Positions 1 to 64,000 of a DNA stretch of 64,000 bases are shown one piece after another. Origin of the DNA: Paenirhizobium naphthalenivorans (GTDB taxonomy: Bacteria; Pseudomonadota; Alphaproteobacteria; Rhizobiales; Rhizobiaceae); the NCBI RefSeq assembly GCF_007992095.1, contig NZ_BJZP01000013.1, positions 1-64,000 on the forward strand, read 5' to 3'. Positions within the stretch are counted from its first letter, which is position 1. Every line of letters starts with the position of its first letter. The notes beneath the pieces were generated by a model that saw nothing but the letters and a program-made list of their open reading frames with translations, was not told the origin of the DNA and did no database searches. The position numbers and the translations under genes are program-made.

Positions 1-1677
1 CTCATCGTCACCATGCTTCTGACGATCGGCAGCGTGGCGGCCAGCACGGCGGGGCCATGGCAGCTCGGCAAGGCAACGGACCTTCTGGTCAGCGACGGCT
101 TCAGCAACGCCGCGCTTGTCCGCCAGCTTCTGATCGTCGCGGTGATCTATCTGGTCGCCTCCTTGCTCAATCTGGTGCAGGCTTGGCTGATCAACGAGCT
201 GGTGCAGAATCTGGGCCGCAACTTGCGTTACCGGGCGCAGGCGAAGCTTTCGCGTGTACCGTTGAGCTGGTTCGACGCGCAGTCCCGTGGCGAGGTATTG
301 TCGCGGTTCACCAACGATATCGACAATGTGATCCAGAACCTGCAGCAGGTCGCCAGTCAAGCCCTTCAGATGCTGCTGACGATTCTTGGTGTTCTGATAT
401 TCATGGTCCTGCTCTCCATGCCGCTGGCTGTCGTTGCGGTCGCGGCGATTGGTGTCTCTCTGGCATTGACGCGGCTTCTTACACACGCGTCCGGCCCGCA
501 ATTTGCTGCCCAATGGCGCGAAACGGGGAATTTGAACTCGACGGTGGAAGAAAGCTTCACCGGCCAGACCCTGATCCGGGTGTTTGGCGCGCGCGACCGG
601 ATCGAGGCGCGCTTTAGCGATCAGAATACGGCGCTGACGAAGGCCAGCAAGAACGCGCAGGTCCTGGCCAGCCTGATTCAGCCCGTGACCATGTTCGTGA
701 CCAACCTCGCCTATGTCGCGGTGGTCGTTGCGGGCGCCTTCCGCGTGCTTACCGGCGGGCTATCTCTGGGCGAATTGCAGGCATTTGTCCAATATATCAG
801 ACAAATTGGGCAGCCAGTCTCCCAATTGGGGAGCATGGTGGCGCAGGTCCAATCGGCGCTGGCTTCGGCGGAGCGGGTCTTCGAGCTGCTCGACGCACCG
901 GAAATGCAGTCGGACGAAACCGAAGGGCGGCTAAGACGCCCAGTCTCCGGCCATGTATCCTTCGATCACGTCCAGTTCCGCTATCAACCCGATCAGCCGC
1001 TGTTCGAGGACGTAAGCCTGGAAGCACAACCCGGCCAGATGATTGCCATCGTCGGGCCAACCGGGGCCGGAAAAACCACGCTGGTCAATCTGCTGATGCG
1101 GTTTTATGAAATCGATCAGGGCACGATCCGTCTCGACGGCACCGACATCCGGGATTTTTCCCGCGAGGAGCTGCGCGGCGTTATCGCCATGGTGCTGCAG
1201 GACACCTGGCTTTTCACCGGCACGATCCACGACAACATTGCCTATGGTCGCCCGAAAAGCAGCCGTCAAGATGTGGTGGCCGCGGCAAAACGCTGCCACG
1301 TGGATGATTTTGTACGGACCTTACCCGAGGGCTACGATACGGTGCTGGAGAATGCTGGCGCGTCGCTGTCACAGGGCCAGCGCCAGCTCATGACCATCGC
1401 CCGCGCTTTCCTGCTGGACACGCCCATTCTCATTCTCGACGAGGCGACGAGTTCGGTCGACACGCGCACCGAGATGCTGATTCAAAAAGCGATGTCCGAG
1501 TTGCGTCAGGGCCGGACGAGTTTTGTGATCGCACACAGGCTCTCAACCATCCGCGATGCGAACCTCATCGTCTATATGGAGGCGGGCAACGTGCGTGAGA
1601 CAGGCACCCATGACCATTTAATGGCGATCAAGGGGGCGTATTGGGCCTTGCAGCACGGTGGAACGCTGGGAAAGTAG
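1..1677 (+). CDS. Multidrug/lipid exporter-type ABC transporter, fused permease-ATPase (5' partial)
   Basis: The reading frame is already open at base 1 (Leu-Ile-Val-Thr before the first Met at 13), so the start lies outside the window and the visible 558 residues lack only the N-terminal end. The first ~320 residues are hydrophobic membrane helices of an ABC type-1 exporter domain. The nucleotide-binding domain follows, with Walker A GPTGAGKTT near 1054-1080, signature LSQGQRQ near 1366-1386, Walker B ILILDEAT near 1426-1449 and the H-loop IAHRLST near 1528-1548. All motifs are intact, so it should be active, probably as a half-transporter that dimerises or pairs with an upstream partner. 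The substrate cannot be told from sequence. It lies at the left edge of the mobile island, and whether it belongs to it is unclear. Confidence 0.9.
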   Translation, partial: LIVTMLLTIGSVAASTAGPWQLGKATDLLVSDGFSNAALVRQLLIVAVIYLVASLLNLVQAWLINELVQNLGRNLRYRAQAKLSRVPLSWFDAQSRGEVLSRFTNDIDNVIQNLQQVASQALQMLLTILGVLIFMVLLSMPLAVVAVAAIGVSLALTRLLTHASGPQFAAQWRETGNLNSTVEESFTGQTLIRVFGARDRIEARFSDQNTALTKASKNAQVLASLIQPVTMFVTNLAYVAVVVAGAFRVLTGGLSLGELQAFVQYIRQIGQPVSQLGSMVAQVQSALASAERVFELLDAPEMQSDETEGRLRRPVSGHVSFDHVQFRYQPDQPLFEDVSLEAQPGQMIAIVGPTGAGKTTLVNLLMRFYEIDQGTIRLDGTDIRDFSREELRGVIAMVLQDTWLFTGTIHDNIAYGRPKSSRQDVVAAAKRCHVDDFVRTLPEGYDTVLENAGASLSQGQRQLMTIARAFLLDTPILILDEATSSVDTRTEMLIQKAMSELRQGRTSFVIAHRLSTIRDANLIVYMEAGNVRETGTHDHLMAIKGAYWALQHGGTLGK

Positions 1678-1699
1678 TCGGGAACGCCAGAAAATGCGG

Positions 1700-1810
1700 G
1701 CAGGCTGATGAGGGGGCATTGCTCATTGCCGCAATTGCCTCAAGGGTCATGTAACGGGATCGCCGGACGGCCCATTCGTCGTTCTGTTCTACTTGAGCAA
1801 CAAAGCATCG
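1700..1810 (-). pseudogene. IS256-family (mutator-type) transposase C-terminal relic
   Basis: On the minus strand the stretch EQNDEWAVRRSRYMTLE followed by an Ala/Met-rich tail resembles the conserved C-terminus of IS256-family transposases (typically LLEQNDEW...RYM). Only about 35 residues of homology remain, with no catalytic DDE region, so it is a decayed fragment. It runs directly into IS3 and IS30 relics on the plus strand. The assignment rests on motif memory and not on a search. Confidence 0.5.
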
Positions 1811-1887
1811 ACGATGGCGTTCGAGCGGCAATCGATTCACTGGATCGATTGCTTTTCGCTCTTACCATTTCGGAAGATGCCCACGGC

Positions 1888-1956
1888 CAGGCACTTCATG
1901 ATCGGCGGCCAGTTCATCGCGGCGGGCTCATCCACCACTCCGACCGCGACGTCCAA
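1888..1956 (+). pseudogene. IS3-family (IS51-like) OrfB transposase fragment, internal part
   Basis: Translation gives QALHDRRPVHRGGLIHHSDR, which matches the region around the second catalytic Asp of IS3-family OrfB integrases (usually GGLVHHSDRGVQY). The match stops abruptly after DVQ at about 1956, and the C-terminal end of the same protein resumes at 2082 after an IS30-like insertion. It is therefore half of an interrupted, internally deleted transposase. Confidence 0.6.
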
Positions 1957-2075
1957 GGCAGATTCAACCGATCGTCGCAACACCTCATAGCAGGAGGTGC
2001 TTATGGCCACAGGAAGACGGAAATCAGAACGCTCAACACGGCGCAAATTGTCCTCGCCAGGTCATCCATCGGCGA
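1957..2075 (+). mobile_element. IS30-family element 5' fragment (leader plus transposase N-terminus)
   Basis: An ATG at 2003, preceded by a good ribosome binding site (caggaggtgct), opens MATGRRKSERSTRRKLSSPG, which resembles the first residues of rhizobial IS30-family transposases. The match ends after ~25 residues, where the IS3 OrfB sequence resumes. The likely history is insertion of an IS30 element into an IS3 element followed by deletion of nearly all of the IS30 copy. Confidence 0.45.
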
Positions 2076-2081
2076 GGACCG

Positions 2082-2275
2082 TTGCGCAACTTCGAAGCCG
2101 TGGAGTTCGCCACGCTGGAATGGGTCGACTGGTTCAACAACCACCGCCTTCTGGAACCCATCGGAAATATTTCTCCAGCCGAGGCCGCAGAACGATATTA
2201 CGCCATGCGCGACGCACCAGCATTGGCCGCGTAACTTAGACTAAACAGGTCTCCGGCAAAGCCGGGGCGGTTCAC
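2082..2275 (+). pseudogene. IS3-family OrfB transposase C-terminus and right end
   Basis: In this frame the sequence reads NFEAVEFATLEWVDWFNNHR and then LLEPIGNISPAEAAERYYAM up to a stop at 2232-2234. This is the highly conserved C-terminus of IS3-family (IS51 group) OrfB. The ~40 bp after the stop (ctccggcaaagccggggcggttca) looks like the IS right end. It borders, and apparently truncated, the Mrr-type gene next to it. Confidence 0.65.
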
Positions 2276-2277
2276 AT

Positions 2278-2732
2278 CGCACAGGGATGCCTGCATGACG
2301 CATAGGCGGCATCGATCTGCTCTTCCGGCGTCGTCCGGGGAGACGTGACACCGGAAGGCTTGGCTGGGCTGTCGTTCTCTTCTGCTACCGCGCCTTCGTT
2401 CCGGTAGAACTCGCGGAACTCAGGCTCCTACATGAGCACAGCCACGTCGATGCGTTCCGGGGACGTCGTCAGCAGTGCCCTGCCCTTCTCCGTCGCCACA
2501 AAGCGACCGCGCGCCGGCGAAGCGATCAGCCCGGCTTTGCTCATGTGGAATTTCGCCCAGTGTATGCGATTGTGCAGCAAACGCTGGCGGCCGCTTGGCA
2601 GAAGCTCGTCCCGCTCTGCCTGGGTCAATCCAAGATCATTGGCGACGCGTTCCGAAACATCAGCCACGCGGGTCTCCCCTCCGCGGCAAGCCGAAGAACC
2701 GGAAGCATGAGGGTCTGGTAGTCAGGTATCAT
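2278..2732 (-). pseudogene. Mrr-type restriction protein, N-terminal domain, broken
   Basis: An ATG at 2730-2732 starts MIPDYQTLMLPVLRLAAEG, then the frame shifts by one base near 2676. The continuing frame encodes TRVADVSERVANDLGLTQAE, LLPSGRQ, a segment ending KAGLIASPARGRF and RALLTTSPERIDVAVLM, followed by an in-frame TAG, then EPEFREFYRNEG and a TPEEQIDAAY segment. This is the winged-helix N-terminal domain of Mrr-family restriction endonucleases. The gene therefore has a one-base deletion, a nonsense codon, and loss of its whole nuclease domain at the IS3 end around 2278. It is a dead remnant beside the active restriction operon. Confidence 0.75.
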
Positions 2733-2766
2733 CAATTGCCCTCCCGAAACTATCGCCTTCCTTGTA

Positions 2767-3834
2767 TCAAGCGGCCTTGATCAGGAAATTATGCATTCGA
2801 TCTGCGCGTGCTGGATCATTAAGTTCAGCCTCGATGAGATCAAAGAAGCTCGTTTTCAGCCGGCCAATCGTGGGGAAGGTTTCAAACGCACAGGTGCTTT
2901 TGAATCTTCCCACGGCCTCGATCACACCATCGATGGTCGAAACGTCTATATTATTGGCTCTTGCATATGTGATGCAGTGTTCGAGCCACTTCTTGTATTG
3001 CTTCTCCAGCACGCTTGACTTCAACCGCGCCTCAAGCTGAAAAATCCGCCGCCAGTTTCGCGACTTGTTATCTGGATTGAAGGTGATCACCCAGGTGGGT
3101 CCTTCTCCACCACCAGAAAGTACTGTGGTACCCTCAAGCGATAGAGTGACCTGCTCGTTCCCATAAGGATCAAGACAGTCCACTCTCTCATCGTGCTCGT
3201 TCAGCAATATGTTTTGGGCGCCTTTATAGGAACGATTACAGTTCGCTCCCATAGCGGTGAGATTGCGCAAGTTGACTCCGGCGAACGGGTACACCGATAC
3301 AGCAAGGTAATGATCCAAATCTGGATTGACTAGGTCGGGGTCTGCGGCCTCTATCGGCTCATAACCGCAAAAAGGACAAGTGCCATGCGACAGGTGCGCA
3401 TCCACTACCTGGTGGCACGTTGCTCGTATTGTGAGTTCCGAACCAGGAGTTTTCCAAGCTGAAAGCTTTTCGAACGCATGCTTAAACAGTTCCTTGGCTG
3501 CCTCATGCACCTCAGGGAAATCGTCTTTGATGCTGCAGCATGGCGTGGTGGACGTGAACACTGCCGGCAGGTTGTTTTGCTGGATCAGGGCTGTAGACAC
3601 CTGCGATTGCTGATCCGGCGTGAGAAAGCCGCATTTGGCAACGAACGCGTTATACAGTTCCTGGAACTTCGGACCTCGCATGAAGACTGCCCGATGCTCC
3701 TCAGAAATTGCGGCATCGAATTCAGGTGGAGCATTCCCTTGTTGCAGGGTTTCTAGCACCAGGCGAAGCGCGCTAAGAAGCGTTTCACTAATCCAGTTTT
3801 GTTCCGTAGCGGCGATAGGATAGGTAGCTAACAC
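2767..3834 (-). CDS. HNH endonuclease, PtuB-like partner of the upstream ATPase
   Basis: 355 residues. A Cys-x-x-Cys (CPFCGYEP, residues ~150-153), then DLDHYLAVSVYPF (~170-182), an Asn-Leu segment and GANCNRSYKG (~194-203) form an HNH-type metal-binding nuclease core. The N-terminal 145 residues are helical and have no recognised domain. The start codon lies one base after the stop of the ATPase gene, so the two are almost certainly co-transcribed and translationally coupled. An ATPase followed by an HNH protein is the Septu (PtuA-PtuB) arrangement, and here it is the tail of a Type I restriction operon. Role in anti-phage defence is inference. Base composition looks less GC-rich than the core genome, consistent with transfer. 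Confidence 0.7.
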   Translation of the reverse strand: MLATYPIAATEQNWISETLLSALRLVLETLQQGNAPPEFDAAISEEHRAVFMRGPKFQELYNAFVAKCGFLTPDQQSQVSTALIQQNNLPAVFTSTTPCCSIKDDFPEVHEAAKELFKHAFEKLSAWKTPGSELTIRATCHQVVDAHLSHGTCPFCGYEPIEAADPDLVNPDLDHYLAVSVYPFAGVNLRNLTAMGANCNRSYKGAQNILLNEHDERVDCLDPYGNEQVTLSLEGTTVLSGGGEGPTWVITFNPDNKSRNWRRIFQLEARLKSSVLEKQYKKWLEHCITYARANNIDVSTIDGVIEAVGRFKSTCAFETFPTIGRLKTSFFDLIEAELNDPARADRMHNFLIKAA

Positions 3835-3835
3835 G

Positions 3836-5443
3836 TTACTTCTGTTTCTTTAGCTCAAAGAGTCGATCTGCAAGCAACGCCTTCTCTACCGACGACCCCA
3901 GCCGCGGCATTTCGCGCTCTATGTCCTCGATGGATCCAGTCTCTTTTAGTTCGTGGATCTTCTCCTGCGCCAGTTCCGAAATCGGAGGATCCACGTCGAA
4001 GCAGTGACTCAGAATGGTGTCGTAAGTCGCGCCGAAGGTCTCAATCTCTGGTTTACGAGCTGAAAGCGTGTCTTCCACCTTGGAGAATATTCGTACCTGA
4101 TCGCGATGCATGTCCGAGGGAACGAACGGGGCGTGGGTGGTTAGAATAAATTCCTGACTTCCTAGACCTTGAACTGGAAGAGACATGATTCGTGTGACCA
4201 GCTTCGCGCGCCACTGGGGATTGAAGTGAGATTCAGGCTCATCCAGTAGAAACAACGTGTTCGGATCGCGGAACATGGCGACTATGCCGAAAAGCTGTGC
4301 CTGTTGGTGCTCACCATCAGAGAGCGATACGTAGTCAACGTCCGACGTCTGCCCGGAAGGCCCAGTCTTCGTAAACCGCACTTCCTCGATCTTAAAGACC
4401 TTCATTTCGTCCTGAGGCTCGGGAAGCTTCGAGGCAAACTTCCGGGTCTTGAGGTTCTTCTTCAAGCGCACCCGCGCCGGTTTCGGAATCATCAGATCAT
4501 TGAGCATCGCAAGCTTGTGAAGCGATCGATAGAGCTCAATTGCGCTGGACCAAAATGTCGCGAACGCCTTGCGGCTTTCGCCGTCTACCAGATAATCGAG
4601 TGTGTAGAGTTCCCGTTTGATATCGTAGTCCCAGCAGGTCGCGGCGCCGCAAAGTTGGCGCACGTAACGCTCCAACTCATCCGTAAGCTGTATACCCTTT
4701 CGCGCAGGGTTCTTTCCCTTAACCTTAGGAGCCTGCGGATGGTTGAATTGGATCACAAGACGGAAAGAGCGCAAGGAGGAGAGATTTGCATGTCTGACCA
4801 GCTCAGTTTGCACAGTTGCTGGTGCGACCATCAAGTTGGCGACCAGGACCTCAAGGTGAGTTGAATAGTCGAGGAGCACCAAGCGGTTGTCTGGAACGAC
4901 CGCATCAGCCTGATTCTTTGCGGCATTTGCGACCGACGCGGCATAGCCTGAACGACTGATGTAAAAGGGGAGGCTCAAAGTCTCATTATCGCCAGATGTA
5001 TAGGCGACGACAAGAGTAGGAAGATGTCGACCGAACTCAGGATGATGATTGTCGGCCAAAGATTCGTACCCGTCCTCTCCCCTGATCTCCATTTGCATCT
5101 TGCCGATACGCCCAGACGGGTCTCTCGCTCTGCTGAGTTTTACACGTCTAGTCCCGGCAGCGTCGCCTTCAACCTTCACCTCATAAATGATTTCAAAAAG
5201 CAGGCTTGGATTGGCAACCGTGGCCTCCTCCTCAGGCCGATGCTCGTGCCATGCAGATTGGAAAATCTCTGAAATGATCTGAAGAAACTGAGATTTTCCG
5301 GTTCCATTTCTGCCAAGAAGGCACATAGGCAAGAAGTCAGCATTGTCACGCTCTGCGCGAGGGCGGAACAAGTCGATATCCAAGCTGTCGAGTAACCCCC
5401 CGCAACTGGCCGCCTCGAAGATTTTGACTCGAACGATCTTCAT
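3836..5443 (-). CDS. Restriction-associated ABC/AAA-type ATPase (PtuA-like)
   Basis: 535 residues. Walker A GRNGTGKS at 44-51, an ABC-like signature LSDGEHQQ near 373-380, Walker B TLFLLDEPESHFN near 394-406 and a TTHAP switch near 434 identify an overcoming-lysogenization-defect/SMC-like ATPase of the kind found as PtuA and as the AAA ATPase associated with Type I restriction systems. All catalytic motifs are present. Its ATG overlaps the hsdS stop by four bases (ATGA) and its stop is one base from the HNH gene, tying it to both. Such ATPases usually sense a phage cue or DNA state and license the partner nuclease. That role here is inferred. Confidence 0.8.
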   Translation of the reverse strand: MKIVRVKIFEAASCGGLLDSLDIDLFRPRAERDNADFLPMCLLGRNGTGKSQFLQIISEIFQSAWHEHRPEEEATVANPSLLFEIIYEVKVEGDAAGTRRVKLSRARDPSGRIGKMQMEIRGEDGYESLADNHHPEFGRHLPTLVVAYTSGDNETLSLPFYISRSGYAASVANAAKNQADAVVPDNRLVLLDYSTHLEVLVANLMVAPATVQTELVRHANLSSLRSFRLVIQFNHPQAPKVKGKNPARKGIQLTDELERYVRQLCGAATCWDYDIKRELYTLDYLVDGESRKAFATFWSSAIELYRSLHKLAMLNDLMIPKPARVRLKKNLKTRKFASKLPEPQDEMKVFKIEEVRFTKTGPSGQTSDVDYVSLSDGEHQQAQLFGIVAMFRDPNTLFLLDEPESHFNPQWRAKLVTRIMSLPVQGLGSQEFILTTHAPFVPSDMHRDQVRIFSKVEDTLSARKPEIETFGATYDTILSHCFDVDPPISELAQEKIHELKETGSIEDIEREMPRLGSSVEKALLADRLFELKKQK

Positions 5444-7113
5444 TGCTCTCGCCTTCTGAGCGACATCGTTGACTGCTGTTCGTCAAAGACCTGCCGCAAC
5501 GGTGCGTTTTCATCAGAAAGCAAGGCGAACACCGCGTCCTTCAGGTCATCATAGCTTCCGCTAAACTCGCTCCTCAGGTCTTGGAAACTGATACCGTCGT
5601 GGGGCCAATCCGGAAGTTTCGCGTTCAGGAAATCTCTCGCTGTCAACATCGCGCTCGTCCGCTTCACTGCTCTCTTCTTTACTTTCGGTGCCGCCTCGTG
5701 CTCGGCGCGGATGCGGGCGAGCAGGAGTTCGGCGGGTTCGTCGTTTTCGTCCTGGGGGACCAGTTCGCCGCGGAAGGCTTTGGCCAGGATCGCCTCGTCC
5801 AGCCGGCCCACCAGCTCCAGCGCGCGCTTTGCCTCTTTCGCCAGCCGGTCGATCTTGGCGAAGGCGGATTCGATGCGGCGGACGATTTCGTGTTGTTCTT
5901 CGAGGGGAGCGAGACAAATCTGCATCGCGCGGACTTCGGGAAAATAGATGGTTGTGTGAGTGGTCCCCTTGCCGAACTCTCGGATGTCGTCGCCCTCTGC
6001 CATCAAGGCATACATGAGAAATTTCGGCACCAAGGCTTCTGTGCATGTCCAGGTGACGAAATCCTGACTGGTTGCCATGGGTTTGCCCATGATTGTCACA
6101 TATCCAACGGAGGCAGTTCGGGACAGGCAAACAGTTCCGGCCGGCAAGAGTCGCGCCGCGGAGTTGGCAAGACCTTCTTCGTTCGTGGTCTGGATCGTCT
6201 CTTCGATAATCCTTCCATGATTTGCACCTGCGTCCTTGATGCCGATCCATGGGATTTCACCGTCCCACCACTCTGGATGCGACCGGCTTGGAGTGTGCCC
6301 CGTTTCCTGTCGAGAGATACGGCTCAGCGGTACCCATTGCCATTTTGGAGGTGCCCCGCGAGCCGGAGAATTAATAGCCAATGCCGCCTTCCCCTGAATC
6401 ACTCTGTCAGTCGCCTCCCTGCCACCTTTCGGCTGAGGCGGCGTCGGGGTGCGATCGATCAAATCGGACGCGGTTTGAAGGTCAGCTCTTTTGGTACGCC
6501 AAGCGGATGTCATCGCTCCTTGAAAGGCAGACCTGAGCACGGCCTGCTTGTAGCGGGAGACGAGGGTTTCGATGCGGGCGAGTTCGGTACGGGCACGGGC
6601 GGATTTCAAGTTCAGCGCATCCAGCTTGGCCACGATACGCTTTTGCTCGACCAGGGGTGGAAGGGAAAGTGATATTGAGGCCAGAGCGGATTGAGGAAGG
6701 TGCTTTATTGTTGTCCCAGTGAAGTGGCGCTGAAGGTCGCCGTTCTGCGCCATCAACCGTAACGCCTTCGCCAGCAGGGTTGCATCGACGCCCCCGTATG
6801 GACGTAGACGCATTAGGGCTTTCTGGAACTTTATGTCCGTCGGCCCATACTGCCATACGGTACAGCGGCCTGGTTCTCCGCCTTCGCACACCAACAAGTC
6901 ACCATCGCGAATTCCGAATGGCTCAAGCTCGTCGTCAGTAAAGCGCATCTCCAGAATATCGTCCAAGGCGACACGGTCCCATCGCACATTCACATTCCGG
7001 AGGTAGGGGCGATGCTGCCCCTTGTTTTTCTCTTTGTCGAGCATCTTGCCCAACTTGATTTCAGAGATGTCAGCGAACGTCGCCTCAACCCACCCCTTCG
7101 GCAACTCGCTCAT
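5440..7113 (-). CDS. hsdS: Type I restriction-modification specificity subunit HsdS
   Basis: 557 residues with two target-recognition domains (about 1-150 and 240-400). Each is followed by a conserved helical spacer: LVEQKRIVAKLDAL near 155-170 and LEEQHEIVRRIESAF near 400-415. HsdS dictates the DNA sequence methylated and restricted by the complex. The protein is ~100 residues longer than common HsdS subunits. After the second spacer and a basic linker (KVKKRAVKRT) there is an extra C-terminal segment from SAMLTARDFLN to the end, perhaps a small winged-helix domain. The start overlaps the hsdM stop by four bases and the stop overlaps the ATPase start by four. The recognition site cannot be predicted from sequence alone. 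Confidence 0.93.
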   Translation of the reverse strand: MSELPKGWVEATFADISEIKLGKMLDKEKNKGQHRPYLRNVNVRWDRVALDDILEMRFTDDELEPFGIRDGDLLVCEGGEPGRCTVWQYGPTDIKFQKALMRLRPYGGVDATLLAKALRLMAQNGDLQRHFTGTTIKHLPQSALASISLSLPPLVEQKRIVAKLDALNLKSARARTELARIETLVSRYKQAVLRSAFQGAMTSAWRTKRADLQTASDLIDRTPTPPQPKGGREATDRVIQGKAALAINSPARGAPPKWQWVPLSRISRQETGHTPSRSHPEWWDGEIPWIGIKDAGANHGRIIEETIQTTNEEGLANSAARLLPAGTVCLSRTASVGYVTIMGKPMATSQDFVTWTCTEALVPKFLMYALMAEGDDIREFGKGTTHTTIYFPEVRAMQICLAPLEEQHEIVRRIESAFAKIDRLAKEAKRALELVGRLDEAILAKAFRGELVPQDENDEPAELLLARIRAEHEAAPKVKKRAVKRTSAMLTARDFLNAKLPDWPHDGISFQDLRSEFSGSYDDLKDAVFALLSDENAPLRQVFDEQQSTMSLRRREQ

Positions 7114-8645
7114 TCCGCCGCCTCCGGCAGATCATCGCTGAGCTCCGCCATCAGCGCCTCGATCTCCAGCGTCGCGGCCTGCAAATGGCCGAGAATGGCG
7201 GCGGCGATGTCGTCGGGTTCGATGAGGCCTTCTTCCGCTTCTTCCTCCGCCTCGCGCAACCAGGCGATATCGAGATTGTCGCCGCGGGCGGCGATGGCCT
7301 CGCGGCTGAACTGGCGCCAACGGCCGGTCTCGCCTTCATCCGGGCCGCGTTCCCTGCCATAAGGGTCCTTGCCGAAAGCCTGTTCGAAGCCTTCGAAATG
7401 GCTTTCCGTCAGCGGCGTCGTCTTGCCGAATTTCGGCATCTGGGCGCGCAGGTCATAGATCCAGACGGCTTTGGTGTTGGCGCTCTCGGTCTTGGCCCTC
7501 GTCAGGAAGATGACATTGGTCTTGACGCCTTGCGCATAAAAAATGCCGGTCGGCAGGCGCAGGATGGTGTGCAGATCGCACCAATCCATCATCATCCGGC
7601 GCAGTTCGCGCCCACGGCCGTCTTCGAAGAGGACGTTATCGGGCACGACGATCGCCGCGCGGCCACCGGGTTGAAGCGCGCGGATGCAGTGTTCGACAAA
7701 GGGGAGCTGGTAGGAGGAGACGTTTGCGGTGACGGAGAGGTCATCGCGGGTCGGGGCGCCGCCTGCCGGGCCAAAGGGCGGGTTGGTGAGGATAAGATTG
7801 GCGCGGCCGAGGGTCTTGCCCTTGTCGGAGAGCGTGTCGCCGAGATCGACATGGTCGCCGTCGATGTCGTGCAAATAAAGGTTCATCAAAAGCAGGCGCA
7901 GCGTGCCCGGCACGTTTTCCATGCCGTGGATGGCGCGGCGCTTCTGGAACTCCTGTTCCTTTTCGCCGAGATCCAGATAGTCGTCGGTGCGCGCCTTCAT
8001 GTACCGATCGGCGGCGATCAGGAAGCCGCCCGTGCCGGCGGCGGGATCCTGGATCACTTCGCCGGGCTGTGGCTGCATGAGGCGGACCAGAAGCTCGATC
8101 AGCACGCGGGGGGTAAAATACTGGCCTGCGCCACGCTTGGTTTCTTCCGCGTTCTTCTGCAGCAGGCCTTCATAGAGATCGCCGAACTGGTCGCGCTCTT
8201 CGGAGAACCAGTCGAGCTCATCGATGGCGGTGACCAGCGTCGTCAGGTTCTGCGGCTCACGCAGGAAGGTGGAGGCGTTGTCGAAGATCTTTTGCACCAT
8301 GTCCGGCAGCGGACGGGCATCGGCATAACGCTTTCGCTCTTCCGGGCTGGCGTTTTCGCCGGGTGGCGAAAGGAGAACATCGTCTTCGCCAAGCCGTGTG
8401 CTGGCGGCGCCGAGGGTGACAAGGACCTTGCGGTAATGCTCGAGCTTCGCCAGACCGTTGGCCGCGACCAGATCCGTCCAGCGCATGCTCTTCGGCAGGC
8501 TGCCTGTCTCGCGGTTGCGCTCGGCCATCATCTTCAGAAACAGCAGATAGGTCAGCTCGGTGACATATTGCTGATAGGTGATGCCGTCCTTGCGCAGGAC
8601 CGTGCAGAGGCGCCAGAGTTTCTGGACGATGGCATTGGCATTCAT
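7110..8645 (-). CDS. hsdM: Type I restriction-modification DNA methyltransferase subunit HsdM
   Basis: 511 residues. An N-terminal helical HsdM domain precedes the N6-adenine methyltransferase core. The AdoMet motif DPAAGTGGFL lies near 199-208, the catalytic NPPF near 287-290, and a GQYFTP motif just before the AdoMet site. It methylates adenine in the HsdS-specified target to protect host DNA. It overlaps hsdS by four bases and lies 79 bases downstream of hsdR. It is full length with all motifs intact. Confidence 0.96.
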   Translation of the reverse strand: MNANAIVQKLWRLCTVLRKDGITYQQYVTELTYLLFLKMMAERNRETGSLPKSMRWTDLVAANGLAKLEHYRKVLVTLGAASTRLGEDDVLLSPPGENASPEERKRYADARPLPDMVQKIFDNASTFLREPQNLTTLVTAIDELDWFSEERDQFGDLYEGLLQKNAEETKRGAGQYFTPRVLIELLVRLMQPQPGEVIQDPAAGTGGFLIAADRYMKARTDDYLDLGEKEQEFQKRRAIHGMENVPGTLRLLLMNLYLHDIDGDHVDLGDTLSDKGKTLGRANLILTNPPFGPAGGAPTRDDLSVTANVSSYQLPFVEHCIRALQPGGRAAIVVPDNVLFEDGRGRELRRMMMDWCDLHTILRLPTGIFYAQGVKTNVIFLTRAKTESANTKAVWIYDLRAQMPKFGKTTPLTESHFEGFEQAFGKDPYGRERGPDEGETGRWRQFSREAIAARGDNLDIAWLREAEEEAEEGLIEPDDIAAAILGHLQAATLEIEALMAELSDDLPEAAE

Positions 8646-8724
8646 GGCGTGATTCTCATCTGATCCGGGATCGTGATTGCGGTTGTAGCGATCGGCCGTC
8701 GATGGTCAACGACGGCCTCAACGT

Positions 8725-11700
8725 TCAGGCGGCGGGCGGTGCCCAGATCGCCTCGTTGAAAGCGTGCAGCACCTCGTCGAGCTCGCCGTCGAACTCCTGC
8801 GCGATGCGCTTGAAGCCGCCCTTGTCGGCAAAGGCGCCCTGGTCGAGCAGGGTCGGATCCGCCACCGGCTTGTCCTTTAGGGCGCGACCGATGCGGCGCA
8901 GCCATTCCTTCTGCTTCTGCGTCCAGGGCCTCGAGGCCTCGATCTTGACGATCGCGTTGTCAACGCGGGTGGCATAGGGGATCAGCGGATCGCCAAGGGC
9001 CGCCTGGCGGACGAAGCCGATGATATGGGCGGCGATATCGGCATTGCGGGCGCGGCCGTAAGCGGCGCGCAGCATGGCTTCGGAATAGTTCTTCTCGTCG
9101 AGCAGGCCGGCGAGCTCGGAGAGTTCCTTGCGGGTTAGGTCGCGCGGGCGCTGGGTGACGGCGATCAGCGCCGGGACCTGGTTCATGTTCTCGCGCACGA
9201 AGCGTTCGAAGCCGGTGATGTAATCCTCCGGCGTCGTGTTCTTGCCAAAAATCTCCTCGATGCGCAGCAGCTCGTCCTCATGGGTGGAGATGACGACGCC
9301 ATCGTTCTTACCCGTGGTGAGCGGGCGGCGTTCGAGCAGCTCAACGGAGCGAGGATGGGCGGCCAGCCAGTCCTGCAACTCGGCACCGGAGCGGGTGGAA
9401 AGCCGCTGCAGTGCCGTGTCGGGGCTTTCGCCCACGTGGCGCTCTAAGCTTTCGCGGGTCTCGGCATCCATGCGCTTGATCAGGCTGCGCATGCGCACGA
9501 TGACCTGGGCTGCGACCCAGCTCTTGTCCTCTTGCGTTTCCGCATTTTGCAGATCCGTCACGAGCTGGCCGAGGGCTATATCCGGCTTGACCACGACCGG
9601 GCGCATGTCGCTCATCTCCTGCAGCTCGGCATAGAGATCGACGGCGTCGAAGATGCGGAAATGCTCCTTGCCGATGTCGGGGCAAAGGCGCGTGGCGCGG
9701 CCAATCATCTGGTCATAGAGGATTCGGCTCTTGACCCTGCGGACGAAGACGAGATTGCAGATCGAGGGCACGTCGACGCCGGTGGTGAGTAGGTCGACGG
9801 TGACGACATATTTGGGGTAGGGGTCGTTCTTGAACTTCAGGATCAGATCGTCGGTCTTGTCGACAGTCCCGGTGATCTTCATCACCATGCCGTGCGGCAC
9901 GTTTTCCTTGCCGTATTCCTCCTGCAGCTCCTCGACCAGCAGGCGCACGATGTCGTCGGCATGGGTATCGCGGGCGGCGAAGATCAGCGTCTTGCCGGGC
10001 TTCGACGGCGGAATTTCGGTGGCGATGGCGCGGCAGACGATGCGGTTGAAGGCTTCGGAATAGACGCGCCTGTTGAAGTCGGCGAGGTCGTAATCGAGCG
10101 AGACTTCGTCCGGCAGTTCGAAGAGATCGATCTGGCCTGTCTTGCGGTCGATGATCTCGACCTCCTCGCCACCCTCGAAATGAATGCCGGCCTCCGACAG
10201 CGCCGTGGTGATGCGCTTCGGCGGCAGGTGATCATTGAGGTAACCTTCGACGACGGCCTGGCGATAGCCGTAGTGGAAGACCGGGTGGCCGAAGATCTCG
10301 CGGGTGTGGAGCGCGGGTGTGGCCGTCAGCGCCACCTTCACGGCGTCGAAGTAATCGAGGATCTGGCGATAGGCCGACTGGTAATCGTCGATGTTGCGAA
10401 AGCCGATATCGCTTTCGCGGAGCTCCGCATCCAGCGTGTAGCCGCGATGGGCTTCGTCCACGATGATGCAGTCGAAGGTACCGGGTGAGGGGCGCTTGGC
10501 CGGGTCCGGCTCGTTCAGGATGCGGGCGATCAGCGACTGGACGGTCGCGACCTGCACCTGGTCCTCATCCTGCGGCAGCTTCTGCTCGAGCCCGGCGACC
10601 TTGTAGATCTGGGCGAAGTTCAGCATGCCCTCGATCTCGGTGGTTTCCAGGGCGTCGCTTGTCTGCCGGCCCAGCGCCTTGCGGTCAACGAGGAAGAGGA
10701 TGCGGCGGAAGCGCTTGTGCTTCAGTAGGCGATACATCAGCGCAATCGCCGTGCGCGTCTTGCCGGTGCCGGTCGCCATGGAGACGAGAATGTCGCGCCG
10801 GCCAGTCACCACGGCATTCTCGATCGCGGCAATCGCCTCTTCCTGGTAGGGGCGCATGCGGCCCTTGCCGAAGCTCTCTTCGGCGAGGCCCTGCGCGGCG
10901 GCGTCGAGATCCGTCTCAAGGATATCGACGAGGTCCTTGGGCGAGAACCAGGTTGTCAGCGGCCGCGGATGGTTCGTGTCGCGCCGCAGGTCGCGGAACC
11001 AGATGCCGGATTTGGTCTGCCATTGGCGCACGTATGGCCGGGCATTGGTGGCAAAAACGAAGGGCACACGGAAGGGCTCATTAAGCCCGTGTTTCCAGGG
11101 GCCATGCGGATGGCGATGTTCCGGCGGCAACTCGATGGTCCGAGCATAGCGCTCGGCCTGATGCAGGGTTGACGGCACGTCGACACTCTCGCGCTTCGCC
11201 TCGATCACAGCGACACAGGTGGTGCCAACGAAGAGGGCATAGTCTGCGCGGCCACCGTCCGATGGCCACTCGGCGATCGCGAGGTTGCGGCCATCCTCAG
11301 GCCGTGCGCCCGCCTGATAGGTTAGACGGTCGCTGTCCGCCTCCCAGCCAGCATCGGCAAGCTGGACGTCGATCAAGCGACGCGTCTGGCGCTCGTCGAG
11401 TTCCAGGCGGCTCGCGGCCTGAAGACCGGCCTGCTTGAACTCCATCTGCAATTGCTGCGGCTGGGCCTCGGCCGCCTTCTGCAGCTCGCCGAGCTTTCGG
11501 GAAAGTTCGGCCTGGTTGGCCTCCATCTCGATAGCCGTCTGTTCCCAGACAGCACTATCGGCCGAGGCCTGTCGGGCCAGCTCCTCGGCTGCGGCACGGG
11601 CCTTCGCGAGTTCTTCGGCAGAAGCATGGGCGGCGGCCAGATTCTCCTCAGCTTCCCGGACTTGCGCACGCAGGGCCACAAGCTCCAACTGCGTCGCCTG

Positions 11701-12135
11701 ATCGACATTCGCGGAGGCTCTGGGCGGGACGAAGGGACCCGGCTTGAAATTGGGATCGCGTCCATAGGTTCGGCGATACCAGACGCCGAGCGCGCGGCAG
11801 AATTTGAGCGCCGCGAGCGCCTCGGCGGGTGAGCCAGCCAGATTGTGGGTCGCATCGTTGCCGCTCTTGCGGACCGCATGGAAGATGTCAGCCACCTCGC
11901 GCGGCAAGACCTGCTGCGTCGCGAGCCGCCGAAGGAGGTCGTTCGTTGTCTCGCGCGCGGTAGCGTCATAGACGCCGGAGAGGGCTGCGATCTCCTTGAC
12001 CATGTGTTCGCCGAACTGGCGGCTCTTGATCAAGGAAGTATTGGCGTCATCGGCAAAGAAGCGCTCGGCCAGCGTGCCGAGGCGATGCAGCTCCGGGCTG
12101 ATCTCCTGCAGATGGTCGAAATTCAATGACGTCAT
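8725..12135 (-). CDS. hsdR: Type I restriction endonuclease/translocase subunit HsdR
   Basis: 1136 residues. An N-terminal DUF4145-like helical domain (~20-115) is followed by a long Ala/Glu-rich coiled coil (~150-235). A PD-(D/E)xK nuclease domain ends in VIEAKRE (~308-314). The SF2 motor has Walker A ATGTGKT (~453-459), DEAH (~557-560) and motif VI-type RVKSRILYDQMIGRATR, and an EcoEI-like C-terminal domain follows. It translocates DNA using ATP and cleaves unmodified DNA. Domain order resembles Type IB (EcoEI-like) enzymes. It is the first gene of the leftward hsdR-hsdM-hsdS-ATPase-HNH operon, and the 196-bp gap to the right should hold the promoter. No disruption is visible. Confidence 0.95.
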   Translation of the reverse strand: MTSLNFDHLQEISPELHRLGTLAERFFADDANTSLIKSRQFGEHMVKEIAALSGVYDATARETTNDLLRRLATQQVLPREVADIFHAVRKSGNDATHNLAGSPAEALAALKFCRALGVWYRRTYGRDPNFKPGPFVPPRASANVDQATQLELVALRAQVREAEENLAAAHASAEELAKARAAAEELARQASADSAVWEQTAIEMEANQAELSRKLGELQKAAEAQPQQLQMEFKQAGLQAASRLELDERQTRRLIDVQLADAGWEADSDRLTYQAGARPEDGRNLAIAEWPSDGGRADYALFVGTTCVAVIEAKRESVDVPSTLHQAERYARTIELPPEHRHPHGPWKHGLNEPFRVPFVFATNARPYVRQWQTKSGIWFRDLRRDTNHPRPLTTWFSPKDLVDILETDLDAAAQGLAEESFGKGRMRPYQEEAIAAIENAVVTGRRDILVSMATGTGKTRTAIALMYRLLKHKRFRRILFLVDRKALGRQTSDALETTEIEGMLNFAQIYKVAGLEQKLPQDEDQVQVATVQSLIARILNEPDPAKRPSPGTFDCIIVDEAHRGYTLDAELRESDIGFRNIDDYQSAYRQILDYFDAVKVALTATPALHTREIFGHPVFHYGYRQAVVEGYLNDHLPPKRITTALSEAGIHFEGGEEVEIIDRKTGQIDLFELPDEVSLDYDLADFNRRVYSEAFNRIVCRAIATEIPPSKPGKTLIFAARDTHADDIVRLLVEELQEEYGKENVPHGMVMKITGTVDKTDDLILKFKNDPYPKYVVTVDLLTTGVDVPSICNLVFVRRVKSRILYDQMIGRATRLCPDIGKEHFRIFDAVDLYAELQEMSDMRPVVVKPDIALGQLVTDLQNAETQEDKSWVAAQVIVRMRSLIKRMDAETRESLERHVGESPDTALQRLSTRSGAELQDWLAAHPRSVELLERRPLTTGKNDGVVISTHEDELLRIEEIFGKNTTPEDYITGFERFVRENMNQVPALIAVTQRPRDLTRKELSELAGLLDEKNYSEAMLRAAYGRARNADIAAHIIGFVRQAALGDPLIPYATRVDNAIVKIEASRPWTQKQKEWLRRIGRALKDKPVADPTLLDQGAFADKGGFKRIAQEFDGELDEVLHAFNEAIWAPPAA

Positions 12136-12331
12136 CAGTCTCGGTCAATGTGCAAACTCGGTTGGCGCGAGATTAGGATGCACAACCCAGACAAGCAATG
12201 CACCTGGACGTAAAATGTCCAAGGAGATGCGTGGCCACCAACGTCGGCTACGGTTGTTTCCCGCAGTTAGGTTTGCGTCTTTAGGCTGCGCCACCAATCC
12301 AGCTCTGCGGCCTGCCCCGGGGCGACTTATG

Positions 12332-12847
12332 TCATCCAGCTAGGGTACTGCTTTTGAGGGAAGGAATGAACAACCAGTGGCAGATATCAGGATCAGCCGT
12401 AGCTGAGGTTCTCCTGAGTTGGAAATCATAAGGCGAATAGTTTTGACGACTGCGCAGAATTGTCCCCATGTCAGTGTTCGCGCTCTCAACGATTAAGCGG
12501 GCGTTGATTTCTTCCGCGCGAGCTTCAAGGTTCTCCAGCGTGCGCCTGCAGTAGCCTTTTCCCCTGTAGCGTTTCACAATACACATTCTAGCTAAAACAA
12601 GATTGAGTTGGTGGTCCATAGAATCGCGGGGACGGTACAGCCGCAGCATCAGGTCCTCGAAAAGGCCATCCTCGTAGAACAGACGGTAACCATATTGCTC
12701 TGCGGAGGTGGATAAGCTGATTTCACCGCGCACCGATCCGATCCAATCGCCGATCACATGAAGCGCTTGAACGGGGTCGATACCGTATTTTCGTGCGAGG
12801 CGAGCGTGCGTGTCACGCCCGCGTGTGCTTGTCATCAAAGGGGTCAA
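12332..12847 (-). CDS. GNAT-like acetyltransferase, island cargo
   Basis: 171 residues. The middle contains RMCIVKRYRGKGYCRRTLEN, resembling the acetyl-CoA loop of GNAT folds (R/Q-x-x-G-x-G/A), followed by a helix and VESANTDMG. The first ~75 residues are not recognised. A start at 12835 (second Met) is also possible. The gene stands alone, between the restriction operon and the integrase module, in lower-GC DNA typical of island cargo. Substrate unknown; the GNAT assignment is moderate because only one motif is clear. Confidence 0.55.
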   Translation of the reverse strand: MTPLMTSTRGRDTHARLARKYGIDPVQALHVIGDWIGSVRGEISLSTSAEQYGYRLFYEDGLFEDLMLRLYRPRDSMDHQLNLVLARMCIVKRYRGKGYCRRTLENLEARAEEINARLIVESANTDMGTILRSRQNYSPYDFQLRRTSATADPDICHWLFIPSLKSSTLAG

Positions 12848-13166
12848 CTTGTCTCTCCGATAATTTCGAGATGCAGTCGATAATCAAGTAACAGCTAAGG
12901 CATTTCAGTGGCTTTGGCGTAGTCCCCTGTTCGGAGCACTGAGCTTCCAATGCGCCGCCTCGACACAGGCTACTCCGGAGCTCGAAGCCGGGACAATCTT
13001 TGCCGGTACGGACTTTTGGCGCCTGTATCCGTTTCGTTCGACAGATCCTGCACTAGCCTAGTAAACCAGTCCCCGGGATAAGGGAGCCCGAGGGTCCTCG
13101 GGTGGTGCACTGGGCCCGGTGCGCACCATCCGTTAAGTTGCTCGGTAACGGCTCACCAGGCTAACC
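12848..13166. other. Intergenic region without a convincing gene
   Basis: About 320 bp separate the GNAT-like gene from the integrase. No open frame with coding character was found. It holds a perfect 6-bp stem hairpin, cccgag-ggtc-ctcggg, at 13087-13102, and nearby GC-rich inverted sequences around 13103-13130. These could be a terminator-like structure for leftward transcription of the integrase, but there is no T-tract. Confidence 0.4.
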
Positions 13167-14258
13167 CTACCGATCACCAAGAAGCAGTACCCGGATGGAC
13201 TTCTTCTTGTACTCCTCGGCGTTTGCGTAGGCCAACACGATATCAAAGTCGATTTCAGTCTTGCCCCGCTGACATATATTCGCGATCAGTTCGTGCTGCT
13301 GCTTCTCGCTAACAGGGCCGTAGCGCTCGAAAGTCGTCCGCATATTGGCATGACCCATGTTCTGACTAAGCGCCTTTTGCTCGGCTAAAGTTACTGCCCA
13401 CTTGTCGATCATACTGGCAATGGTGTCTCGCAAACGGTGCGGCGTAAAGCGACGTACGCCCACCGCGGCGGCAGCGGCTGCCATGATATCTACGACGGCA
13501 TCATCGCTGGAGAGGAACTCCCAACCTGACTGATCCTGCGAACCGAATAAGCGTCGTTCACCACGCGGGAACAGTGGCGTTTCAGGATTAGTATCGAGCG
13601 AGGTCATTTCGGCAACCCAATCGATGACTATCTGTTCGAATTCCTTCCCGACAGGAAACCAGGCGGTCCGCATCGTTTTGCTGTTTTTGGTCGCGACCTG
13701 CTCTGCTGCCTGTTGATGGACTAACCGCCGCTCGCAATCGACGTGATTCAGACGCAAAGTGATCAACGCAGCGACTCGGACACCCGTCAGGTAAACGAAT
13801 GCGACCAACGCGCGATTTCGGCGCTGAAGGAAGCTATCCGTTGGCATTCAACCCACGACAGTGACCACTTCCTCATGCGTAGGGTAGGCTTTTTCGACTG
13901 GCGCATTTGCTATTTGGATCAGGTGCCTCGGCGCCGAGAAATAGTCCACCAGATCTTCCGGAATTTTGTCGTAACCTACCTGCTTACGCAGCCATCTGAA
14001 GAAGCCGCAGACGCTGGAAAAGGCGTGCACAATGGTCGAAGCTGATAGGGTTTTGCCGGAGTTGTCGCTTGCCTGCAGGCTCGTCTTGTACTGCACGATC
14101 TGTTCAATATTGACGCACCTGAAATCAACGTCGCCAGTTAGCTCGCAGAACCTCCAGATATGATGAAGAGCTGCGTCGACCGTCTTTTCATCTCGGCCTT
14201 TTCCTTCGAGGAGGTAAACTTGATATCGATAGATAACGAATGCGTTCGCATCGTTCAT
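13167..14258 (-). pseudogene. Tyrosine recombinase/integrase interrupted by an in-frame TGA
   Basis: Two consecutive segments in the same frame form one ~363-residue integrase. Residues 1-136 (from the ATG at 14258, with GGAG upstream) are the SAM-like core-binding domain. A TGA at 13848-13850 follows, and the next codon is ATG. The second segment carries the whole catalytic domain: Arg in LTGVRVAAL, HRLRD, GHANMRTTF and the nucleophile Tyr in ERYG. The stop falls in the linker where related integrases read sense. Either the gene is inactivated by a nonsense mutation, or the ATG allows a separate catalytic half, or the base is a sequencing error. It is the presumed integrase of the island ending at tRNA-Ser. 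Confidence 0.8.
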
Positions 14259-14445
14259 ACGTTACTCCAGTGAATTATGAGGAGGAGCGCTGTTGGCAAG
14301 CACAGCCGCATGGGCGAGCGCGCTGTCAGCGATCACTGCTTTTGTCGAATGACTCCAGCGCGAGATTTCGCGTTGGGAGCCGGCTCCGCGCCAACGGATC
14401 AAAACGGGGTGCAATCACCTTCCCAGCGAGAACACCTAAGACATA

Positions 14446-14892
14446 TTAGTCTGGAGTCTCGGCTCTGGGATCGCATCCGCGAAGCTCACACAGGGCCTCG
14501 AAATTCCTCATCGACATGATTAGCGGCGCCGAAGACCCGCTGTGAGGGCATATTACTGCGACCATCATTGCCTTGTGGAACTGCCCATGAGTAATCGGAT
14601 CATCAAGCAGCGAGTGATTGCACTTGCATGTGACACAGTACGCCTCAAACTTGCCGAGTTTTCGTTTCGCAGCCTGGCGACGCCCTCGGTGGAACTCATT
14701 AAGATCGCTGCCTCTGAAAAGTCTTTCGCCGTTGTGCTCGATAAATTTGAGCCCGGCTTTGATCCAACGTGAGAGGGTATTGGGCACAACGCGGTACATT
14801 TCCCGGACTTGCGGCGGCGTATATAGCCAATTGCATTTGGCCACATTAGTCGGGTACAGGTTGCGCCGTCTCGTCGGCTCGGATGGGGTCAT
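14446..14892 (-). CDS. Small helix-turn-helix protein of the integrase module
   Basis: 148 residues. The first half has a MerR/excisionase-like helix-turn-helix: YTPPQVREMYRVVPNTLSRW, then FRGSDLNEFHRGRR. The second half contains paired Cys/His residues, YCVTCKCNHS and ICPHSG, that may bind zinc. Its start overlaps the end of the next gene upstream (ATG at 14892 against a stop at 14889), so the two form a unit reading towards the integrase. Such proteins often act as recombination directionality factors or regulators of the integrase; that is inference from position. Confidence 0.6.
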   Translation of the reverse strand: MTPSEPTRRRNLYPTNVAKCNWLYTPPQVREMYRVVPNTLSRWIKAGLKFIEHNGERLFRGSDLNEFHRGRRQAAKRKLGKFEAYCVTCKCNHSLLDDPITHGQFHKAMMVAVICPHSGSSAPLIMSMRNFEALCELRGCDPRAETPD

Positions 14893-15266
14893 CGGCGAGC
14901 CTGCTTTGCCTTACGGTCATAGTCATCGAGCTCGTGACTGGACCAACGGGTCGTGCCTTCAATCTTGAAGGGCTTAGGAAAGGAAGCCGAGGACTTAGCC
15001 CACCGCCAAACCGTTTGCTTTTGCACCCTGTAACGTTTCGCGACATCTCGATCCGTCAGAAGCTGATCCGATGAAATCGGATCATTGCTGCCGGCGAAAT
15101 CCCGGCAAACCTTGGCCTTCTTCTCCGGCGGGGAAGTCCCAGCGTCCTCGGCTGAGCAAGGCGACCTATCATCGAAATCAACGAAAGTCGATTTGGCTTG
15201 GGCGTAGGGGTTGTTACGGAGGGAATTTGGGTTGGTCGCGCGGTGCGTTCGCTTTTGGCGAGACAT
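14889..15266 (-). CDS. AlpA/excisionase-like helix-turn-helix protein
   Basis: 125 residues. The C-terminal half, from LLTDRDVAKRYRVQKQTVWRW to FPKPFKIEGTTRWSSHELDD, is a typical AlpA-type winged helix that binds DNA and often controls integrase expression or excision. The N-terminal 60 residues are polar and low in complexity. It is the first gene of the leftward helix-turn-helix/helix-turn-helix/integrase set and lies ~245 bp from tRNA-Ser. The position strongly suggests a role in moving the island. Confidence 0.75.
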   Translation of the reverse strand: MSRQKRTHRATNPNSLRNNPYAQAKSTFVDFDDRSPCSAEDAGTSPPEKKAKVCRDFAGSNDPISSDQLLTDRDVAKRYRVQKQTVWRWAKSSASFPKPFKIEGTTRWSSHELDDYDRKAKQARR

Positions 15267-15323
15267 AGCTACACTCTTTCTCCGCTTCGCGGATTCAAAG
15301 GAGGTAGCACGTCTTGCGCTTCG

Positions 15324-15339
15324 CTCGGCTATCGCCGAG
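15324..15339. repeat. Perfect hairpin in the putative attachment/control region
   Basis: The inverted repeat ctcggc-tatc-gccgag lies between the AlpA-like gene and tRNA-Ser. The region around it (15267-15511) has no gene and should contain the excisionase promoter and the attachment-site arm. The role of the hairpin is unknown. Confidence 0.35.
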
Positions 15340-15511
15340 CCCTATCGTTTAATTGACCGGCGCATTTAGCACGAACAAATCAGAAACGGCAACATACAAG
15401 CACCGAGAAATTATCGCCGCCTGTCAACAGAATGTTGTGATGGGCCAAATGATGGGCCGACAATCCAGCGAAGAAGAAAATTCAATAAAATCAGATGTTT
15501 AGAAATTGACA

Positions 15512-15601
15512 TGGCGGAGAGGGTGGGATTCGAACCCACGATACGGTTGCCCGTATGCCGCATTTCGAGTGCGGTGCTTTCGACCTCTCAGCCACCTCTC
15601 C
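15512..15601 (-). tRNA. tRNA-Ser(CGA)
   Basis: The minus strand folds as a class II tRNA. The acceptor is GGAGAGG/CCTCTCC, the anticodon loop CTCGAAA gives anticodon CGA (Ser, UCG codon), and there is a long variable arm and a TTCGAAT T-loop. Discriminator G and CCA are encoded at 15512-15515. The 3' end faces left towards the integrase module, the usual geometry for an island integrated at a tRNA 3' end. Confidence 0.97.
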
Positions 15602-15698
15602 GGTCACAATGGTCGGCGCTTTGTCGGCGCGGGCTCTCACATAGCGGGAGATTCGGTGGGAGGCAAGGGCGAATATCGCGTCACCTCAAGCTTTTATC

Positions 15699-15727
15699 TT
15701 GACAGGTTTTTGCGCCTCACGTATGCG
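15699..15727 (+). promoter_or_regulatory. Predicted sigma-70-type promoter of rplU-rpmA
   Basis: TTGACA at 15699-15704, a 17-bp spacer and TATGCG at 15722-15727 fit a housekeeping promoter. Transcription would begin near 15735, giving a 5' leader of about 160 nt before rplU. Confidence 0.5.
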
Positions 15728-15759
15728 AACCGTGGATTAGACATGGGCTAACTGTGTCC

Positions 15760-15890
15760 TGATTTCTCCGCCATAGGCGGAGGCTCACCGGCGGGAGCCG
15801 CGATCGCAAGGATCTCAGAACCCGCCAGACTCCGACTGACAAGAAGACGGCCGTCTGGTTGCCAGACAGAGCCGGAACGAACATGAAAGG
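15760..15890 (+). promoter_or_regulatory. Structured 5' leader of rplU, possible autoregulatory element
   Basis: The leader contains a perfect stem ctccgcc-ata-ggcggag (15766-15782) and further GC-rich pairings (ggcggg with cccgcc, and agacggccgtct). Ribosomal protein leaders are often folded as mimics of the rRNA site to which the protein binds. No named leader family was recognised, so this is a structural observation. Confidence 0.35.
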
Positions 15891-15897
15891 ATAACCA

Positions 15898-16212
15898 ATG
15901 TTCGCAGTCATCAAGACCGGCGGTAAGCAGTACCGCGTGAGCGCCAACGACGTGCTGACCATCGAGAAGCTGGAAGCCGAAGCTGGTGCGACTATCGAAT
16001 TTACTGAAGTTCTCATGGTCGGCGTTGGTGCCGATGCCAAGATCGGCCTGCCCTTCGTGGCTGGCGCATTGGTCAAGGCCGAGGTTGTCGAGCAGAACCG
16101 TGGCAAGAAGGTGATCGCGTTCAAGAAGCGTCGTCGCCAGAATTCCAAGCGTTCGCGCGGCCACCGCCAGCACCACACCGTCGTTCGCATCACCGACATC
16201 GTCGCTGCGTAA
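15898..16212 (+). CDS. rplU: 50S ribosomal protein L21
   Basis: 104 residues, beginning [20 protein letters not shown], the canonical L21 N-terminus, with a basic C-terminal [15 protein letters not shown] segment that binds 23S rRNA domain IV. An AGGA ribosome binding site lies just upstream. It forms the conserved rplU-rpmA pair. Length and sequence are normal. Confidence 0.98.
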
Positions 16213-16249
16213 CGGTCAACGAGACAACAGGTTTTAAAGGAGAACTCCA

Positions 16250-16522
16250 ATGGCACACAAAAAAGCTGGCGGTTCGTCGCGTAACGGTCGCGATTCGAAT
16301 TCCAAGCGCCTTGGCGTGAAGAAGTTTGGTGGCGAAGCCGTCATTCCAGGCAACATCATCGTACGTCAGCGCGGCACCCAGTGGCATCCGGACGCCAATG
16401 TCGGCATGGGCAAGGATCATACCGTATTTTCGCTCATTGAAGGCAATGTCGCTTACCGTACCAAGGCCAATGGCAAGGTGTACGTGTCGGTGATGCCGAA
16501 AACGGCGGAAGCAGCGGAATAA
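16250..16522 (+). CDS. rpmA: 50S ribosomal protein L27
   Basis: 90 residues with the start [20 protein letters not shown], the standard L27 N-terminus whose tail reaches the peptidyl-transferase centre. There is no cleavable N-terminal extension of the Firmicutes type. An AAGGAG ribosome binding site lies 7-8 bases before the ATG. It is second in the rplU-rpmA operon and is followed by a strong terminator. Confidence 0.98.
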
Positions 16523-16586
16523 AGCCGGTACGCTCTAAACAGCCGGCGTCTCATCGACCCGGCTGGCCGCATCAGGTTCAGTTTAG

Positions 16587-16622
16587 AAAAAAGGGGAGAT
16601 GGGGTGCCATCTCCCCTTTTTT
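16587..16622 (+). terminator. Intrinsic terminator of rplU-rpmA
   Basis: The 16-bp stem aaaaaaggggagatgg / ccatctccccttttttt with a four-base loop, ending in a T-run, lies 65 bp after rpmA. It is a textbook rho-independent terminator and the A-run would make it work in both directions. Confidence 0.9.
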
Positions 16623-16656
16623 CTTGTCCTTTTTTCAACCAGAAGGAGACTGAACC

Positions 16657-17292
16657 ATGCAGATCGAACTATCAAGGGTCGACCAGTCGCGGTCACCCCA
16701 GGACCGGTTGAGGCCGGATCGGTTACGGAGCGATTGCCCCGTCTTGTTGTCTCAGAGGCTCGTCTTGCGCGCGCCCCACGAGGAAGACGTCGACGCCCTT
16801 GCCCATCTCGCCAACAATGCCGCCGTCGCCACAATGGTATCGCGCATGCCGCACCCCTATACGGCACGCGATGCGGCTGATTTCGTGCGACGCACGAATG
16901 CGGGCGAGATTGGCAAATGCGTCTATGCGATTACCAAAGGTGAGAATGGCGAATTCCTCGGCTGCTGCGCTCTGGAACCGCATGCCAGCGACCCGGAGAC
17001 ACTGGAACTGGGTTACTGGCTCGGCGAACCCCACTGGAACAAGGGTTATGCCACCGAGGCGGCCCATGCGCTGATCGACATGGCGTTTCGCACCCGTGAC
17101 ATCGCCTCTATCGATGCCCGCTGCCGGGTCACCAACATCGCCTCGCGCCGGGTGATCCAGAAGTGCGGTTTCCAGTTCCAGGGCTCGGGCATGGTCGGCA
17201 GCCTCGCCATGCGCGGCATGGTGCCGGTCGAATGGTACCGGCTGGATCGCAAGACCTGGATGTCGCTGAAGAGCTGGGGGGAGATGCGGTGA
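16657..17292 (+). CDS. GNAT N-acetyltransferase, RimJ/RimL type
   Basis: 211 residues. After ~30 non-conserved residues, LSQRLVLRAPHEEDVDALA opens a RimJ/RimL-type GNAT fold. LGYWLGEPHWNKGYATEAAH contains the acetyl-CoA loop, and NIASRRVIQKCGF is the conserved C-terminal motif. An AAGGAG site precedes the ATG. It overlaps the next GNAT gene by one base, so the two are co-translated. This family acetylates N-termini of ribosomal proteins or small molecules; the position after L21/L27 is suggestive but not proof. Confidence 0.85.
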   Translation: MQIELSRVDQSRSPQDRLRPDRLRSDCPVLLSQRLVLRAPHEEDVDALAHLANNAAVATMVSRMPHPYTARDAADFVRRTNAGEIGKCVYAITKGENGEFLGCCALEPHASDPETLELGYWLGEPHWNKGYATEAAHALIDMAFRTRDIASIDARCRVTNIASRRVIQKCGFQFQGSGMVGSLAMRGMVPVEWYRLDRKTWMSLKSWGEMR

Positions 17293-17861
17293 TGAACGCG
17301 CCCCTCATGACAACCGCCGCACCGATGCCCGGGCCCTGCCCGGTCATCGAGACGGCACGGTTGAGGCTTCGCCCGCACAGAATGGGTGACGCGGATGCCA
17401 TCGTCGAATCGCTCACAGACTATCAGGTCGTACGCATGCTGGCGCGCGTGCCTGTGCCCTATGACCGGCAGGACGCCACCGACTGGCTGAGCCGCGCCAC
17501 CTCCGGCATCACGCCGGACTGGTCGTTCGCCATCACCGATGGAGATGACGTCCATCTCGGCGTCGTTGCGATTGAGCTGCGCCATGGCCAATGGCATCTC
17601 GGCTACTGGCTCAACCGTTACTATTGGGGCAAGGGGCTGATGAGCGAGGCGGCGGGCGGCGCGATCGAGCGCTTCTTCCGCCGCATGCCCGATGCGGTGC
17701 TGCATTCCGGTGCCTTTGCCGACAATGCCGCCTCGCTGCGCATCCAGGAGAAGCTCGGCTTCGCCATCGTCCGATGCGGTGAGCTCTATTCGCGCTCGCG
17801 CAATGCGGTCGCCCCGCATATCGACACCCGGCTGACGCAAGCGGAACTGCGACAGCGCTGA
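17292..17861 (+). CDS. Second GNAT N-acetyltransferase, RimJ/RimL type
   Basis: 189 residues from the ATG at 17292, which overlaps the TGA of the preceding gene (tgatg). VIETARLRLRPHRMGDADAI is the N-terminal GNAT motif. LGYWLNRYYWGKGLMSEAA is the acetyl-CoA loop region and NAASLRIQEKLGF the C-terminal motif. It is paralogous to the first GNAT gene and probably a tandem duplicate that has diverged. Substrate unknown. Confidence 0.85.
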   Translation: MNAPLMTTAAPMPGPCPVIETARLRLRPHRMGDADAIVESLTDYQVVRMLARVPVPYDRQDATDWLSRATSGITPDWSFAITDGDDVHLGVVAIELRHGQWHLGYWLNRYYWGKGLMSEAAGGAIERFFRRMPDAVLHSGAFADNAASLRIQEKLGFAIVRCGELYSRSRNAVAPHIDTRLTQAELRQR

Positions 17862-17917
17862 CAGATACGGCTGCGGGCGGCGAGCCGTCGCCAGCAGCCC
17901 CAGAGGCGAATGAAGAC

Positions 17918-17949
17918 GGTGCGAACCGCTGGATCAACGGTTCCGCACC
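17918..17949 (+). terminator. Possible terminator hairpin before obgE
   Basis: ggtgcgaaccg and cggttccgcacc can form an imperfect stem with a one-base bulge. No T-run follows, so termination strength is doubtful. Confidence 0.3.
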
Positions 17950-17972
17950 TGCCTTCGCGCCGAAGAATATGA

Positions 17973-19124
<1,152 letters not shown>

Positions 19125-20303
19125 ATGTCGGCCGGTCGCAAGTCGCTGACGCGTTACAAACGCATCGTCATTAAGATCGGCTCGGCGCTGCTGGTCGACC
19201 GGGGCAGCGGCCTGAAGAAGGCTTGGCTCGATGCGATCTGCGACGACATCGCCGCGCTGAAGGCACGTGGAATCGATGTGTTGGTCGTCTCATCGGGGGC
19301 GATCGCCCTTGGCCGCACCGTGCTCGACCTGCCGTCCGGCGCGCTGAAACTCGAGGAAAGTCAGGCAGCGGCGGCCGTCGGCCAGATCGCTCTCGCTCGG
19401 CATTGGTCGGAAAGCCTGTCTCGCGCCTCGATCGTCGCCGGCCAGGTCCTGCTGACGCTCGGCGATACCGAAGAGCGTCGCCGTTATCTTAACGCCCGCG
19501 CCACCCTACAGCAGCTTTTGAAGATTGGCGCCGTGCCGATCATCAATGAAAACGACACGGTTGCGACCACTGAAATCCGCTATGGCGACAATGATCGCCT
19601 CGCCGCCCGCGTCGCCACCATGGCGGGCGCCGACCTCTTGGTCCTGCTCTCCGACATCGATGGCCTGTATACCGCGCCGCCGCATCTCGATCCGGATGCC
19701 CGTTTCCTCGACACCATCGCCGAGATCACGCCGGAGATCGAAGCCATGGCCGGTGGAGCCGCATCCGAATTGTCGCGTGGCGGCATGCGCACCAAAATCG
19801 ATGCGGGCAAGATCGCCACCGGCGCCGGCTGCGCGATGATCATCGCCTCGGGCAAAACCGACCATCCGTTGAAGGCTATCGAGGAGGGCGCGCGCCACTC
19901 GTGGTTCGCCGCCGCCAAGATGCCGGTGACCGCCCGCAAGACCTGGATCGCCGGCCAGTTGCAGGCCGCCGGCGAGTTGCATATCGACGTCGGCGCACAA
20001 ACGGCGCTGAAGGCGGGCAAAAGCCTTTTGCCCGCCGGCGTCAAGAAGGTTGTCGGCCAGTTCGGTCGCGGCGACACGGTCTGCGTCATCGGCGCAGAGG
20101 GCCGTGAGATCGCCCGCGGTCTGGCCGGTTATGATGCCGACGAGGCACGCCGCATCACAGGACGCAAGTCCAGCGAGATCGAAGCGCTGCTGGGTTACGC
20201 CGGACGGGCGGCGATGATCCATCGAGACGATCTGGTCATGACCGATCCGGCGCACAAGCACGATCATGCACCTGCCGAAAACAAGGACGAAACCCATGCT
20301 TGA
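19125..20303 (+). CDS. proB: Glutamate 5-kinase
   Basis: 392 residues. The amino-acid kinase domain ([38 protein letters not shown]) is followed by a C-terminal PUA domain (~290-370). It phosphorylates glutamate, the first step of proline synthesis. The start codon directly follows the obgE stop, and the end overlaps the start of proA by eight bases, so proline synthesis is translationally coupled to obgE. Confidence 0.97.
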
Positions 20304-21582
20304 CAAGGCCAAGGTCGACCAGACGGAAATCAATGCGCTAATGCTCGACATCGGCCAGCGCGCCCACGCCGCCGCCCGCCCCCTGGCAATCGCGTCAGCA
20401 GAGGCCAAGAACCTCGCGCTCACCGCCATGGCCGACGCCATCATCGCCGACGAACAGACCATTCTGTCAGCCAATGCGATCGACCTGAAAAATGCCGAAG
20501 ACAGCGGTCTTGCTGCCTCCTTCATCGATCGGCTGACGCTTGATCCAGCCCGTATCGCGGCGATTGCCGCAGGGATACGCGCGATTGCCGAGTTGAAAGA
20601 TCCGGTCGGCGAGGTGATCGCCGAATGGGATCGCCCAAACGGCCTGCATATCGAGCGGGTACGCACGCCGCTCGGCGTCATTGGTGTCATTTACGAAAGC
20701 CGCCCGAACGTCACCGCCGACGCCGGCGCGCTCTGCCTGAAGTCGGGCAATGCCGTGATCCTGCGCGGTGGCTCGGATTCGCTCAATTCCTCGCGCGCCA
20801 TCCACGCCTGCCTGGTGAAAGGCCTGGAGAAGGCCGGCCTGCCGGCCGATGCCATCCAGCTCGTTCCGATCAGCGATCGCGCCGCGGTCGGCGCGCTGCT
20901 CTCCGGCCTGGGCGGCACGGTCGATGTCATCGTACCGCGCGGTGGCAAGAGCCTCGTCGCCCGCGTCCAGTCTGAGGCGCGCGTGCCCGTCTTCGCCCAT
21001 CTCGAAGGCCTCTGCCACGTCTATGTCGACGCCTCCGCCAATGTCGAAATGGCCAAGCACATCGTGGTGAATTCGAAGATGCGTCGCACCGGCGTCTGCG
21101 GCGCGGCCGAGACGCTGCTGATCGACAGCGCCGCGATCGCCACACATCTAATGCCACTGCTCGAGGCCCTGACCGAAGCAGGTTGCGAAATCCACGCGTC
21201 GCCGACCGTTCTCAAGATTCATCCGGGTTTCAAGCCGGCGACAGAGGACGATTGGCGTACCGAATATCTCGACGCCATCATCGCGGTCGCCATCGTCGAC
21301 GGCGTTTCCGGGGCGATCGACCATATAGCCCGCTATTCATCGCATCACACCGAAGCGGTGATTGCCGAGGATCCGGCCGTGGTCGAACGCTTCTTCAACG
21401 AAGTCGATTCAGCCATTCTCCTGCACAATGCCTCGACCCAGTTCGCCGATGGCGGCGAGTTCGGCATGGGTGCCGAGATCGGCATTGCGACGGGCAAGAT
21501 GCATGCCCGCGGCCCCGTTGGCGTCGAGCAGCTCACCTCGTTCAAGTACCGCGTGCGTGGCACAGGACAGGTGCGGCCCTGA
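20296..21582 (+). CDS. proA: Gamma-glutamyl phosphate reductase
   Basis: 428 residues from the ATG at 20296 ([11 protein letters not shown]), inside the last codons of proB. The aldehyde-dehydrogenase-like fold has the catalytic Cys in [13 protein letters not shown]. It reduces glutamyl-5-phosphate to the semialdehyde, the second proline step. [19 protein letters not shown] near the end is the family signature. Normal length. Confidence 0.97.
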
Positions 21583-21583
21583 C

Positions 21584-22207
21584 GTGGAAGGGGAGGCGAT
21601 CGCACAGCGCTATCGTCAGATGCCGCATGTCGAGCCGGGCATGGTCGTCGGCCTGTTCGGTGGCTCGTTCAATCCGCCACACCAGGGCCACGCGCTGGTC
21701 GCCGAGATCGCCTTGCGGCGCCTTGGCCTCGATCAGCTCTGGTGGATCGTCACGCCGGGCAATCCGCTGAAAAGTCACGGAAATCTTGCTCCGCTTGGCG
21801 AGCGCCTGAAAAAGTGCGAGGCCCTCGCCGAGGATCCCCGCATCAAGGTCACGGCTTTCGAGCAGACGCTCGGAACAAGCTATACGGCGAAAACCCTTGA
21901 CTACGTGAAGGCACGCAACCGCAACGCCCGTTTCATCTGGGTCATGGGTGCGGACAATCTGGCGAGCTTCCACCGCTGGCAGCGCTGGCAGCACATCGCC
22001 ACCACCTTCCCGATTGCAGTGATCGATCGGCCGGGATCGACGCTCGCCTATCTGTCGTCAAAGATGGCCCGCACCTTCGACTATGCTCGCATCGACGAGG
22101 ACGATGCCGGCGTCTTGTGGAAGAAGAAAGCCCCCGCTTGGACCTTCATCCACGGTCCCCGCTCGACGCTATCCTCCACCGCGCTGCGCGAGGCGGCAAC
22201 GAAGTGA
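21584..22207 (+). CDS. nadD: Nicotinate-nucleotide adenylyltransferase
   Basis: 207 residues from the GTG at 21584, one base after the proA stop. An ATG at 21620 (MPHVEPGM) is the main alternative and neither has a clear ribosome binding site. GLFGGSFNPPHQGH is the nucleotidyl-transferase motif and the C-terminal STALREA corresponds to the ISSTxIR motif. It makes nicotinate adenine dinucleotide for NAD synthesis. The order proA-nadD-rsfS is conserved in rhizobia. Confidence 0.93.
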   Translation: MEGEAIAQRYRQMPHVEPGMVVGLFGGSFNPPHQGHALVAEIALRRLGLDQLWWIVTPGNPLKSHGNLAPLGERLKKCEALAEDPRIKVTAFEQTLGTSYTAKTLDYVKARNRNARFIWVMGADNLASFHRWQRWQHIATTFPIAVIDRPGSTLAYLSSKMARTFDYARIDEDDAGVLWKKKAPAWTFIHGPRSTLSSTALREAATK

Positions 22208-22336
22208 CAACAAACGCCCGCGGGTCTCGCTATTTCAAGCGATCCCTTGAAAGATGAACAAATCGATGCCACCTTCTTAAGGCGTTTCTCAATCGCGGGA
22301 ATCGCTTGGTGCTGTTATTCAAGGAAAGGCAGAACG

Positions 22337-22750
22337 CTGACAACAGTACACTCCAGGGGAAAGACGCACGCCGTCCTTCCGAAAAGCCCGGAACGTGGCG
22401 CTGATGCCGCAGACCGCGCGCTTGAGCTGGTCCTCGCAAGTCTCGAGGACTCCAAGGCCGAAGATATCGTCACCATCAACATCACCGGAAAATCTGCGCT
22501 GGGCGACTATATGGTCGTCGTCTCCGGGCGCTCGAACCGGCATGTGGCGGCGATCAGCGAGCACCTGATTTCCGACCTCAAGGACGAGGGCCTTGGCTCT
22601 CCCCGTGTCGAGGGCATGGAAACCGGCGATTGGGTGCTGATCGATACCGGTGACATCATTGTGCATGTTTTCCGTCCCGAAATCCGCGAGTTCTACAACA
22701 TCGAAAAGATGTGGGCCGCTCCGGAAATCGAGGAAAGCACGCTGCACTGA
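22337..22750 (+). CDS. rsfS: Ribosome silencing factor RsfS
   Basis: About 137 residues if started at CTG 22337 (LTTVHSRGK). The family core runs from RALELVLASLEDSKAEDIV through GDYMVVVSGRSNRHV to EIREFYNIEKMW. It binds L14 and blocks subunit joining in starvation. There is no in-frame ATG before the conserved core. A strong ribosome binding site (aaggaaagg, 22321-22329) is spaced seven bases from the CTG. A TTG at 22247 is in frame but has no such site. The start is therefore probably CTG, a rare choice. Confidence 0.88.
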   Translation: MTTVHSRGKTHAVLPKSPERGADAADRALELVLASLEDSKAEDIVTINITGKSALGDYMVVVSGRSNRHVAAISEHLISDLKDEGLGSPRVEGMETGDWVLIDTGDIIVHVFRPEIREFYNIEKMWAAPEIEESTLH

Positions 22751-22861
22751 CACCGATGGCCCGTTGCCGCTGAACGCGACAGCAGCGAAGCCCTGACAAG
22801 CGGCAAGCGTCGTGCTTTTGCCGCTATGAGGGTTGCGCGGCCACGAATGAAGGATTGAGAC

Positions 22862-23344
22862 ATGCGCGTGGGCATCTATGCCGTGGGCCGGCTGAAAGCC
22901 GGACCGGAGAAGGAACTTGCGTCCCGCTATCTCGACCGCTTCGCCAAGGCAGGCCCCGCCTGCGGGCTTGAATTCCTCCGCTCGGTCGAAATCGCTGAAA
23001 GCCGCGCTTCCAACGCCGCCACCCGCAAGCGCGAGGAGGCCGCCGAACTGGTGAAGGCCATGCCGGATGGCGCTCTTGTCATCATCCTCGACGAACGCGG
23101 CAAGGCTCTCGACAGCCAAGAATTCGCCGACCTGATCGGTGATCACCGCGACCGTGGCCAGCGCGACCTGGCGATTGTCATCGGCGGCGCAGACGGCGTC
23201 GATCCCGAGCTGCGGGAAAAGACCAAGCTTGTCCTCAACCTCGGACGAATGACCTGGCCACATCAGCTGGTCCGCATCCTCGTCGCCGAGCAGCTCTACC
23301 GCGCCGTGACCATTCTCTCCGGTCACCCTTACCATCGCGTCTGA
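22862..23344 (+). CDS. rlmH: 23S rRNA (pseudouridine-1915-N3) methyltransferase RlmH
   Basis: 160 residues of the SPOUT fold. ALVIILDERGKALDSQEFA, AIVIGGADGVDPELREK and the C-terminal LVRILVAEQLYRAVTILSGH are family signatures forming the AdoMet knot. It methylates a pseudouridine in helix 69 of 23S rRNA. It is downstream of rsfS in the usual order. Confidence 0.96.
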   Translation: MRVGIYAVGRLKAGPEKELASRYLDRFAKAGPACGLEFLRSVEIAESRASNAATRKREEAAELVKAMPDGALVIILDERGKALDSQEFADLIGDHRDRGQRDLAIVIGGADGVDPELREKTKLVLNLGRMTWPHQLVRILVAEQLYRAVTILSGHPYHRV

Positions 23345-23377
23345 TACCTCCGCACCCCGTTTCGCAGACGCCTTTGC

Positions 23378-24901
23378 GTGGCGGGGCAAATCAGCGTATT
23401 TTCCGCCGCGAACCGGAATAGCGCCTTGCGACACGACAACCGTCAATCCACCCCTGCCGCCCCAAGGATCCGTCGCCGCGCGCAACGGGTGGCGGCGCTT
23501 GCGTCAGCCGTTTTCGCCGGCGCGTCGCTTCTCGGTTTGTATGGTATCGCCGGCGCGCAGGCCCCCCCGCCGTCCGCGACCGCACCTCCGGCACCGGTGA
23601 AAGCGCCGGAGGGACAGGCGGAAAGCCCATCCGATGCTGAAGACGCTGCACTCGCCCTGCGCCAGAAACGCGACGAAGTCGGCAAAGAGCTGCAGGAGCT
23701 GGCCCGCTCGATGCGCGTCTCCGACGACAAGGCGGCGGAGCTCGAGCAAAGCATCTCCAAGCTTTCCAAGACGTCCGAGAGCATAAGGTCCGCGCTGATC
23801 GAATCGGCCGGGCGCCGCAAGGACCTGGAGCGCAAGATCGCTGCGGGGGAGAAGAAGCTCGCCGAGCTTGGGCTCAAGGAAGATGCCATCCGCGCCTCCT
23901 TCAGGGGTCGACGCGCCGTTCTGGCCGAAGTCCTGGCCGCCCTGGAACGCATGGGCCGCAATCCCCCGCCCGCTTTGCTCGTCAGCCCGGAGGACGCTCT
24001 CGCCTCGGTCAGAACCGCGATCTTGCTCGGGGCGGTCGTCCCGGGCATCCGCCACGAGACCGAAAAGCTCGCTGCCGATCTTGCTGAACTCGTCCGCCTG
24101 CGCCTCGAAGGCCAGAAGGAAACGGAGGCGCTCGTCGCCACCATCGCCAGCCGCCAGGAAGAGGAGCGGCACATGGACCTGCTGCTGGGCGAAAATGACC
24201 GGCTGTCGCAGCAGAACGCGCTGGAGCTGGCGACCGAGAAGCGCCGCGCCGAGGCGCTTGCCGCCCGCGCCTCCAGCATGGAAGGCCTGATCGCAAGCCT
24301 CGAGACCGAGATCCGCTCAGTGCGGGAAGCGGCTGAAAAGGCCCGTGCAGAGGAGGAGAAACTACGCAAGCTGAGCGAGGAGCAAAGGCAGAAGGCAAGG
24401 GAACTGGCGGCCTCTTCACTGCCCGATAAAAACCGCATTGCCCCCGCATACGCTTTCTCCGATCTGAAGCACAAGCTGGAGCTTCCGACGGCAGGAGAGA
24501 CCTTGCGCCAGTTCGGCGATCCGGACGGGACAGGACACGAAGCCAAGGGTATGGTCATCGCTTCGGCGCCGGGATCGCTGGTGACCGCCCCCGCTGACGC
24601 CTGGGTCGTCTACGCCGGCGAGTTCCGCAGCTATGGGCAGATGATCATCTTGAATACCGGCGACGGCTATCATGTGGTATTGTCCGGTATGGACCGGATC
24701 AGCACGGCCCAGGGCAAGTTCGTTCTTTCCGGCGAGCCCTTGGCGGTGATGGGGGAAAAAAGAGTGGCGAGCGCTACGGCATTGGCGCTGGAAACGGATC
24801 GCCCGACCCTTTACATAGAATTTCGGAAAGATGGAAAGCCGGTTGATTCCCGTGAGTGGTGGACCGGTAGCGGCTCTGGAAAGGCACAGAATGATTCGTA
24901 G
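23378..24901 (+). CDS. EnvC-like murein hydrolase activator with degenerate M23 domain
   Basis: 507 residues from a GTG at 23378 (a TTG at 23426 is equally possible). A basic N-terminus and a hydrophobic segment (VAALASAVFAGASLLGLYG) act as signal or anchor. A long Lys/Glu/Ala-rich coiled coil (~90-345) leads to a LytM/M23 domain (~375-500). The zinc ligands are not intact: the expected HxxxD and HxH positions read GHEAKGM and GYHVVLSGM, and the last β-strand reads LYIEF. This suggests an activator that opens amidases at the division site. Its stop overlaps ctpA by eleven bases. Confidence 0.88.
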   Translation: MAGQISVFSAANRNSALRHDNRQSTPAAPRIRRRAQRVAALASAVFAGASLLGLYGIAGAQAPPPSATAPPAPVKAPEGQAESPSDAEDAALALRQKRDEVGKELQELARSMRVSDDKAAELEQSISKLSKTSESIRSALIESAGRRKDLERKIAAGEKKLAELGLKEDAIRASFRGRRAVLAEVLAALERMGRNPPPALLVSPEDALASVRTAILLGAVVPGIRHETEKLAADLAELVRLRLEGQKETEALVATIASRQEEERHMDLLLGENDRLSQQNALELATEKRRAEALAARASSMEGLIASLETEIRSVREAAEKARAEEEKLRKLSEEQRQKARELAASSLPDKNRIAPAYAFSDLKHKLELPTAGETLRQFGDPDGTGHEAKGMVIASAPGSLVTAPADAWVVYAGEFRSYGQMIILNTGDGYHVVLSGMDRISTAQGKFVLSGEPLAVMGEKRVASATALALETDRPTLYIEFRKDGKPVDSREWWTGSGSGKAQNDS

Positions 24902-26213
24902 GGCTTCTCTTGTTCTCGTCGGTGCGCTCATGGGCGCGACGGCCATGAGCGTTCTCTATTCGGCCGGGATACCTGCGCAGGCCGCGGGCACTTCCACCTA
25001 CAAGGAACTGTCGATCTTCGGCGACGTGTTCGAGCGCATCCGTGCGCAATATGTCACGCCACCGGATGAGGAGAAGCTGGTCGAGAATGCCATCAACGGC
25101 ATGCTGACTTCGCTCGATCCGCATTCGGTCTACATGAACGCCAAAGATGCGGCTGACATGCAGACGCAGACGCGGGGCGAGTTCGGCGGTATCGGCATCG
25201 AGGTGACCATGGAAGATGACCTGGTCAAGGTCATCACCCCGATCGACGATACGCCCGGCGCCAAGGCCGGCATTCTTGCCGGAGACTTCATCTCCGAGAT
25301 CAACGGCGAATCGGTGCGTGGCCTCAAGCTCGAGGAAGCTGTCGACAAGATGCGCGGCGCAGTCAACACGCCAATCAAGCTGGTGATCCTGCGCAAGGGC
25401 GCGGACAAGCCGATCGAAATGTCGATCGTGCGCGAAATCATCCCGATCCGCGCCGTCAAGTCGCGTGTCGAAGGCGATGTCGGCTATCTGCGTGTCATCT
25501 CGTTCACCGAGAAGACCTATGATGATCTCGAAGCCGCGATCGAAAAGATCAAGAAGGAAGTGCCGGCCGACAAGCTCAAGGGCTTCGTTCTCGACCTGCG
25601 CCTCAATCCGGGCGGCTTGCTTGACCAGGCGATCTACGTCTCGGACGCCTTCCTCGAACGAGGCGAAGTGGTATCGACCCGGTCGCGCAATCCGGAAGAT
25701 ACCCGTCGCTTCAACGCCACTGCAGGCGATCTGACCGACGGCAAGCCGCTCATCGTTCTGGTCAACGGCGGTTCGGCATCGGCATCGGAAATCGTCGCCG
25801 GCGCACTGCAGGACCTGAAGCGCGCCACGGTCGTCGGCACCCGGTCCTTCGGCAAGGGCTCCGTCCAGACCATCATCCCGATGGGTGAAAAGGGCGCACT
25901 TCGCCTCACCACGGCGCTCTATTACACGCCGTCGGGCCGGTCGATTCAAGGCACCGGCATCGAGCCGGACATCAAGGTCGAGCAGCCGCTGCCGGAAGAG
26001 CTTCAGGGCAAGGTTCGCTCTGAGGGTGAATCGGCGCTGAAGGGCCACATCAAGGGACAGAACGAGAGCGAGGAAGGCTCCGGCTCGATCGCCTATGTGC
26101 CACCGGAGGCCAAGGACGACATCCAGCTCAACTACGCGCTTGATCTCTTGCGCGGGGTCAAGACCGATCCGTCCTTCCCGGCCGATCCGACCAAGGCCGT
26201 CGTGACAAAGTAA
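24891..26213 (+). CDS. ctpA: S41 family C-terminal processing protease
   Basis: 440 residues from ATG 24891, overlapping the envC-like gene. An N-terminal signal/anchor (MIRRASLVLVGALMGATAM) is followed by a PDZ domain (~85-165) and the S41 catalytic domain, with Ser in GGSASASEIVAGAL and Lys in GTRSFGKGSVQ. It is a periplasmic Ser-Lys protease that trims envelope proteins and murein enzymes. Adjacency and overlap with the EnvC-like gene suggest a common role in cell-wall remodelling. The catalytic residues are intact. Confidence 0.95.
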   Translation: MIRRASLVLVGALMGATAMSVLYSAGIPAQAAGTSTYKELSIFGDVFERIRAQYVTPPDEEKLVENAINGMLTSLDPHSVYMNAKDAADMQTQTRGEFGGIGIEVTMEDDLVKVITPIDDTPGAKAGILAGDFISEINGESVRGLKLEEAVDKMRGAVNTPIKLVILRKGADKPIEMSIVREIIPIRAVKSRVEGDVGYLRVISFTEKTYDDLEAAIEKIKKEVPADKLKGFVLDLRLNPGGLLDQAIYVSDAFLERGEVVSTRSRNPEDTRRFNATAGDLTDGKPLIVLVNGGSASASEIVAGALQDLKRATVVGTRSFGKGSVQTIIPMGEKGALRLTTALYYTPSGRSIQGTGIEPDIKVEQPLPEELQGKVRSEGESALKGHIKGQNESEEGSGSIAYVPPEAKDDIQLNYALDLLRGVKTDPSFPADPTKAVVTK

Positions 26214-26220
26214 GAAACGG

Positions 26221-26242
26221 GGCGCCGGAGCAATCCGGCGCC
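26221..26242 (+). terminator. Hairpin after ctpA
   Basis: A perfect 9-bp stem, ggcgccgga-gcaa-tccggcgcc, lies seven bases after the ctpA stop. Only a weak T-rich stretch (gcttgcattt) follows, so it may attenuate and not fully end transcription into the next gene. Confidence 0.5.
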
Positions 26243-26277
26243 GCTTGCATTTGCGACCGACGGGAGCGGATAGAACC

Positions 26278-27471
26278 TTGAGCGCCGATCTCCACGCACC
26301 GCTCGGCCAAGGCCGAAAGCCGGCGAAAAAGCCGCGTCGCCGACCTTCCCTTTCGGGCGCGCTCGGCAGTCTGGCGCTTGTTTCCATCCTCGGCCTCTCC
26401 ACCTATTCTGCCCTGACTCCCCTGCCGCTGCGTTATCTCTCCGAAGCCACACCTCCGTCAGACACCGCGCCCGGCCCCGCCGCGGTCGCGCCGGTCGGCA
26501 CGGTCCCTGCAAAATCCGGGCAGAATCTCGCCACCAGTCGCCCGCTCGGCGGTGCCACGGTCGAGCGAACGGTGACCAATGATGGCTCCGTTGTTACCAA
26601 ATTCTCCCCCAAACCCCGTGACGGCAAAGGCCCGGTGCTGATCGACAGCCGCAGCATCGGGCAGGACAGGCGCGTTGCGGCTCTTCCCAACGACGATCTG
26701 CTCGAGGACACGCCGGAAGGCCGCCTGCCAGTCATCGGCCCAGACGGCCTGAGGCCGTTCGAGCAGTATGCGCGCCCTTGGTCGGGCGCCCGGGCCACAC
26801 GCATCGCCATCGTCGTCGGAGGCATTGGGCTGAGCCAGACCGGCAGCCAGCGCGCCATCCGCGACCTGCCGGAAGAGGTGACGCTCGCTTTCGCCTCGTC
26901 CGGCAACAGCCTCATGCGCTGGATGCAGGAGGCCCGCCGAAAGGGCCACGAGGTTCTGCTTCAACTGCCCATGGAACCCTTCGACTATCCGGCCAACAAT
27001 CCCGGACGCGGCACCCTCTTGACCACAGACCCGCCGGCCGAGGCGCTCAAGAAACTGCATCAGGCCATGGGCAGCATCACCAATTACACCGGAATCATGA
27101 ACTATATGGGCGCGCGCTACATGTCGGACGCGGCCGCCTTCGAGCCGGTCATGCGCGACATCGGTTCGCGGGGGCTGCTGTTCCTCGATGACGGATCGAC
27201 CGCCCGCTCGCTGGCCGACGGCTTTGCCAAGGCGATCGGCATGCCGTATGCCAACGGCGATCTGCTGCTCGACGGTCAGCCGGAGAAGGCAGCCGTGCTC
27301 GCCAAGCTTGATGAATTGGAACGGATCGCCCGGCGCAACGGCCAGGCCATAGGCACAGCCTCCGCCTTCGACGAAACAGTCGCCGCGATCCGCCAGTGGA
27401 GCGATGAGGCCGCCGGACGCGGAATCGAAATCGTTGGCGTCTCCGCGCTCGCGGCCGATGAGCAACCGTAA
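26278..27471 (+). CDS. Divergent polysaccharide deacetylase family protein
   Basis: 397 residues from a TTG at 26278 (LSADLHAPLGQ, a conserved rhizobial start; an upstream TTG at 26245 is less likely). A basic N-terminus and a membrane segment (LGSLALVSILGLSTYSAL) place the rest in the periplasm. A Pro/Ala linker leads to the deacetylase-like fold: RIAIVVGGIGLSQTGSQRAI, LLQLPMEPFDYP, NYMGARYMSD and LLFLDDGST. It follows envC and ctpA as in many alphaproteobacteria, suggesting envelope function. The substrate is not known. Confidence 0.85.
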   Translation: MSADLHAPLGQGRKPAKKPRRRPSLSGALGSLALVSILGLSTYSALTPLPLRYLSEATPPSDTAPGPAAVAPVGTVPAKSGQNLATSRPLGGATVERTVTNDGSVVTKFSPKPRDGKGPVLIDSRSIGQDRRVAALPNDDLLEDTPEGRLPVIGPDGLRPFEQYARPWSGARATRIAIVVGGIGLSQTGSQRAIRDLPEEVTLAFASSGNSLMRWMQEARRKGHEVLLQLPMEPFDYPANNPGRGTLLTTDPPAEALKKLHQAMGSITNYTGIMNYMGARYMSDAAAFEPVMRDIGSRGLLFLDDGSTARSLADGFAKAIGMPYANGDLLLDGQPEKAAVLAKLDELERIARRNGQAIGTASAFDETVAAIRQWSDEAAGRGIEIVGVSALAADEQP

Positions 27472-27480
27472 GAGGACAGA

Positions 27481-28008
27481 ATGGACAAGACCACAAGCCC
27501 GAAGCCAAGAGCCGAGGATCTGCCCTACCGCCCCTGCGTCGGCATCATGGTGCTGAACAGACAAGGCTTGGTCTGGGCCGGGCGCCGCATTCCCGAGGGC
27601 AACTCCGAGTTCGATGGTTCGCCCCAGCTTTGGCAGATGCCACAGGGCGGCATAGACAAAGGCGAAAGCCCGCTGCCGGCGGCCATGCGCGAGCTTTACG
27701 AGGAAACCGGGATGAAGAGCGTCTCGCTGCTTGCCGAAGCGGGCCGGTGGATCAACTACGATCTGCCTGCCGAATTGATCGGCATCGGCCTGAGGGGCAA
27801 ATATCGCGGCCAGACCCAGCGCTGGTTCGCCTTCCGCTTTGATGGCGACGAAAGTGAGATCGCCATAAACCCGCCGCCGGGCGGCCACACCGCCGAGTTC
27901 GACGCCTGGGCCTGGAAACCTATGCGGGAGCTCCCTGAGCTGATCGTCCCCTTCAAGCGCGCTGTCTACGAGCAGGTCGTCGCGGAATTCGGTCACTTGG
28001 CGATGTGA
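27481..28008 (+). CDS. rppH: RNA pyrophosphohydrolase RppH (Nudix)
   Basis: 175 residues. The Nudix box is complete: [20 protein letters not shown] followed by [22 protein letters not shown] and WQMPQGGID are RppH signatures. It removes pyrophosphate from mRNA 5' ends to start decay. The gene begins nine bases after the deacetylase-like gene and is probably in the same transcript. Confidence 0.95.
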
Positions 28009-28060
28009 GTGCTTGGTGGATTGGGTGACAGCCGCCGCAGAGGGTGACAGAAAGAGCGTT

Positions 28061-28588
28061 ATGACAGTTGCACGATATGCGGATTATATGGGGGACCTGC
28101 GGGTCCTGCTTGGCGAGTTGGACAAGGAGCCGGACCGGTTTCAGACCTTCGACGTGCACATTGAATTGGCCGCCGCAGGCAAACTGATCGTCTATGAAAC
28201 GCGGAAGCGCAAGGGCCAGACTGACAGCCTCTACTACGGCCGTTCAGGCCCCGGTGATGACAGCCGGCAGATCGCGCAGGGCGTGGCCTTCGCCGCAATC
28301 GATCATTTCATGACGCTTGGCCAGTTCGTCGCTCTGGATGGAAACCTGGGGAACCTCAAGGGCGAGAGAACCGGCGAGATCCTGTCGATCGGAGCGCAAT
28401 ACCCGTCGTGCGCCGTCAGCTTCGCATACCGTAAGAAGGGCCAACCCATGGCGAAGGCGATGTTCATGGTTTTTGTCGGCTTCAACGACGACGAGGATGC
28501 AGAACACTATGTCGCCGCGCTACCGGACCCTTCGGTGCTGGTGAGCAACCGTCCGCTCCGGTCCGACAAGGTGTATGAATGGAAGTGA
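28061..28588 (+). CDS. Conserved hypothetical protein
   Basis: 175 residues from the ATG at 28061 (MTVARYADYMGDLRVL); a TTG at 28013 in the same frame would add 16 residues. I do not recognise a family. The sequence is soluble, mixed alpha/beta, with HIELAAAGKLIVYETRKRKG and KAMFMVFVGFNDDEDAEHYV as the most distinctive parts. Codon use is like the neighbours, so it is a real gene. It follows rppH by ~50 bp. Confidence 0.7.
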   Translation: MTVARYADYMGDLRVLLGELDKEPDRFQTFDVHIELAAAGKLIVYETRKRKGQTDSLYYGRSGPGDDSRQIAQGVAFAAIDHFMTLGQFVALDGNLGNLKGERTGEILSIGAQYPSCAVSFAYRKKGQPMAKAMFMVFVGFNDDEDAEHYVAALPDPSVLVSNRPLRSDKVYEWK

Positions 28589-28770
28589 GCCGGACCCGCC
28601 TTTTCGGATAGCCTCGGGACGTCCTGAACGAAGGGAGTTTGAGGCGTGGGCCGCACTTCTACCCCGGCTTTACGCCAAGGCCACCAACACTGGCCCTGGC
28701 AAGGCTGTTCAATCGTCGCCAAGCAAAAGCCCCGGCATCCGAAGACGACCGGAACGGAAGACCAACCGCC

Positions 28771-28788
28771 CGCCTGCGCGGGCAGGCG
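28771..28788. terminator. Hairpin downstream of bfr
   Basis: cgcctg-cgcggg-caggcg forms a 6-bp stem, three bases past the end of the minus-strand bfr gene. It is in position to end bfr transcription, or rightward transcription from the hypothetical gene, but there is no T-tract. Confidence 0.4.
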
Positions 28789-28790
28789 GA

Positions 28791-29276
28791 CTATTGGGCG
28801 GAATCCGCCGGCTCGGCGTTCAGCTGGCCGTACTTCGCCTCGCCGATCTTCGACAACAGTTCCAGCTGGGTTTCGAGGAAGTCGATATGGCCTTCTTCGT
28901 CGCTGAGGAGTTCCTCGAACAACTTCATGCTGACATAGTCGCCGGCCTGGTAGCAGATGTCACGCGAGGCCTTATAGGCCATGCGGGCGTCATATTCTCC
29001 GGCAAGATCGGCTTCCAGCACTTCCTTGACGTTCTGGCCGATACGCAAGGGGGCAACGGTTTGCAGGTTCGGATGACCTTCGAGGAAGATGATGCGATCG
29101 ATCAGCTTGTCGGCATGCTGCATCTCTTCGATCGATTCCGCCCGCTCCTTCTTGGCGAGCTTGGCAAAACCCCAGTCGCTGAGCAGGCGGTAGTGCAGCC
29201 AATACTGATTGACGGCGCCAAGCTCCAGGAAAAGCGCCTCGTTCAACCGTTCGATGACTTTCTGATCACCCTTCAT
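28791..29276 (-). CDS. bfr: Bacterioferritin
   Basis: 161 residues. The ferroxidase ligands are present (Glu18, Glu51, His54, later Glu in LAGEYDARM, and SDEEGH) and the haem ligand is Met52 in IEEMQHADK. It stores iron in a 24-mer cage with bound haem. The bacterioferritin-associated ferredoxin gene lies ~470 bp upstream on the same strand, so iron storage and release are encoded together, though spaced too far to be a tight operon. Confidence 0.97.
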
Positions 29277-29743
29277 AGCATATCCTCCCTCTGTAGTTGC
29301 GTTCGGATGAACCTAGATATGATCCATCCGGCTTATCGATGAACTCAAAACGGCTCCGACAGCCTTAAGTTCCTTTTCTAGCTTGGCGCATGTGGCGCTC
29401 GACGGAAATCGACCTGGACAAAATTTGGAGGAAACGACACACGACTTGCCGCGCGATACCCGCCACGGTCGACACCGTTCCCTGGCCTTCGACCGGTTGC
29501 TCCCGCCCGGACCGACGGCGACATTGAAAACGAGCCGGAAAGCCCGGCGCTCCGTAAACCCTGAGCGGGCGATGCGGATTTGCAGGTCACGGGCCAACTC
29601 ATACAATCCGTCACTTCAACGATAGCCGATCCGGTCCATGAACAAATACAGGTCATGCGACGATAAGCAAGAAAAGGGCAACTCGGCGAACGAAAGTATC
29701 GGCGCCTCCCCTGGCAGCAGGCACCACAAGAGCGCGACAAAGG
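29277..29743. other. Intergenic region between bfr and bfd
   Basis: About 470 bp with no convincing gene on either strand; several short open frames lack recognisable content or good ribosome binding sites. It must contain the bfr promoter near 29280-29330 and the 3' end of the bfd transcript. Small RNA content cannot be excluded. Confidence 0.5.
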
Positions 29744-30055
29744 TCAGGCGATACGGGCGGCGCTCTGGCGACGCTCAATGCCTGCGGCCCTCTGCTCCTC
29801 GTGGAAACGCTTCAGACGTTCCATGAAATCGACCACGTCCGCGCCATCGGTCTGGCGAGAAGCATGATATTCCTCGGTAGTGCGGATGATGAGGTCGACG
29901 ACATTGGGAAAACAGCCGCAGCAACGGCCACGCTTGCCCATGGCGTGGTAGATCTTGGCTGGCACAATCAACTGCCAACAGTCCTCGTCAAGGAGTTCGT
30001 TGATGACGTCCTTGATGTCCTTGTCGGTGATATAATTGCAGCTGCAGACCAGCAT
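29744..30055 (-). CDS. bfd: Bacterioferritin-associated ferredoxin, (2Fe-2S)-binding
   Basis: 103 residues from the ATG at 30055 (MLVCSCNYITDKDI); an upstream in-frame Met at 30091 is not conserved. The cluster ligands are Cys4, Cys6, Cys45 and Cys48, the CxC...CxxC arrangement of the BFD fold. It donates electrons to bacterioferritin haem to release iron. The extended charged tail (ERLKRFHEEQRAAGIERR) is longer than in the enterobacterial protein. A TTGACA element at 30118-30123 (minus strand) may be the -35 box. Confidence 0.92.
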   Translation of the reverse strand: MLVCSCNYITDKDIKDVINELLDEDCWQLIVPAKIYHAMGKRGRCCGCFPNVVDLIIRTTEEYHASRQTDGADVVDFMERLKRFHEEQRAAGIERRQSAARIA

Positions 30056-30203
30056 GGCGACCACGCACTTCCAAACATGACTTTCAGCCACTCCTTTCTG
30101 CTAAACAGGATGCGTCTTGTCAAGAAAATTTCACGCAGTCCCCTGCCGTGCCTTTACAGCGCGGATTTCCCTCTCTTCCGCTGTCCCCTCTGCCCACGCC
30201 TGC

Positions 30204-33200
30204 TCAGTGAAAGTTGCGCCCTTTCGGCATGACCTGGCCCACTTCCCCGGCCAGATCGGGAGCATCCCGGATCAACTGCGCCAATGATCCGCTCGACTTT
30301 CCATCATCCCGGCGCTCGTTGAGCGGGCAATGCGCCTCGCCGGCATTGGCAAGCCCACTGAAATCCTTGAGTGCCTCGCGAAGCAGGCTAAGCTTTCCGC
30401 TGGCATCGACCACTCGTTCGGCGACCACGTGAATGACCCCGTCGGCCTTCTGCAGCCGCCCGCGGACCCGCACCAACCGAGCCCCCATGACGATCGAACG
30501 GTACCGCTCGAAGATTTTCGGCCAGATGATGACATTGGCGACGCCGGTCTCGTCCTCGAGCGTCATGAAGATCACCCCCCTGGCCGAGCCCGGCCGCTGA
30601 CGCACCAACACGAGGCCGGCGACATCGACGCGACGCCCATTGGCTTCATCCTCCAGCGCCGATGAGGTGAGGATGCCGGCACTGGCAAACTCATCGCGCA
30701 GGAAGGAGAGCGGATGAGCCTTCAGCGACAGCGACAGCACGCGATAATCGTGAATGACCTGTTCACCCAGCGGCATCATGGGCAGGTCAACCTTCGCCTC
30801 GGCCTGCACCTCGCCCCCCCTCACCTCGGAAAACAGCGGCAGATGCTCGACCGCCGCCTGATGGTCGAGCGCCTGCGCCGCCCAGAGCGCCTCGCGCCGG
30901 CTCAACCCCAGCGAAGCGAAGGCATCCGCGTCCGCAAGCCGCTCGATCACCGCCCGCGACAGACCGGTCCGCATCCAGAGGTCACGGACCGAGACATAAC
31001 CACGGCCGCGGCGCGCGACGAGAAGGCCCATGTCCGCCTCCGACAGGCCCTTCACCTGGCGGAAACCGAGCCGCAGCGCCCGGGCGCTCAAGATCACCTT
31101 GCGCATCGATGCGTGTCGCGCTGAAAGACGGCGTGCGTCAAACCCGCTCTTCTCCAGGTCGCTGTTCCATGCCGAGGCGTTGACGTCGACCGGGCGGACC
31201 TCGACCCCGTGCTCACGGGCATCACGCACCAGTTGGGCTGGCGCATAGAAACCCATCGGCTGGGAATTGAGCAGCGCCGCGCAGAAGACATCCGGATAGA
31301 AGGCCTTGATCCAGGCGGAGGCATAGACCAGGAGCGCGAAGGAGGCGGCATGGCTTTCCGGAAAACCGTATTCGCCAAAGCCCTCGATCTGGCTGAAACA
31401 GCGCTCGGCGAATTCGCGCGTATAGTCGCGCTGCAACATGCCGTCGAGAAAACGCTGCCGGAAATCGGCGACCTGCCCAGTCCTGCGGAAAGTCGCCATG
31501 GCTCGGCGCAACTGATCGGCTTCAGCCGGTGTAAAGCCGGCGGCGGTAATGGCGATCTGCATCGCCTGTTCCTGGAAGAGCGGCACGCCCAGCGTCCTCT
31601 TCAGCACCGCCTCGAGCTCCGGCTTCGGATAATCGATCACCCGCCCCTCCTCCTTTTCCTTGCGGTTTTTCAGATAGGGATGGACCATATTGCCCTGGAT
31701 CGGCCCCGGCCGGACGATCGCCACCTCGATCACCAGATCATAAAATTCCCGAGGCTTCAGGCGCGGCAGCATACTCATCTGCGCTCGGCTCTCGATCTGG
31801 AAAACGCCGAGCGTATCGGCCCGGCAGATCATGTCATAGACCTCCGGCCGGTGATCCTCGAAAAACGAGGCGAGTGTCATCCGCTTCCCGTAATGATCAG
31901 CCAGAAGCTTGATCGCCTTGGCGAGACAGGTGAGCATGCCGAGCGCCAGGACATCGATCTTCAGGATCTTCAGCGTGTCGAGATCGTCCTTGTTCCACTC
32001 GACCATATAGCGCCCGTCGGCCGTATTCATGATCGGCACGACCTCGTCGAGCCGATCGCGGGTGATGACGAAACCGCCGACATGCTGGGAGAGGTGACGC
32101 GGAAAGCCCATCAGGGTCGAGGCGTAGTCGAGCACGCGGCGGGTCGTCGGATCGGCAAGATCAAGCCCTGCGGCCTTCGCCTCGCGTTCGGACAGATCTG
32201 CCGTCGACCATCCCCAGATCGATCCGGAAAGCGCCGTCTGTACATCTTCGGAAAGGCCGAAAACCTTGGCCGCCTCGCGCCCCGCCGAACGCGCCCGGTA
32301 GTTGATGACCGCCGCCGTCAGCGCCGCATGCTCGCGCCCATAAGTGCGATAGATGAACCGGATCACTTCATCTCGCCGCGCGTGCTCGAAATCGACGTCG
32401 ATATCCGGCGGTTCGTCGCGCTCGGTCGAGATGAAGCGGTCAAACAGAAGCGTGGTTTTCTCCGGGTTCACCTCGGTAATCCCGAGGCAATAGCAAACGG
32501 CGGAATTGGCAGCCGACCCGCGCCCCTGACAGAGAATACCCTCGGAGCGGGCGAAACCGATAATGCGGTGAACGGTAAGGAAATAGGGTTCGTAGCGCTT
32601 CTCTCCGATCAGGTTCAGCTCGTATTCGAGGAGGTCGGCGATCTTCTGGGGGATCCCGTTCGGAAACCGCTGGGCCGCCCCTTCGTAGGTCAGCCGGCGC
32701 AAGGCCCGCTCCGACGTCTCGCCGTCGATCACCTCGTCGGGATATTGATGACTGAGTTCGTCGAGGGAAAAATTAAGCCGACTAAAGAACTCGACTGTGG
32801 CGGTGATCGCCTGCGGGTGGGAACGGAAAAGCCGCGCCATTTCCCCAGGCTCCTTCAGATGCCGCTCGGCATGGGCATGAAGCCGGAAACCGGCATCGGC
32901 CACCGTCACATGGGCGCGGATCGCTGTGACGACATCGGCCAGCGGCTTGCGCGCGGGCTCATGGTAGAAAGGATCATTGCTGGCGATCAGCGGAAGCGCG
33001 AACCGGCGCGCCATTTCCTCGATCCGACGGAAAGCCAGCCGATCGAGCCCATCATAGCGGGGAATGAGCGCGAGATAGAGGCGGTCGTCCAAAGGCGGCA
33101 CCAGCCGTGCAAGACGTGCACAATAATCCTCGATCTGCGCCTCTGTCGCAAAGGAGGGCACCATCGCCGCGACCATCAGATCCGCCGCCCATTCGACGAG

Positions 33201-33542
33201 ATCGCTTTCGTAAAGCGTGCACACACCCTTGTCGGAACGCAGGTTGCCGGCGCTCAGCATTCGGCACAGATTGCCCCAGCCGCGCCGGTTGACCGGATAG
33301 GCGGCGAGCTCCGGCGTACCGTCGGCAAAGACGAGCCGCGCCCCGGGCCGGAAGGCATAACCCTTGACCCTGGCCACTGCATGCATGCGCACCACCCCGG
33401 CAACCGTATTGCGGTCGGCAAGGCCCAGGCCGGCAATGCCGATCCGGGCCGCGGTCGCAACCATCTCCTCCGGATGCGACGCGCCCTCCAGAAAGGAGAA
33501 ATTGCTCCGGCAGCCGATTTCGAAGAAGGCCGGCGCGCTCAT
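30204..33542 (-). CDS. dnaE2: Error-prone DNA polymerase III alpha subunit, DnaE2/ImuC
   Basis: 1112 residues from the ATG at 33540-33542 ([20 protein letters not shown], the conserved DnaE2 start), which overlaps the imuB stop. Order: PHP domain, then a C-family polymerase core ([17 protein letters not shown] and [15 protein letters not shown] hold catalytic Asp residues), helix-hairpin-helix, and a C-terminal OB fold. It carries out lesion bypass with ImuA and ImuB during the SOS response. Unlike DnaE1 it lacks a clear terminal clamp motif. It is the last gene of the cassette. Confidence 0.97.
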
Positions 33543-35143
33543 GCGAAAATGCCCTGCATGAACCAGCTCGGCCGGTCGGATCCACGCTCGTAAAGCCCCT
33601 GGCGAAAGAGCCAGAAACGATGGCCGGCGCTCACCTCGATACGGAAATAGTCGCGCGGCAATGCCTCCTCCCCGTCGATCCACCATTCCGGCGCCAGCCG
33701 CTCCGGCCCCTCGGCGCGAACGACCCGGTGCTGGGCCCGGCGCCAGCGAAAACTGGCGGGCGGACCATCCGGCACCTCAGCGGTAACGTCGACCGGTTCC
33801 GGATGGGCAAGGAGCCGGATCGGCCGCTCGCTACGGACCGGCGGACCGGCGACATCGGCAGGCGCCGCCGCAGCATCGGCAAACGGCGCAAGGCTCGATG
33901 CCCGCTCCGGCCAATGGCTTTGATGGGAGACAGGCAGCGTAAGACAACCTTCGCCGAAGCGCGCCGTCACCCGATCGACGAAATCGAGCGCAGCATCCGC
34001 CTCTTTCGTGCGGACGCCGAAAGCGCCTTGCGTCCCAGCCAGGATTTCCGTGCGCAATACGTTGAGCCGAACGATCTCGAAGCCGAAGCCGGCATCGAGA
34101 TCGTCGTGCAGGACGGACAGACGTTCGGTAAACAGAGCCTTGATGCGGGCGGCATCACGAAGCGGGGAGGCCGCGCCGATGCCGATCCGAAAGACCCGGC
34201 CGTCCACGCGGAAAAGCAGCAGCTCGAACAGGCGTCCCCCCTCACCCCGTGCCTCCAGCCCAGATTTCAAACCGGCCGCCAGCCGCCCTGTCAGATCGAG
34301 GATCACCTCCTCGTCGCGGATCGGATCGGCCAGCCGCCGTTCGACCGACAGAAGGGCGATCGGCCGGCGGGGCACGATCGCCTCCCCCTCCCGTCCCAGC
34401 GCCTGGTCGAGCCGAACGAGGAGTCCTGGCCCGAAGCGCCGCGTCAGGGGACCGCGCGGCGCCGCCAGAAGGTCGCCCACCTGCTTGAGGCCGACGCGCG
34501 CCAATGCGGCGGCCACGTTAGCCTCGATCCGCAGCGCGCTGAGCGGCAAGGGCGAAAGAACGCCGATCGTTTCGCTGTCGGCGACGACACGATCGCGGAA
34601 AAAACGGGCAACCGCCCAGGAAAGCCCTGGCGCAGAGGAGATCGCGCCCCGCGCATCGAGCCCCAGTTGCGCGAGCCGATCGAGCAGATCGCCGATCAAG
34701 GCCGCCTCGCCGCCGAACAGATGGGCGCAACCGGTGATGTCGAGCAAAAGGCCGTCCGCACCATCGAGCGCCACCAGCGGCGTATAGCGGTCGCACCAGT
34801 CGGCGATCGCCTCAAGAAAGCGGCGGTCGGCCGGTGGGTCATTCTCGGCGACGTCCAGCGTCGGGCAGATGGCACGCGCCTCCGCCAGTGCCTGGCCGAC
34901 CTGCAAGCCAATCGTCTCGGCTTTTTCGTCGAGCGCCGTCAATCGCATGGCATTGGCGACCCGCCCGGCGCAAACGACCGGCGGATGGTCAGGACGCTCG
35001 GTCGAACGCCACGATAGTCCCCAGCGCCGGCGCGCCAGCCGATCGGTCGAAAGGCGGGGCAACCAGAGCGCCAGGATGCGCCGACCGGAAAGCGCGCCCT
35101 GCCCCGGCGTGAAGGGGAGTTGCGGGATAAAATTGGCGGTCAT
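33539..35143 (-). CDS. imuB: ImuB, inactive Y-family polymerase-like protein
   Basis: 534 residues from ATG 35143 ([16 protein letters not shown], then [18 protein letters not shown], the family start). The Y-family fold lacks the usual catalytic acidic residues, as known for ImuB, which acts as a hub binding the beta clamp, ImuA and DnaE2. [13 protein letters not shown] and the C-terminal [20 protein letters not shown] are typical. The gene overlaps imuA by 155 bases and dnaE2 by four, so the three genes are translationally coupled. Confidence 0.93.
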
Positions 35144-35921
35144 GTCTATTCCACTCCAAGATGAGTTCGTGGGAAACCCCGAGCCGGCTCTTTTCCGGAA
35201 TGAGGCGAAAAACGGAATTGCCGATGCTGCCGCCAAACATCGATCCATCGGGGAGACGCCGCGTTGCCGCCGGCGCGGGTTCGACAAGCAGGCGAAGAGA
35301 AGCGCTGCTCGCCTCCTCCTCTCCACCCTGCCGCAAGAGAAGAAGAAAGCCGCCGGAACCCCGCGCCTTGAGGCTGAGGCGCCGGCTTTCGGTCAAACCG
35401 AAACCGCGCGGATTGCCGGCAACCTCCAGCATCACTGCCGAGAATCCACCGCATGAAAGCGCCGCATCGGCCAGCCACAACGCGTCCTCCAAACGTTGCG
35501 GCATGGCGTAGACGAGTTCACCGGGCCGCAAGCCATAATCGGCCAGCCCTGCCGCATGGGGCAGGCCAACTTCACGCGCGACGAAGCGGTCGCCGATCCA
35601 CAGCACCCTCTGCCCCGGTCGAGTGGGGCAGCAGGAAAGGCAGAGCCCCAACCCGAAACCGCTGACCGCCCCCGCATCCCTGAACTGCCCGCCGCGGGCC
35701 TCGATCATCGCGCCCGTCGGAAAGCCTTCGGGCAGGAGATTTTCGAGGTGCCCCGCCTCCAATCCAATCGCGGAGCCGGTCGCAAAGGAAGCGGGCTCCG
35801 GCCGATCGCCGACATCCCCCGTGACCGGCTCCAGCCCGCCGGAAAACGACTTCCCCTCGATCTTGGCTATGGCTTCGCGCAAGGCAACAAGCCTCTCCTG
35901 CGCCAGAGCAGTCACGCCCAT
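34989..35921 (-). CDS. imuA: ImuA, RecA-like SOS mutagenesis protein
   Basis: 310 residues. The RecA/SulA-like core runs from LPEGFPTGAMIEARGGQ to PGQRVLWIGDRFVAREVGLP; the ATP-binding loop is not a canonical Walker A. It inhibits RecA-type activity and helps assemble ImuB-DnaE2. A LexA box lies 20 bp before the ATG. The C-terminal 50 residues (after [15 protein letters not shown]) are encoded in the same DNA as the start of imuB in another frame, an unusually long overlap. Confidence 0.9.
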   Translation of the reverse strand: MGVTALAQERLVALREAIAKIEGKSFSGGLEPVTGDVGDRPEPASFATGSAIGLEAGHLENLLPEGFPTGAMIEARGGQFRDAGAVSGFGLGLCLSCCPTRPGQRVLWIGDRFVAREVGLPHAAGLADYGLRPGELVYAMPQRLEDALWLADAALSCGGFSAVMLEVAGNPRGFGLTESRRLSLKARGSGGFLLLLRQGGEEEASSASLRLLVEPAPAATRRLPDGSMFGGSIGNSVFRLIPEKSRLGVSHELILEWNRHDRQFYPATPLHAGAGRAFRSAHPGALVAPPFDRSAGAPALGTIVAFDRAS

Positions 35922-35941
35922 GACGTCTCTCCTGCTGGAAT

Positions 35942-35956
35942 GTTCTCTATATGTTC
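35942..35956 (-). promoter_or_regulatory. LexA (SOS) box upstream of imuA
   Basis: gttctctatatgttc matches the alphaproteobacterial LexA consensus GTTC-N7-GTTC exactly. It lies 20 bp from the imuA start codon, overlapping the expected promoter, and should repress imuA-imuB-dnaE2 until DNA damage. It lies ~120 bp from the divergent metallopeptidase gene. Confidence 0.88.
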
Positions 35957-36078
35957 CTATGGATTCCAGAGCTTGGCAAAAGAGTCAACCGGATTCAGTG
36001 TGAATTTATTCCTCGACAGAATTCCCACTCGAAAAGCCGGGCCAAAGGTCCTATATGAGAGCGAAGTAAGGAGTACCG

Positions 36079-36546
36079 ATGGCCCGTATCGACCAGACCG
36101 AAGATTGGCGCGAACGCCATGCCCCGACGATCAGCACTTTCGAGTCGCTGGCAATTGAGGCCTATGGTCATTTGCCGGAGGAATTCCGCGCGCTGACCGG
36201 CAATCTGATCATCGAGATCGCCGATTTCCCCACCGACGAAGTGTTCGAGGACATGGCGCTCGAAACGCCCTTCGACCTGCTCGGCCTGTTCGAGGGGCGC
36301 GGCATTTCCGAGCGTTTCACCATGGAAACCGGCGAGATGACGAACCGCATCACGCTCTACCGCCGTCCGATTCTCGACTACTGGGCTGAGAACGAGGAAA
36401 CCTTGGGCGACATTGTCACCCATGTGCTGATCCATGAGATCGGCCATCATTTCGGCCTGTCCGACGACGACATGGAACGGATCGAGGAAAGTGCCGAAGA
36501 TGCCGCCGCTGAATCCGACGACATCTCCGCTTCGCTGAAAGACTAG
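36079..36546 (+). CDS. Small zinc metallopeptidase-like protein (DUF1025 type)
   Basis: 155 residues. The zincin motif HEIGHHFGLSDDDM near 120-133 provides two His and the catalytic Glu, with a third acidic ligand shortly after. The fold corresponds to the short metallopeptidase family common in actinobacteria and alphaproteobacteria. There is no signal peptide, so it is cytoplasmic. It is divergent from imuA across a ~157-bp region. Substrate unknown. Confidence 0.85.
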   Translation: MARIDQTEDWRERHAPTISTFESLAIEAYGHLPEEFRALTGNLIIEIADFPTDEVFEDMALETPFDLLGLFEGRGISERFTMETGEMTNRITLYRRPILDYWAENEETLGDIVTHVLIHEIGHHFGLSDDDMERIEESAEDAAAESDDISASLKD

Positions 36547-36612
36547 AGCAATTCCAGCAAAAGTGCGTAGCGGTTTTGCGTCCGGAATTGCGTAAAAACA
36601 AACAGACAGAGC
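36546..36612. repeat. Palindromic intergenic repeat of the Rhizobiaceae type
   Basis: The element starts agagcaattccagc and has the inverted arms gcaattcc (36548-36555) and ggaattgc (36584-36591) around a GTxxAGCGGTTTTxCGTCC core. Elements of this form recur between genes in Rhizobium and Agrobacterium genomes. It sits between two converging genes. No second copy was noticed here. Confidence 0.55.
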
Positions 36613-36659
36613 ATCGCAGGCGACTCAGTTTTCGCCTGTGATACGCCAGCCGATCAGGT

Positions 36660-37097
36660 TCAACGCATCGCGAGAAAGTGGGCGATGCCCGCTTCCGCGC
36701 ATTGCAGATCCTGCGTCGGCGTGCCGGAGCTGATGCCGATGCCGCCGACCACCTCGCCGTCGACAGCAACCGGCAGACCACCACCCACCACCATCAGCCG
36801 GCCACCGATCGCCGAGTGAATGCCGAAGGTCGGGTTGCCCGGCTGGCTGGCCGCACCGTATTCATGCGTCGCCTTCTTCGCCGCCGCGGCCGTGAAAGCC
36901 TTGTCTATGGCGATCGTCGTGCTTGTCACCTTGCCGCCGTCCATCCGCTCGAAGGCAATGAGCTGCCCGCTCTCGTCGGTCACGGCAATGCACATCGGCA
37001 CGCCGATCTCGCGCGCCTTGTCGCGTGCGCCGGCAATCAGAAGATAGGCATCGGAAATATCGAGGCGTCGAATGGTGATCACGGAATTCTCCTGCAA
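36660..37097 (-). CDS. HbpS/GlcG-type heme-binding domain protein
   Basis: 145 residues. The pattern from CIAVTDESGQLIAFERMDGG through KAFTAAAAKKATHEYG to GGLPVAVDGEVVGGIGISSG is the DUF336 (GlcG/HbpS) fold. It has no signal peptide. Family members bind haem or accompany oxidative catabolism, and the role here is unknown. It is convergent with the metallopeptidase gene and upstream of nothing obvious. Confidence 0.9.
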   Translation of the reverse strand: MQENSVITIRRLDISDAYLLIAGARDKAREIGVPMCIAVTDESGQLIAFERMDGGKVTSTTIAIDKAFTAAAAKKATHEYGAASQPGNPTFGIHSAIGGRLMVVGGGLPVAVDGEVVGGIGISSGTPTQDLQCAEAGIAHFLAMR

Positions 37098-37264
37098 ACG
37101 TGGGGGGCTGGGCGCCGCGGCCGCATTCGACCGGACCGTCCGGCGAGGACCATGGCCGCAATCGACATCTCAGGACAAGGTTGCCTGGGGGAAAAACACC
37201 TGTGCCAGCGAGCAGGACACCGGCGAGCCGGAAACCACCTCTGGCGTCTGACCGCCCAGGCCTT

Positions 37265-37471
37265 TTACTGCTCCGTGAGCTTCTTGCCGGGATCGTAATC
37301 CCGACCCTCGATGGTCTTGGTGACCGCCTGACCACAGGTCACCACGCCCGTCTGGGCATTGAAGGTGAGCGCCGGCGAGCCGGCAAGCTCCCAGCCGTCA
37401 TTGAGCGCTGCCGTCACGCGATGGCAGAAGGCCGAATCGTCCGGGCCGGTGATGAAACGATAGAGCTTCAT
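37265..37471 (-). CDS. DUF1737 domain protein
   Basis: 68 residues. The sequence from MKLYRFITGPDDSAFCHRV through ALNDGWELAGSPALTFN to GRDYDPGKKL is a typical DUF1737 protein, thought to bind nucleic acid or nucleotides, with no proven role. The ATG overlaps the stop of the CitE-like gene by four bases (ATGA), so it is translationally coupled to it. Confidence 0.85.
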   Translation of the reverse strand: MKLYRFITGPDDSAFCHRVTAALNDGWELAGSPALTFNAQTGVVTCGQAVTKTIEGRDYDPGKKLTEQ

Positions 37472-38379
37472 GCTGTCTTGCCTTCTCTTTCCTGAATAAC
37501 CTGCGCTTTGGCGAGCAGCCGCTCGGCCTGGTCGAGATGCAGCCGCTCAACCATATGACCGTCGAGGTTGATGACATTGAGGCCCGCGGTCGCCGGATCA
37601 GCAAAAGCGGCAACAATCGCCTTCGCCTCGGCCTTCGCCTCGGCCGAAAAACCGAAATGCCGGTTGGCGCCGTCGATCTGCGCGGGATGGATCAGCATCT
37701 TGCCGTCAAAGCCCATCGCGCGGCCCTGCGCGCACTCGGTCTCATAGGCATCGAGCACCCTGAATTCGTTCGACACGCTGTCGATCGCGTCAAGTCCGTA
37801 AGCGCGGGCGGCCAGGATCACCTGCATGAGGAAAGGCACGAGATAGGTCCGCCCCGGTTCTGGCAGAACCCCGGTCTCTTTTCTCAGATCGTTCAGCCCG
37901 ACGACGAAACAGTCGAGCAGCCCGCCGGCGGTACGCCCCGATCCGGCGATCGCCGCCGCGTTCAATACACCGCGCGGCGTTTCGATCATCGCCCAGATCC
38001 TGAGACTTTCCGTCGCATCCGATTCAGCCAGGAGATCGGCGACATGCTGGATATCGTCCGGCCCGTCGACCTTGGGCAAGAGCACAGCATCCGGCCGGCA
38101 GGCGATAACCGCCGCCATGTCCTCAGCGAAGAATTCGGTATCGAGCCCGTTCACCCGGATGATCGCCTCGCGACCAGAAAGCGGCGTCTCGGCGAAGAAA
38201 CGCCTTAGATTCTCGCGGGCCTCGGCCTTTTTCTCCGGTGCGACGGAATCCTCCAGGTCGAAGATGACGGCGTCACAAGCCAGTCCATGGGCCTTCTCGA
38301 GCGCCCGGGCATTGATCGCCGGAACGCTGAGAACAGAGCGGCGCAGCCGCGCGGGGTGATGGGAATTGATCGATTTCAT
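37468..38379 (-). CDS. HpcH/HpaI aldolase / CitE-type lyase
   Basis: 303 residues from the ATG at 38379 (MKSINSHHPARLRRSVLSVP). RRSVLSVPAINARALEKA, then CDAVIFDLEDSVAPEKK, IRVNGLDT, LLPKVDGPDD, MIETPRGVLNA and GKMLIHPAQID mark the CitE-like TIM barrel, with Arg, Glu and Asp that bind Mg2+ and the acyl-CoA substrate. It probably cleaves malyl-, citramalyl- or beta-methylmalyl-CoA; the exact substrate is not defined by sequence. It forms a two-gene unit with DUF1737. Confidence 0.88.
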   Translation of the reverse strand: MKSINSHHPARLRRSVLSVPAINARALEKAHGLACDAVIFDLEDSVAPEKKAEARENLRRFFAETPLSGREAIIRVNGLDTEFFAEDMAAVIACRPDAVLLPKVDGPDDIQHVADLLAESDATESLRIWAMIETPRGVLNAAAIAGSGRTAGGLLDCFVVGLNDLRKETGVLPEPGRTYLVPFLMQVILAARAYGLDAIDSVSNEFRVLDAYETECAQGRAMGFDGKMLIHPAQIDGANRHFGFSAEAKAEAKAIVAAFADPATAGLNVINLDGHMVERLHLDQAERLLAKAQVIQEREGKTA

Positions 38380-38490
38380 GACGAAACTTCTGCCAAGCTT
38401 TCGTCCGCCACGCAAGGCGACATTTCCCGCGAAGCCCTTGCATTCGACGGGCAGAAGGACCACCTTGGTGTGCAAGAAAGGATTGCCATC

Positions 38491-38724
38491 ATGCACAATC
38501 TCCGTTCCGTCGCCATCGCCGCAGTCGGCATCGTCGTTCTCGCCATCGCGGCCGCCTTCACCGTCTCGCTGACGCTGATCGCCGGCGCCGTGTTGACGCT
38601 CACGCTCGCCGCCCGCATGTTGACCCTGCGGCCGAAAAAGACGCCGGTCTATGCCAAGGCGAAATCGCAGGCCCGCGAGATGCGCGTCTGGAATGACGGC
38701 CGCGGCACAATCATCGATCTATGA
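38491..38724 (+). CDS. Small membrane protein
   Basis: 77 residues from the ATG at 38491, with an AAGAAAGGA ribosome binding site. One long or two short membrane helices (SVAIAAVGIVVLAIAAAF, then LTLIAGAVLTLTLAARM) are followed by a basic tail ending MRVWNDGRGTIIDL. I recognise no family, but the tail is of the kind conserved among rhizobial small proteins. It is divergent from the CitE-like gene across ~110 bp. Confidence 0.7.
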   Translation: MHNLRSVAIAAVGIVVLAIAAAFTVSLTLIAGAVLTLTLAARMLTLRPKKTPVYAKAKSQAREMRVWNDGRGTIIDL

Positions 38725-38864
38725 GGCCACCTTCGCGGGTTGCTCGATAAACTGGCATTTCGATGCCCGGGCGTACCCGTTCGGCCAATAAAGGCCTTCA
38801 AATCTGCGCGATTTTGCTCTAAGGGCAGCTGAATTCCTGAATAGCATTCCGAAGGCAGGGTCTG

Positions 38865-39470
38865 ATGGAAAAGTTCGTAAAGCTCACCGGCGTCGCAGCA
38901 CCTCTTCCGGTCGTCAATGTCGATACCGACATGATCATTCCGAAGGACTATCTGAAGACCATCAAGCGCACCGGTCTCGGCACGGGTCTGTTCGCCGAGG
39001 CGCGCTACAAGGAAGATGGCTCGGAAAACCCCGACTTCGTCCTCAACAAGCCGGCCTATCGCAATGCCCAGATCCTTGTCGCCGGTGACAATTTCGGCTG
39101 CGGATCGTCGCGCGAGCACGCGCCATGGGCGTTGCTCGACTTCGGCATTCGTTGCGTCATCTCCACCTCGTTCGCAGACATTTTCTACAACAACTGTTTC
39201 AAGAACGGTATCCTGCCGATCGTCGTCAGCCAGGAAGATCTGGACAAGCTGATGGATGACGCTGGCCGCGGCTCCAACGCCGTACTGACGGTCGATCTGG
39301 AATCCCAGGAAATCACCGGCCCGGACGGTGGCACGATCAAGTTCGACATCGATGAGTTCAAGCGCCACTGCCTGCTGAACGGTCTCGACGACATCGGCCT
39401 GACGCTGGAAAAGGCCGCGAGCATCGCCGCCTTCGAAAAGACCAACGCCCAGACCCATCCCTGGGCCTGA
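38865..39470 (+). CDS. leuD: 3-isopropylmalate dehydratase small subunit
   Basis: 201 residues. [20 protein letters not shown] and [13 protein letters not shown] are the small-subunit signatures of the aconitase-like isomerase. It works with LeuC (not in this window) in leucine synthesis. It is followed 170 bp later by leuB, with a hairpin between, so the two are close but perhaps separately expressed. Confidence 0.97.
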
Positions 39471-39481
39471 GCCGCAACCCG

Positions 39482-39515
39482 CCCGGCGTGGGATCGGCGT
39501 GCCGATCATGCCGGG
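39482..39515 (+). terminator. Hairpin after leuD
   Basis: cccggc pairs with gccggg, and gatcggc with gccgatc inside, around a two-base loop, forming an interrupted stem 12 bp after leuD. No T-run follows, so it may be a weak terminator or mRNA 3' end. Confidence 0.45.
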
Positions 39516-39642
39516 CCGATCGCGCCGACTTGTCCGCTACGGCCGCCTCCCACCGTACCGTTCTGCCGCTGACTGTCCTTGAACGGCAGGCTTTTGCCCG
39601 ATAGAAGGCGGCAACTCTTTTCCGCAAGCCAGGGAGGCTTCC

Positions 39643-40755
39643 ATGACACAGCGTAATATCTTCCTTCTGCCCGGCGACGGCATCGGTCCGGAAGCCATGG
39701 GCGAGGTCCGCAAGATCATCGCCTATATGAATGCCGAGCAAGATGCAGGCTTCATTACCGACGAGGGCCTGGTCGGCGGCTCGGCCTATGACGCCCACGG
39801 CGTTGCGATCTCTGAAGATGACATGGCCAAGGCGATGAGCGCCGATGCCGTGTTGTTCGGCGCCGTCGGCGGCCCGAAGTGGGATGACGTGCCTTATGAG
39901 GTTCGCCCGGAAGCCGGACTGCTGCGCCTGCGCAAGGATCTCGAACTGTTCGCCAACCTGCGCCCGGCAATCTGCTACCCGGCGCTCGCCTCCGCTTCCT
40001 CGCTGAAGCCGGAACTGGTCGAAGGCCTCGACATCCTGATCGTCCGCGAACTGACCGGCGGCGTTTATTTCGGCGAACCGAAGACCATCACCGATCTCGG
40101 CAACGGCCAGAAGCGCGCCATCGACACCCAGGTCTATGACACCTATGAGATCGAGCGCATCGCCTCGGTCGCCTTCGAGCTGGCGCGCACCCGCAAGAAC
40201 CGTGTCTGCTCGATGGAAAAGCGCAACGTCATGAAATCGGGCGTGCTGTGGAACCAGGTGGTCACTGAAACCCACAAGGCCAAGTATCCCGACGTCCAGC
40301 TCGAGCACATGCTGGCCGATGCCGGCGGCATGCAACTGGTTCGCGCGCCCAAGCAGTTCGACGTCATCGTCACCGACAACCTGTTCGGCGACATGCTGTC
40401 TGATGTCGCCTCGATGCTGACCGGTTCGCTCGGCATGCTGCCATCGGCTTCGCTCGGAAGCCCCGATCCGAAGACCGGCAAGCGCAAGGCCATGTATGAG
40501 CCGGTCCACGGCTCGGCACCCGACATCGCCGGCCAAGGCATCGCCAATCCGATCGCCATGATCGCCTCGTTCGCCATGTGCCTGCGTTATTCCTTCAACA
40601 TGGTGAAGGAAGCCGATAACCTCGAGAAGGCGATCGCCACCGTGCTCGACAAGGGTATTCGCACCGGCGACATCATGGGCGAGGGTTGCACGAAGGTCGG
40701 CACCGCCGAAATGGGCGACGCCATCCTCGCCGAGTTCAAGGCACTGTCCGCCTGA
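39643..40755 (+). CDS. leuB: 3-isopropylmalate dehydrogenase
   Basis: 370 residues. [19 protein letters not shown], then [12 protein letters not shown] and [20 protein letters not shown] are the family signatures, with Tyr, Lys and Asp residues for the NAD-dependent oxidative decarboxylation. It performs the third leucine step. AGGGAGG precedes the ATG. Normal length and motifs. Confidence 0.97.
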
Positions 40756-40782
40756 GACTTGACACTACGCCTCTTGCAATTC

Positions 40783-40813
40783 GCAGCCGCGGCAACCATC
40801 TTGCCGCGGCTGC
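40783..40813 (+). terminator. Hairpin after leuB
   Basis: A perfect 13-bp stem, gcagccgcggcaa / ttgccgcggctgc, with a five-base loop (ccatc), lies 28 bp past the leuB stop. A short T-poor sequence follows, so it may act as a rho-dependent or RNA-stabilising hairpin. Confidence 0.6.
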
Positions 40814-40877
40814 ATGTCATTCGGACAGCCTTTTCTGGGCCCTCAAAATGGCAAAATGAAACGGACGGAAGACGCAC

Positions 40878-41633
40878 GTGAAGGGCATCGAACGGATCAA
40901 GATCTGGCTGAAGAGGCGCCGCGACCTCAATCAGCACCCGCCGGCACCGCATTACTGGCAGATCTTCGCCATCGTCGCCGCCAATCTGGTTATCCTCTCC
41001 TTCCTGATCTTCGACGAGCCGGTCGGCGCCTCCCGCCACAGGGATATTTTCACACGCTCGCTCGGCAAGATGATCACCGATTTCGGCAGTTCCGGTTGGA
41101 TCCTGACGGCCTCGGTCATGCTGCTGCTGACCGGATTTGCCTCTTACCGGCTGTCACGCGGTGGAAAGCAGCGCTTCCGCGCGCTCTATATCGCCCAAAT
41201 CGGCGCCTATTCCTTCCTCGCCGTCGCGCTGTCGGGACTTTCGGCCAACCTCATCAAGCGGGTCATCGGTCGCGCCCGGCCCGGCCAGTTCGATGACTGG
41301 GGTTCGTTCGGCTTCTCTCCGTTCGCCGGTTCACGTTTCGAGAGCTTCCCCTCCGGCCACGCGACCACGGTCGGCGCCATCTTCATGATGCTGATTCTGC
41401 TTCTGCCGCGTTTTCGGCTCGCCTTCATCCTGCTAGCCTTATGGATGGGATTCAGCCGCGTCATGGTCGGCGCCCATTATCCAAGTGATGTGATCGCCGG
41501 GCTTGCCTACGGCGCCTGGTTTTCGCTTCTGCTTGCCAATATCTTCGCCCGCTATCGTCTGGTCTTCATGCCGGACGCCAAGGGCTGGCCAACGCCGCGT
41601 CTCACGCTGCTGCCGACGAAAGCCGTGGCCTGA
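40878..41633 (+). CDS. PAP2 family membrane phosphatase
   Basis: 251 residues from a GTG at 40878. Several membrane helices frame the three phosphatase motifs: KRVIGRARP (K-x6-RP), FPSGHATT (PSGH) and SRVMVGAHYPSDV (SR-x5-H-x3-D). It probably dephosphorylates undecaprenyl, phosphatidate or lipid A-type lipids at the periplasmic face. Substrate is not defined. It lies between leuB and rpoH2 on the same strand. Confidence 0.92.
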   Translation: MKGIERIKIWLKRRRDLNQHPPAPHYWQIFAIVAANLVILSFLIFDEPVGASRHRDIFTRSLGKMITDFGSSGWILTASVMLLLTGFASYRLSRGGKQRFRALYIAQIGAYSFLAVALSGLSANLIKRVIGRARPGQFDDWGSFGFSPFAGSRFESFPSGHATTVGAIFMMLILLLPRFRLAFILLALWMGFSRVMVGAHYPSDVIAGLAYGAWFSLLLANIFARYRLVFMPDAKGWPTPRLTLLPTKAVA

Positions 41634-41809
41634 ACTTCCCCCCTACCGCCTCCGCACGGACCGCACCCGTCATCACAACTGCGTGAGAATATGCGCAGGA
41701 ACGGACATTCGACATGCACCTGTCGAACCGAATACCCATCTTCGTCGTAGGCTCTTTTGAACGTGTCCGACTCGCCTCTTGCCTTCGCCCGGAATTGCCC
41801 TACGCGCGA

Positions 41810-41834
41810 TGGAACTTGGGTGGCTCTGGCCCGT
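41810..41834 (+). promoter_or_regulatory. EcfG (general stress response) type promoter of rpoH2
   Basis: GGAAC at 41810-41814, a 16-bp spacer and CGTT at 41831-41834 match the alphaproteobacterial EcfG/RpoE2 consensus (GGAAC-N16/17-CGTT). It is 60 bp before the rpoH2 start. In Sinorhizobium meliloti rpoH2 is an RpoE2 target, which supports it. Confidence 0.75.
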
Positions 41835-41894
41835 TCATAGTGGAGTGCCGCTACAAGACTCCCCGTCGTGATCGAACCGCTCATGGAGAAACCG

Positions 41895-42770
41895 ATGAAA
41901 GCCATGTCCGCCGACAGACACATTATCCGATTTGCAATGGCTCAGCCCTATCTCGAGCGTCAGGAAGAGCTGGACCTCGCCATCCGCTGGAAGGACAACC
42001 ACGATCAGGAGGCGCGCAACCGTATCGCCCATGCACATATGCGTCTGGTGGTTGCCATGGCCGCCAGGTTTCGTGGCTTCGGCCTGCCGCTCAACGACCT
42101 GATACAGGAAGGCTATATCGGCTTGCTGGAGGCCGCCGCGCGTTTCGAACCCGCCCGCGAGGTGCGTTTTTCCACCTATGCCGGCTGGTGGATCCGCGCC
42201 TCGATGCAGGACTATATCCTGCGCAACTGGTCGATCGTGCGTGGCGGTACGAGTTCTTCGCAGAAGGCGCTGTTCTTCAACCTGCGTCGGTTGCGAGCCA
42301 AACTCGCGCAGGGCGACCAGCGCCTGAGCGACCAGGCCATCCACCAGGAGATCGCCTCCGCGCTCGGCGTCAGTCTGGCCGACGTTCAATCGATGGACGC
42401 CCGGCTCTCCGGAGCCGATGCCTCGCTGCAGGCCCCGATCAGGGGTCGCGACGGCGATAGCGGCGAACAGATGGAAATGCTGGAAAGCGGCGACCTGCCG
42501 CCGGACGAACAGGTGAGTGGTATCATCGACGGTGAACGCTGGCACGGCTGGCTGAAAGACGCCATGACCGAACTCAACGAGCGGGAAAACCGCATCATCA
42601 AGGCCCGCCGCCTATCCGAGGCGGGCGCGACCTTGGAGGAACTCGGCGTCGAACTTGGCATTTCCAAGGAACGCGTTCGCCAGATCGAAACCCGGGCACT
42701 GGAGAAGCTGAAGGCCGCGTTGACACACTACGGCCAGAGCGCCGGGCGGACCCCGGAATTGGCCTTTTAA
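41895..42770 (+). CDS. rpoH2: RNA polymerase sigma-32-type factor, RpoH2
   Basis: 291 residues from the ATG at 41895 (MKAMSADRH), with GGAG eight bases upstream; Mets at 41868 and 41883 are in frame. Region 2 (MRLVVAMAARFRGFGLPLNDLIQEGYIGLLEAAARF, STYAGWWIRASMQDYILRNW) and region 4 (LEELGVELGISKERVRQIET) are intact. It is a heat-shock/stress sigma factor of the divergent RpoH2 group, driven by the general stress sigma factor. A terminator follows the gene. Confidence 0.9.
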   Translation: MKAMSADRHIIRFAMAQPYLERQEELDLAIRWKDNHDQEARNRIAHAHMRLVVAMAARFRGFGLPLNDLIQEGYIGLLEAAARFEPAREVRFSTYAGWWIRASMQDYILRNWSIVRGGTSSSQKALFFNLRRLRAKLAQGDQRLSDQAIHQEIASALGVSLADVQSMDARLSGADASLQAPIRGRDGDSGEQMEMLESGDLPPDEQVSGIIDGERWHGWLKDAMTELNERENRIIKARRLSEAGATLEELGVELGISKERVRQIETRALEKLKAALTHYGQSAGRTPELAF

Positions 42771-42796
42771 CCAACACATCCATCAAGATGAGAGAG

Positions 42797-42820
42797 AAGG
42801 CCGGTTCAGACCGGCCTTTT
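42797..42820 (+). terminator. Intrinsic terminator after rpoH2
   Basis: aaggccggt-tcag-accggcctttt forms a 9-bp stem with a four-base loop and a short T-run. It sits between the converging rpoH2 and M48 genes and can serve both. Confidence 0.8.
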
Positions 42821-42823
42821 CCG

Positions 42824-44341
42824 TCACTCCGAGATGATCTTGACCTTGGCGCCCGGTAGAACCGTCGAGGTCGGACCCAGCGCGTTGATCAGGCGGAACA
42901 GTTCAAGCTTGCGGTCTGTTCCCATCATCCGCGCCGAAAGGGTTCCGATCGTATCGCCCGGAGCCACCGTCACCACGCGGACGCGCAAAGGCTTCAGCGT
43001 TGCCGCCTCCTCGGGAGTGATCCGGCGGAAGCTTGCTCTCAGCTTTTCCGCGGTGGGCGCCAGCGCTGCGCTGCCCTTCGGCACAGCCGTCAGGAAGCGG
43101 AAGATCTGTGGACCGATGCGGATAACCGTGATGTCGAAGTCCCAACGCTCGGCCGAGGCACGCGCGGTCGCCGCCTCCAGACCGTTTACCTGGGTCTCGT
43201 GGATAGTTTCCGGCAGCAGGCCGGTCACCCAGCCGCTGGAGATATAGTTAGACAGGCTGCGGTGCTGGTTGTCGGAAACGCCATCGAAACGGATCGCCAC
43301 ATCACCGGGACCGGTGGCAAGCACCGCTTCGACCTTGTTGTCGATCTGAAATCCTTCCGGCACCTCGAAACGAATGCCAAGACTGCCGTGCAGAAAGGTC
43401 TGGCCACGCACATAGCCTTCCTGCGGACTGTCGCCATAGAGCAGGCCGTCGATGCCCTTCAGATAATAGTCGCGTCCGGTTTCGCCATGGGTGCCCTCCG
43501 GCCCGAAGGCGCGCGCATGACGCCGCGCCAGTTCGACGCGCTGCGGCGCGTTCGGATGGCTCGACAGGAAGTCGAGGCTCTGATCGGCGTCCGGATCGAC
43601 CGAAGTGTAATGACTGTAGCGCGCCATGGAATCGAGGAAGCGAGCCGCCGCATAGGGATCATAGCCGGCTTCGCCGAGCGTTCGCACACCGATCACATCG
43701 GCCTGCAATTCCTGCTGGCGCGAGAAAGCCGCGAGCCTCAGCTTGCCACGGGCGAGCGCCTGCTTGCCGGCAAGATCGCTCGACAGCACTTCGGCGACAA
43801 CACGGCTGGCGATCACTTCCGCCTCCTCGCGGCGCTGCCGCTCGATGCCGTGATTGGCCGTCACATGCGCCATTTCATGGCTAAGCACGGCGGCGACCTC
43901 CGAGGCGTCGTTGGCGAGCGCCAGCAGACCACGCGTGACGTAGAGATAGCCGCCCGGCAGCGCGAAGGCATTGATCGCCGGGGAGTTCAGGATCGTAATG
44001 CGATAGGATTGATTCGGGTTCTCCGAAACCGCGGTCAGCGCGCCGGCGATCCGGGCGACCAGCTTTTCGGTTTTCTCGTCATGGTATTCGCCGCCATAGC
44101 TTGCGACGATGCGCGGATGCTCGCGCGCACCCATCTGCGCGCGCGGGTCGTCCTTTTGCACCTCATCGACGATCTGCGGATTATCGGAAGGTCCGACCGT
44201 CGGCACATAGGCCTGCTCGAACAGCGACTGGCAGGAGGTGAGCATCAGCGCGGCCCCGAAGAGCGCGACAGCGCCCCGCGCAGCGCTTGAGCGGCTGTGC
44301 CGTCGCATGCGATCCATCAGCGATCGGCCCTTACCGTCCAT
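42824..44341 (-). CDS. M48 family metalloprotease lipoprotein with LysM-like tail
   Basis: About 505 residues from the ATG at 44341 (44350, 44317 and 44308 are alternatives). A basic N-terminus and lipobox LMLTSCQS predict a membrane-anchored lipoprotein. The M48 motif HEMAHV lies in the middle, with a later Glu in RQQELQADVIGVRTL as third zinc ligand. The C-terminal segment VVTVAPGDTIGTLSARM resembles a LysM wall-binding repeat. It is related to BepA/LoiP-type periplasmic proteases that check outer-membrane proteins. Its end converges with rpoH2. Confidence 0.9.
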   Translation of the reverse strand: MDGKGRSLMDRMRRHSRSSAARGAVALFGAALMLTSCQSLFEQAYVPTVGPSDNPQIVDEVQKDDPRAQMGAREHPRIVASYGGEYHDEKTEKLVARIAGALTAVSENPNQSYRITILNSPAINAFALPGGYLYVTRGLLALANDASEVAAVLSHEMAHVTANHGIERQRREEAEVIASRVVAEVLSSDLAGKQALARGKLRLAAFSRQQELQADVIGVRTLGEAGYDPYAAARFLDSMARYSHYTSVDPDADQSLDFLSSHPNAPQRVELARRHARAFGPEGTHGETGRDYYLKGIDGLLYGDSPQEGYVRGQTFLHGSLGIRFEVPEGFQIDNKVEAVLATGPGDVAIRFDGVSDNQHRSLSNYISSGWVTGLLPETIHETQVNGLEAATARASAERWDFDITVIRIGPQIFRFLTAVPKGSAALAPTAEKLRASFRRITPEEAATLKPLRVRVVTVAPGDTIGTLSARMMGTDRKLELFRLINALGPTSTVLPGAKVKIISE

Positions 44342-44600
44342 GACTTTCATCCTGCGCCGCCACCAATACGTTCCTGAACCTCTCTGTGAAGCGCTCGAGG
44401 CATTCGCGCAACGGACAATCATTCCCGACAGCGCCTTGCCTCTCTGCGGCCCTTTTAGCATCATTTGTTAGATATGGATAAAATTGCATGAGGGAAAAGA
44501 GGCGACGCCGGATAAGTCGGAACAAAATGATCAAATGGGACTGGCTGCCCCGGTCTTCCAGCGATTGCCATCAGCGCACGTCCAAAATAAGGCGAACGCC

Positions 44601-45344
44601 TTACGTGCAGACTTGGCCGGAACCGGGCGTCCCCAAAAACTCAACCACGGAGGCGATGTCACGCCGCCTGGAGAAATCCGCGCACGACGCGGCAAGCAGG
44701 ATGCGCCCCTTTTCGAGGAACAGGACGTCACTCGCCAGCCGCTCCACCTCCTGCGGGTCATGGCTAACGATGACGATCGTCTGACCCGACTCGCGGTGCA
44801 GGTCCAGCAGCAGATCGGCCATGGCGGATCTCAGGCCCGGATCGAGCGCGGCAAAGGGCTCGTCCAGCAGCATGACCGGTTTCCGCCGCACCAGCGCCCG
44901 GGCAAAGGCCGCACGCTGTCGCTCGCCACCCGACAACGTCGCCGGCAGCCGCTTCTCATAGCCGCCGAGCCCGACCCGCGTCAGCGCTTGCGACACCGCC
45001 TGCCGATCCGCCGGCGTGAGTCTGAACGCCGGGTCGATCCCGAGCCCGACGTTGGTGAAAAGGTCGAGATGGGCAAAGAGATTATTGTCCTGAAACACCA
45101 GCGAGACGGGTCGATTGGCCGGCGCAAGCCCGCTGACGTCCTCGCCTCCAATCAGCACCCGCCCCTCATCCGGCTGCTCGAAACCGGCGATCAGCGCAAG
45201 CAGGGTCGACTTGCCCGACCCGGAAGGCCCGGCAATCGCGGTGATCGCCCCTTCGGCGATCCGGCCGTCGAAATGGAAATCCGCCGATCCTAGCCGCAAC
45301 GCGACCTGATCCAGAATGACGGAGCTTTTTCTCTCAACCGGCAT
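44601..45344 (-). CDS. thiQ: Thiamine ABC transporter ATP-binding protein
   Basis: 247 residues from ATG 45344 (MPVERKSSVILDQVALRLG), overlapping the end of thiP by eleven bases. Walker A GPSGSGKST, signature LSGGERQ, Walker B VMLLDEPF and the H-loop IVSHD are intact. It energises thiamine/TPP import with ThiB and ThiP. The TPP riboswitch upstream of thiB supports the thiamine assignment over other metal or sulfate ATPases. Confidence 0.93.
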   Translation of the reverse strand: MPVERKSSVILDQVALRLGSADFHFDGRIAEGAITAIAGPSGSGKSTLLALIAGFEQPDEGRVLIGGEDVSGLAPANRPVSLVFQDNNLFAHLDLFTNVGLGIDPAFRLTPADRQAVSQALTRVGLGGYEKRLPATLSGGERQRAAFARALVRRKPVMLLDEPFAALDPGLRSAMADLLLDLHRESGQTIVIVSHDPQEVERLASDVLFLEKGRILLAASCADFSRRRDIASVVEFLGTPGSGQVCT

Positions 45345-46980
45345 CGCGGCTCTCCTTTCGCTTGGTCTCCGGCGTTCCGGCCAATGCCAGCAACAGGCAG
45401 ACCAGGCCGAGCACCAGCGCCAGCCCGTCGGCATCCTGGTTGCGATAGGCGCCCATGCGGTTATAGATCAGCCATGGCAAGGTCGTGAGGTTCTCCGAGC
45501 CGAACAGCGCCACAGCACCGAGATCGCCGAGCGACAACGCCATGGCGAAGGAAAGCGCGGTCAGAACCGGCCGGCGCAGAACCGGCCAGTCGATCAGGCG
45601 CAGACGTGCAAGCCCGGCCATGCCAAGACTGTCACAGAGCCTGTCCGTGCGCCGGCGATGTTCCTCGAAAGCCGGCGCAAGCACCCGCATGGCAAAGGGC
45701 AGCGCCATCAGAGCATTGATGCAGACGACGACTATCGGCGCGAAGCGCGCGACATCCCCCTCGGCCCGCAGCACCAGGAACCAGCCGGTGCCAAGCACAG
45801 CCGTGGGCACCAGAAGGACAAGCGAGGAGATGGCCGAAAGAGCCATGGAAACGAGCCCGGCAAGCGGACGCCGGCGCCGGCCCGCCGCAAGCGCCGTCCG
45901 GGCCCGGATCACCGCAATCCCGACCAGGACAGAAACAAGCGCCGCCGAAAGGCCGACGGCAAGACTGCTCGCCGCAGCGTGCAACACCGCCGCATCGGAA
46001 AACAGCTTCACCAGATCGGACCGCAGACCGGCGACAAGCACCTGTCCAAGCGGAAGAACGAGAAAAAACGCGGCGGCAAGAATCACGATCCCGTCACCGA
46101 GACGGGAAAGCAGCGTTCTCCCGTCGAACCGCCTTGCGACGCCACCCAACGTCGCGCCCGGATCGGTGGGGGCGGGAAACAACGCCATCGCCCCGAGGAT
46201 CGCCGCCGTCACCACGACCTGCAGGAAAGCGAGCGACACCGCACGCACCGGGTCGAAATCGAGTCGCAGCGCCTGGTAGATCGCCACTTCGATCGTCGCC
46301 GCCGCCGGCCCGCCGCCAAGCACCAGCACCAGTGTGAAACTGGTGGCGCAGAGCATGAAGATCAGCCCGGCAATCCCTGGGATCACACGCCACAGAACCG
46401 GCCACTCGATGAAACGGAAAATGGCAAGGCCGCCCATGCCGAGACTGGCGCTGGTGCGCCAATATTCCGTGGGGATGCGCTCAAGCCCGGCAAGTAGGAG
46501 ACGCGTGGCGAGCGGCATGTTGAAGAAGACATGGGCGATCAGGATGCCGGAAAGTCCGTAAATGCTGAACCGCTCACCAGCCCCGAGCCAGACAAGCAGG
46601 TCATTGACGATACCCTGCCGGCCCCAGATGCCGACGATCCCGAGCGCGCCGATCAGCACCGGCAGCCCCATAGGCACCGCCATCAGCCGGATCAGCCACC
46701 TGCGGCCAGGGAACCGCGACTGGCGCGTCAGCGCGCGCGCCACGGGCACCGCCGCCGCCACCGAGATCAGGGTCGAGAGCGCCGCCTGCAACAGGGTAAA
46801 CCACAATACCCGACGCACGACCGCATCGCCGGCAATCGCCAGCCCGGACGTCTCCTCACCGACCGACAGCAGCGAGACGACGGCCGTCCCGATAAAGGCG
46901 GAAATCAGGGCGAGTACGAAAAGGCCGCCGGCAATCGCCGGCAGCCTGTCATTCGTCACCGGTCGCCGGGACTGCGCCAT
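45334..46980 (-). CDS. thiP: Thiamine ABC transporter permease
   Basis: 548 residues from ATG 46980 (MAQSRRPVTND), two bases after the thiB stop. About twelve membrane helices form two homologous halves, each with the EAA-like loop contacting the ATPase (LGMGGLAIFRFIEWPVL near 190-206 and LGMAGLARLRLIDWPVL in the second half). It moves thiamine across the inner membrane. Fused double permeases of this form are typical for ThiP. Confidence 0.95.
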   Translation of the reverse strand: MAQSRRPVTNDRLPAIAGGLFVLALISAFIGTAVVSLLSVGEETSGLAIAGDAVVRRVLWFTLLQAALSTLISVAAAVPVARALTRQSRFPGRRWLIRLMAVPMGLPVLIGALGIVGIWGRQGIVNDLLVWLGAGERFSIYGLSGILIAHVFFNMPLATRLLLAGLERIPTEYWRTSASLGMGGLAIFRFIEWPVLWRVIPGIAGLIFMLCATSFTLVLVLGGGPAAATIEVAIYQALRLDFDPVRAVSLAFLQVVVTAAILGAMALFPAPTDPGATLGGVARRFDGRTLLSRLGDGIVILAAAFFLVLPLGQVLVAGLRSDLVKLFSDAAVLHAAASSLAVGLSAALVSVLVGIAVIRARTALAAGRRRRPLAGLVSMALSAISSLVLLVPTAVLGTGWFLVLRAEGDVARFAPIVVVCINALMALPFAMRVLAPAFEEHRRRTDRLCDSLGMAGLARLRLIDWPVLRRPVLTALSFAMALSLGDLGAVALFGSENLTTLPWLIYNRMGAYRNQDADGLALVLGLVCLLLALAGTPETKRKESRDAG

Positions 46981-46982
46981 GC

Positions 46983-48008
46983 TCAGTTGAGCGTCATGGC
47001 GGCGAGCCACTCGTCGATCCACGCCTTGCGGTTCTTCGCCACCTCATCCGGCGTCATCAGGAAAGTCTTCTCCGGCGAAACCAGCTTGCCGAAGGCCGCC
47101 GGCAGCGGTTCGGAGGTCGTGCCCGCCGGCATCATCCAGTTATTGGTCGGGATCGTGTCCTGGAAGCCAGGGCTGATCATGAATGCCATGAACTGCCGCG
47201 CCAGTTCCTTATCCGGCGCCGTCTTCAGGATGCCGGCGACCTCGATCTGGACATAGTGGCCCTCCTCGAAGGCGGCCGCCTGATAGCGGTCGGTTCCTTC
47301 CGCCACCATGTGATAAGCCGGCGAGGTCGTGTAGGACAGCACCATCGGCGCCTCGCCCTTGGTGAACAGGCCATAGGCCTCCGACCAGCCAGGGGTGACC
47401 GTCAGCACGCGGTTCTTGAGCTTTGACCAAGCCTCACCAGCCTTGTCGCCATAGACCGATTTCACCCACAGGAGCAGGCCGAGCCCCGGCGTCGAGGTGC
47501 GCGGATCCTCGATGACGATCTTCTCCTTCGGATCGCCCTCGACCAGCTCCTTCAGGCTCTTCGGCGGCGCCTTCATCGCCTCGGTGTCGTAGATCACGGC
47601 GAAATGGCCGTAGTCATAGGGCACGAAGACATCGTCGGAAAAGCCGCCTGGCACCTTGACCGCCGAGACGTCGATACCATGCGGCTCGAACTGTCCGGTC
47701 GCCTTGGCCTCGGCCACCAGATTGGTATCGAGGCCGAGCACGAGATCGGCCTTGGTGCTCTCGCCCTCCAGCTTCACCCGGGTCAGGAGCGCCACCCCAT
47801 CGGCGACGCCGACGAAGTCGACGGTGCAGTCGCAGGTCTTTTCGAAGGCTTCCTTGACCTTGGGGCCGGGACCCCACTCGGAGATAAAGCTCTCGTAGGT
47901 GTAGATGGTCAGCCTCTTGTCGGCCGCAAAGGACGCGGAAGCGGTAAGAGCAAGCGTAAAGAGCGCGGCAAGGCCGCCGCGAATAGGATGATGTCGATGG
48001 GTCGGCAT
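46983..48008 (-). CDS. thiB: Thiamine ABC transporter substrate-binding protein
   Basis: 341 residues. A signal peptide (~1-28, ending SASFA) is followed by a mature periplasmic protein starting [20 protein letters not shown], the ThiB signature. The pair CDCTV is conserved in the family. It captures thiamine or its phosphates. It is the first gene of thiB-thiP-thiQ and lies ~60 bp after the riboswitch aptamer. Confidence 0.95.
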
Positions 48009-48067
48009 AAACAGCCCCTCCTTTGCATGTTTAAATTCCGGGATAGGGCGTCATCTAGGTTACGCGT

Positions 48068-48163
48068 CTAATCCCTCCGCCGGTGTTAGCCGGATCAGGT
48101 TCCGCGGGTTGGCTTCACGCCTCTCAGCCATCGGTCCGTTTCCGGACAGAAGGCACCCCGTTA
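48068..48163 (-). promoter_or_regulatory. TPP riboswitch (THI element) controlling thiBPQ
   Basis: On the minus strand the conserved CTGAGA of the pyrimidine-sensing helix is followed by CCTGATCCGG and TAACACCGGCG-AGGGA, the diphosphate-sensing core. High TPP should lower expression of the uptake operon. The 3' edge lies ~60 nt before thiB, leaving space for a switch in ribosome access. Confidence 0.95.
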
Positions 48164-48361
48164 GAGCAGCAGAAGACATAGCGCCAAGGCAGGTCGCTGG
48201 CAAGCCGTCGGCCGGCGCGCGACCTGTCATCGAATGGCCAACACTTTGCCAACATATGCGCGCTAGACTGGAGCAAGGATCACCCGATTTTGCCGGCGTC
48301 ACATGGACAAGCGCGGCAGGCGTGGTATCTGGTTGCTCCGATACGGCGAGACAGAGACCGC

Positions 48362-50170
48362 ATGTTCAACACTGTACCCGATACCCCTGCGCCAGCCTCC
48401 GCACCCGCGCATCAGGCCACCCCGGCCGAGTTGAGCCTGCGGCGTCAACTCGTCATCTCCGGCTCGTCCTTCTGGGCCTCGCCGCTACGCAACCGCATCC
48501 TGCTGCTCGCCACCGCGCTTTTGGCGATCATTCTTCTCACCGCCTATGGTCAGATCCTGCTGAACAGCTGGAACGCGCCCTTCTACAATTCGCTCGAACG
48601 GCGCGACCTCAACGCTTTCATCGCCGAACTGTGGAATTTCGGCAAGATCGCCGGCTTTCTGCTGGTCCTCAACGTCACCCAGACCTGGCTTAACCAGATG
48701 ACGGCGCTCTATATGCGCGAAGGCCTGGCGCGCCAGGTCGTCGACGAATGGCTGGCGGACCGCCGTGCCTATCGCCTGTCGCTATCCAGCCCGCTCGGCG
48801 TCAATCCCGACCAACGCCTGCACGAGGATACCCGCAAGCTCGCCGAGATGACGACCTCGCTGAGCATTGGTCTGGTGCAGGCGACCATCCTTCTGGTCAG
48901 CTTCATCGGTGTGCTCTGGAAATTGTCGAGCGATTTCGTCTTCCATTATCGCGATATGAGCTTTTCCATCCCCGGCTACATGGTCTGGGGCGCGATTCTC
49001 TATGCCGGATTGGCCTCGCTGTTCAGCCAGATCATCGGCTGGAACCTCACCCGCCTCAACGCGACACGCTATGCCAACGAGGCGGAGCTGCGCTTCTCGC
49101 TGATGCGGGCCAGCGAAAATCTCGAAGCCATCGCACTCGCCCGTGGCGAGGATACCGAGCGCCGACATATCCATGAGAAACTCGACGCGGTCGTGACCTC
49201 CATCCGCCGCCTCGCCATGGCTCTGACCAATCTCACCTGGGTCACCGCCGGTTTCGGCTGGTTGGCGACCATCGTGCCCATCCTGATCGCCTCGCCGGCC
49301 TATTTCGCTGGAACAATGAGCTTCGGCGGTCTCATGATGGCGGCGGCGGCCTTCAACCAGGTCCATTCGGCGCTGCGCTGGTATGTCAGCAACTACGATT
49401 CCATCGCCGACTGGAAGGCCAACCTGATGCGCGTCTCGGCGCTCCGCGCCGCCCTCATCGACATGGGTGAGCAACCAGTCGATGGCGGCATCACCGTTGT
49501 TTCCGGCGAACCCGACCGCCTCACGCTCGAAGGTCTCGCTATCGCCTCGCGTGTCGAGGGCAACTGTGAACAGGACGGGTTCCGGCTCAAGGAGAAGGAC
49601 CCGACGATCCTCGCTGGCAATCATGTGATGATCAACGGTGACCAGGGCGTCAATCGCAAGCTGCTGTTCAATGCGATCGCCGGCCTCTGGCCCTATGGCA
49701 CCGGACGCATCCTGTTACCCAAGGAAGACGACATCCTTTTCGTACCCCAGCTGGAATACCTGCCGGGGGGCAAACTGCGCAGTGTGCTCGCCTATCCGCT
49801 GGCCTCGGCAGGTTTCACCGACGACGCGATGATCGCGGCCCTTGAGCGCGTGGGCCTCGCGCGAATAGCCGGCAGGCTCGACGAGTCCGCCCGCTGGGAC
49901 CGCCTGCTCGACAAGGACGAGCAAATGGCTCTCTCTTTCGCCGGCCTCATCCTGCGCAAGCCGCGCTGGATCGTCTTCAACGATGTGCTGGAAGGCCTCG
50001 AATCGGATACCGTCACCAGACTGTCTGGCGTTCTGACCGAACTCTCCGGCTCGACACTGATCTACATAGGCCGCTCCGGCGCCTTCTACGACACGCTCTC
50101 GCCAAGCCTGCTGCATCTGGAGCGGACAAGATGCGAGCCGCAAGAAGAGACGGAGAAGGTCACGAACTGA
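48362..50170 (+). CDS. SbmA/BacA-like ABC transporter with degenerate ATPase domain
   Basis: 602 residues from the ATG at 48362 (MFNTVPDTPAPASAP). The N-terminal ~390 residues form the SbmA/BacA/ABCD-type membrane domain (NSWNAPFYNSLERRDLNAFI, TQTWLNQMTALYMREGLARQ, NPDQRLHEDTRKLAEMTT). The C-terminal part aligns with an ABC ATPase but its motifs are eroded. The Walker A site reads GDQGVNRKLL (~425-434) without GK(S/T), the signature reads MALSFAGLIL (~522), and Walker B reads WIVFNDVLEG (~536) with Asn-Asp for Asp-Glu. Transport is probably not ATP driven. Substrates of relatives include peptides and very-long-chain lipids. Confidence 0.85.
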   Translation: MFNTVPDTPAPASAPAHQATPAELSLRRQLVISGSSFWASPLRNRILLLATALLAIILLTAYGQILLNSWNAPFYNSLERRDLNAFIAELWNFGKIAGFLLVLNVTQTWLNQMTALYMREGLARQVVDEWLADRRAYRLSLSSPLGVNPDQRLHEDTRKLAEMTTSLSIGLVQATILLVSFIGVLWKLSSDFVFHYRDMSFSIPGYMVWGAILYAGLASLFSQIIGWNLTRLNATRYANEAELRFSLMRASENLEAIALARGEDTERRHIHEKLDAVVTSIRRLAMALTNLTWVTAGFGWLATIVPILIASPAYFAGTMSFGGLMMAAAAFNQVHSALRWYVSNYDSIADWKANLMRVSALRAALIDMGEQPVDGGITVVSGEPDRLTLEGLAIASRVEGNCEQDGFRLKEKDPTILAGNHVMINGDQGVNRKLLFNAIAGLWPYGTGRILLPKEDDILFVPQLEYLPGGKLRSVLAYPLASAGFTDDAMIAALERVGLARIAGRLDESARWDRLLDKDEQMALSFAGLILRKPRWIVFNDVLEGLESDTVTRLSGVLTELSGSTLIYIGRSGAFYDTLSPSLLHLERTRCEPQEETEKVTN

Positions 50171-50196
50171 CGTCCGTCTGCCGGCTGAAGGAGATT

Positions 50197-52029
50197 TTAC
50201 CCCTCCAGCTCCTCGCGCAGCATTTCCAGCTCCAGCCACTCCTCCTCCATGCGGACGAGGTCAGCGCGCAGCTTCTCCGTCTCGGCGGCCAGCTTGTTGA
50301 AGGTCGCGGGATCCTTTGTGAAGAGGTTCGGATCGGCCATCTTCGCCTCGCGAGCGGCGATCTCCTTTTCCGTCTTCTCCATCTCCTTCGGCAGGTTCTC
50401 CAGCGCGAACTTCTGCTTGAAGGAGAGCTTTCCCTTGGCCTTGCCACCGCCATCCGCCGGCTTGGTGTTGTCGGAGGACTTCGCCTTTTCCGCCTTCTCC
50501 ACCCGCTTGCGTTCGTCCTCGACGCCCTTCTTCTGCGCCAACATGTCGGAATAACCGCCGGCATATTCGATCCAGCGGCCGTCCGGATGCTCCGGATCGG
50601 CCGGCGCGATCGTCGATGTCACCGTGCGGTCGAGGAAGTCACGATCGTGGCTGACGAGGATGACCGTGCCGGAATAGCCGGCGACGATCTCCTGCAACAG
50701 GTCGAGCGTCTCGATGTCGAGGTCGTTGGTCGGCTCATCAAGGATCAGAAGATTCGACGGTTTGGCCATGATCCGCGCCAGCATCAGGCGTGCGCGCTCG
50801 CCACCAGAGAGATTCTTGATCGGCGTACGGGCCTGCTCCGGCTGGAACAGGAAGTCCTTCATATAGCCGGTCACATGCTTCTGCTCGCCATTGACCAGGA
50901 GATTGTCGCCACGGCCATCGGTCAGGTAATGCGCCAGCGAGTCCTCGGGATCGAGGTCCTCGCGCTTCTGGTCGAGCACGGCGATCTCGAGATTGGTGCC
51001 GAGCTTTACCTTGCCGCTGTCGGGTTTCAGCTGGCCTGTCAGCATCTTGAGTAGCGTTGTCTTGCCGGCGCCGTTCGGGCCGATCAGACCGATGCAGTCG
51101 CCTCGATGCACGCGGATCGAGAACGGCGCGACGATCGTCCGCTCACCATAGACCTTGGTGATCTTGTCCGCCTCGATAACGAGTTTGCCGCTCTCCTTGC
51201 CTTCCGTGGCGTTTGCCTGGATCGTGCCCTGCGGCCCCTTGTGGCCGCGATATTCGGCCCTGAGGCTCTGCAGGTTGCCGAGACGGCGCATATTGCGCTT
51301 GCGCCTTGCCGTCACGCCATAGCGCAACCAGTGCTCCTCGCGCTGAATCTCCTTGCCGAGCTTGTGCCGCTCGATTTCTTCCTCTTCCAGCACCTTGTCG
51401 CGCCATTCCTCGAAATGCCCGAAACCGCGATTGAGGCGGCGCGACAGCCCCCGATCAAGCCAGACCGTGGCGGTCGACACCTTCTCCAGGAAGCGTCTGT
51501 CGTGCGAGATCAGCACGAGCGCGCTGCGGCTCTTCTGCAACTCGCCTTCCAGCCACTCGATAGTCGGCAGGTCGAGATGGTTGGTCGGCTCGTCGAGCAT
51601 GAGGATATCGGGTTCCGGCGCCAGGACGCGGGCAAGCGCCGCGCGGCGGGCCTCGCCGCCCGACAGACTGGCCGGGTCTTCCTGACCGGAAAGCCCGAGA
51701 TGTTCCAGTAGATAGGTGACTCGATAGGGATCGTCGCCCGGCCCAAGCCCGGCTTCGCAGTAAGCCTGCACGGTCTTGAAGGCGCCGAAATCAGGCGCCT
51801 GCTCGAGATAGCGGATCGTCGCGGCCGGATGGCGAAACACCTCGCCCGACTGCGCCTCGACCATGCCGGCGGCAATCTTCATCAGCGTCGACTTGCCCGA
51901 GCCGTTGCGGCCCACCAGACAGATGCGGTCGCCCGGCTCCACCTGCAGGCTGGCGCCGTTCAAAAGCGGGGCGCCGCCGAAGGACAGGAAAATGTCGTCG
52001 AGTTTGAGAATGGGAGGCGCCAAGGTCAA
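50197..52029 (-). CDS. uup: ABC-F type ATPase Uup
   Basis: 610 residues with two ATPase domains. Walker A sites are GRNGSGKST and GPNGAGKTT, signatures LSGGEARR and LSGGERAR, and Walker B LDEPTNHLD and LDEPTNDLD. There are no membrane segments, and a charged coiled-coil C-terminal tail (FALENLPKEMEKTEKEIAAR) is typical of Uup. It acts on ribosomes or branched DNA. The start overlaps the thiN stop by four bases, so it follows thiN in one transcript. Confidence 0.95.
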   Translation of the reverse strand: MTLAPPILKLDDIFLSFGGAPLLNGASLQVEPGDRICLVGRNGSGKSTLMKIAAGMVEAQSGEVFRHPAATIRYLEQAPDFGAFKTVQAYCEAGLGPGDDPYRVTYLLEHLGLSGQEDPASLSGGEARRAALARVLAPEPDILMLDEPTNHLDLPTIEWLEGELQKSRSALVLISHDRRFLEKVSTATVWLDRGLSRRLNRGFGHFEEWRDKVLEEEEIERHKLGKEIQREEHWLRYGVTARRKRNMRRLGNLQSLRAEYRGHKGPQGTIQANATEGKESGKLVIEADKITKVYGERTIVAPFSIRVHRGDCIGLIGPNGAGKTTLLKMLTGQLKPDSGKVKLGTNLEIAVLDQKREDLDPEDSLAHYLTDGRGDNLLVNGEQKHVTGYMKDFLFQPEQARTPIKNLSGGERARLMLARIMAKPSNLLILDEPTNDLDIETLDLLQEIVAGYSGTVILVSHDRDFLDRTVTSTIAPADPEHPDGRWIEYAGGYSDMLAQKKGVEDERKRVEKAEKAKSSDNTKPADGGGKAKGKLSFKQKFALENLPKEMEKTEKEIAAREAKMADPNLFTKDPATFNKLAAETEKLRADLVRMEEEWLELEMLREELEG

Positions 52030-52676
52030 GCTCCGGAAAGGTCATAGGGGCGCGCGAGGATCACGGCGTCGCCGCTTTTCAGCGAAAAGGACACCGGCCC
52101 TTCGGCCACGTTGGAAATGGTGCGCGATGACCCGAAGGCCAGCGCGAAATCGGTGAGCGGATAGCGGGCATTGCCGATCGTCAGCCCGGCAAGCGGCGAA
52201 AATCCGAGGATCGAGAACAGCGAGCCCTTGGGCAGGTCGAGCGTCAACTCGGCGCGAAGCAGCGGAAAGGCCTCTTCCGTCCCCGAGCTCATCATCACGT
52301 CGATGCCGGCCTTGGCCAGGGCAACGCCGGAGAGCAAATGCATGACCGCGTGGTCCGAACGTTCCCCGCCAAGCGCGCCGGCCAGAACCAGCCTCGTCGC
52401 CCCGCGCGACAGGGCCTGTTCCACAGCGATCTCGCCATCGGTCGACGCCTTCTGCGCCGGATAGGGCATGCGCGGCACGCCGGGAAAATCCTCGACCGGC
52501 AGATCGGCCGAACTGTCGAAATCACCGACCCACAGCTCCGGCGAAAGGCCGAGCGCGGCCGCATGGCGCATGCCGCCATCGGCCGCGATGGCGCGGCTTC
52601 CCGCGACCGCGGCTCTCAGCCGTTCGGTCGGGGTCAATGCCCCGCCGAGCAGGATGGTGAAGGTCGTGTCCGTCAT
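52026..52676 (-). CDS. thiN: Thiamine pyrophosphokinase
   Basis: 216 residues from the ATG at 52676 (MTDTTFTILLGG); a Met at 52688 is in frame. IAADGGMRHAAALGLSPELWVGDFDS is the nucleotide/Mg2+ site, and KASTDGEIAVEQAL and GALGGERSDHAVMHL are the other signatures. It makes TPP from thiamine and ATP. It is beside the thiBPQ uptake genes, so import and activation are encoded together. It overlaps uup by four bases. Confidence 0.95.
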   Translation of the reverse strand: MTDTTFTILLGGALTPTERLRAAVAGSRAIAADGGMRHAAALGLSPELWVGDFDSSADLPVEDFPGVPRMPYPAQKASTDGEIAVEQALSRGATRLVLAGALGGERSDHAVMHLLSGVALAKAGIDVMMSSGTEEAFPLLRAELTLDLPKGSLFSILGFSPLAGLTIGNARYPLTDFALAFGSSRTISNVAEGPVSFSLKSGDAVILARPYDLSGA

Positions 52677-52812
52677 GGATGAGCCCATAGCGCATATGGG
52701 CCGTGAAGGGAAAGGCCGTTTCCTCTAGCCCTTGCCACCTGACTGGACGCCAGGGCGCCGATCGGGCCGGACACGACGCTTGGTCGTGTTGTTGCTGGAC
52801 GCCGGCGGCGCC

Positions 52813-52956
52813 TCAGCGCTTGGCGGTGCCGTCCTTGGCGGTTTCGGCATTCTTCAGCTGGTTGGTGAAGCCGGACGTCTTCGGCGCATCGACCTTGGTT
52901 TTATCCTTCTTGGGTTTTCGCACTTCGCGGTTCGAACGTACCTGACCTTTGGCCAT
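52813..52956 (-). CDS. Small basic conserved hypothetical protein
   Basis: 47 residues. MAKGQVRSNREVRKPKKDKT, a Lys-rich middle and SGFTNQLKNAETAKDGTAKR at the end. No domain is recognised, but small proteins with the same MAKGQVRSNREVRKPKK start occur in rhizobia. Codon pattern is good, a ribosome binding site (GGAAGATA) precedes the ATG, and the stop is at 52813-52815. It may bind nucleic acid given its charge. Confidence 0.65.
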   Translation of the reverse strand: MAKGQVRSNREVRKPKKDKTKVDAPKTSGFTNQLKNAETAKDGTAKR

Positions 52957-53326
52957 GGGTATCTTCCTTTGGTGAAGGATCGCGGGCCACCCTTGATGGC
53001 AGCGCTCGATCGGGAACAGGTGATCTTCAATCGTCTATCGGTAGAATTCTTCATACTTGAAGCGAATGCGGCCGGCGGTGCCATGAGTCTGGCAGAACCG
53101 GCCGGAGAATGCGCTCGCCGTCATCCAGGACATGACCTTTCTTGCCTGGAAACAAGCGTTGAAACACGAACATACGACGCGTATCGCTGGATTCAGCCTG
53201 TCAGATTCCAGCCTTTTTACAAGCATTATCTGGCGCGTCGGCGCGGCCCGAAACCGCCTCTCCATCTTGCACTGCCCCCTTTGCGCCACTAGGTTCACCG
53301 TCGAGGATCAGCCAGGAAGATCAAGC
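52957..53326. other. Intergenic region between the small basic protein and moxR
   Basis: About 370 bp that must hold two divergent promoters. Short open frames on both strands lack family features. The moxR ribosome binding site (aggaaga) is at 53313-53319. Nothing else could be supported. Confidence 0.5.
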
Positions 53327-54169
<843 letters not shown>

Positions 54170-54250
54170 CAGGCCGCATCGCCCGCAAGCTGCGGCGCAG
54201 CATGGTTTTTCATTGATCTTCCGCAGGAAGACGACTATCTAAAGCCGGTC

Positions 54251-54305
54251 CCGTGGTGATTTGGCCGGCCGGCTTGCAGCCACGTTAAAGAAGTCGCTAA
54301 AGGGG
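54251..54305 (+). promoter_or_regulatory. SAM-II riboswitch upstream of metA
   Basis: ccgtggtgatttggccg, then cggcttgcagccacg and ttaaagaagtcgctaaagg reproduce the conserved metA-type SAM-II pseudoknot. The stem gtgg/ccac, the GGTGATTT loop segment, GCTTGCAGCCACGTTAAA and the terminal GCTAAAGG are all in place. High SAM should block ribosome access to metA. The element ends ~95 nt before the ATG. Confidence 0.88.
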
Positions 54306-54400
54306 CCGAGGAAAGTCGTCATTTTCCCGAGCACCGGTCGCGATTTCTCGCCGCCGGTTTTATTTTGCGGTTTTTCCGCCAATGCTGGGAATGAGAAACG

Positions 54401-55324
54401 ATGCCGATCAGGATACCCGACACGCTGCCCGCCTTCGAGACCCTCGTAAACGAGGGCGTGCGGGTGATGACCGAGACGATGGCTGTCCGCCAGGATATCC
54501 GTCCGTTGCAGATCGGCCTGCTCAATCTCATGCCGAACAAGATCAAGACCGAGGTTCAGTTCGCCCGCCTGATCGGCGCCTCGCCGCTCCAGGTCGAGTT
54601 CACGCTCGTCCGGATCGGCGGCCACAAGGCCAAGAACACATCTGAAGAACACCTGCTGTCCTTCTACCAGACTTGGGAAGAGGTGAAGGACCGCAAGTTC
54701 GACGGCTTCATCATCACTGGCGCGCCGGTCGAGACGCTGCCTTACGAAGAGGTGACCTACTGGGACGAGATGCAGCGGATCTTCGACTGGACTGAAACCA
54801 ACGTCCATTCGACGATGAATGTCTGTTGGGGCGCGATGGCCGCCATCTACCATTTCCACAAGGTGCCCAAGCACGCCCTCAAGGAAAAGGCCTTCGGCGT
54901 CTACCGCCATCGCAACCTGTCGCCGGCCTCCGTCTATCTCAACGGCTTTTCTGACGACTTCCAGGTCCCGGTGTCGCGCTGGACCGAGGTGCGCCGCGCC
55001 GATATCGAGAAAGTGCCGGGCCTCGAGATCCTGATGGAATCCAACGAGATGGGCGTCTGCCTTGTGCATGAGAAGAAGGGCAACCGGCTCTACATGTTCA
55101 ACCACGTCGAATATGATTCGACGTCGCTCGCCGACGAGTATTTCCGCGACGTGAATGCCGGCATACCCATCAAGATGCCGTACGACTATTTCCCGCATAA
55201 CGACCCGACGCTGACACCGCTCAACCGCTGGCGCAGCCACGCGCATCTGCTGTTCGGCAATTGGATCAACGAAATCTACCAGACGACGCCTTACGATCTG
55301 CGAGAGATCGGGGTCGGGCGCTGA
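54401..55324 (+). CDS. metA: Homoserine O-acetyltransferase (MetA type)
   Basis: 307 residues. The catalytic Cys142 lies in NVCWGAMAA, and His235 and Glu237 are in FNHVEYD. Residue 111 is Glu ([11 protein letters not shown]); in characterised MetA proteins Glu at this site goes with acetyl-CoA use and Gly with succinyl-CoA, so O-acetylhomoserine is the likely product. It begins methionine synthesis and is regulated by the SAM-II riboswitch just upstream. Confidence 0.93.
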
Positions 55325-55359
55325 TGGTGCAGCACGGCGGCAAGGAGTGATAGAGGCCG

Positions 55360-56544
55360 ATGTTCATCCCCTTCTTCCTCAAGCTCAAGGAAGCGCGGAT
55401 CCCGGTGACGCTGCGGGAATTCCTCGCCTTGCTCGAAGGCATGGAGAAGGGGCTCGTCGACTTCGACACGGAGGCCTTCTACTTCCTCGCCCGCACAGCG
55501 CTGGTCAAGGATGAGCGCCATATCGACCGCTTCGACCGGGTGTTCTCGGAAATGTTCGGCGGGCTGGAAGCCGTTTCCGGCGCCGATGGCGTCGAGACTG
55601 TGCCGATCCCTGAGGAATGGCTGAGGAAGCTCGCCGAGAAGCACCTGTCGGACGAGGACAAGAAGTTGATCGAAGCGCTCGGCGGCTTCGACAAGCTGAT
55701 GGAGACGCTGCGCGAGCGACTGGCCGAGCAGAAGGGCCGCCACCAGGGCGGCTCGAAATGGATCGGCACCGCCGGCACCTCACCCTTCGGTGCCTATGGC
55801 TACAATCCGGAAGGCGTGCGCATCGGCCAGAACGAATCGCGCCACCGCCGCGCCGTGAAGGTCTGGGATAAGCGCGAGTTCAAGAACCTCGACGACACGG
55901 TCGAGCTCGGCACCCGCAACATCAAGGTGGCGCTGAGGCGCCTGCGCCGTTTCATCCGCGAGGGTGCGGCAGAGGAATTCGATCTTTCCGGCACCATCCG
56001 CGCGACCGCCGAGCACGGCTATCTCGACGTGAAGACCCAGCCGGAGCGGCGCAATGCCGTGAAGCTGCTGATGTTCTTCGACATCGGCGGATCGATGGAC
56101 GACCATGTGCGCATCGTCGAGGAGCTGTTCTCCGCGGCACGCTCCGAATTCCGCCACATGGACTATTTCTACTTTCACAACTGCCCCTACGAGCGGGTGT
56201 GGAAGGACAATCGCCGCCGCATGGCCGAGGTCATTGCGACCGAGGACATCATCCGCACCTTCGGTCCGGACTACCGGCTGATCTTCGTCGGCGACGCGTC
56301 GATGAGCCCCTACGAGATCAGCCATGCCGGCGGCTCGGTCGAACACTGGAACACCGAGGCGGGCGCCGTCTGGATCGACCGGCTGACCGCCCACTTCCGC
56401 CGCAGCCTGTGGATCAACCCGCTAAGACAGGACGCGTGGGGCTACACCCAGTCGGTTGGCATGATACGCCAGTTGTTGGGAAACCGGATGTATCCGCTGA
56501 CGCTCGGCGGCCTGGAAGAGGCGGCGCGCGAACTGGCGAAATAG
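55360..56544 (+). CDS. CoxE-like VWA domain protein
   Basis: 394 residues. An N-terminal helical part (PVTLREFLALLEGMEKGLVD, and a WIGTAGTSPFGAYGYNPEGVR segment) is followed by a CoxE-type VWA domain, with the metal-ion site DIGGSMDDH near 243-251 and later GDASMSPYEI. It acts with MoxR-type ATPases in complex assembly. The gene starts 35 bp after metA and may share its transcript, although its natural partner moxR lies before metA. Confidence 0.9.
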   Translation: MFIPFFLKLKEARIPVTLREFLALLEGMEKGLVDFDTEAFYFLARTALVKDERHIDRFDRVFSEMFGGLEAVSGADGVETVPIPEEWLRKLAEKHLSDEDKKLIEALGGFDKLMETLRERLAEQKGRHQGGSKWIGTAGTSPFGAYGYNPEGVRIGQNESRHRRAVKVWDKREFKNLDDTVELGTRNIKVALRRLRRFIREGAAEEFDLSGTIRATAEHGYLDVKTQPERRNAVKLLMFFDIGGSMDDHVRIVEELFSAARSEFRHMDYFYFHNCPYERVWKDNRRRMAEVIATEDIIRTFGPDYRLIFVGDASMSPYEISHAGGSVEHWNTEAGAVWIDRLTAHFRRSLWINPLRQDAWGYTQSVGMIRQLLGNRMYPLTLGGLEEAARELAK

Positions 56545-56574
56545 ACGGCGATGGCCGCGAATCGGGGGAATGGC

Positions 56575-57588
56575 ATGACGGACAGGGAAATCTTCGGCAC
56601 GACCTCAAAGGGCGAAACGGTCGAGCGGGTCACGCTGCGCGCCGGCGGCCTGATGGCGAAGATCATCACCTTCGGCGCCGCGATCCAGGATTTGCGCCTT
56701 GCCGGACATGACGCGCCGCTGGTGCTCGGCTTCGAGCGTTTCGAGGACTACGAGCAGCACTCGCCTTTTTTCGGCGCCACGCCCGGCCGGTGCGCCAACC
56801 GCATCGCCCATGGCCGTTTCAGCATCGACGGCACCGACTACCAGCTGGAGCTGAACGAGCGCGGCCTGACACATCTGCACGGCGGCTCGGACGGCACGGC
56901 CCGGATGAACTGGACGATTACCGATCTCGGCGCCGATCGCGTGACAATGGAAGTCACCGATCCAGACGGTCGCGCCGGCTATCCCGGCAATTGCGGGATC
57001 CGCGCGACCTATACCCTGAAGGATGACGGCGTGCTCTCGGTGATCTACGAGAGCCGCACGGACCGGCCGACACCGGTCAATGTCTGCCAGCATGCCTATT
57101 TCAACCTCGACGGTCTCGACGACATCCTCGGCCACGACCTGATGATCGCCGCCGACCATTATCTGCCGGTCGACCGCGACCTGATCCCGACCGGCGAACG
57201 CGCGTCTGTCGCCGGAACACCCTTCGATTTCCGCGAAATGGCGCCGATCGCGCGCAAGGAACATCACAAGCAGGTCGCCTTCGACCACAACTTCTGTCTG
57301 GCGCAGGCGCGCATGACCAAGCAGCCCGTGGTACTGGCCCGCAGCATCAACTCAGGCGTGACCATGGAAGTACGGACCACGGAACCCGGTGTGCAGTTCT
57401 ACGCCGGCGTCTATCTCGACGTCCCCGTTCCCGGCCTCGAGGGCCGCACCTACGGCCCTTATGCCGGCTTCTGCCTGGAAACCCAGATCTGGCCAGACGC
57501 GGTCAACCACACGGACTTCCCCAACGCCATCCTGCGGCCCGGCGAAGTGCTCCGCCAGGAAACCGACTATGTCTTTTCGAAGAGCTGA
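56575..57588 (+). CDS. Aldose 1-epimerase (galactose mutarotase)
   Basis: 337 residues from ATG 56575 (MTDREIFGTTSKGE), with a GGGGGA site; an earlier Met at 56551 lacks one. GRCANRIAHGRF, HLHGG, CQHAYFNLDG (catalytic His) and FCLETQIWPDAVNH (catalytic Glu) are signatures. It interconverts alpha and beta anomers of galactose or related sugars. There is no signal peptide, so it is cytoplasmic. Confidence 0.93.
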   Translation: MTDREIFGTTSKGETVERVTLRAGGLMAKIITFGAAIQDLRLAGHDAPLVLGFERFEDYEQHSPFFGATPGRCANRIAHGRFSIDGTDYQLELNERGLTHLHGGSDGTARMNWTITDLGADRVTMEVTDPDGRAGYPGNCGIRATYTLKDDGVLSVIYESRTDRPTPVNVCQHAYFNLDGLDDILGHDLMIAADHYLPVDRDLIPTGERASVAGTPFDFREMAPIARKEHHKQVAFDHNFCLAQARMTKQPVVLARSINSGVTMEVRTTEPGVQFYAGVYLDVPVPGLEGRTYGPYAGFCLETQIWPDAVNHTDFPNAILRPGEVLRQETDYVFSKS

Positions 57589-57593
57589 GGAAA

Positions 57594-57609
57594 GCGGCCT
57601 TCGGGCCGC
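57594..57609 (+). terminator. UUCG-loop hairpin after the epimerase gene
   Basis: gcggcc-ttcg-ggccgc forms a 6-bp stem with an exceptionally stable UUCG loop, five bases past the stop. No T-run follows, so it may protect the mRNA end more than terminate. Confidence 0.45.
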
Positions 57610-57682
57610 GGCCACACCGCGCGACAATGCAAGGTTTCCGCCGGGGTGGCGAACACAGTCGTCATCGTAATCGGAAGAAAAA

Positions 57683-57757
57683 TGGAGCGGGTGAAGCGAT
57701 TCGAACGCTCGACCCCAACCTTGGCAAGGTTGTGCTCTACCCCTGAGCTACACCCGC
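57683..57757 (-). tRNA. tRNA-Gly(GCC)
   Basis: The minus strand folds as a canonical tRNA with acceptor GCGGGTG/CACCCGC, D-arm GTAGCTCAGGGGTAGAGC, anticodon loop TTGCCAA (anticodon GCC) and T-arm with GTTCGAATC. CCA is encoded (57683-57685). No integrase is next to it. Confidence 0.97.
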
Positions 57758-58053
57758 TCATTGCCGCGATCCTGGGGTAGTTGGTGGATCGTGGGCCGCC
57801 GTTTCTTGCGGCGACGGGCGCTATATGGCCTAACCGTTTTTCAAATGCAACAGGGAAATGACGAAATTTTCGAGAAAAATTCGATGTCTTTTTTCGCCGC
57901 CGCCAAAGTCCCGGAAACGCGGGCTTTTGTCGCTGTCCGACGTTGCCAAGGGCTTTGGTCGGCCGTATCACTTCGCGACAAGATCAGCCGGATCGGCCTT
58001 GGTTCGACCTTGGCCCGACCTTGGAAAGCCAAGATCCCAGGAAGAAAAATGCG

Positions 58054-58560
58054 ATGACCAGCCAGCCGAAGACTGCCGAAGACCTCTACCGTTTCCTTGA
58101 TGACCTCGGGATCCGTCACGAGACAAAGCACCATGAACCGGTCTTCACCGTCGCCGAATCGGTCTCTCTACGCGACGAGATCCCCGGCGGTCATACCAAG
58201 AACCTGTTCGTCAAGGACAAGAAGGACCAGTTCTTCCTGCTGACCGTCGAGGAGAACGCCGTCGTCGATCTGAAGACGGTGCACACGCTGATCGGCGCGG
58301 CCAGCAAAGTCTCCTTCGGCAAGCCGGAGAAGCTGATGGACTATCTCGGGGTCATTCCGGGCTCGGTCACCGTCTTCGGCGCCATCAATGACACCGGCCA
58401 CAATGTGACCTTTGTGCTCGACAAGGACCTGATGCAGCACGACATCATCAACGGCCACCCGCTGTCGAACGACGCCACCACTTCGGTCGCCCGCGATGAC
58501 ATCCTGCGCTTTCTCGAGGCGACGGGCCACACGCCGCTTGTCTTGAAAGTCACGGCCTGA
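58054..58560 (+). CDS. YbaK/ProX-type aminoacyl-tRNA deacylase
   Basis: 168 residues from the ATG at 58054 (MTSQPKTAEDLYRFLDDLGI), with an AGGAAG site. The fold is that of the prolyl-tRNA synthetase editing (INS) domain: HHEPVFTVAESVSL, HTKNLFVKDKK, GKPEKLMDYLGVIPGSVT and TFVLDKDLMQHD. It probably hydrolyses mischarged Ala- or Cys-tRNA(Pro) in trans. It lies beside the tRNA-Gly gene by chance of order. Confidence 0.88.
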   Translation: MTSQPKTAEDLYRFLDDLGIRHETKHHEPVFTVAESVSLRDEIPGGHTKNLFVKDKKDQFFLLTVEENAVVDLKTVHTLIGAASKVSFGKPEKLMDYLGVIPGSVTVFGAINDTGHNVTFVLDKDLMQHDIINGHPLSNDATTSVARDDILRFLEATGHTPLVLKVTA

Positions 58561-58618
58561 CATACGATCTTAAGCGGAAAATTGGCCCGGCGCGGCCTGA
58601 ATATGCGGGAGACGAGCG

Positions 58619-59623
58619 ATGAGCGACAACAGCAACCCCTACGGCGGTTATGGTGGACAATTGACCGGCCAGGCGCATTTCGGCGCCGCCCCGGCGGCTT
58701 CGGCCCCGGCACCAACCCCAACACCGGCCTCAGCACCGGCCGCGGCTGGCCTTGTCAGGGACACCACCACCGCCGGCTTTGCCAAGGACGTGCTGGAAGA
58801 ATCCCGTAACCAGCCGGTTCTGGTCGATTTCTGGGCGCCTTGGTGCGGCCCCTGCAAACAGCTCGCCCCGGTGATCGAGAAAGTGGTCAATGAGGAGAAG
58901 GGCCGCGTCAAGCTGGTCAAGCTCAACATCGATGATCATCCCGCCATTCCCGGCCAGCTCGGCATCCAGTCGATCCCCGCTGTCGTCGCCTTTGTCGACG
59001 GCCGTCCGGTGGACGGCTTCATGGGCGCCGTGCCGGAAAGCCAGATTCGTCAGTTCATCGACAAGATCGCCGGCCCCGCCGGCGCCGATCAGGCAGCCGA
59101 GATCGAGGCAGCGCTCGAAGAAGCCGCCACCCTGCTGGCGGCCGGTGACATCAACGGCGCCGCCCAGCTCTACGGCGCGGTGCTTCAGGCCGATCCGGAG
59201 AACGCCAAGGCCGCCGCCGGCATGGGCGAATGCATGCTGGCTGCCGGCCAGCACGACCGCGCCCGTGAACTCGTCGCCGGCATGCCCGACGAACACAAGA
59301 AGGCGCCCGAGGTGCAAGCGGTCTCCAAGAAAATCGAACAGATGGACGAGGCCCGCAAGCTCGGCGATCCTGCCGCCCTCGAGCATGCACTGGCGCTCAA
59401 TCCGGATGACCATGAAGCCCGCATGAAGCTTGCCAAGATCCTCAACGTCAGCGGCAGACGCGAGGAGGCGGCCGAACACCTGCTACTCATCATGAAGCGC
59501 GACCGCACTTTCGATGACGACGGTGCACGCCGCCAGCTTGTCGAGTTCTTCGAAGCCTGGGGCCCGAAGGACCCGGCGACGATCATGGCGCGGCGCAAGC
59601 TGTCGTCTATTCTGTTTTCGTGA
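58619..59623 (+). CDS. CnoX/YbbN-like thioredoxin with tetratricopeptide tail
   Basis: 334 residues. A Pro/Ala-rich N-terminus (~20-45) is followed by a thioredoxin fold with the active site WCGPCK near 77-82 and cis-Pro in QSIPAVVAF. Helical TPR-like repeats (~160-330) bind substrates. E. coli CnoX/YbbN holds proteins for the chaperones under oxidative stress; here the full CxxC is retained, so redox activity is possible. Encoded with the LON-domain gene. Confidence 0.92.
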   Translation: MSDNSNPYGGYGGQLTGQAHFGAAPAASAPAPTPTPASAPAAAGLVRDTTTAGFAKDVLEESRNQPVLVDFWAPWCGPCKQLAPVIEKVVNEEKGRVKLVKLNIDDHPAIPGQLGIQSIPAVVAFVDGRPVDGFMGAVPESQIRQFIDKIAGPAGADQAAEIEAALEEAATLLAAGDINGAAQLYGAVLQADPENAKAAAGMGECMLAAGQHDRARELVAGMPDEHKKAPEVQAVSKKIEQMDEARKLGDPAALEHALALNPDDHEARMKLAKILNVSGRREEAAEHLLLIMKRDRTFDDDGARRQLVEFFEAWGPKDPATIMARRKLSSILFS

Positions 59624-59719
59624 GGCGGGGGGCCAAAGCGGCCCTTGAGTTTTCGCCGACGCGAACCACATTATGAAGGAGGCTGCGGCGCGTCTCGTGC
59701 CGCAGAAGGGTGGAGTTTT

Positions 59720-60403
59720 ATGCAAGTCGGCAATGCCAGATATCTGACCGAGAACGACCTGCCGGAGGTTTTGCCGGTATTTGCGATCGCCGGCGCCCTT
59801 CTCCTGCCGGGCGGTCAGTTGCCGCTCAATATTTTCGAACCGCGCTATATCGCCATGTTCGATGCGGCCATGGCCGGAAACCGACTGATCGGCATGATCC
59901 AGCCTGCACTCACCGAAGGCCTGACGGGCGACATCCTGCCCGAACGCCCGGCCCTCTGCCAGATCGGCTGTATCGGCCGAATCACCTCACTCACCGAGAC
60001 CGGCGACGGTCGCTATATCACCTCGCTCGGTGGCATCTGTCGCTTTCGCCTGCTCGACGAGGTAAACGGCGCCAAGCCCTATCGCAGCTTTCGCATCGCG
60101 CCCTTCATCTCCGACCTCAAGAGCGATCCCGACGAGGAGACAAGCGTCGACCGCTCTGGCCTGCTCGCTGCCTTCCGCGCCTATCTCGACGCCAACAAGC
60201 TCGAGGCCGACTGGGAAAGCGTAGAACGTGCCAGCAATGTCACGCTGGTCAATTCCCTTTCGATGATGTCGCCCTTCGGCCCAGCGGAAAAACAGGCACT
60301 GCTTGAGGCCCCGGACTTGAAGACCCGCGCCGAAACCCTGATCGCCATCACCGAGATCCTGCTCGCCCGCGAGTTCGGCGATAGCGAACCACGTCTGCAA
60401 TAG
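59720..60403 (+). CDS. LON substrate-binding domain protein
   Basis: 227 residues from the ATG at 59720 ([20 protein letters not shown]). [29 protein letters not shown] is the typical Lon N-domain start. There is no AAA or protease domain, so it is a stand-alone Lon-like substrate-binding protein of unknown target. It follows the CnoX-like gene by ~96 bp and precedes the Trm112-like gene, a conserved cluster. Confidence 0.9.
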
Positions 60404-60417
60404 GACCTCGGATAGCC

Positions 60418-60606
60418 ATGGACGAGCGAATGAGCAAGGTGGACGTGAAACTGCTCGAACTGCTGGTCTGTCCACTGACGCAAGGCCGCCTGAGCTATGA
60501 CCGCGACAAGAACGAGCTGATCTCCGAGCGCGCCCGGCTCGCCTACCCGATCCGCGATGGCATTCCGATCATGCTTGTGTCGGAGGCCCGCAAGATCAGC
60601 GAGTGA
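60418..60606 (+). CDS. Trm112/YcaR family protein
   Basis: 62 residues. [20 protein letters not shown] and the [15 protein letters not shown] end are the Trm112-like signature. The zinc-ribbon cysteines are reduced to one, as in many bacterial YcaR proteins. Family members activate methyltransferases; the partner is unknown. It starts 15 bp after the LON-domain gene. Confidence 0.9.
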
Positions 60607-60734
60607 GCGGGAGGTGAGCGGTCTGGCCGACTCCCCGCCAGACCGACACAATCAACACCGCGAACATGTGTCATCGACCAAACGCCAATAGCACGGGGCT
60701 TGCAGGCAAGGAGACTGGCGAACGGTGAGGCCGT

Positions 60735-61949
60735 TCAGATCGCCTCGCCCGCCAGAAGCTTCGGCGCGCCGCCGTTACCCGTACCGGCGGCCTCACGGAT
60801 GAAATAGGATTTCAGCACCGGCAACCGATCGACCAGCCCGAGCCCGACGTCGCGGATGACGCGAAGCGGCGTGAAATCGTTGGAGAACATCCGGTTCAGC
60901 ACATCGGTTGTGACGCCCATGCGGAAGGTGTCGAAGCGCCGCCAGGTCTGATAGCGTTCGAGCACGTTGAGATCGCCGATATCGAGACCCAGCCGATCCG
61001 CCGCGACGATCGTCTCGGCCAGTGCCGCCACGTCCTTGAAGCCGAGATTGAGTCCCTGGCCGGAAATCGGGTGGATACCATGGGCGGCGTCGCCGGCCAG
61101 CGCGATGCGCGGCGCGACGAATTGCCGGGCGAGCGTCAGCCCGAGCGGGAAGGCGCGGCGGTCTCCGGTCGCGCGAATCGGCCCGAGCTTGTGGCCGAAA
61201 CGCCGTTCCAGCTCCTCCTCGAACACCAGATCGTCCGAAGCCACCAGCCGGTCGGCCTCGGCTGTGCGCTCGGTCCACACCAGCGACGAGCGATTGCCCT
61301 TCAGTGGCAGGATGGCGAAGGGGCCGGACGGCAGGAAATGCTCCTCGGCGCATCCGTCATGCGGCCGCTCATGCTCGACCGTCGTCACGATGCCGGACTG
61401 GCCGTAGTCCCAGGTGACCGTCTTGATCCCCGCAAGGTCACGCAGCTTCGAGCGCACTCCATCGCAGGCAACCACCAGCCGGGCCGAGAGAACCGACCCG
61501 TCCGACAGCGTCAGCTCCGCCGCTGGCCCGGTATTCTTGAAACCCGTCGCGCGCACGCCCTGGCGAATGCTTATGCCGGCCTGCTCGCAGGCCGCGCGCA
61601 GCGCGCCGACCATGGCGACGTTCGGGATCATATGGGCGAACGGTCGCCCCTCCTCCACCGTACCATCAAAGGTGAGAAAGACCGGGCGCACGGGATCGGA
61701 GGTCTTCGAATCGGTAACGATCATCTTCGTGATCGGCTGGGCCTCCGGCTCGATGCGGTCCCAGATGCCGAAGACATCCAGCATCTTGGTCGCTGCGGCG
61801 ATGATCGCCGAGGCGCGCGGATCCTTCTTCCAGGCTCCGTCCGGAGCCGCCTCGATCACTTCGACGGCGAGATGCGGAGCGGCCTGCTTGACTGCGACTG
61901 CGACCGAAAGGCCGACATAGCCACCGCCGACGATCAGCAAATCCAGCAT
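60735..61949 (-). CDS. UbiH/UbiF/COQ6-type FAD-dependent hydroxylase
   Basis: 404 residues. The FAD motif GGGYVGLSVAVAV is at 7-19, the DG motif is in VVACDGVRSKLRDLAG, and the FAD ribityl motif is in IALAGDAAHGIHPISGQGLN. It hydroxylates the ubiquinone precursor ring. Which ring position is not decided by sequence alone, as alphaproteobacterial members vary (UbiL, UbiM). The gene stands alone, divergent from tesB. Confidence 0.93.
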   Translation of the reverse strand: MLDLLIVGGGYVGLSVAVAVKQAAPHLAVEVIEAAPDGAWKKDPRASAIIAAATKMLDVFGIWDRIEPEAQPITKMIVTDSKTSDPVRPVFLTFDGTVEEGRPFAHMIPNVAMVGALRAACEQAGISIRQGVRATGFKNTGPAAELTLSDGSVLSARLVVACDGVRSKLRDLAGIKTVTWDYGQSGIVTTVEHERPHDGCAEEHFLPSGPFAILPLKGNRSSLVWTERTAEADRLVASDDLVFEEELERRFGHKLGPIRATGDRRAFPLGLTLARQFVAPRIALAGDAAHGIHPISGQGLNLGFKDVAALAETIVAADRLGLDIGDLNVLERYQTWRRFDTFRMGVTTDVLNRMFSNDFTPLRVIRDVGLGLVDRLPVLKSYFIREAAGTGNGGAPKLLAGEAI

Positions 61950-62034
61950 GGCGAATTTCCTTTACCCTTGTGCATGTCTTCACTCCTATATAGATCAGCC
62001 TTGAACTTGTTCCTATAAGCGGGGCCACGCTATT

Positions 62035-62919
62035 ATGCCGCAGTCAGGCGAAAATCCCACAGCCATGGACCGACTGATCGAGACCCTGGATCTCGAAAAA
62101 CTCGAGGAAAACCTGTTTCGCGGCATGAGCCCGCAAAACGGCTGGCAACGCGTGTTCGGCGGCCAGGTTATCGCCCAGGCTCTGATGGCGGCGCAGCGCT
62201 GCGTCGACAACGACCGTCGCGTCCATTCGCTCCACGCCTATTTCGTCCGCCCCGGCGACCCCACGGTGCCGATCATCTTTGAGGTCGAACGGACCCGTGA
62301 CGGTTCGAGCTTCTCCACCCGTCGCGTCGTCGCCATCCAGCACGGCAAGACCATCTTCGCCATGTCCTGCTCGTTCCAGATCGAAGAGCCCGGCTACGAT
62401 CACCAGATGGCGATCCCGGACGTGACCAAGCCCGAAGAGTTGATGGGCGAGAAGGAATTCCGCGAGGTCTTCCTTGCCCAGGCGCCCGACACGGTCAAGC
62501 GTTATTGGGGGCGCGAACGCCCCATCGAGATTCGCCCGGTCTCCCTCACCCACTACATCTCGAACGAGAAGCTGGACCCCAGCGCCCATATCTGGGTGCG
62601 CACCACCGGTCCAGTGCCGGACGATCACCATTATCAGTATGCCGTCCTCGCCTATCTCTCCGACATGACCCTGCTGGACACATCGCTCTACCCGCACGGA
62701 ACCTCGATCTTCAATCCGGAAATCCAGCCCGCGAGTCTCGACCATGCCATGTGGTTCCACCGCCCCTGCCGGCTTGAGGATTGGCTTCTTTATACCCAGG
62801 ACAGCCCGAGCGCATCCGGCGCTCGCGGCATGACCCGTGGCAGCATCTATGGCCGGGATGGCACACTGATCGCTTCCGTCGCCCAGGAAGGCCTGATCCG
62901 CAAAAGAGCAAACGCCTAA
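62035..62919 (+). CDS. tesB: Acyl-CoA thioesterase II
   Basis: 294 residues of the double-hotdog fold: FRGMSPQNGWQRVFGGQVIAQAL, SLHAYFVRPGD and LAYLSDMTLLDTSLYPHG match TesB. It releases fatty acids from medium- or long-chain acyl-CoA. Start and length are normal. It is divergent from the hydroxylase across ~85 bp. Confidence 0.95.
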   Translation: MPQSGENPTAMDRLIETLDLEKLEENLFRGMSPQNGWQRVFGGQVIAQALMAAQRCVDNDRRVHSLHAYFVRPGDPTVPIIFEVERTRDGSSFSTRRVVAIQHGKTIFAMSCSFQIEEPGYDHQMAIPDVTKPEELMGEKEFREVFLAQAPDTVKRYWGRERPIEIRPVSLTHYISNEKLDPSAHIWVRTTGPVPDDHHYQYAVLAYLSDMTLLDTSLYPHGTSIFNPEIQPASLDHAMWFHRPCRLEDWLLYTQDSPSASGARGMTRGSIYGRDGTLIASVAQEGLIRKRANA

Positions 62920-63021
62920 ATCGAGAGCAAAACTGTATTTTTGCTTATTTTTTGTGCGGTCAACCGCCAATCAAATGCCCGTTTATTAGATTGGCTCCGC
63001 ATAGCCTTTATATTTCAATAA

Positions 63022-63483
<462 letters not shown>

Positions 63484-63509
63484 GACGGCTGTTAGGGGAG
63501 TTGTTTCTG

Positions 63510-64000
63510 ATGTCATTTTCTAAGTTTTCTTCCGCTTTCGGGGCCTTGGGCGTGGCCACGGCCGGCGTGCTGACGCCGGTCATCGCCTTTGCCCAGGAAG
63601 CAGCCCCGGCCGCAGCCGAGGCCGTAGCCGCCGCACCCGTGCCGGACAAGGGCGATACCGCCTTCATGTTCCTCTGCACGATCCTCGTTCTGTTCATGCT
63701 GGTTCCGGGCCTCGCGCTGTTCTACGGCGGCCTGGTCCGCGCGAAGAACATGCTCTCGGTTCTGATGCAGTGCACCGTCGCCGGTGCGGCCATCATGCTG
63801 GCCTGGGTCATCTACGGCTATTCCTTCGCCTTCGGCGGCGCGGAAAACGCCTTCTTCGGCGGCACGGCAAAGCTGTTCCTGTCCGGCGTCAACATGGACT
63901 CGACCGCGGCGACCTTCTCCGATGCCGTCATTCCGGAATACATCTTCATGCTGTTCCAGATGACCTTCGCCGCCATCACCCCGGCCCTGATCGTCGGCGC
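63510..64000 (+). CDS. amtB: Ammonium transporter AmtB (3' partial)
   Basis: The first 163 residues of an ammonium channel cut by the window edge. A signal peptide (MSFSKFSSAFGALGVATAGVLTPVIAFAQ) and a Pro/Ala linker precede GDTAFMFLCTILVLFMLVPGLALFYGGLVR, the first Amt helix motif. Later helices of the AMT fold follow. It imports ammonium under nitrogen limitation, gated by GlnK. It shares the operon with glnK. Confidence 0.95.
   Translation, partial: MSFSKFSSAFGALGVATAGVLTPVIAFAQEAAPAAAEAVAAAPVPDKGDTAFMFLCTILVLFMLVPGLALFYGGLVRAKNMLSVLMQCTVAGAAIMLAWVIYGYSFAFGGAENAFFGGTAKLFLSGVNMDSTAATFSDAVIPEYIFMLFQMTFAAITPALIVG

Follow-up and report, generated by a model that had tools for sequence, protein, structure and literature searches.

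Organization of the hsd locus

The window analyzed here is a stretch of 64,000 nucleotides from Paenirhizobium naphthalenivorans, and it carries a type I restriction-modification operon in which two further genes follow hsdS. Its features, from upstream to downstream, are as follows.

8725-12135, minus strand: HsdR, 1136 aa, NF008521/PRK11448 type (NF008521, 1551 bits against a cut-off of 729; EcoEI_R_C and ResIII)
7110-8645, minus strand: HsdM, 511 aa (N6_Mtase, 1.3e-73; HsdM_N; motifs DPAAGTGGF and NPPF)
5440-7113, minus strand: HsdS, 557 aa (Methylase_S, 3e-29, in two stretches)
5440-5673, minus strand: C-terminal extension of HsdS, approximately residues 480-557 (about 70 residues), a predicted winged helix
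3836-5443, minus strand: PtuA-like ABC-type ATPase, 535 aa (TIGR04435, 404 bits against a cut-off of 300)
2767-3834, minus strand: predicted PtuB-like HNH nuclease, 355 aa, GTG start

HsdR, HsdM, and HsdS are all recognized by family profiles, which places the locus among type I restriction-modification systems. The first-pass annotation had described five genes lying head to tail with all catalytic motifs intact. The same coordinates and gaps were recovered here, the hsdR/hsdM/hsdS/ATPase/HNH junctions being +79, -4, -4, and +1 bp from both coordinates and junction sequences, with hsdS sharing 4 bp with hsdM at one end and 4 bp with the ATPase gene at the other. The HsdM motifs, the Walker A and other motifs of the ATPase, and the HNH residues are likewise all present. 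Promoter and terminator scans gave no excess over shuffled sequences (3 versus 3.2 and 9 versus 10.0, respectively).

An interrupted Mrr-type restriction fragment with a broken frame lies directly 3' of the HNH gene (2431-2731, minus strand; Mrr_N, 2.4e-23 for one piece), and a plus-strand open stretch at about 2090-2236 resembles the C-terminal end of an IS3-type transposase. Neither the Mrr fragment nor the HsdS extension had been remarked on in the first-pass annotation. Elsewhere in the window, a TPP riboswitch (48055-48170, minus strand) and a SAM-alpha riboswitch (54243-54321, plus strand) both exceed gathering scores.

Next to the operon are an HTH gene and a tyrosine recombinase gene (13167-14258, minus strand), split into two open reading frames by an in-frame stop and neighboring a tRNA-Ser(CGA) gene (15512-15601). 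The split recombinase and the tRNA-Ser gene suggest a genomic island, and a search of the flanks for a repeat marking its ends found none. The genome contains one match to TIGR04435, and it is the only one of 60 genomes (itself and 59 relatives) in which the cut-off of this family is exceeded. The operon looks like a sporadic acquisition.

A PtuA/PtuB-like ATPase-HNH pair

The ATPase exceeds the curated cut-off of TIGR04435, “restriction system-associated AAA family ATPase,” in line with the first-pass comparison to restriction-associated AAA ATPases. The PADLOC PtuA profile PDLC00293 matches residues 39-504 at 1.3e-41, and the best PDB sequence matches are PtuA of a retron and of Septu (4.7e-9 and 2.6e-6). 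AriA is a weaker match in both the PADLOC and the PDB searches, and the retron Ec78 PtuA family (NF041760) gives 42 bits, far below its cut-off of 500. All 34 aligned ATPases share G44, N46, G47, G49, K50, and S51, LSDGEHQ at 374-380, D401, E402, and H437. The residues from G44 to S51 correspond to Walker A, and the protein belongs with ABC-type ATPases, not with SF2 translocases.

The HNH protein matched no Pfam family, and a PDB sequence search with its profile gave an unrelated best match (0.046). Its 19 PADLOC matches include weak ones to candidate families (best, 5.5e-8) and lack PtuB, so that the protein is not recognized as Septu PtuB by sequence. C153, C156, D174, H175, N191, C199, N200, and K204 are invariant in 48 of 48 HNH sequences. 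The three best structural matches of a confident model are PtuB proteins of retron complexes, aligned over 188 to 201 of the 355 residues, which points to a PtuB-like fold. The proposed resemblance of the pair to PtuA/PtuB is borne out by the PADLOC and PDB matches of the ATPase and by this model of the HNH protein.

Recurrence of the arrangement

Relatives were collected from named genomes through exact short patterns and a profile of 34 ATPases. At least 96 were found, and 78 distinct loci were analyzed; all locus counts refer to these 78 of at least 96, in which related loci are not independent. An hsdS gene was assigned upstream of the ATPase gene in 75 loci, and the remaining three comprise two contig edges and one locus with a remnant of the hsdS end. 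In 71 of the 78 loci, hsdS and the ATPase gene are separated by ≤2 bp (exactly -4 bp in 52). The HNH profile, which itself includes 38 of the 78 loci, matches in 71, and the seven misses are two contig ends (L056 and L087) and five Larkinella loci. Judging from record titles, the loci presumably belong to Pseudomonadota, Cyanobacteriota, Bacteroidota, Chloroflexota, Deinococcota, Myxococcota, Verrucomicrobiota, and Planctomycetota. With several phyla represented, the arrangement is more than chance. The 78 loci rule out both a random cluster and a peculiarity of this one genome, and the gene order that the first-pass annotation had singled out proved to be widely conserved.

The ATPase was found on plasmids in one of 72,556 records at 1e-50, from Sphingobium, where annotated hsdR, methylase, and subunit S genes are followed by that of a hypothetical protein. 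Two viral contigs also carry the ATPase, both with HsdR-profile matches, HsdM, HsdS with the C-terminal tail, and HNH. Ten loci (L089-L098) form a distant ATPase clade (24-34% identity), in which a PtuA-like ATPase lies behind hsdS and is accompanied by an HNH gene, without the HsdS tail. In one of these (L090), a Fic-domain gene lies between hsdR and hsdM. Two sphingomonad loci contain two open reading frames of 265 and 307 codons between hsdM and hsdS (L030, 6707-8424; L133, 5710-7427). The second is annotated as a GIY-YIG nuclease in L133, and the first appears by eye to be a probable membrane protein; hsdR is present in L133, and none is nearby in L030.

The five Larkinella loci (L063, L066, L070, L071, and L072) contain HsdM, tailed HsdS, and the ATPase, with neither HNH nor a nearby HsdR, and their ATPases are shorter by about 50 residues at the C terminus. 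On the ATPase tree these loci cluster together, probably reflecting one event. As these HNH-less ATPases lack the terminal residues, the C terminus of the ATPase is suggested to hold the HNH protein. No effector model explains the Larkinella loci, from which both HsdR and HNH are missing.

An HsdS extension linked to the ATPase

The C-terminal tail of HsdS was modeled by AF2 with a mean pLDDT of 81.6, and its structural matches are winged helices; the 50 matches listed are mostly transcription regulators, linker histones, and other nucleic-acid-linked proteins. The tail of the window HsdS has no Pfam match, and no Pfam family is common to more than 4 of 44 tails searched (best E value, 0.0053). 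The tail is present in 66 of 68 loci of the window's ATPase clade, the two misses being contig edges, and in none of the 10 loci of the distant clade; 43 of the 66 tail-positive loci are included in the tail profile, and the other 23 lie outside it. Among 385 genomes of the window's class, the tail and TIGR04435 occur in the same two genomes and are adjacent in both. Among 386 genomes of another phylum, TIGR04435 exceeds its cut-off in five and the tail is found in four, the fifth having a tail match at 7e-5 in a small search; all are adjacent. The tail occurs without TIGR04435 in none of the 771 genomes. In L053, it is encoded as a separate 71-aa open reading frame between hsdS and the ATPase gene.

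Distances between tails are better correlated by rank with those between ATPases (0.71) than with those between HsdM proteins (0.56) or the rest of HsdS (0.49), and the sign of these differences was kept in at least 98% of 1000 subsamples. Specificity domains recombine, which alone lowers the correlation of the tail with the rest of HsdS. The linkage and covariation of the two elements suggest that the tail may be a docking site for the ATPase. The description of the pair as “appended” understates the link, as the tail goes with this ATPase clade and is missing from the distant one.

Winged helices commonly bind DNA. The tail could bind DNA instead of the ATPase and so help the methyltransferase to hold DNA or to assemble; the ATPase and HNH protein would then form an independent Septu-like unit that only shares the transcript. 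The mostly nucleic-acid-linked structural matches listed agree with this alternative, but we regard it as very unlikely, given that the tail is missing from the distant clade, never occurs without TIGR04435 in the 771 genomes, tracks the ATPase more closely than HsdM, and is found in one locus as a free-standing reading frame next to the ATPase gene.

HsdR is optional

Loci were classed for HsdR in two cases: when a same-strand HsdR gene lay no more than 1.5 kb away, or when the available flank reached at least 5 kb on each side. The 66 rows comprise the window and 65 loci; 11 carry HsdR of the window type (IA; window included), 7 carry a second type, 31 carry none, and 17 could not be classed; no HsdR is therefore found nearby in 31 of 49 classed rows. 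HsdR genes 6 to 7 kb away in L025 and L052 were judged to be part of another operon. L076, L078, and L087 could not be placed on the tree because of their short length; HsdR is present in L087. On a quick tree of the ATPases, presence and absence of HsdR changed at least 10 times.

A tblastn search of the 31 HsdR-less loci for decayed HsdR, with 47 HsdR sequences at E ≤1e-4, returned the distant genes of L025 and L052 together with a 26-residue stretch of L038, and no remnant elsewhere. Whole-genome searches of 42 genomes found PF08463 in 10, PF04313 in 31, and neither in 11. These same 11 genomes gave no NF008521 match over the cut-off (two fell below it) and no TIGR00348 match at 1e-6. Seven of them are among the 31 rows (L022, L027, L032, L033, L071, L079, and L085), and the other four had too little flank to be classed (L026, L042, L043, and L080). 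The records of L027 and L032 are titled complete genome, and the others are drafts. L022 is a near relative of the window (72% ATPase identity). An HSDR_N match is present somewhere in 31 of the 42 genomes searched, and in these HsdR could act in trans.

Replacement of HsdR by another constant gene was considered: six neighbors in HsdR-less loci were examined, and the five with Pfam matches are all different (integrase, nucleotidyltransferase, Mrr, TniQ, and AbiJ type). The constant set is HsdM, tailed HsdS, the ATPase, and, except in Larkinella, the HNH protein. Over 17 rows, ATPase and HsdR distances correlate at 0.36, compared with 0.84 for HsdM and HsdR; within the 11 IA rows both correlations are weak (0.14 and 0.34, respectively).

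Because many relatives lack HsdR, the ATPase-HNH pair may be the real weapon. The main rival to the interpretation preferred below proposes that the pair is an alternative restriction subunit, replacing HsdR and cutting DNA that lacks the HsdM-HsdS mark, so that two cutters would coexist where HsdR is present. HsdR is absent beside 31 of 49 classed rows, and NPPF is kept in the HsdM of 29 of the 30 such loci that have an HsdM open reading frame (of 31), and the upstream neighbors reveal no constant substitute. The Septu of ATCC25922 is stated to act on nicked DNA (PMC11555353). We nevertheless consider this alternative rather unlikely. The ATPase is of the ABC type rather than an SF2 translocase, and the retention of HsdR in the window is left unexplained. 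In addition, hsdM is frame-broken in two HsdR-less loci whose records are titled complete genome (L032, 6983-8398; L039, 6840-8257), while hsdS, ATPase, and HNH are open. Attack on unmethylated host DNA would be hard to survive in such cells, which counts mildly against this alternative unless the breaks are sequence errors.

The first-pass annotation had suggested that the pair backs up failed restriction or senses restriction-generated ends. In this form the pair would be a guardian similar to PrrC, detecting inhibition of HsdRMS or the ends that it makes and stopping the cell. The hsd locus of EcoprrI includes PrrC, which becomes active once T4 Stp has inhibited the enzyme (PMC12707154); the pair is similarly placed within an hsd operon, and HsdR is present in the window. 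As a general role, this idea does not survive the survey. Backup of HsdR is not the general purpose of the system, because it is found in genomes without recognizable HsdR: none lies beside 31 of 49 classed rows, and searches with four families detect none in 11 of 42 genomes. The low ATPase-HsdR correlation is a slight further point, given that both correlations are weak within the IA rows. A guardian of HsdR is thus distinctly unlikely overall; a backup role in the window itself is possible, as HsdR is present there. The pair could also guard the methyltransferase instead of HsdR, a possibility that merges with the docked effector considered below.

A docked effector as the preferred interpretation

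With moderate confidence, we favor a PtuAB-like effector that would dock on the HsdM-HsdS methyltransferase and be gated by it, HsdR being an optional second weapon. HsdM-HsdS would act as a type I modification enzyme to which the effector is tethered: the C-terminal winged helix of HsdS would dock the PtuA-like ATPase, which in turn would hold the PtuB-like HNH nuclease. While the cell is at rest, the pair would be silenced by the methyltransferase complex, as PtuAB is by the reverse transcriptase and msDNA of a retron. Presumed triggers are an encounter of the complex with phage DNA in the wrong state or its seizure by a phage anti-restriction protein. The ATPase would then switch, and the HNH nuclease would attack nucleic acid, possibly tRNA or DNA, and stop the infection. 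Where present, as in the window, HsdR would be another weapon, separate from the pair but built on the same recognition subunit.

By analogy with retron PtuAB, Septu, and PrrC, the methyltransferase is inferred to act as guard, and the tail as tether. In retron-Eco7, the PtuAB toxin is neutralized by the reverse transcriptase and msr-msd and depletes tRNA-Tyr, and the authors leave open whether PtuAB cuts tRNA-Tyr directly (PMC11555353). One Septu cuts the variable loop of tRNA-Tyr and requires both the Walker residues of PtuA and the HNH residues of PtuB (PMC13096335). The targets given for PtuAB vary: retron-Eco7 and Septu EcB88 act on tRNA-Tyr, Septu ATCC25922 on nicked DNA, and retron-Eco4 probably not on tRNA (PMC11555353, PMC13096335). 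These differing targets count against the proposed reading.

Comparison with known systems

TIGR04435 covers the ATPase only, and the HNH partner and the HsdS tail belong to no Pfam family. The window ATPase exceeds the cut-off, and the relative on the Sphingobium plasmid is annotated accordingly beside hsdR and subunit S. Septu and type I-A retrons likewise combine an ATPase and an HNH protein, with PtuA homology and a PtuB-like model on the side of the pair studied here. Septu is a two-gene stand-alone system, whereas in 75 of the 78 loci listed here the ATPase gene is preceded by hsdS, and the partner in place of a retron is a methyltransferase. The window HNH protein (355 aa) is also longer than the PtuB chains of retron complexes (211-258 aa) and lacks a PtuB profile match. 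Both ATPase and nuclease activities are needed in Septu (PMC13096335).

PrrC is a single protein with an anticodon nuclease part, unlike the two proteins, HNH nuclease, and optional HsdR described here. An ABC-type ATPase and a nuclease encoded inside an hsd operon are common to both, and in EcoprrI the nuclease fires upon inhibition of the enzyme (PMC12707154). The restriction subunit that such a guardian would watch over is present in the window but is not constant among its relatives (absent beside 31 of 49 classed rows and from 11 of 42 genomes). PARIS (AriA-AriB) likewise combines an ABC ATPase with a nuclease and is activated by an anti-restriction protein; AriB is a TOPRIM nuclease (PMC12839542), whereas the partner in the window has HNH residues and a PtuB-like model.

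The set HsdM-HsdS-ATPase-HNH may have been described before, Krishnan et al. 2020 being the likeliest prior source. The link between the ATPase and restriction is already in NCBI annotation as TIGR04435. OLD-ABC/HNH dyads with modification systems, in BREX neighborhoods, are already in print, and the same paper refers to earlier reports of such couplings for ABC-anchored RM-like systems (PMC12839542). The literature searched, outside which most subscription journals fall, contained neither the accession TIGR04435 nor the phrase “restriction system-associated AAA,” and no mention of the HsdR-less arrangement or the HsdS tail. As far as this search extends, what is new is the tail on HsdS and its link with the ATPase, the resemblance of the modeled HNH protein to PtuB, and the high proportion of HsdR-less loci in the sample.

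Implications

Tentatively, these loci may represent their own class of modification-linked immunity, in which a methyltransferase takes the place of the retron in guarding a PtuAB-like effector, the winged helix of HsdS is the tether, and HsdR is an optional addition, repeatedly gained or lost. If the docked-effector interpretation is correct, type I modification enzymes would serve as a sensing platform for a PtuAB-type effector, beyond their partnership with HsdR. The unnamed HNH protein and the HsdS extension would gain a role, and a vague ATPase annotation would become a testable machine. Operons with hsdMS and without hsdR, now readily set aside as orphan methyltransferases or defective restriction systems, would then have to be reread.
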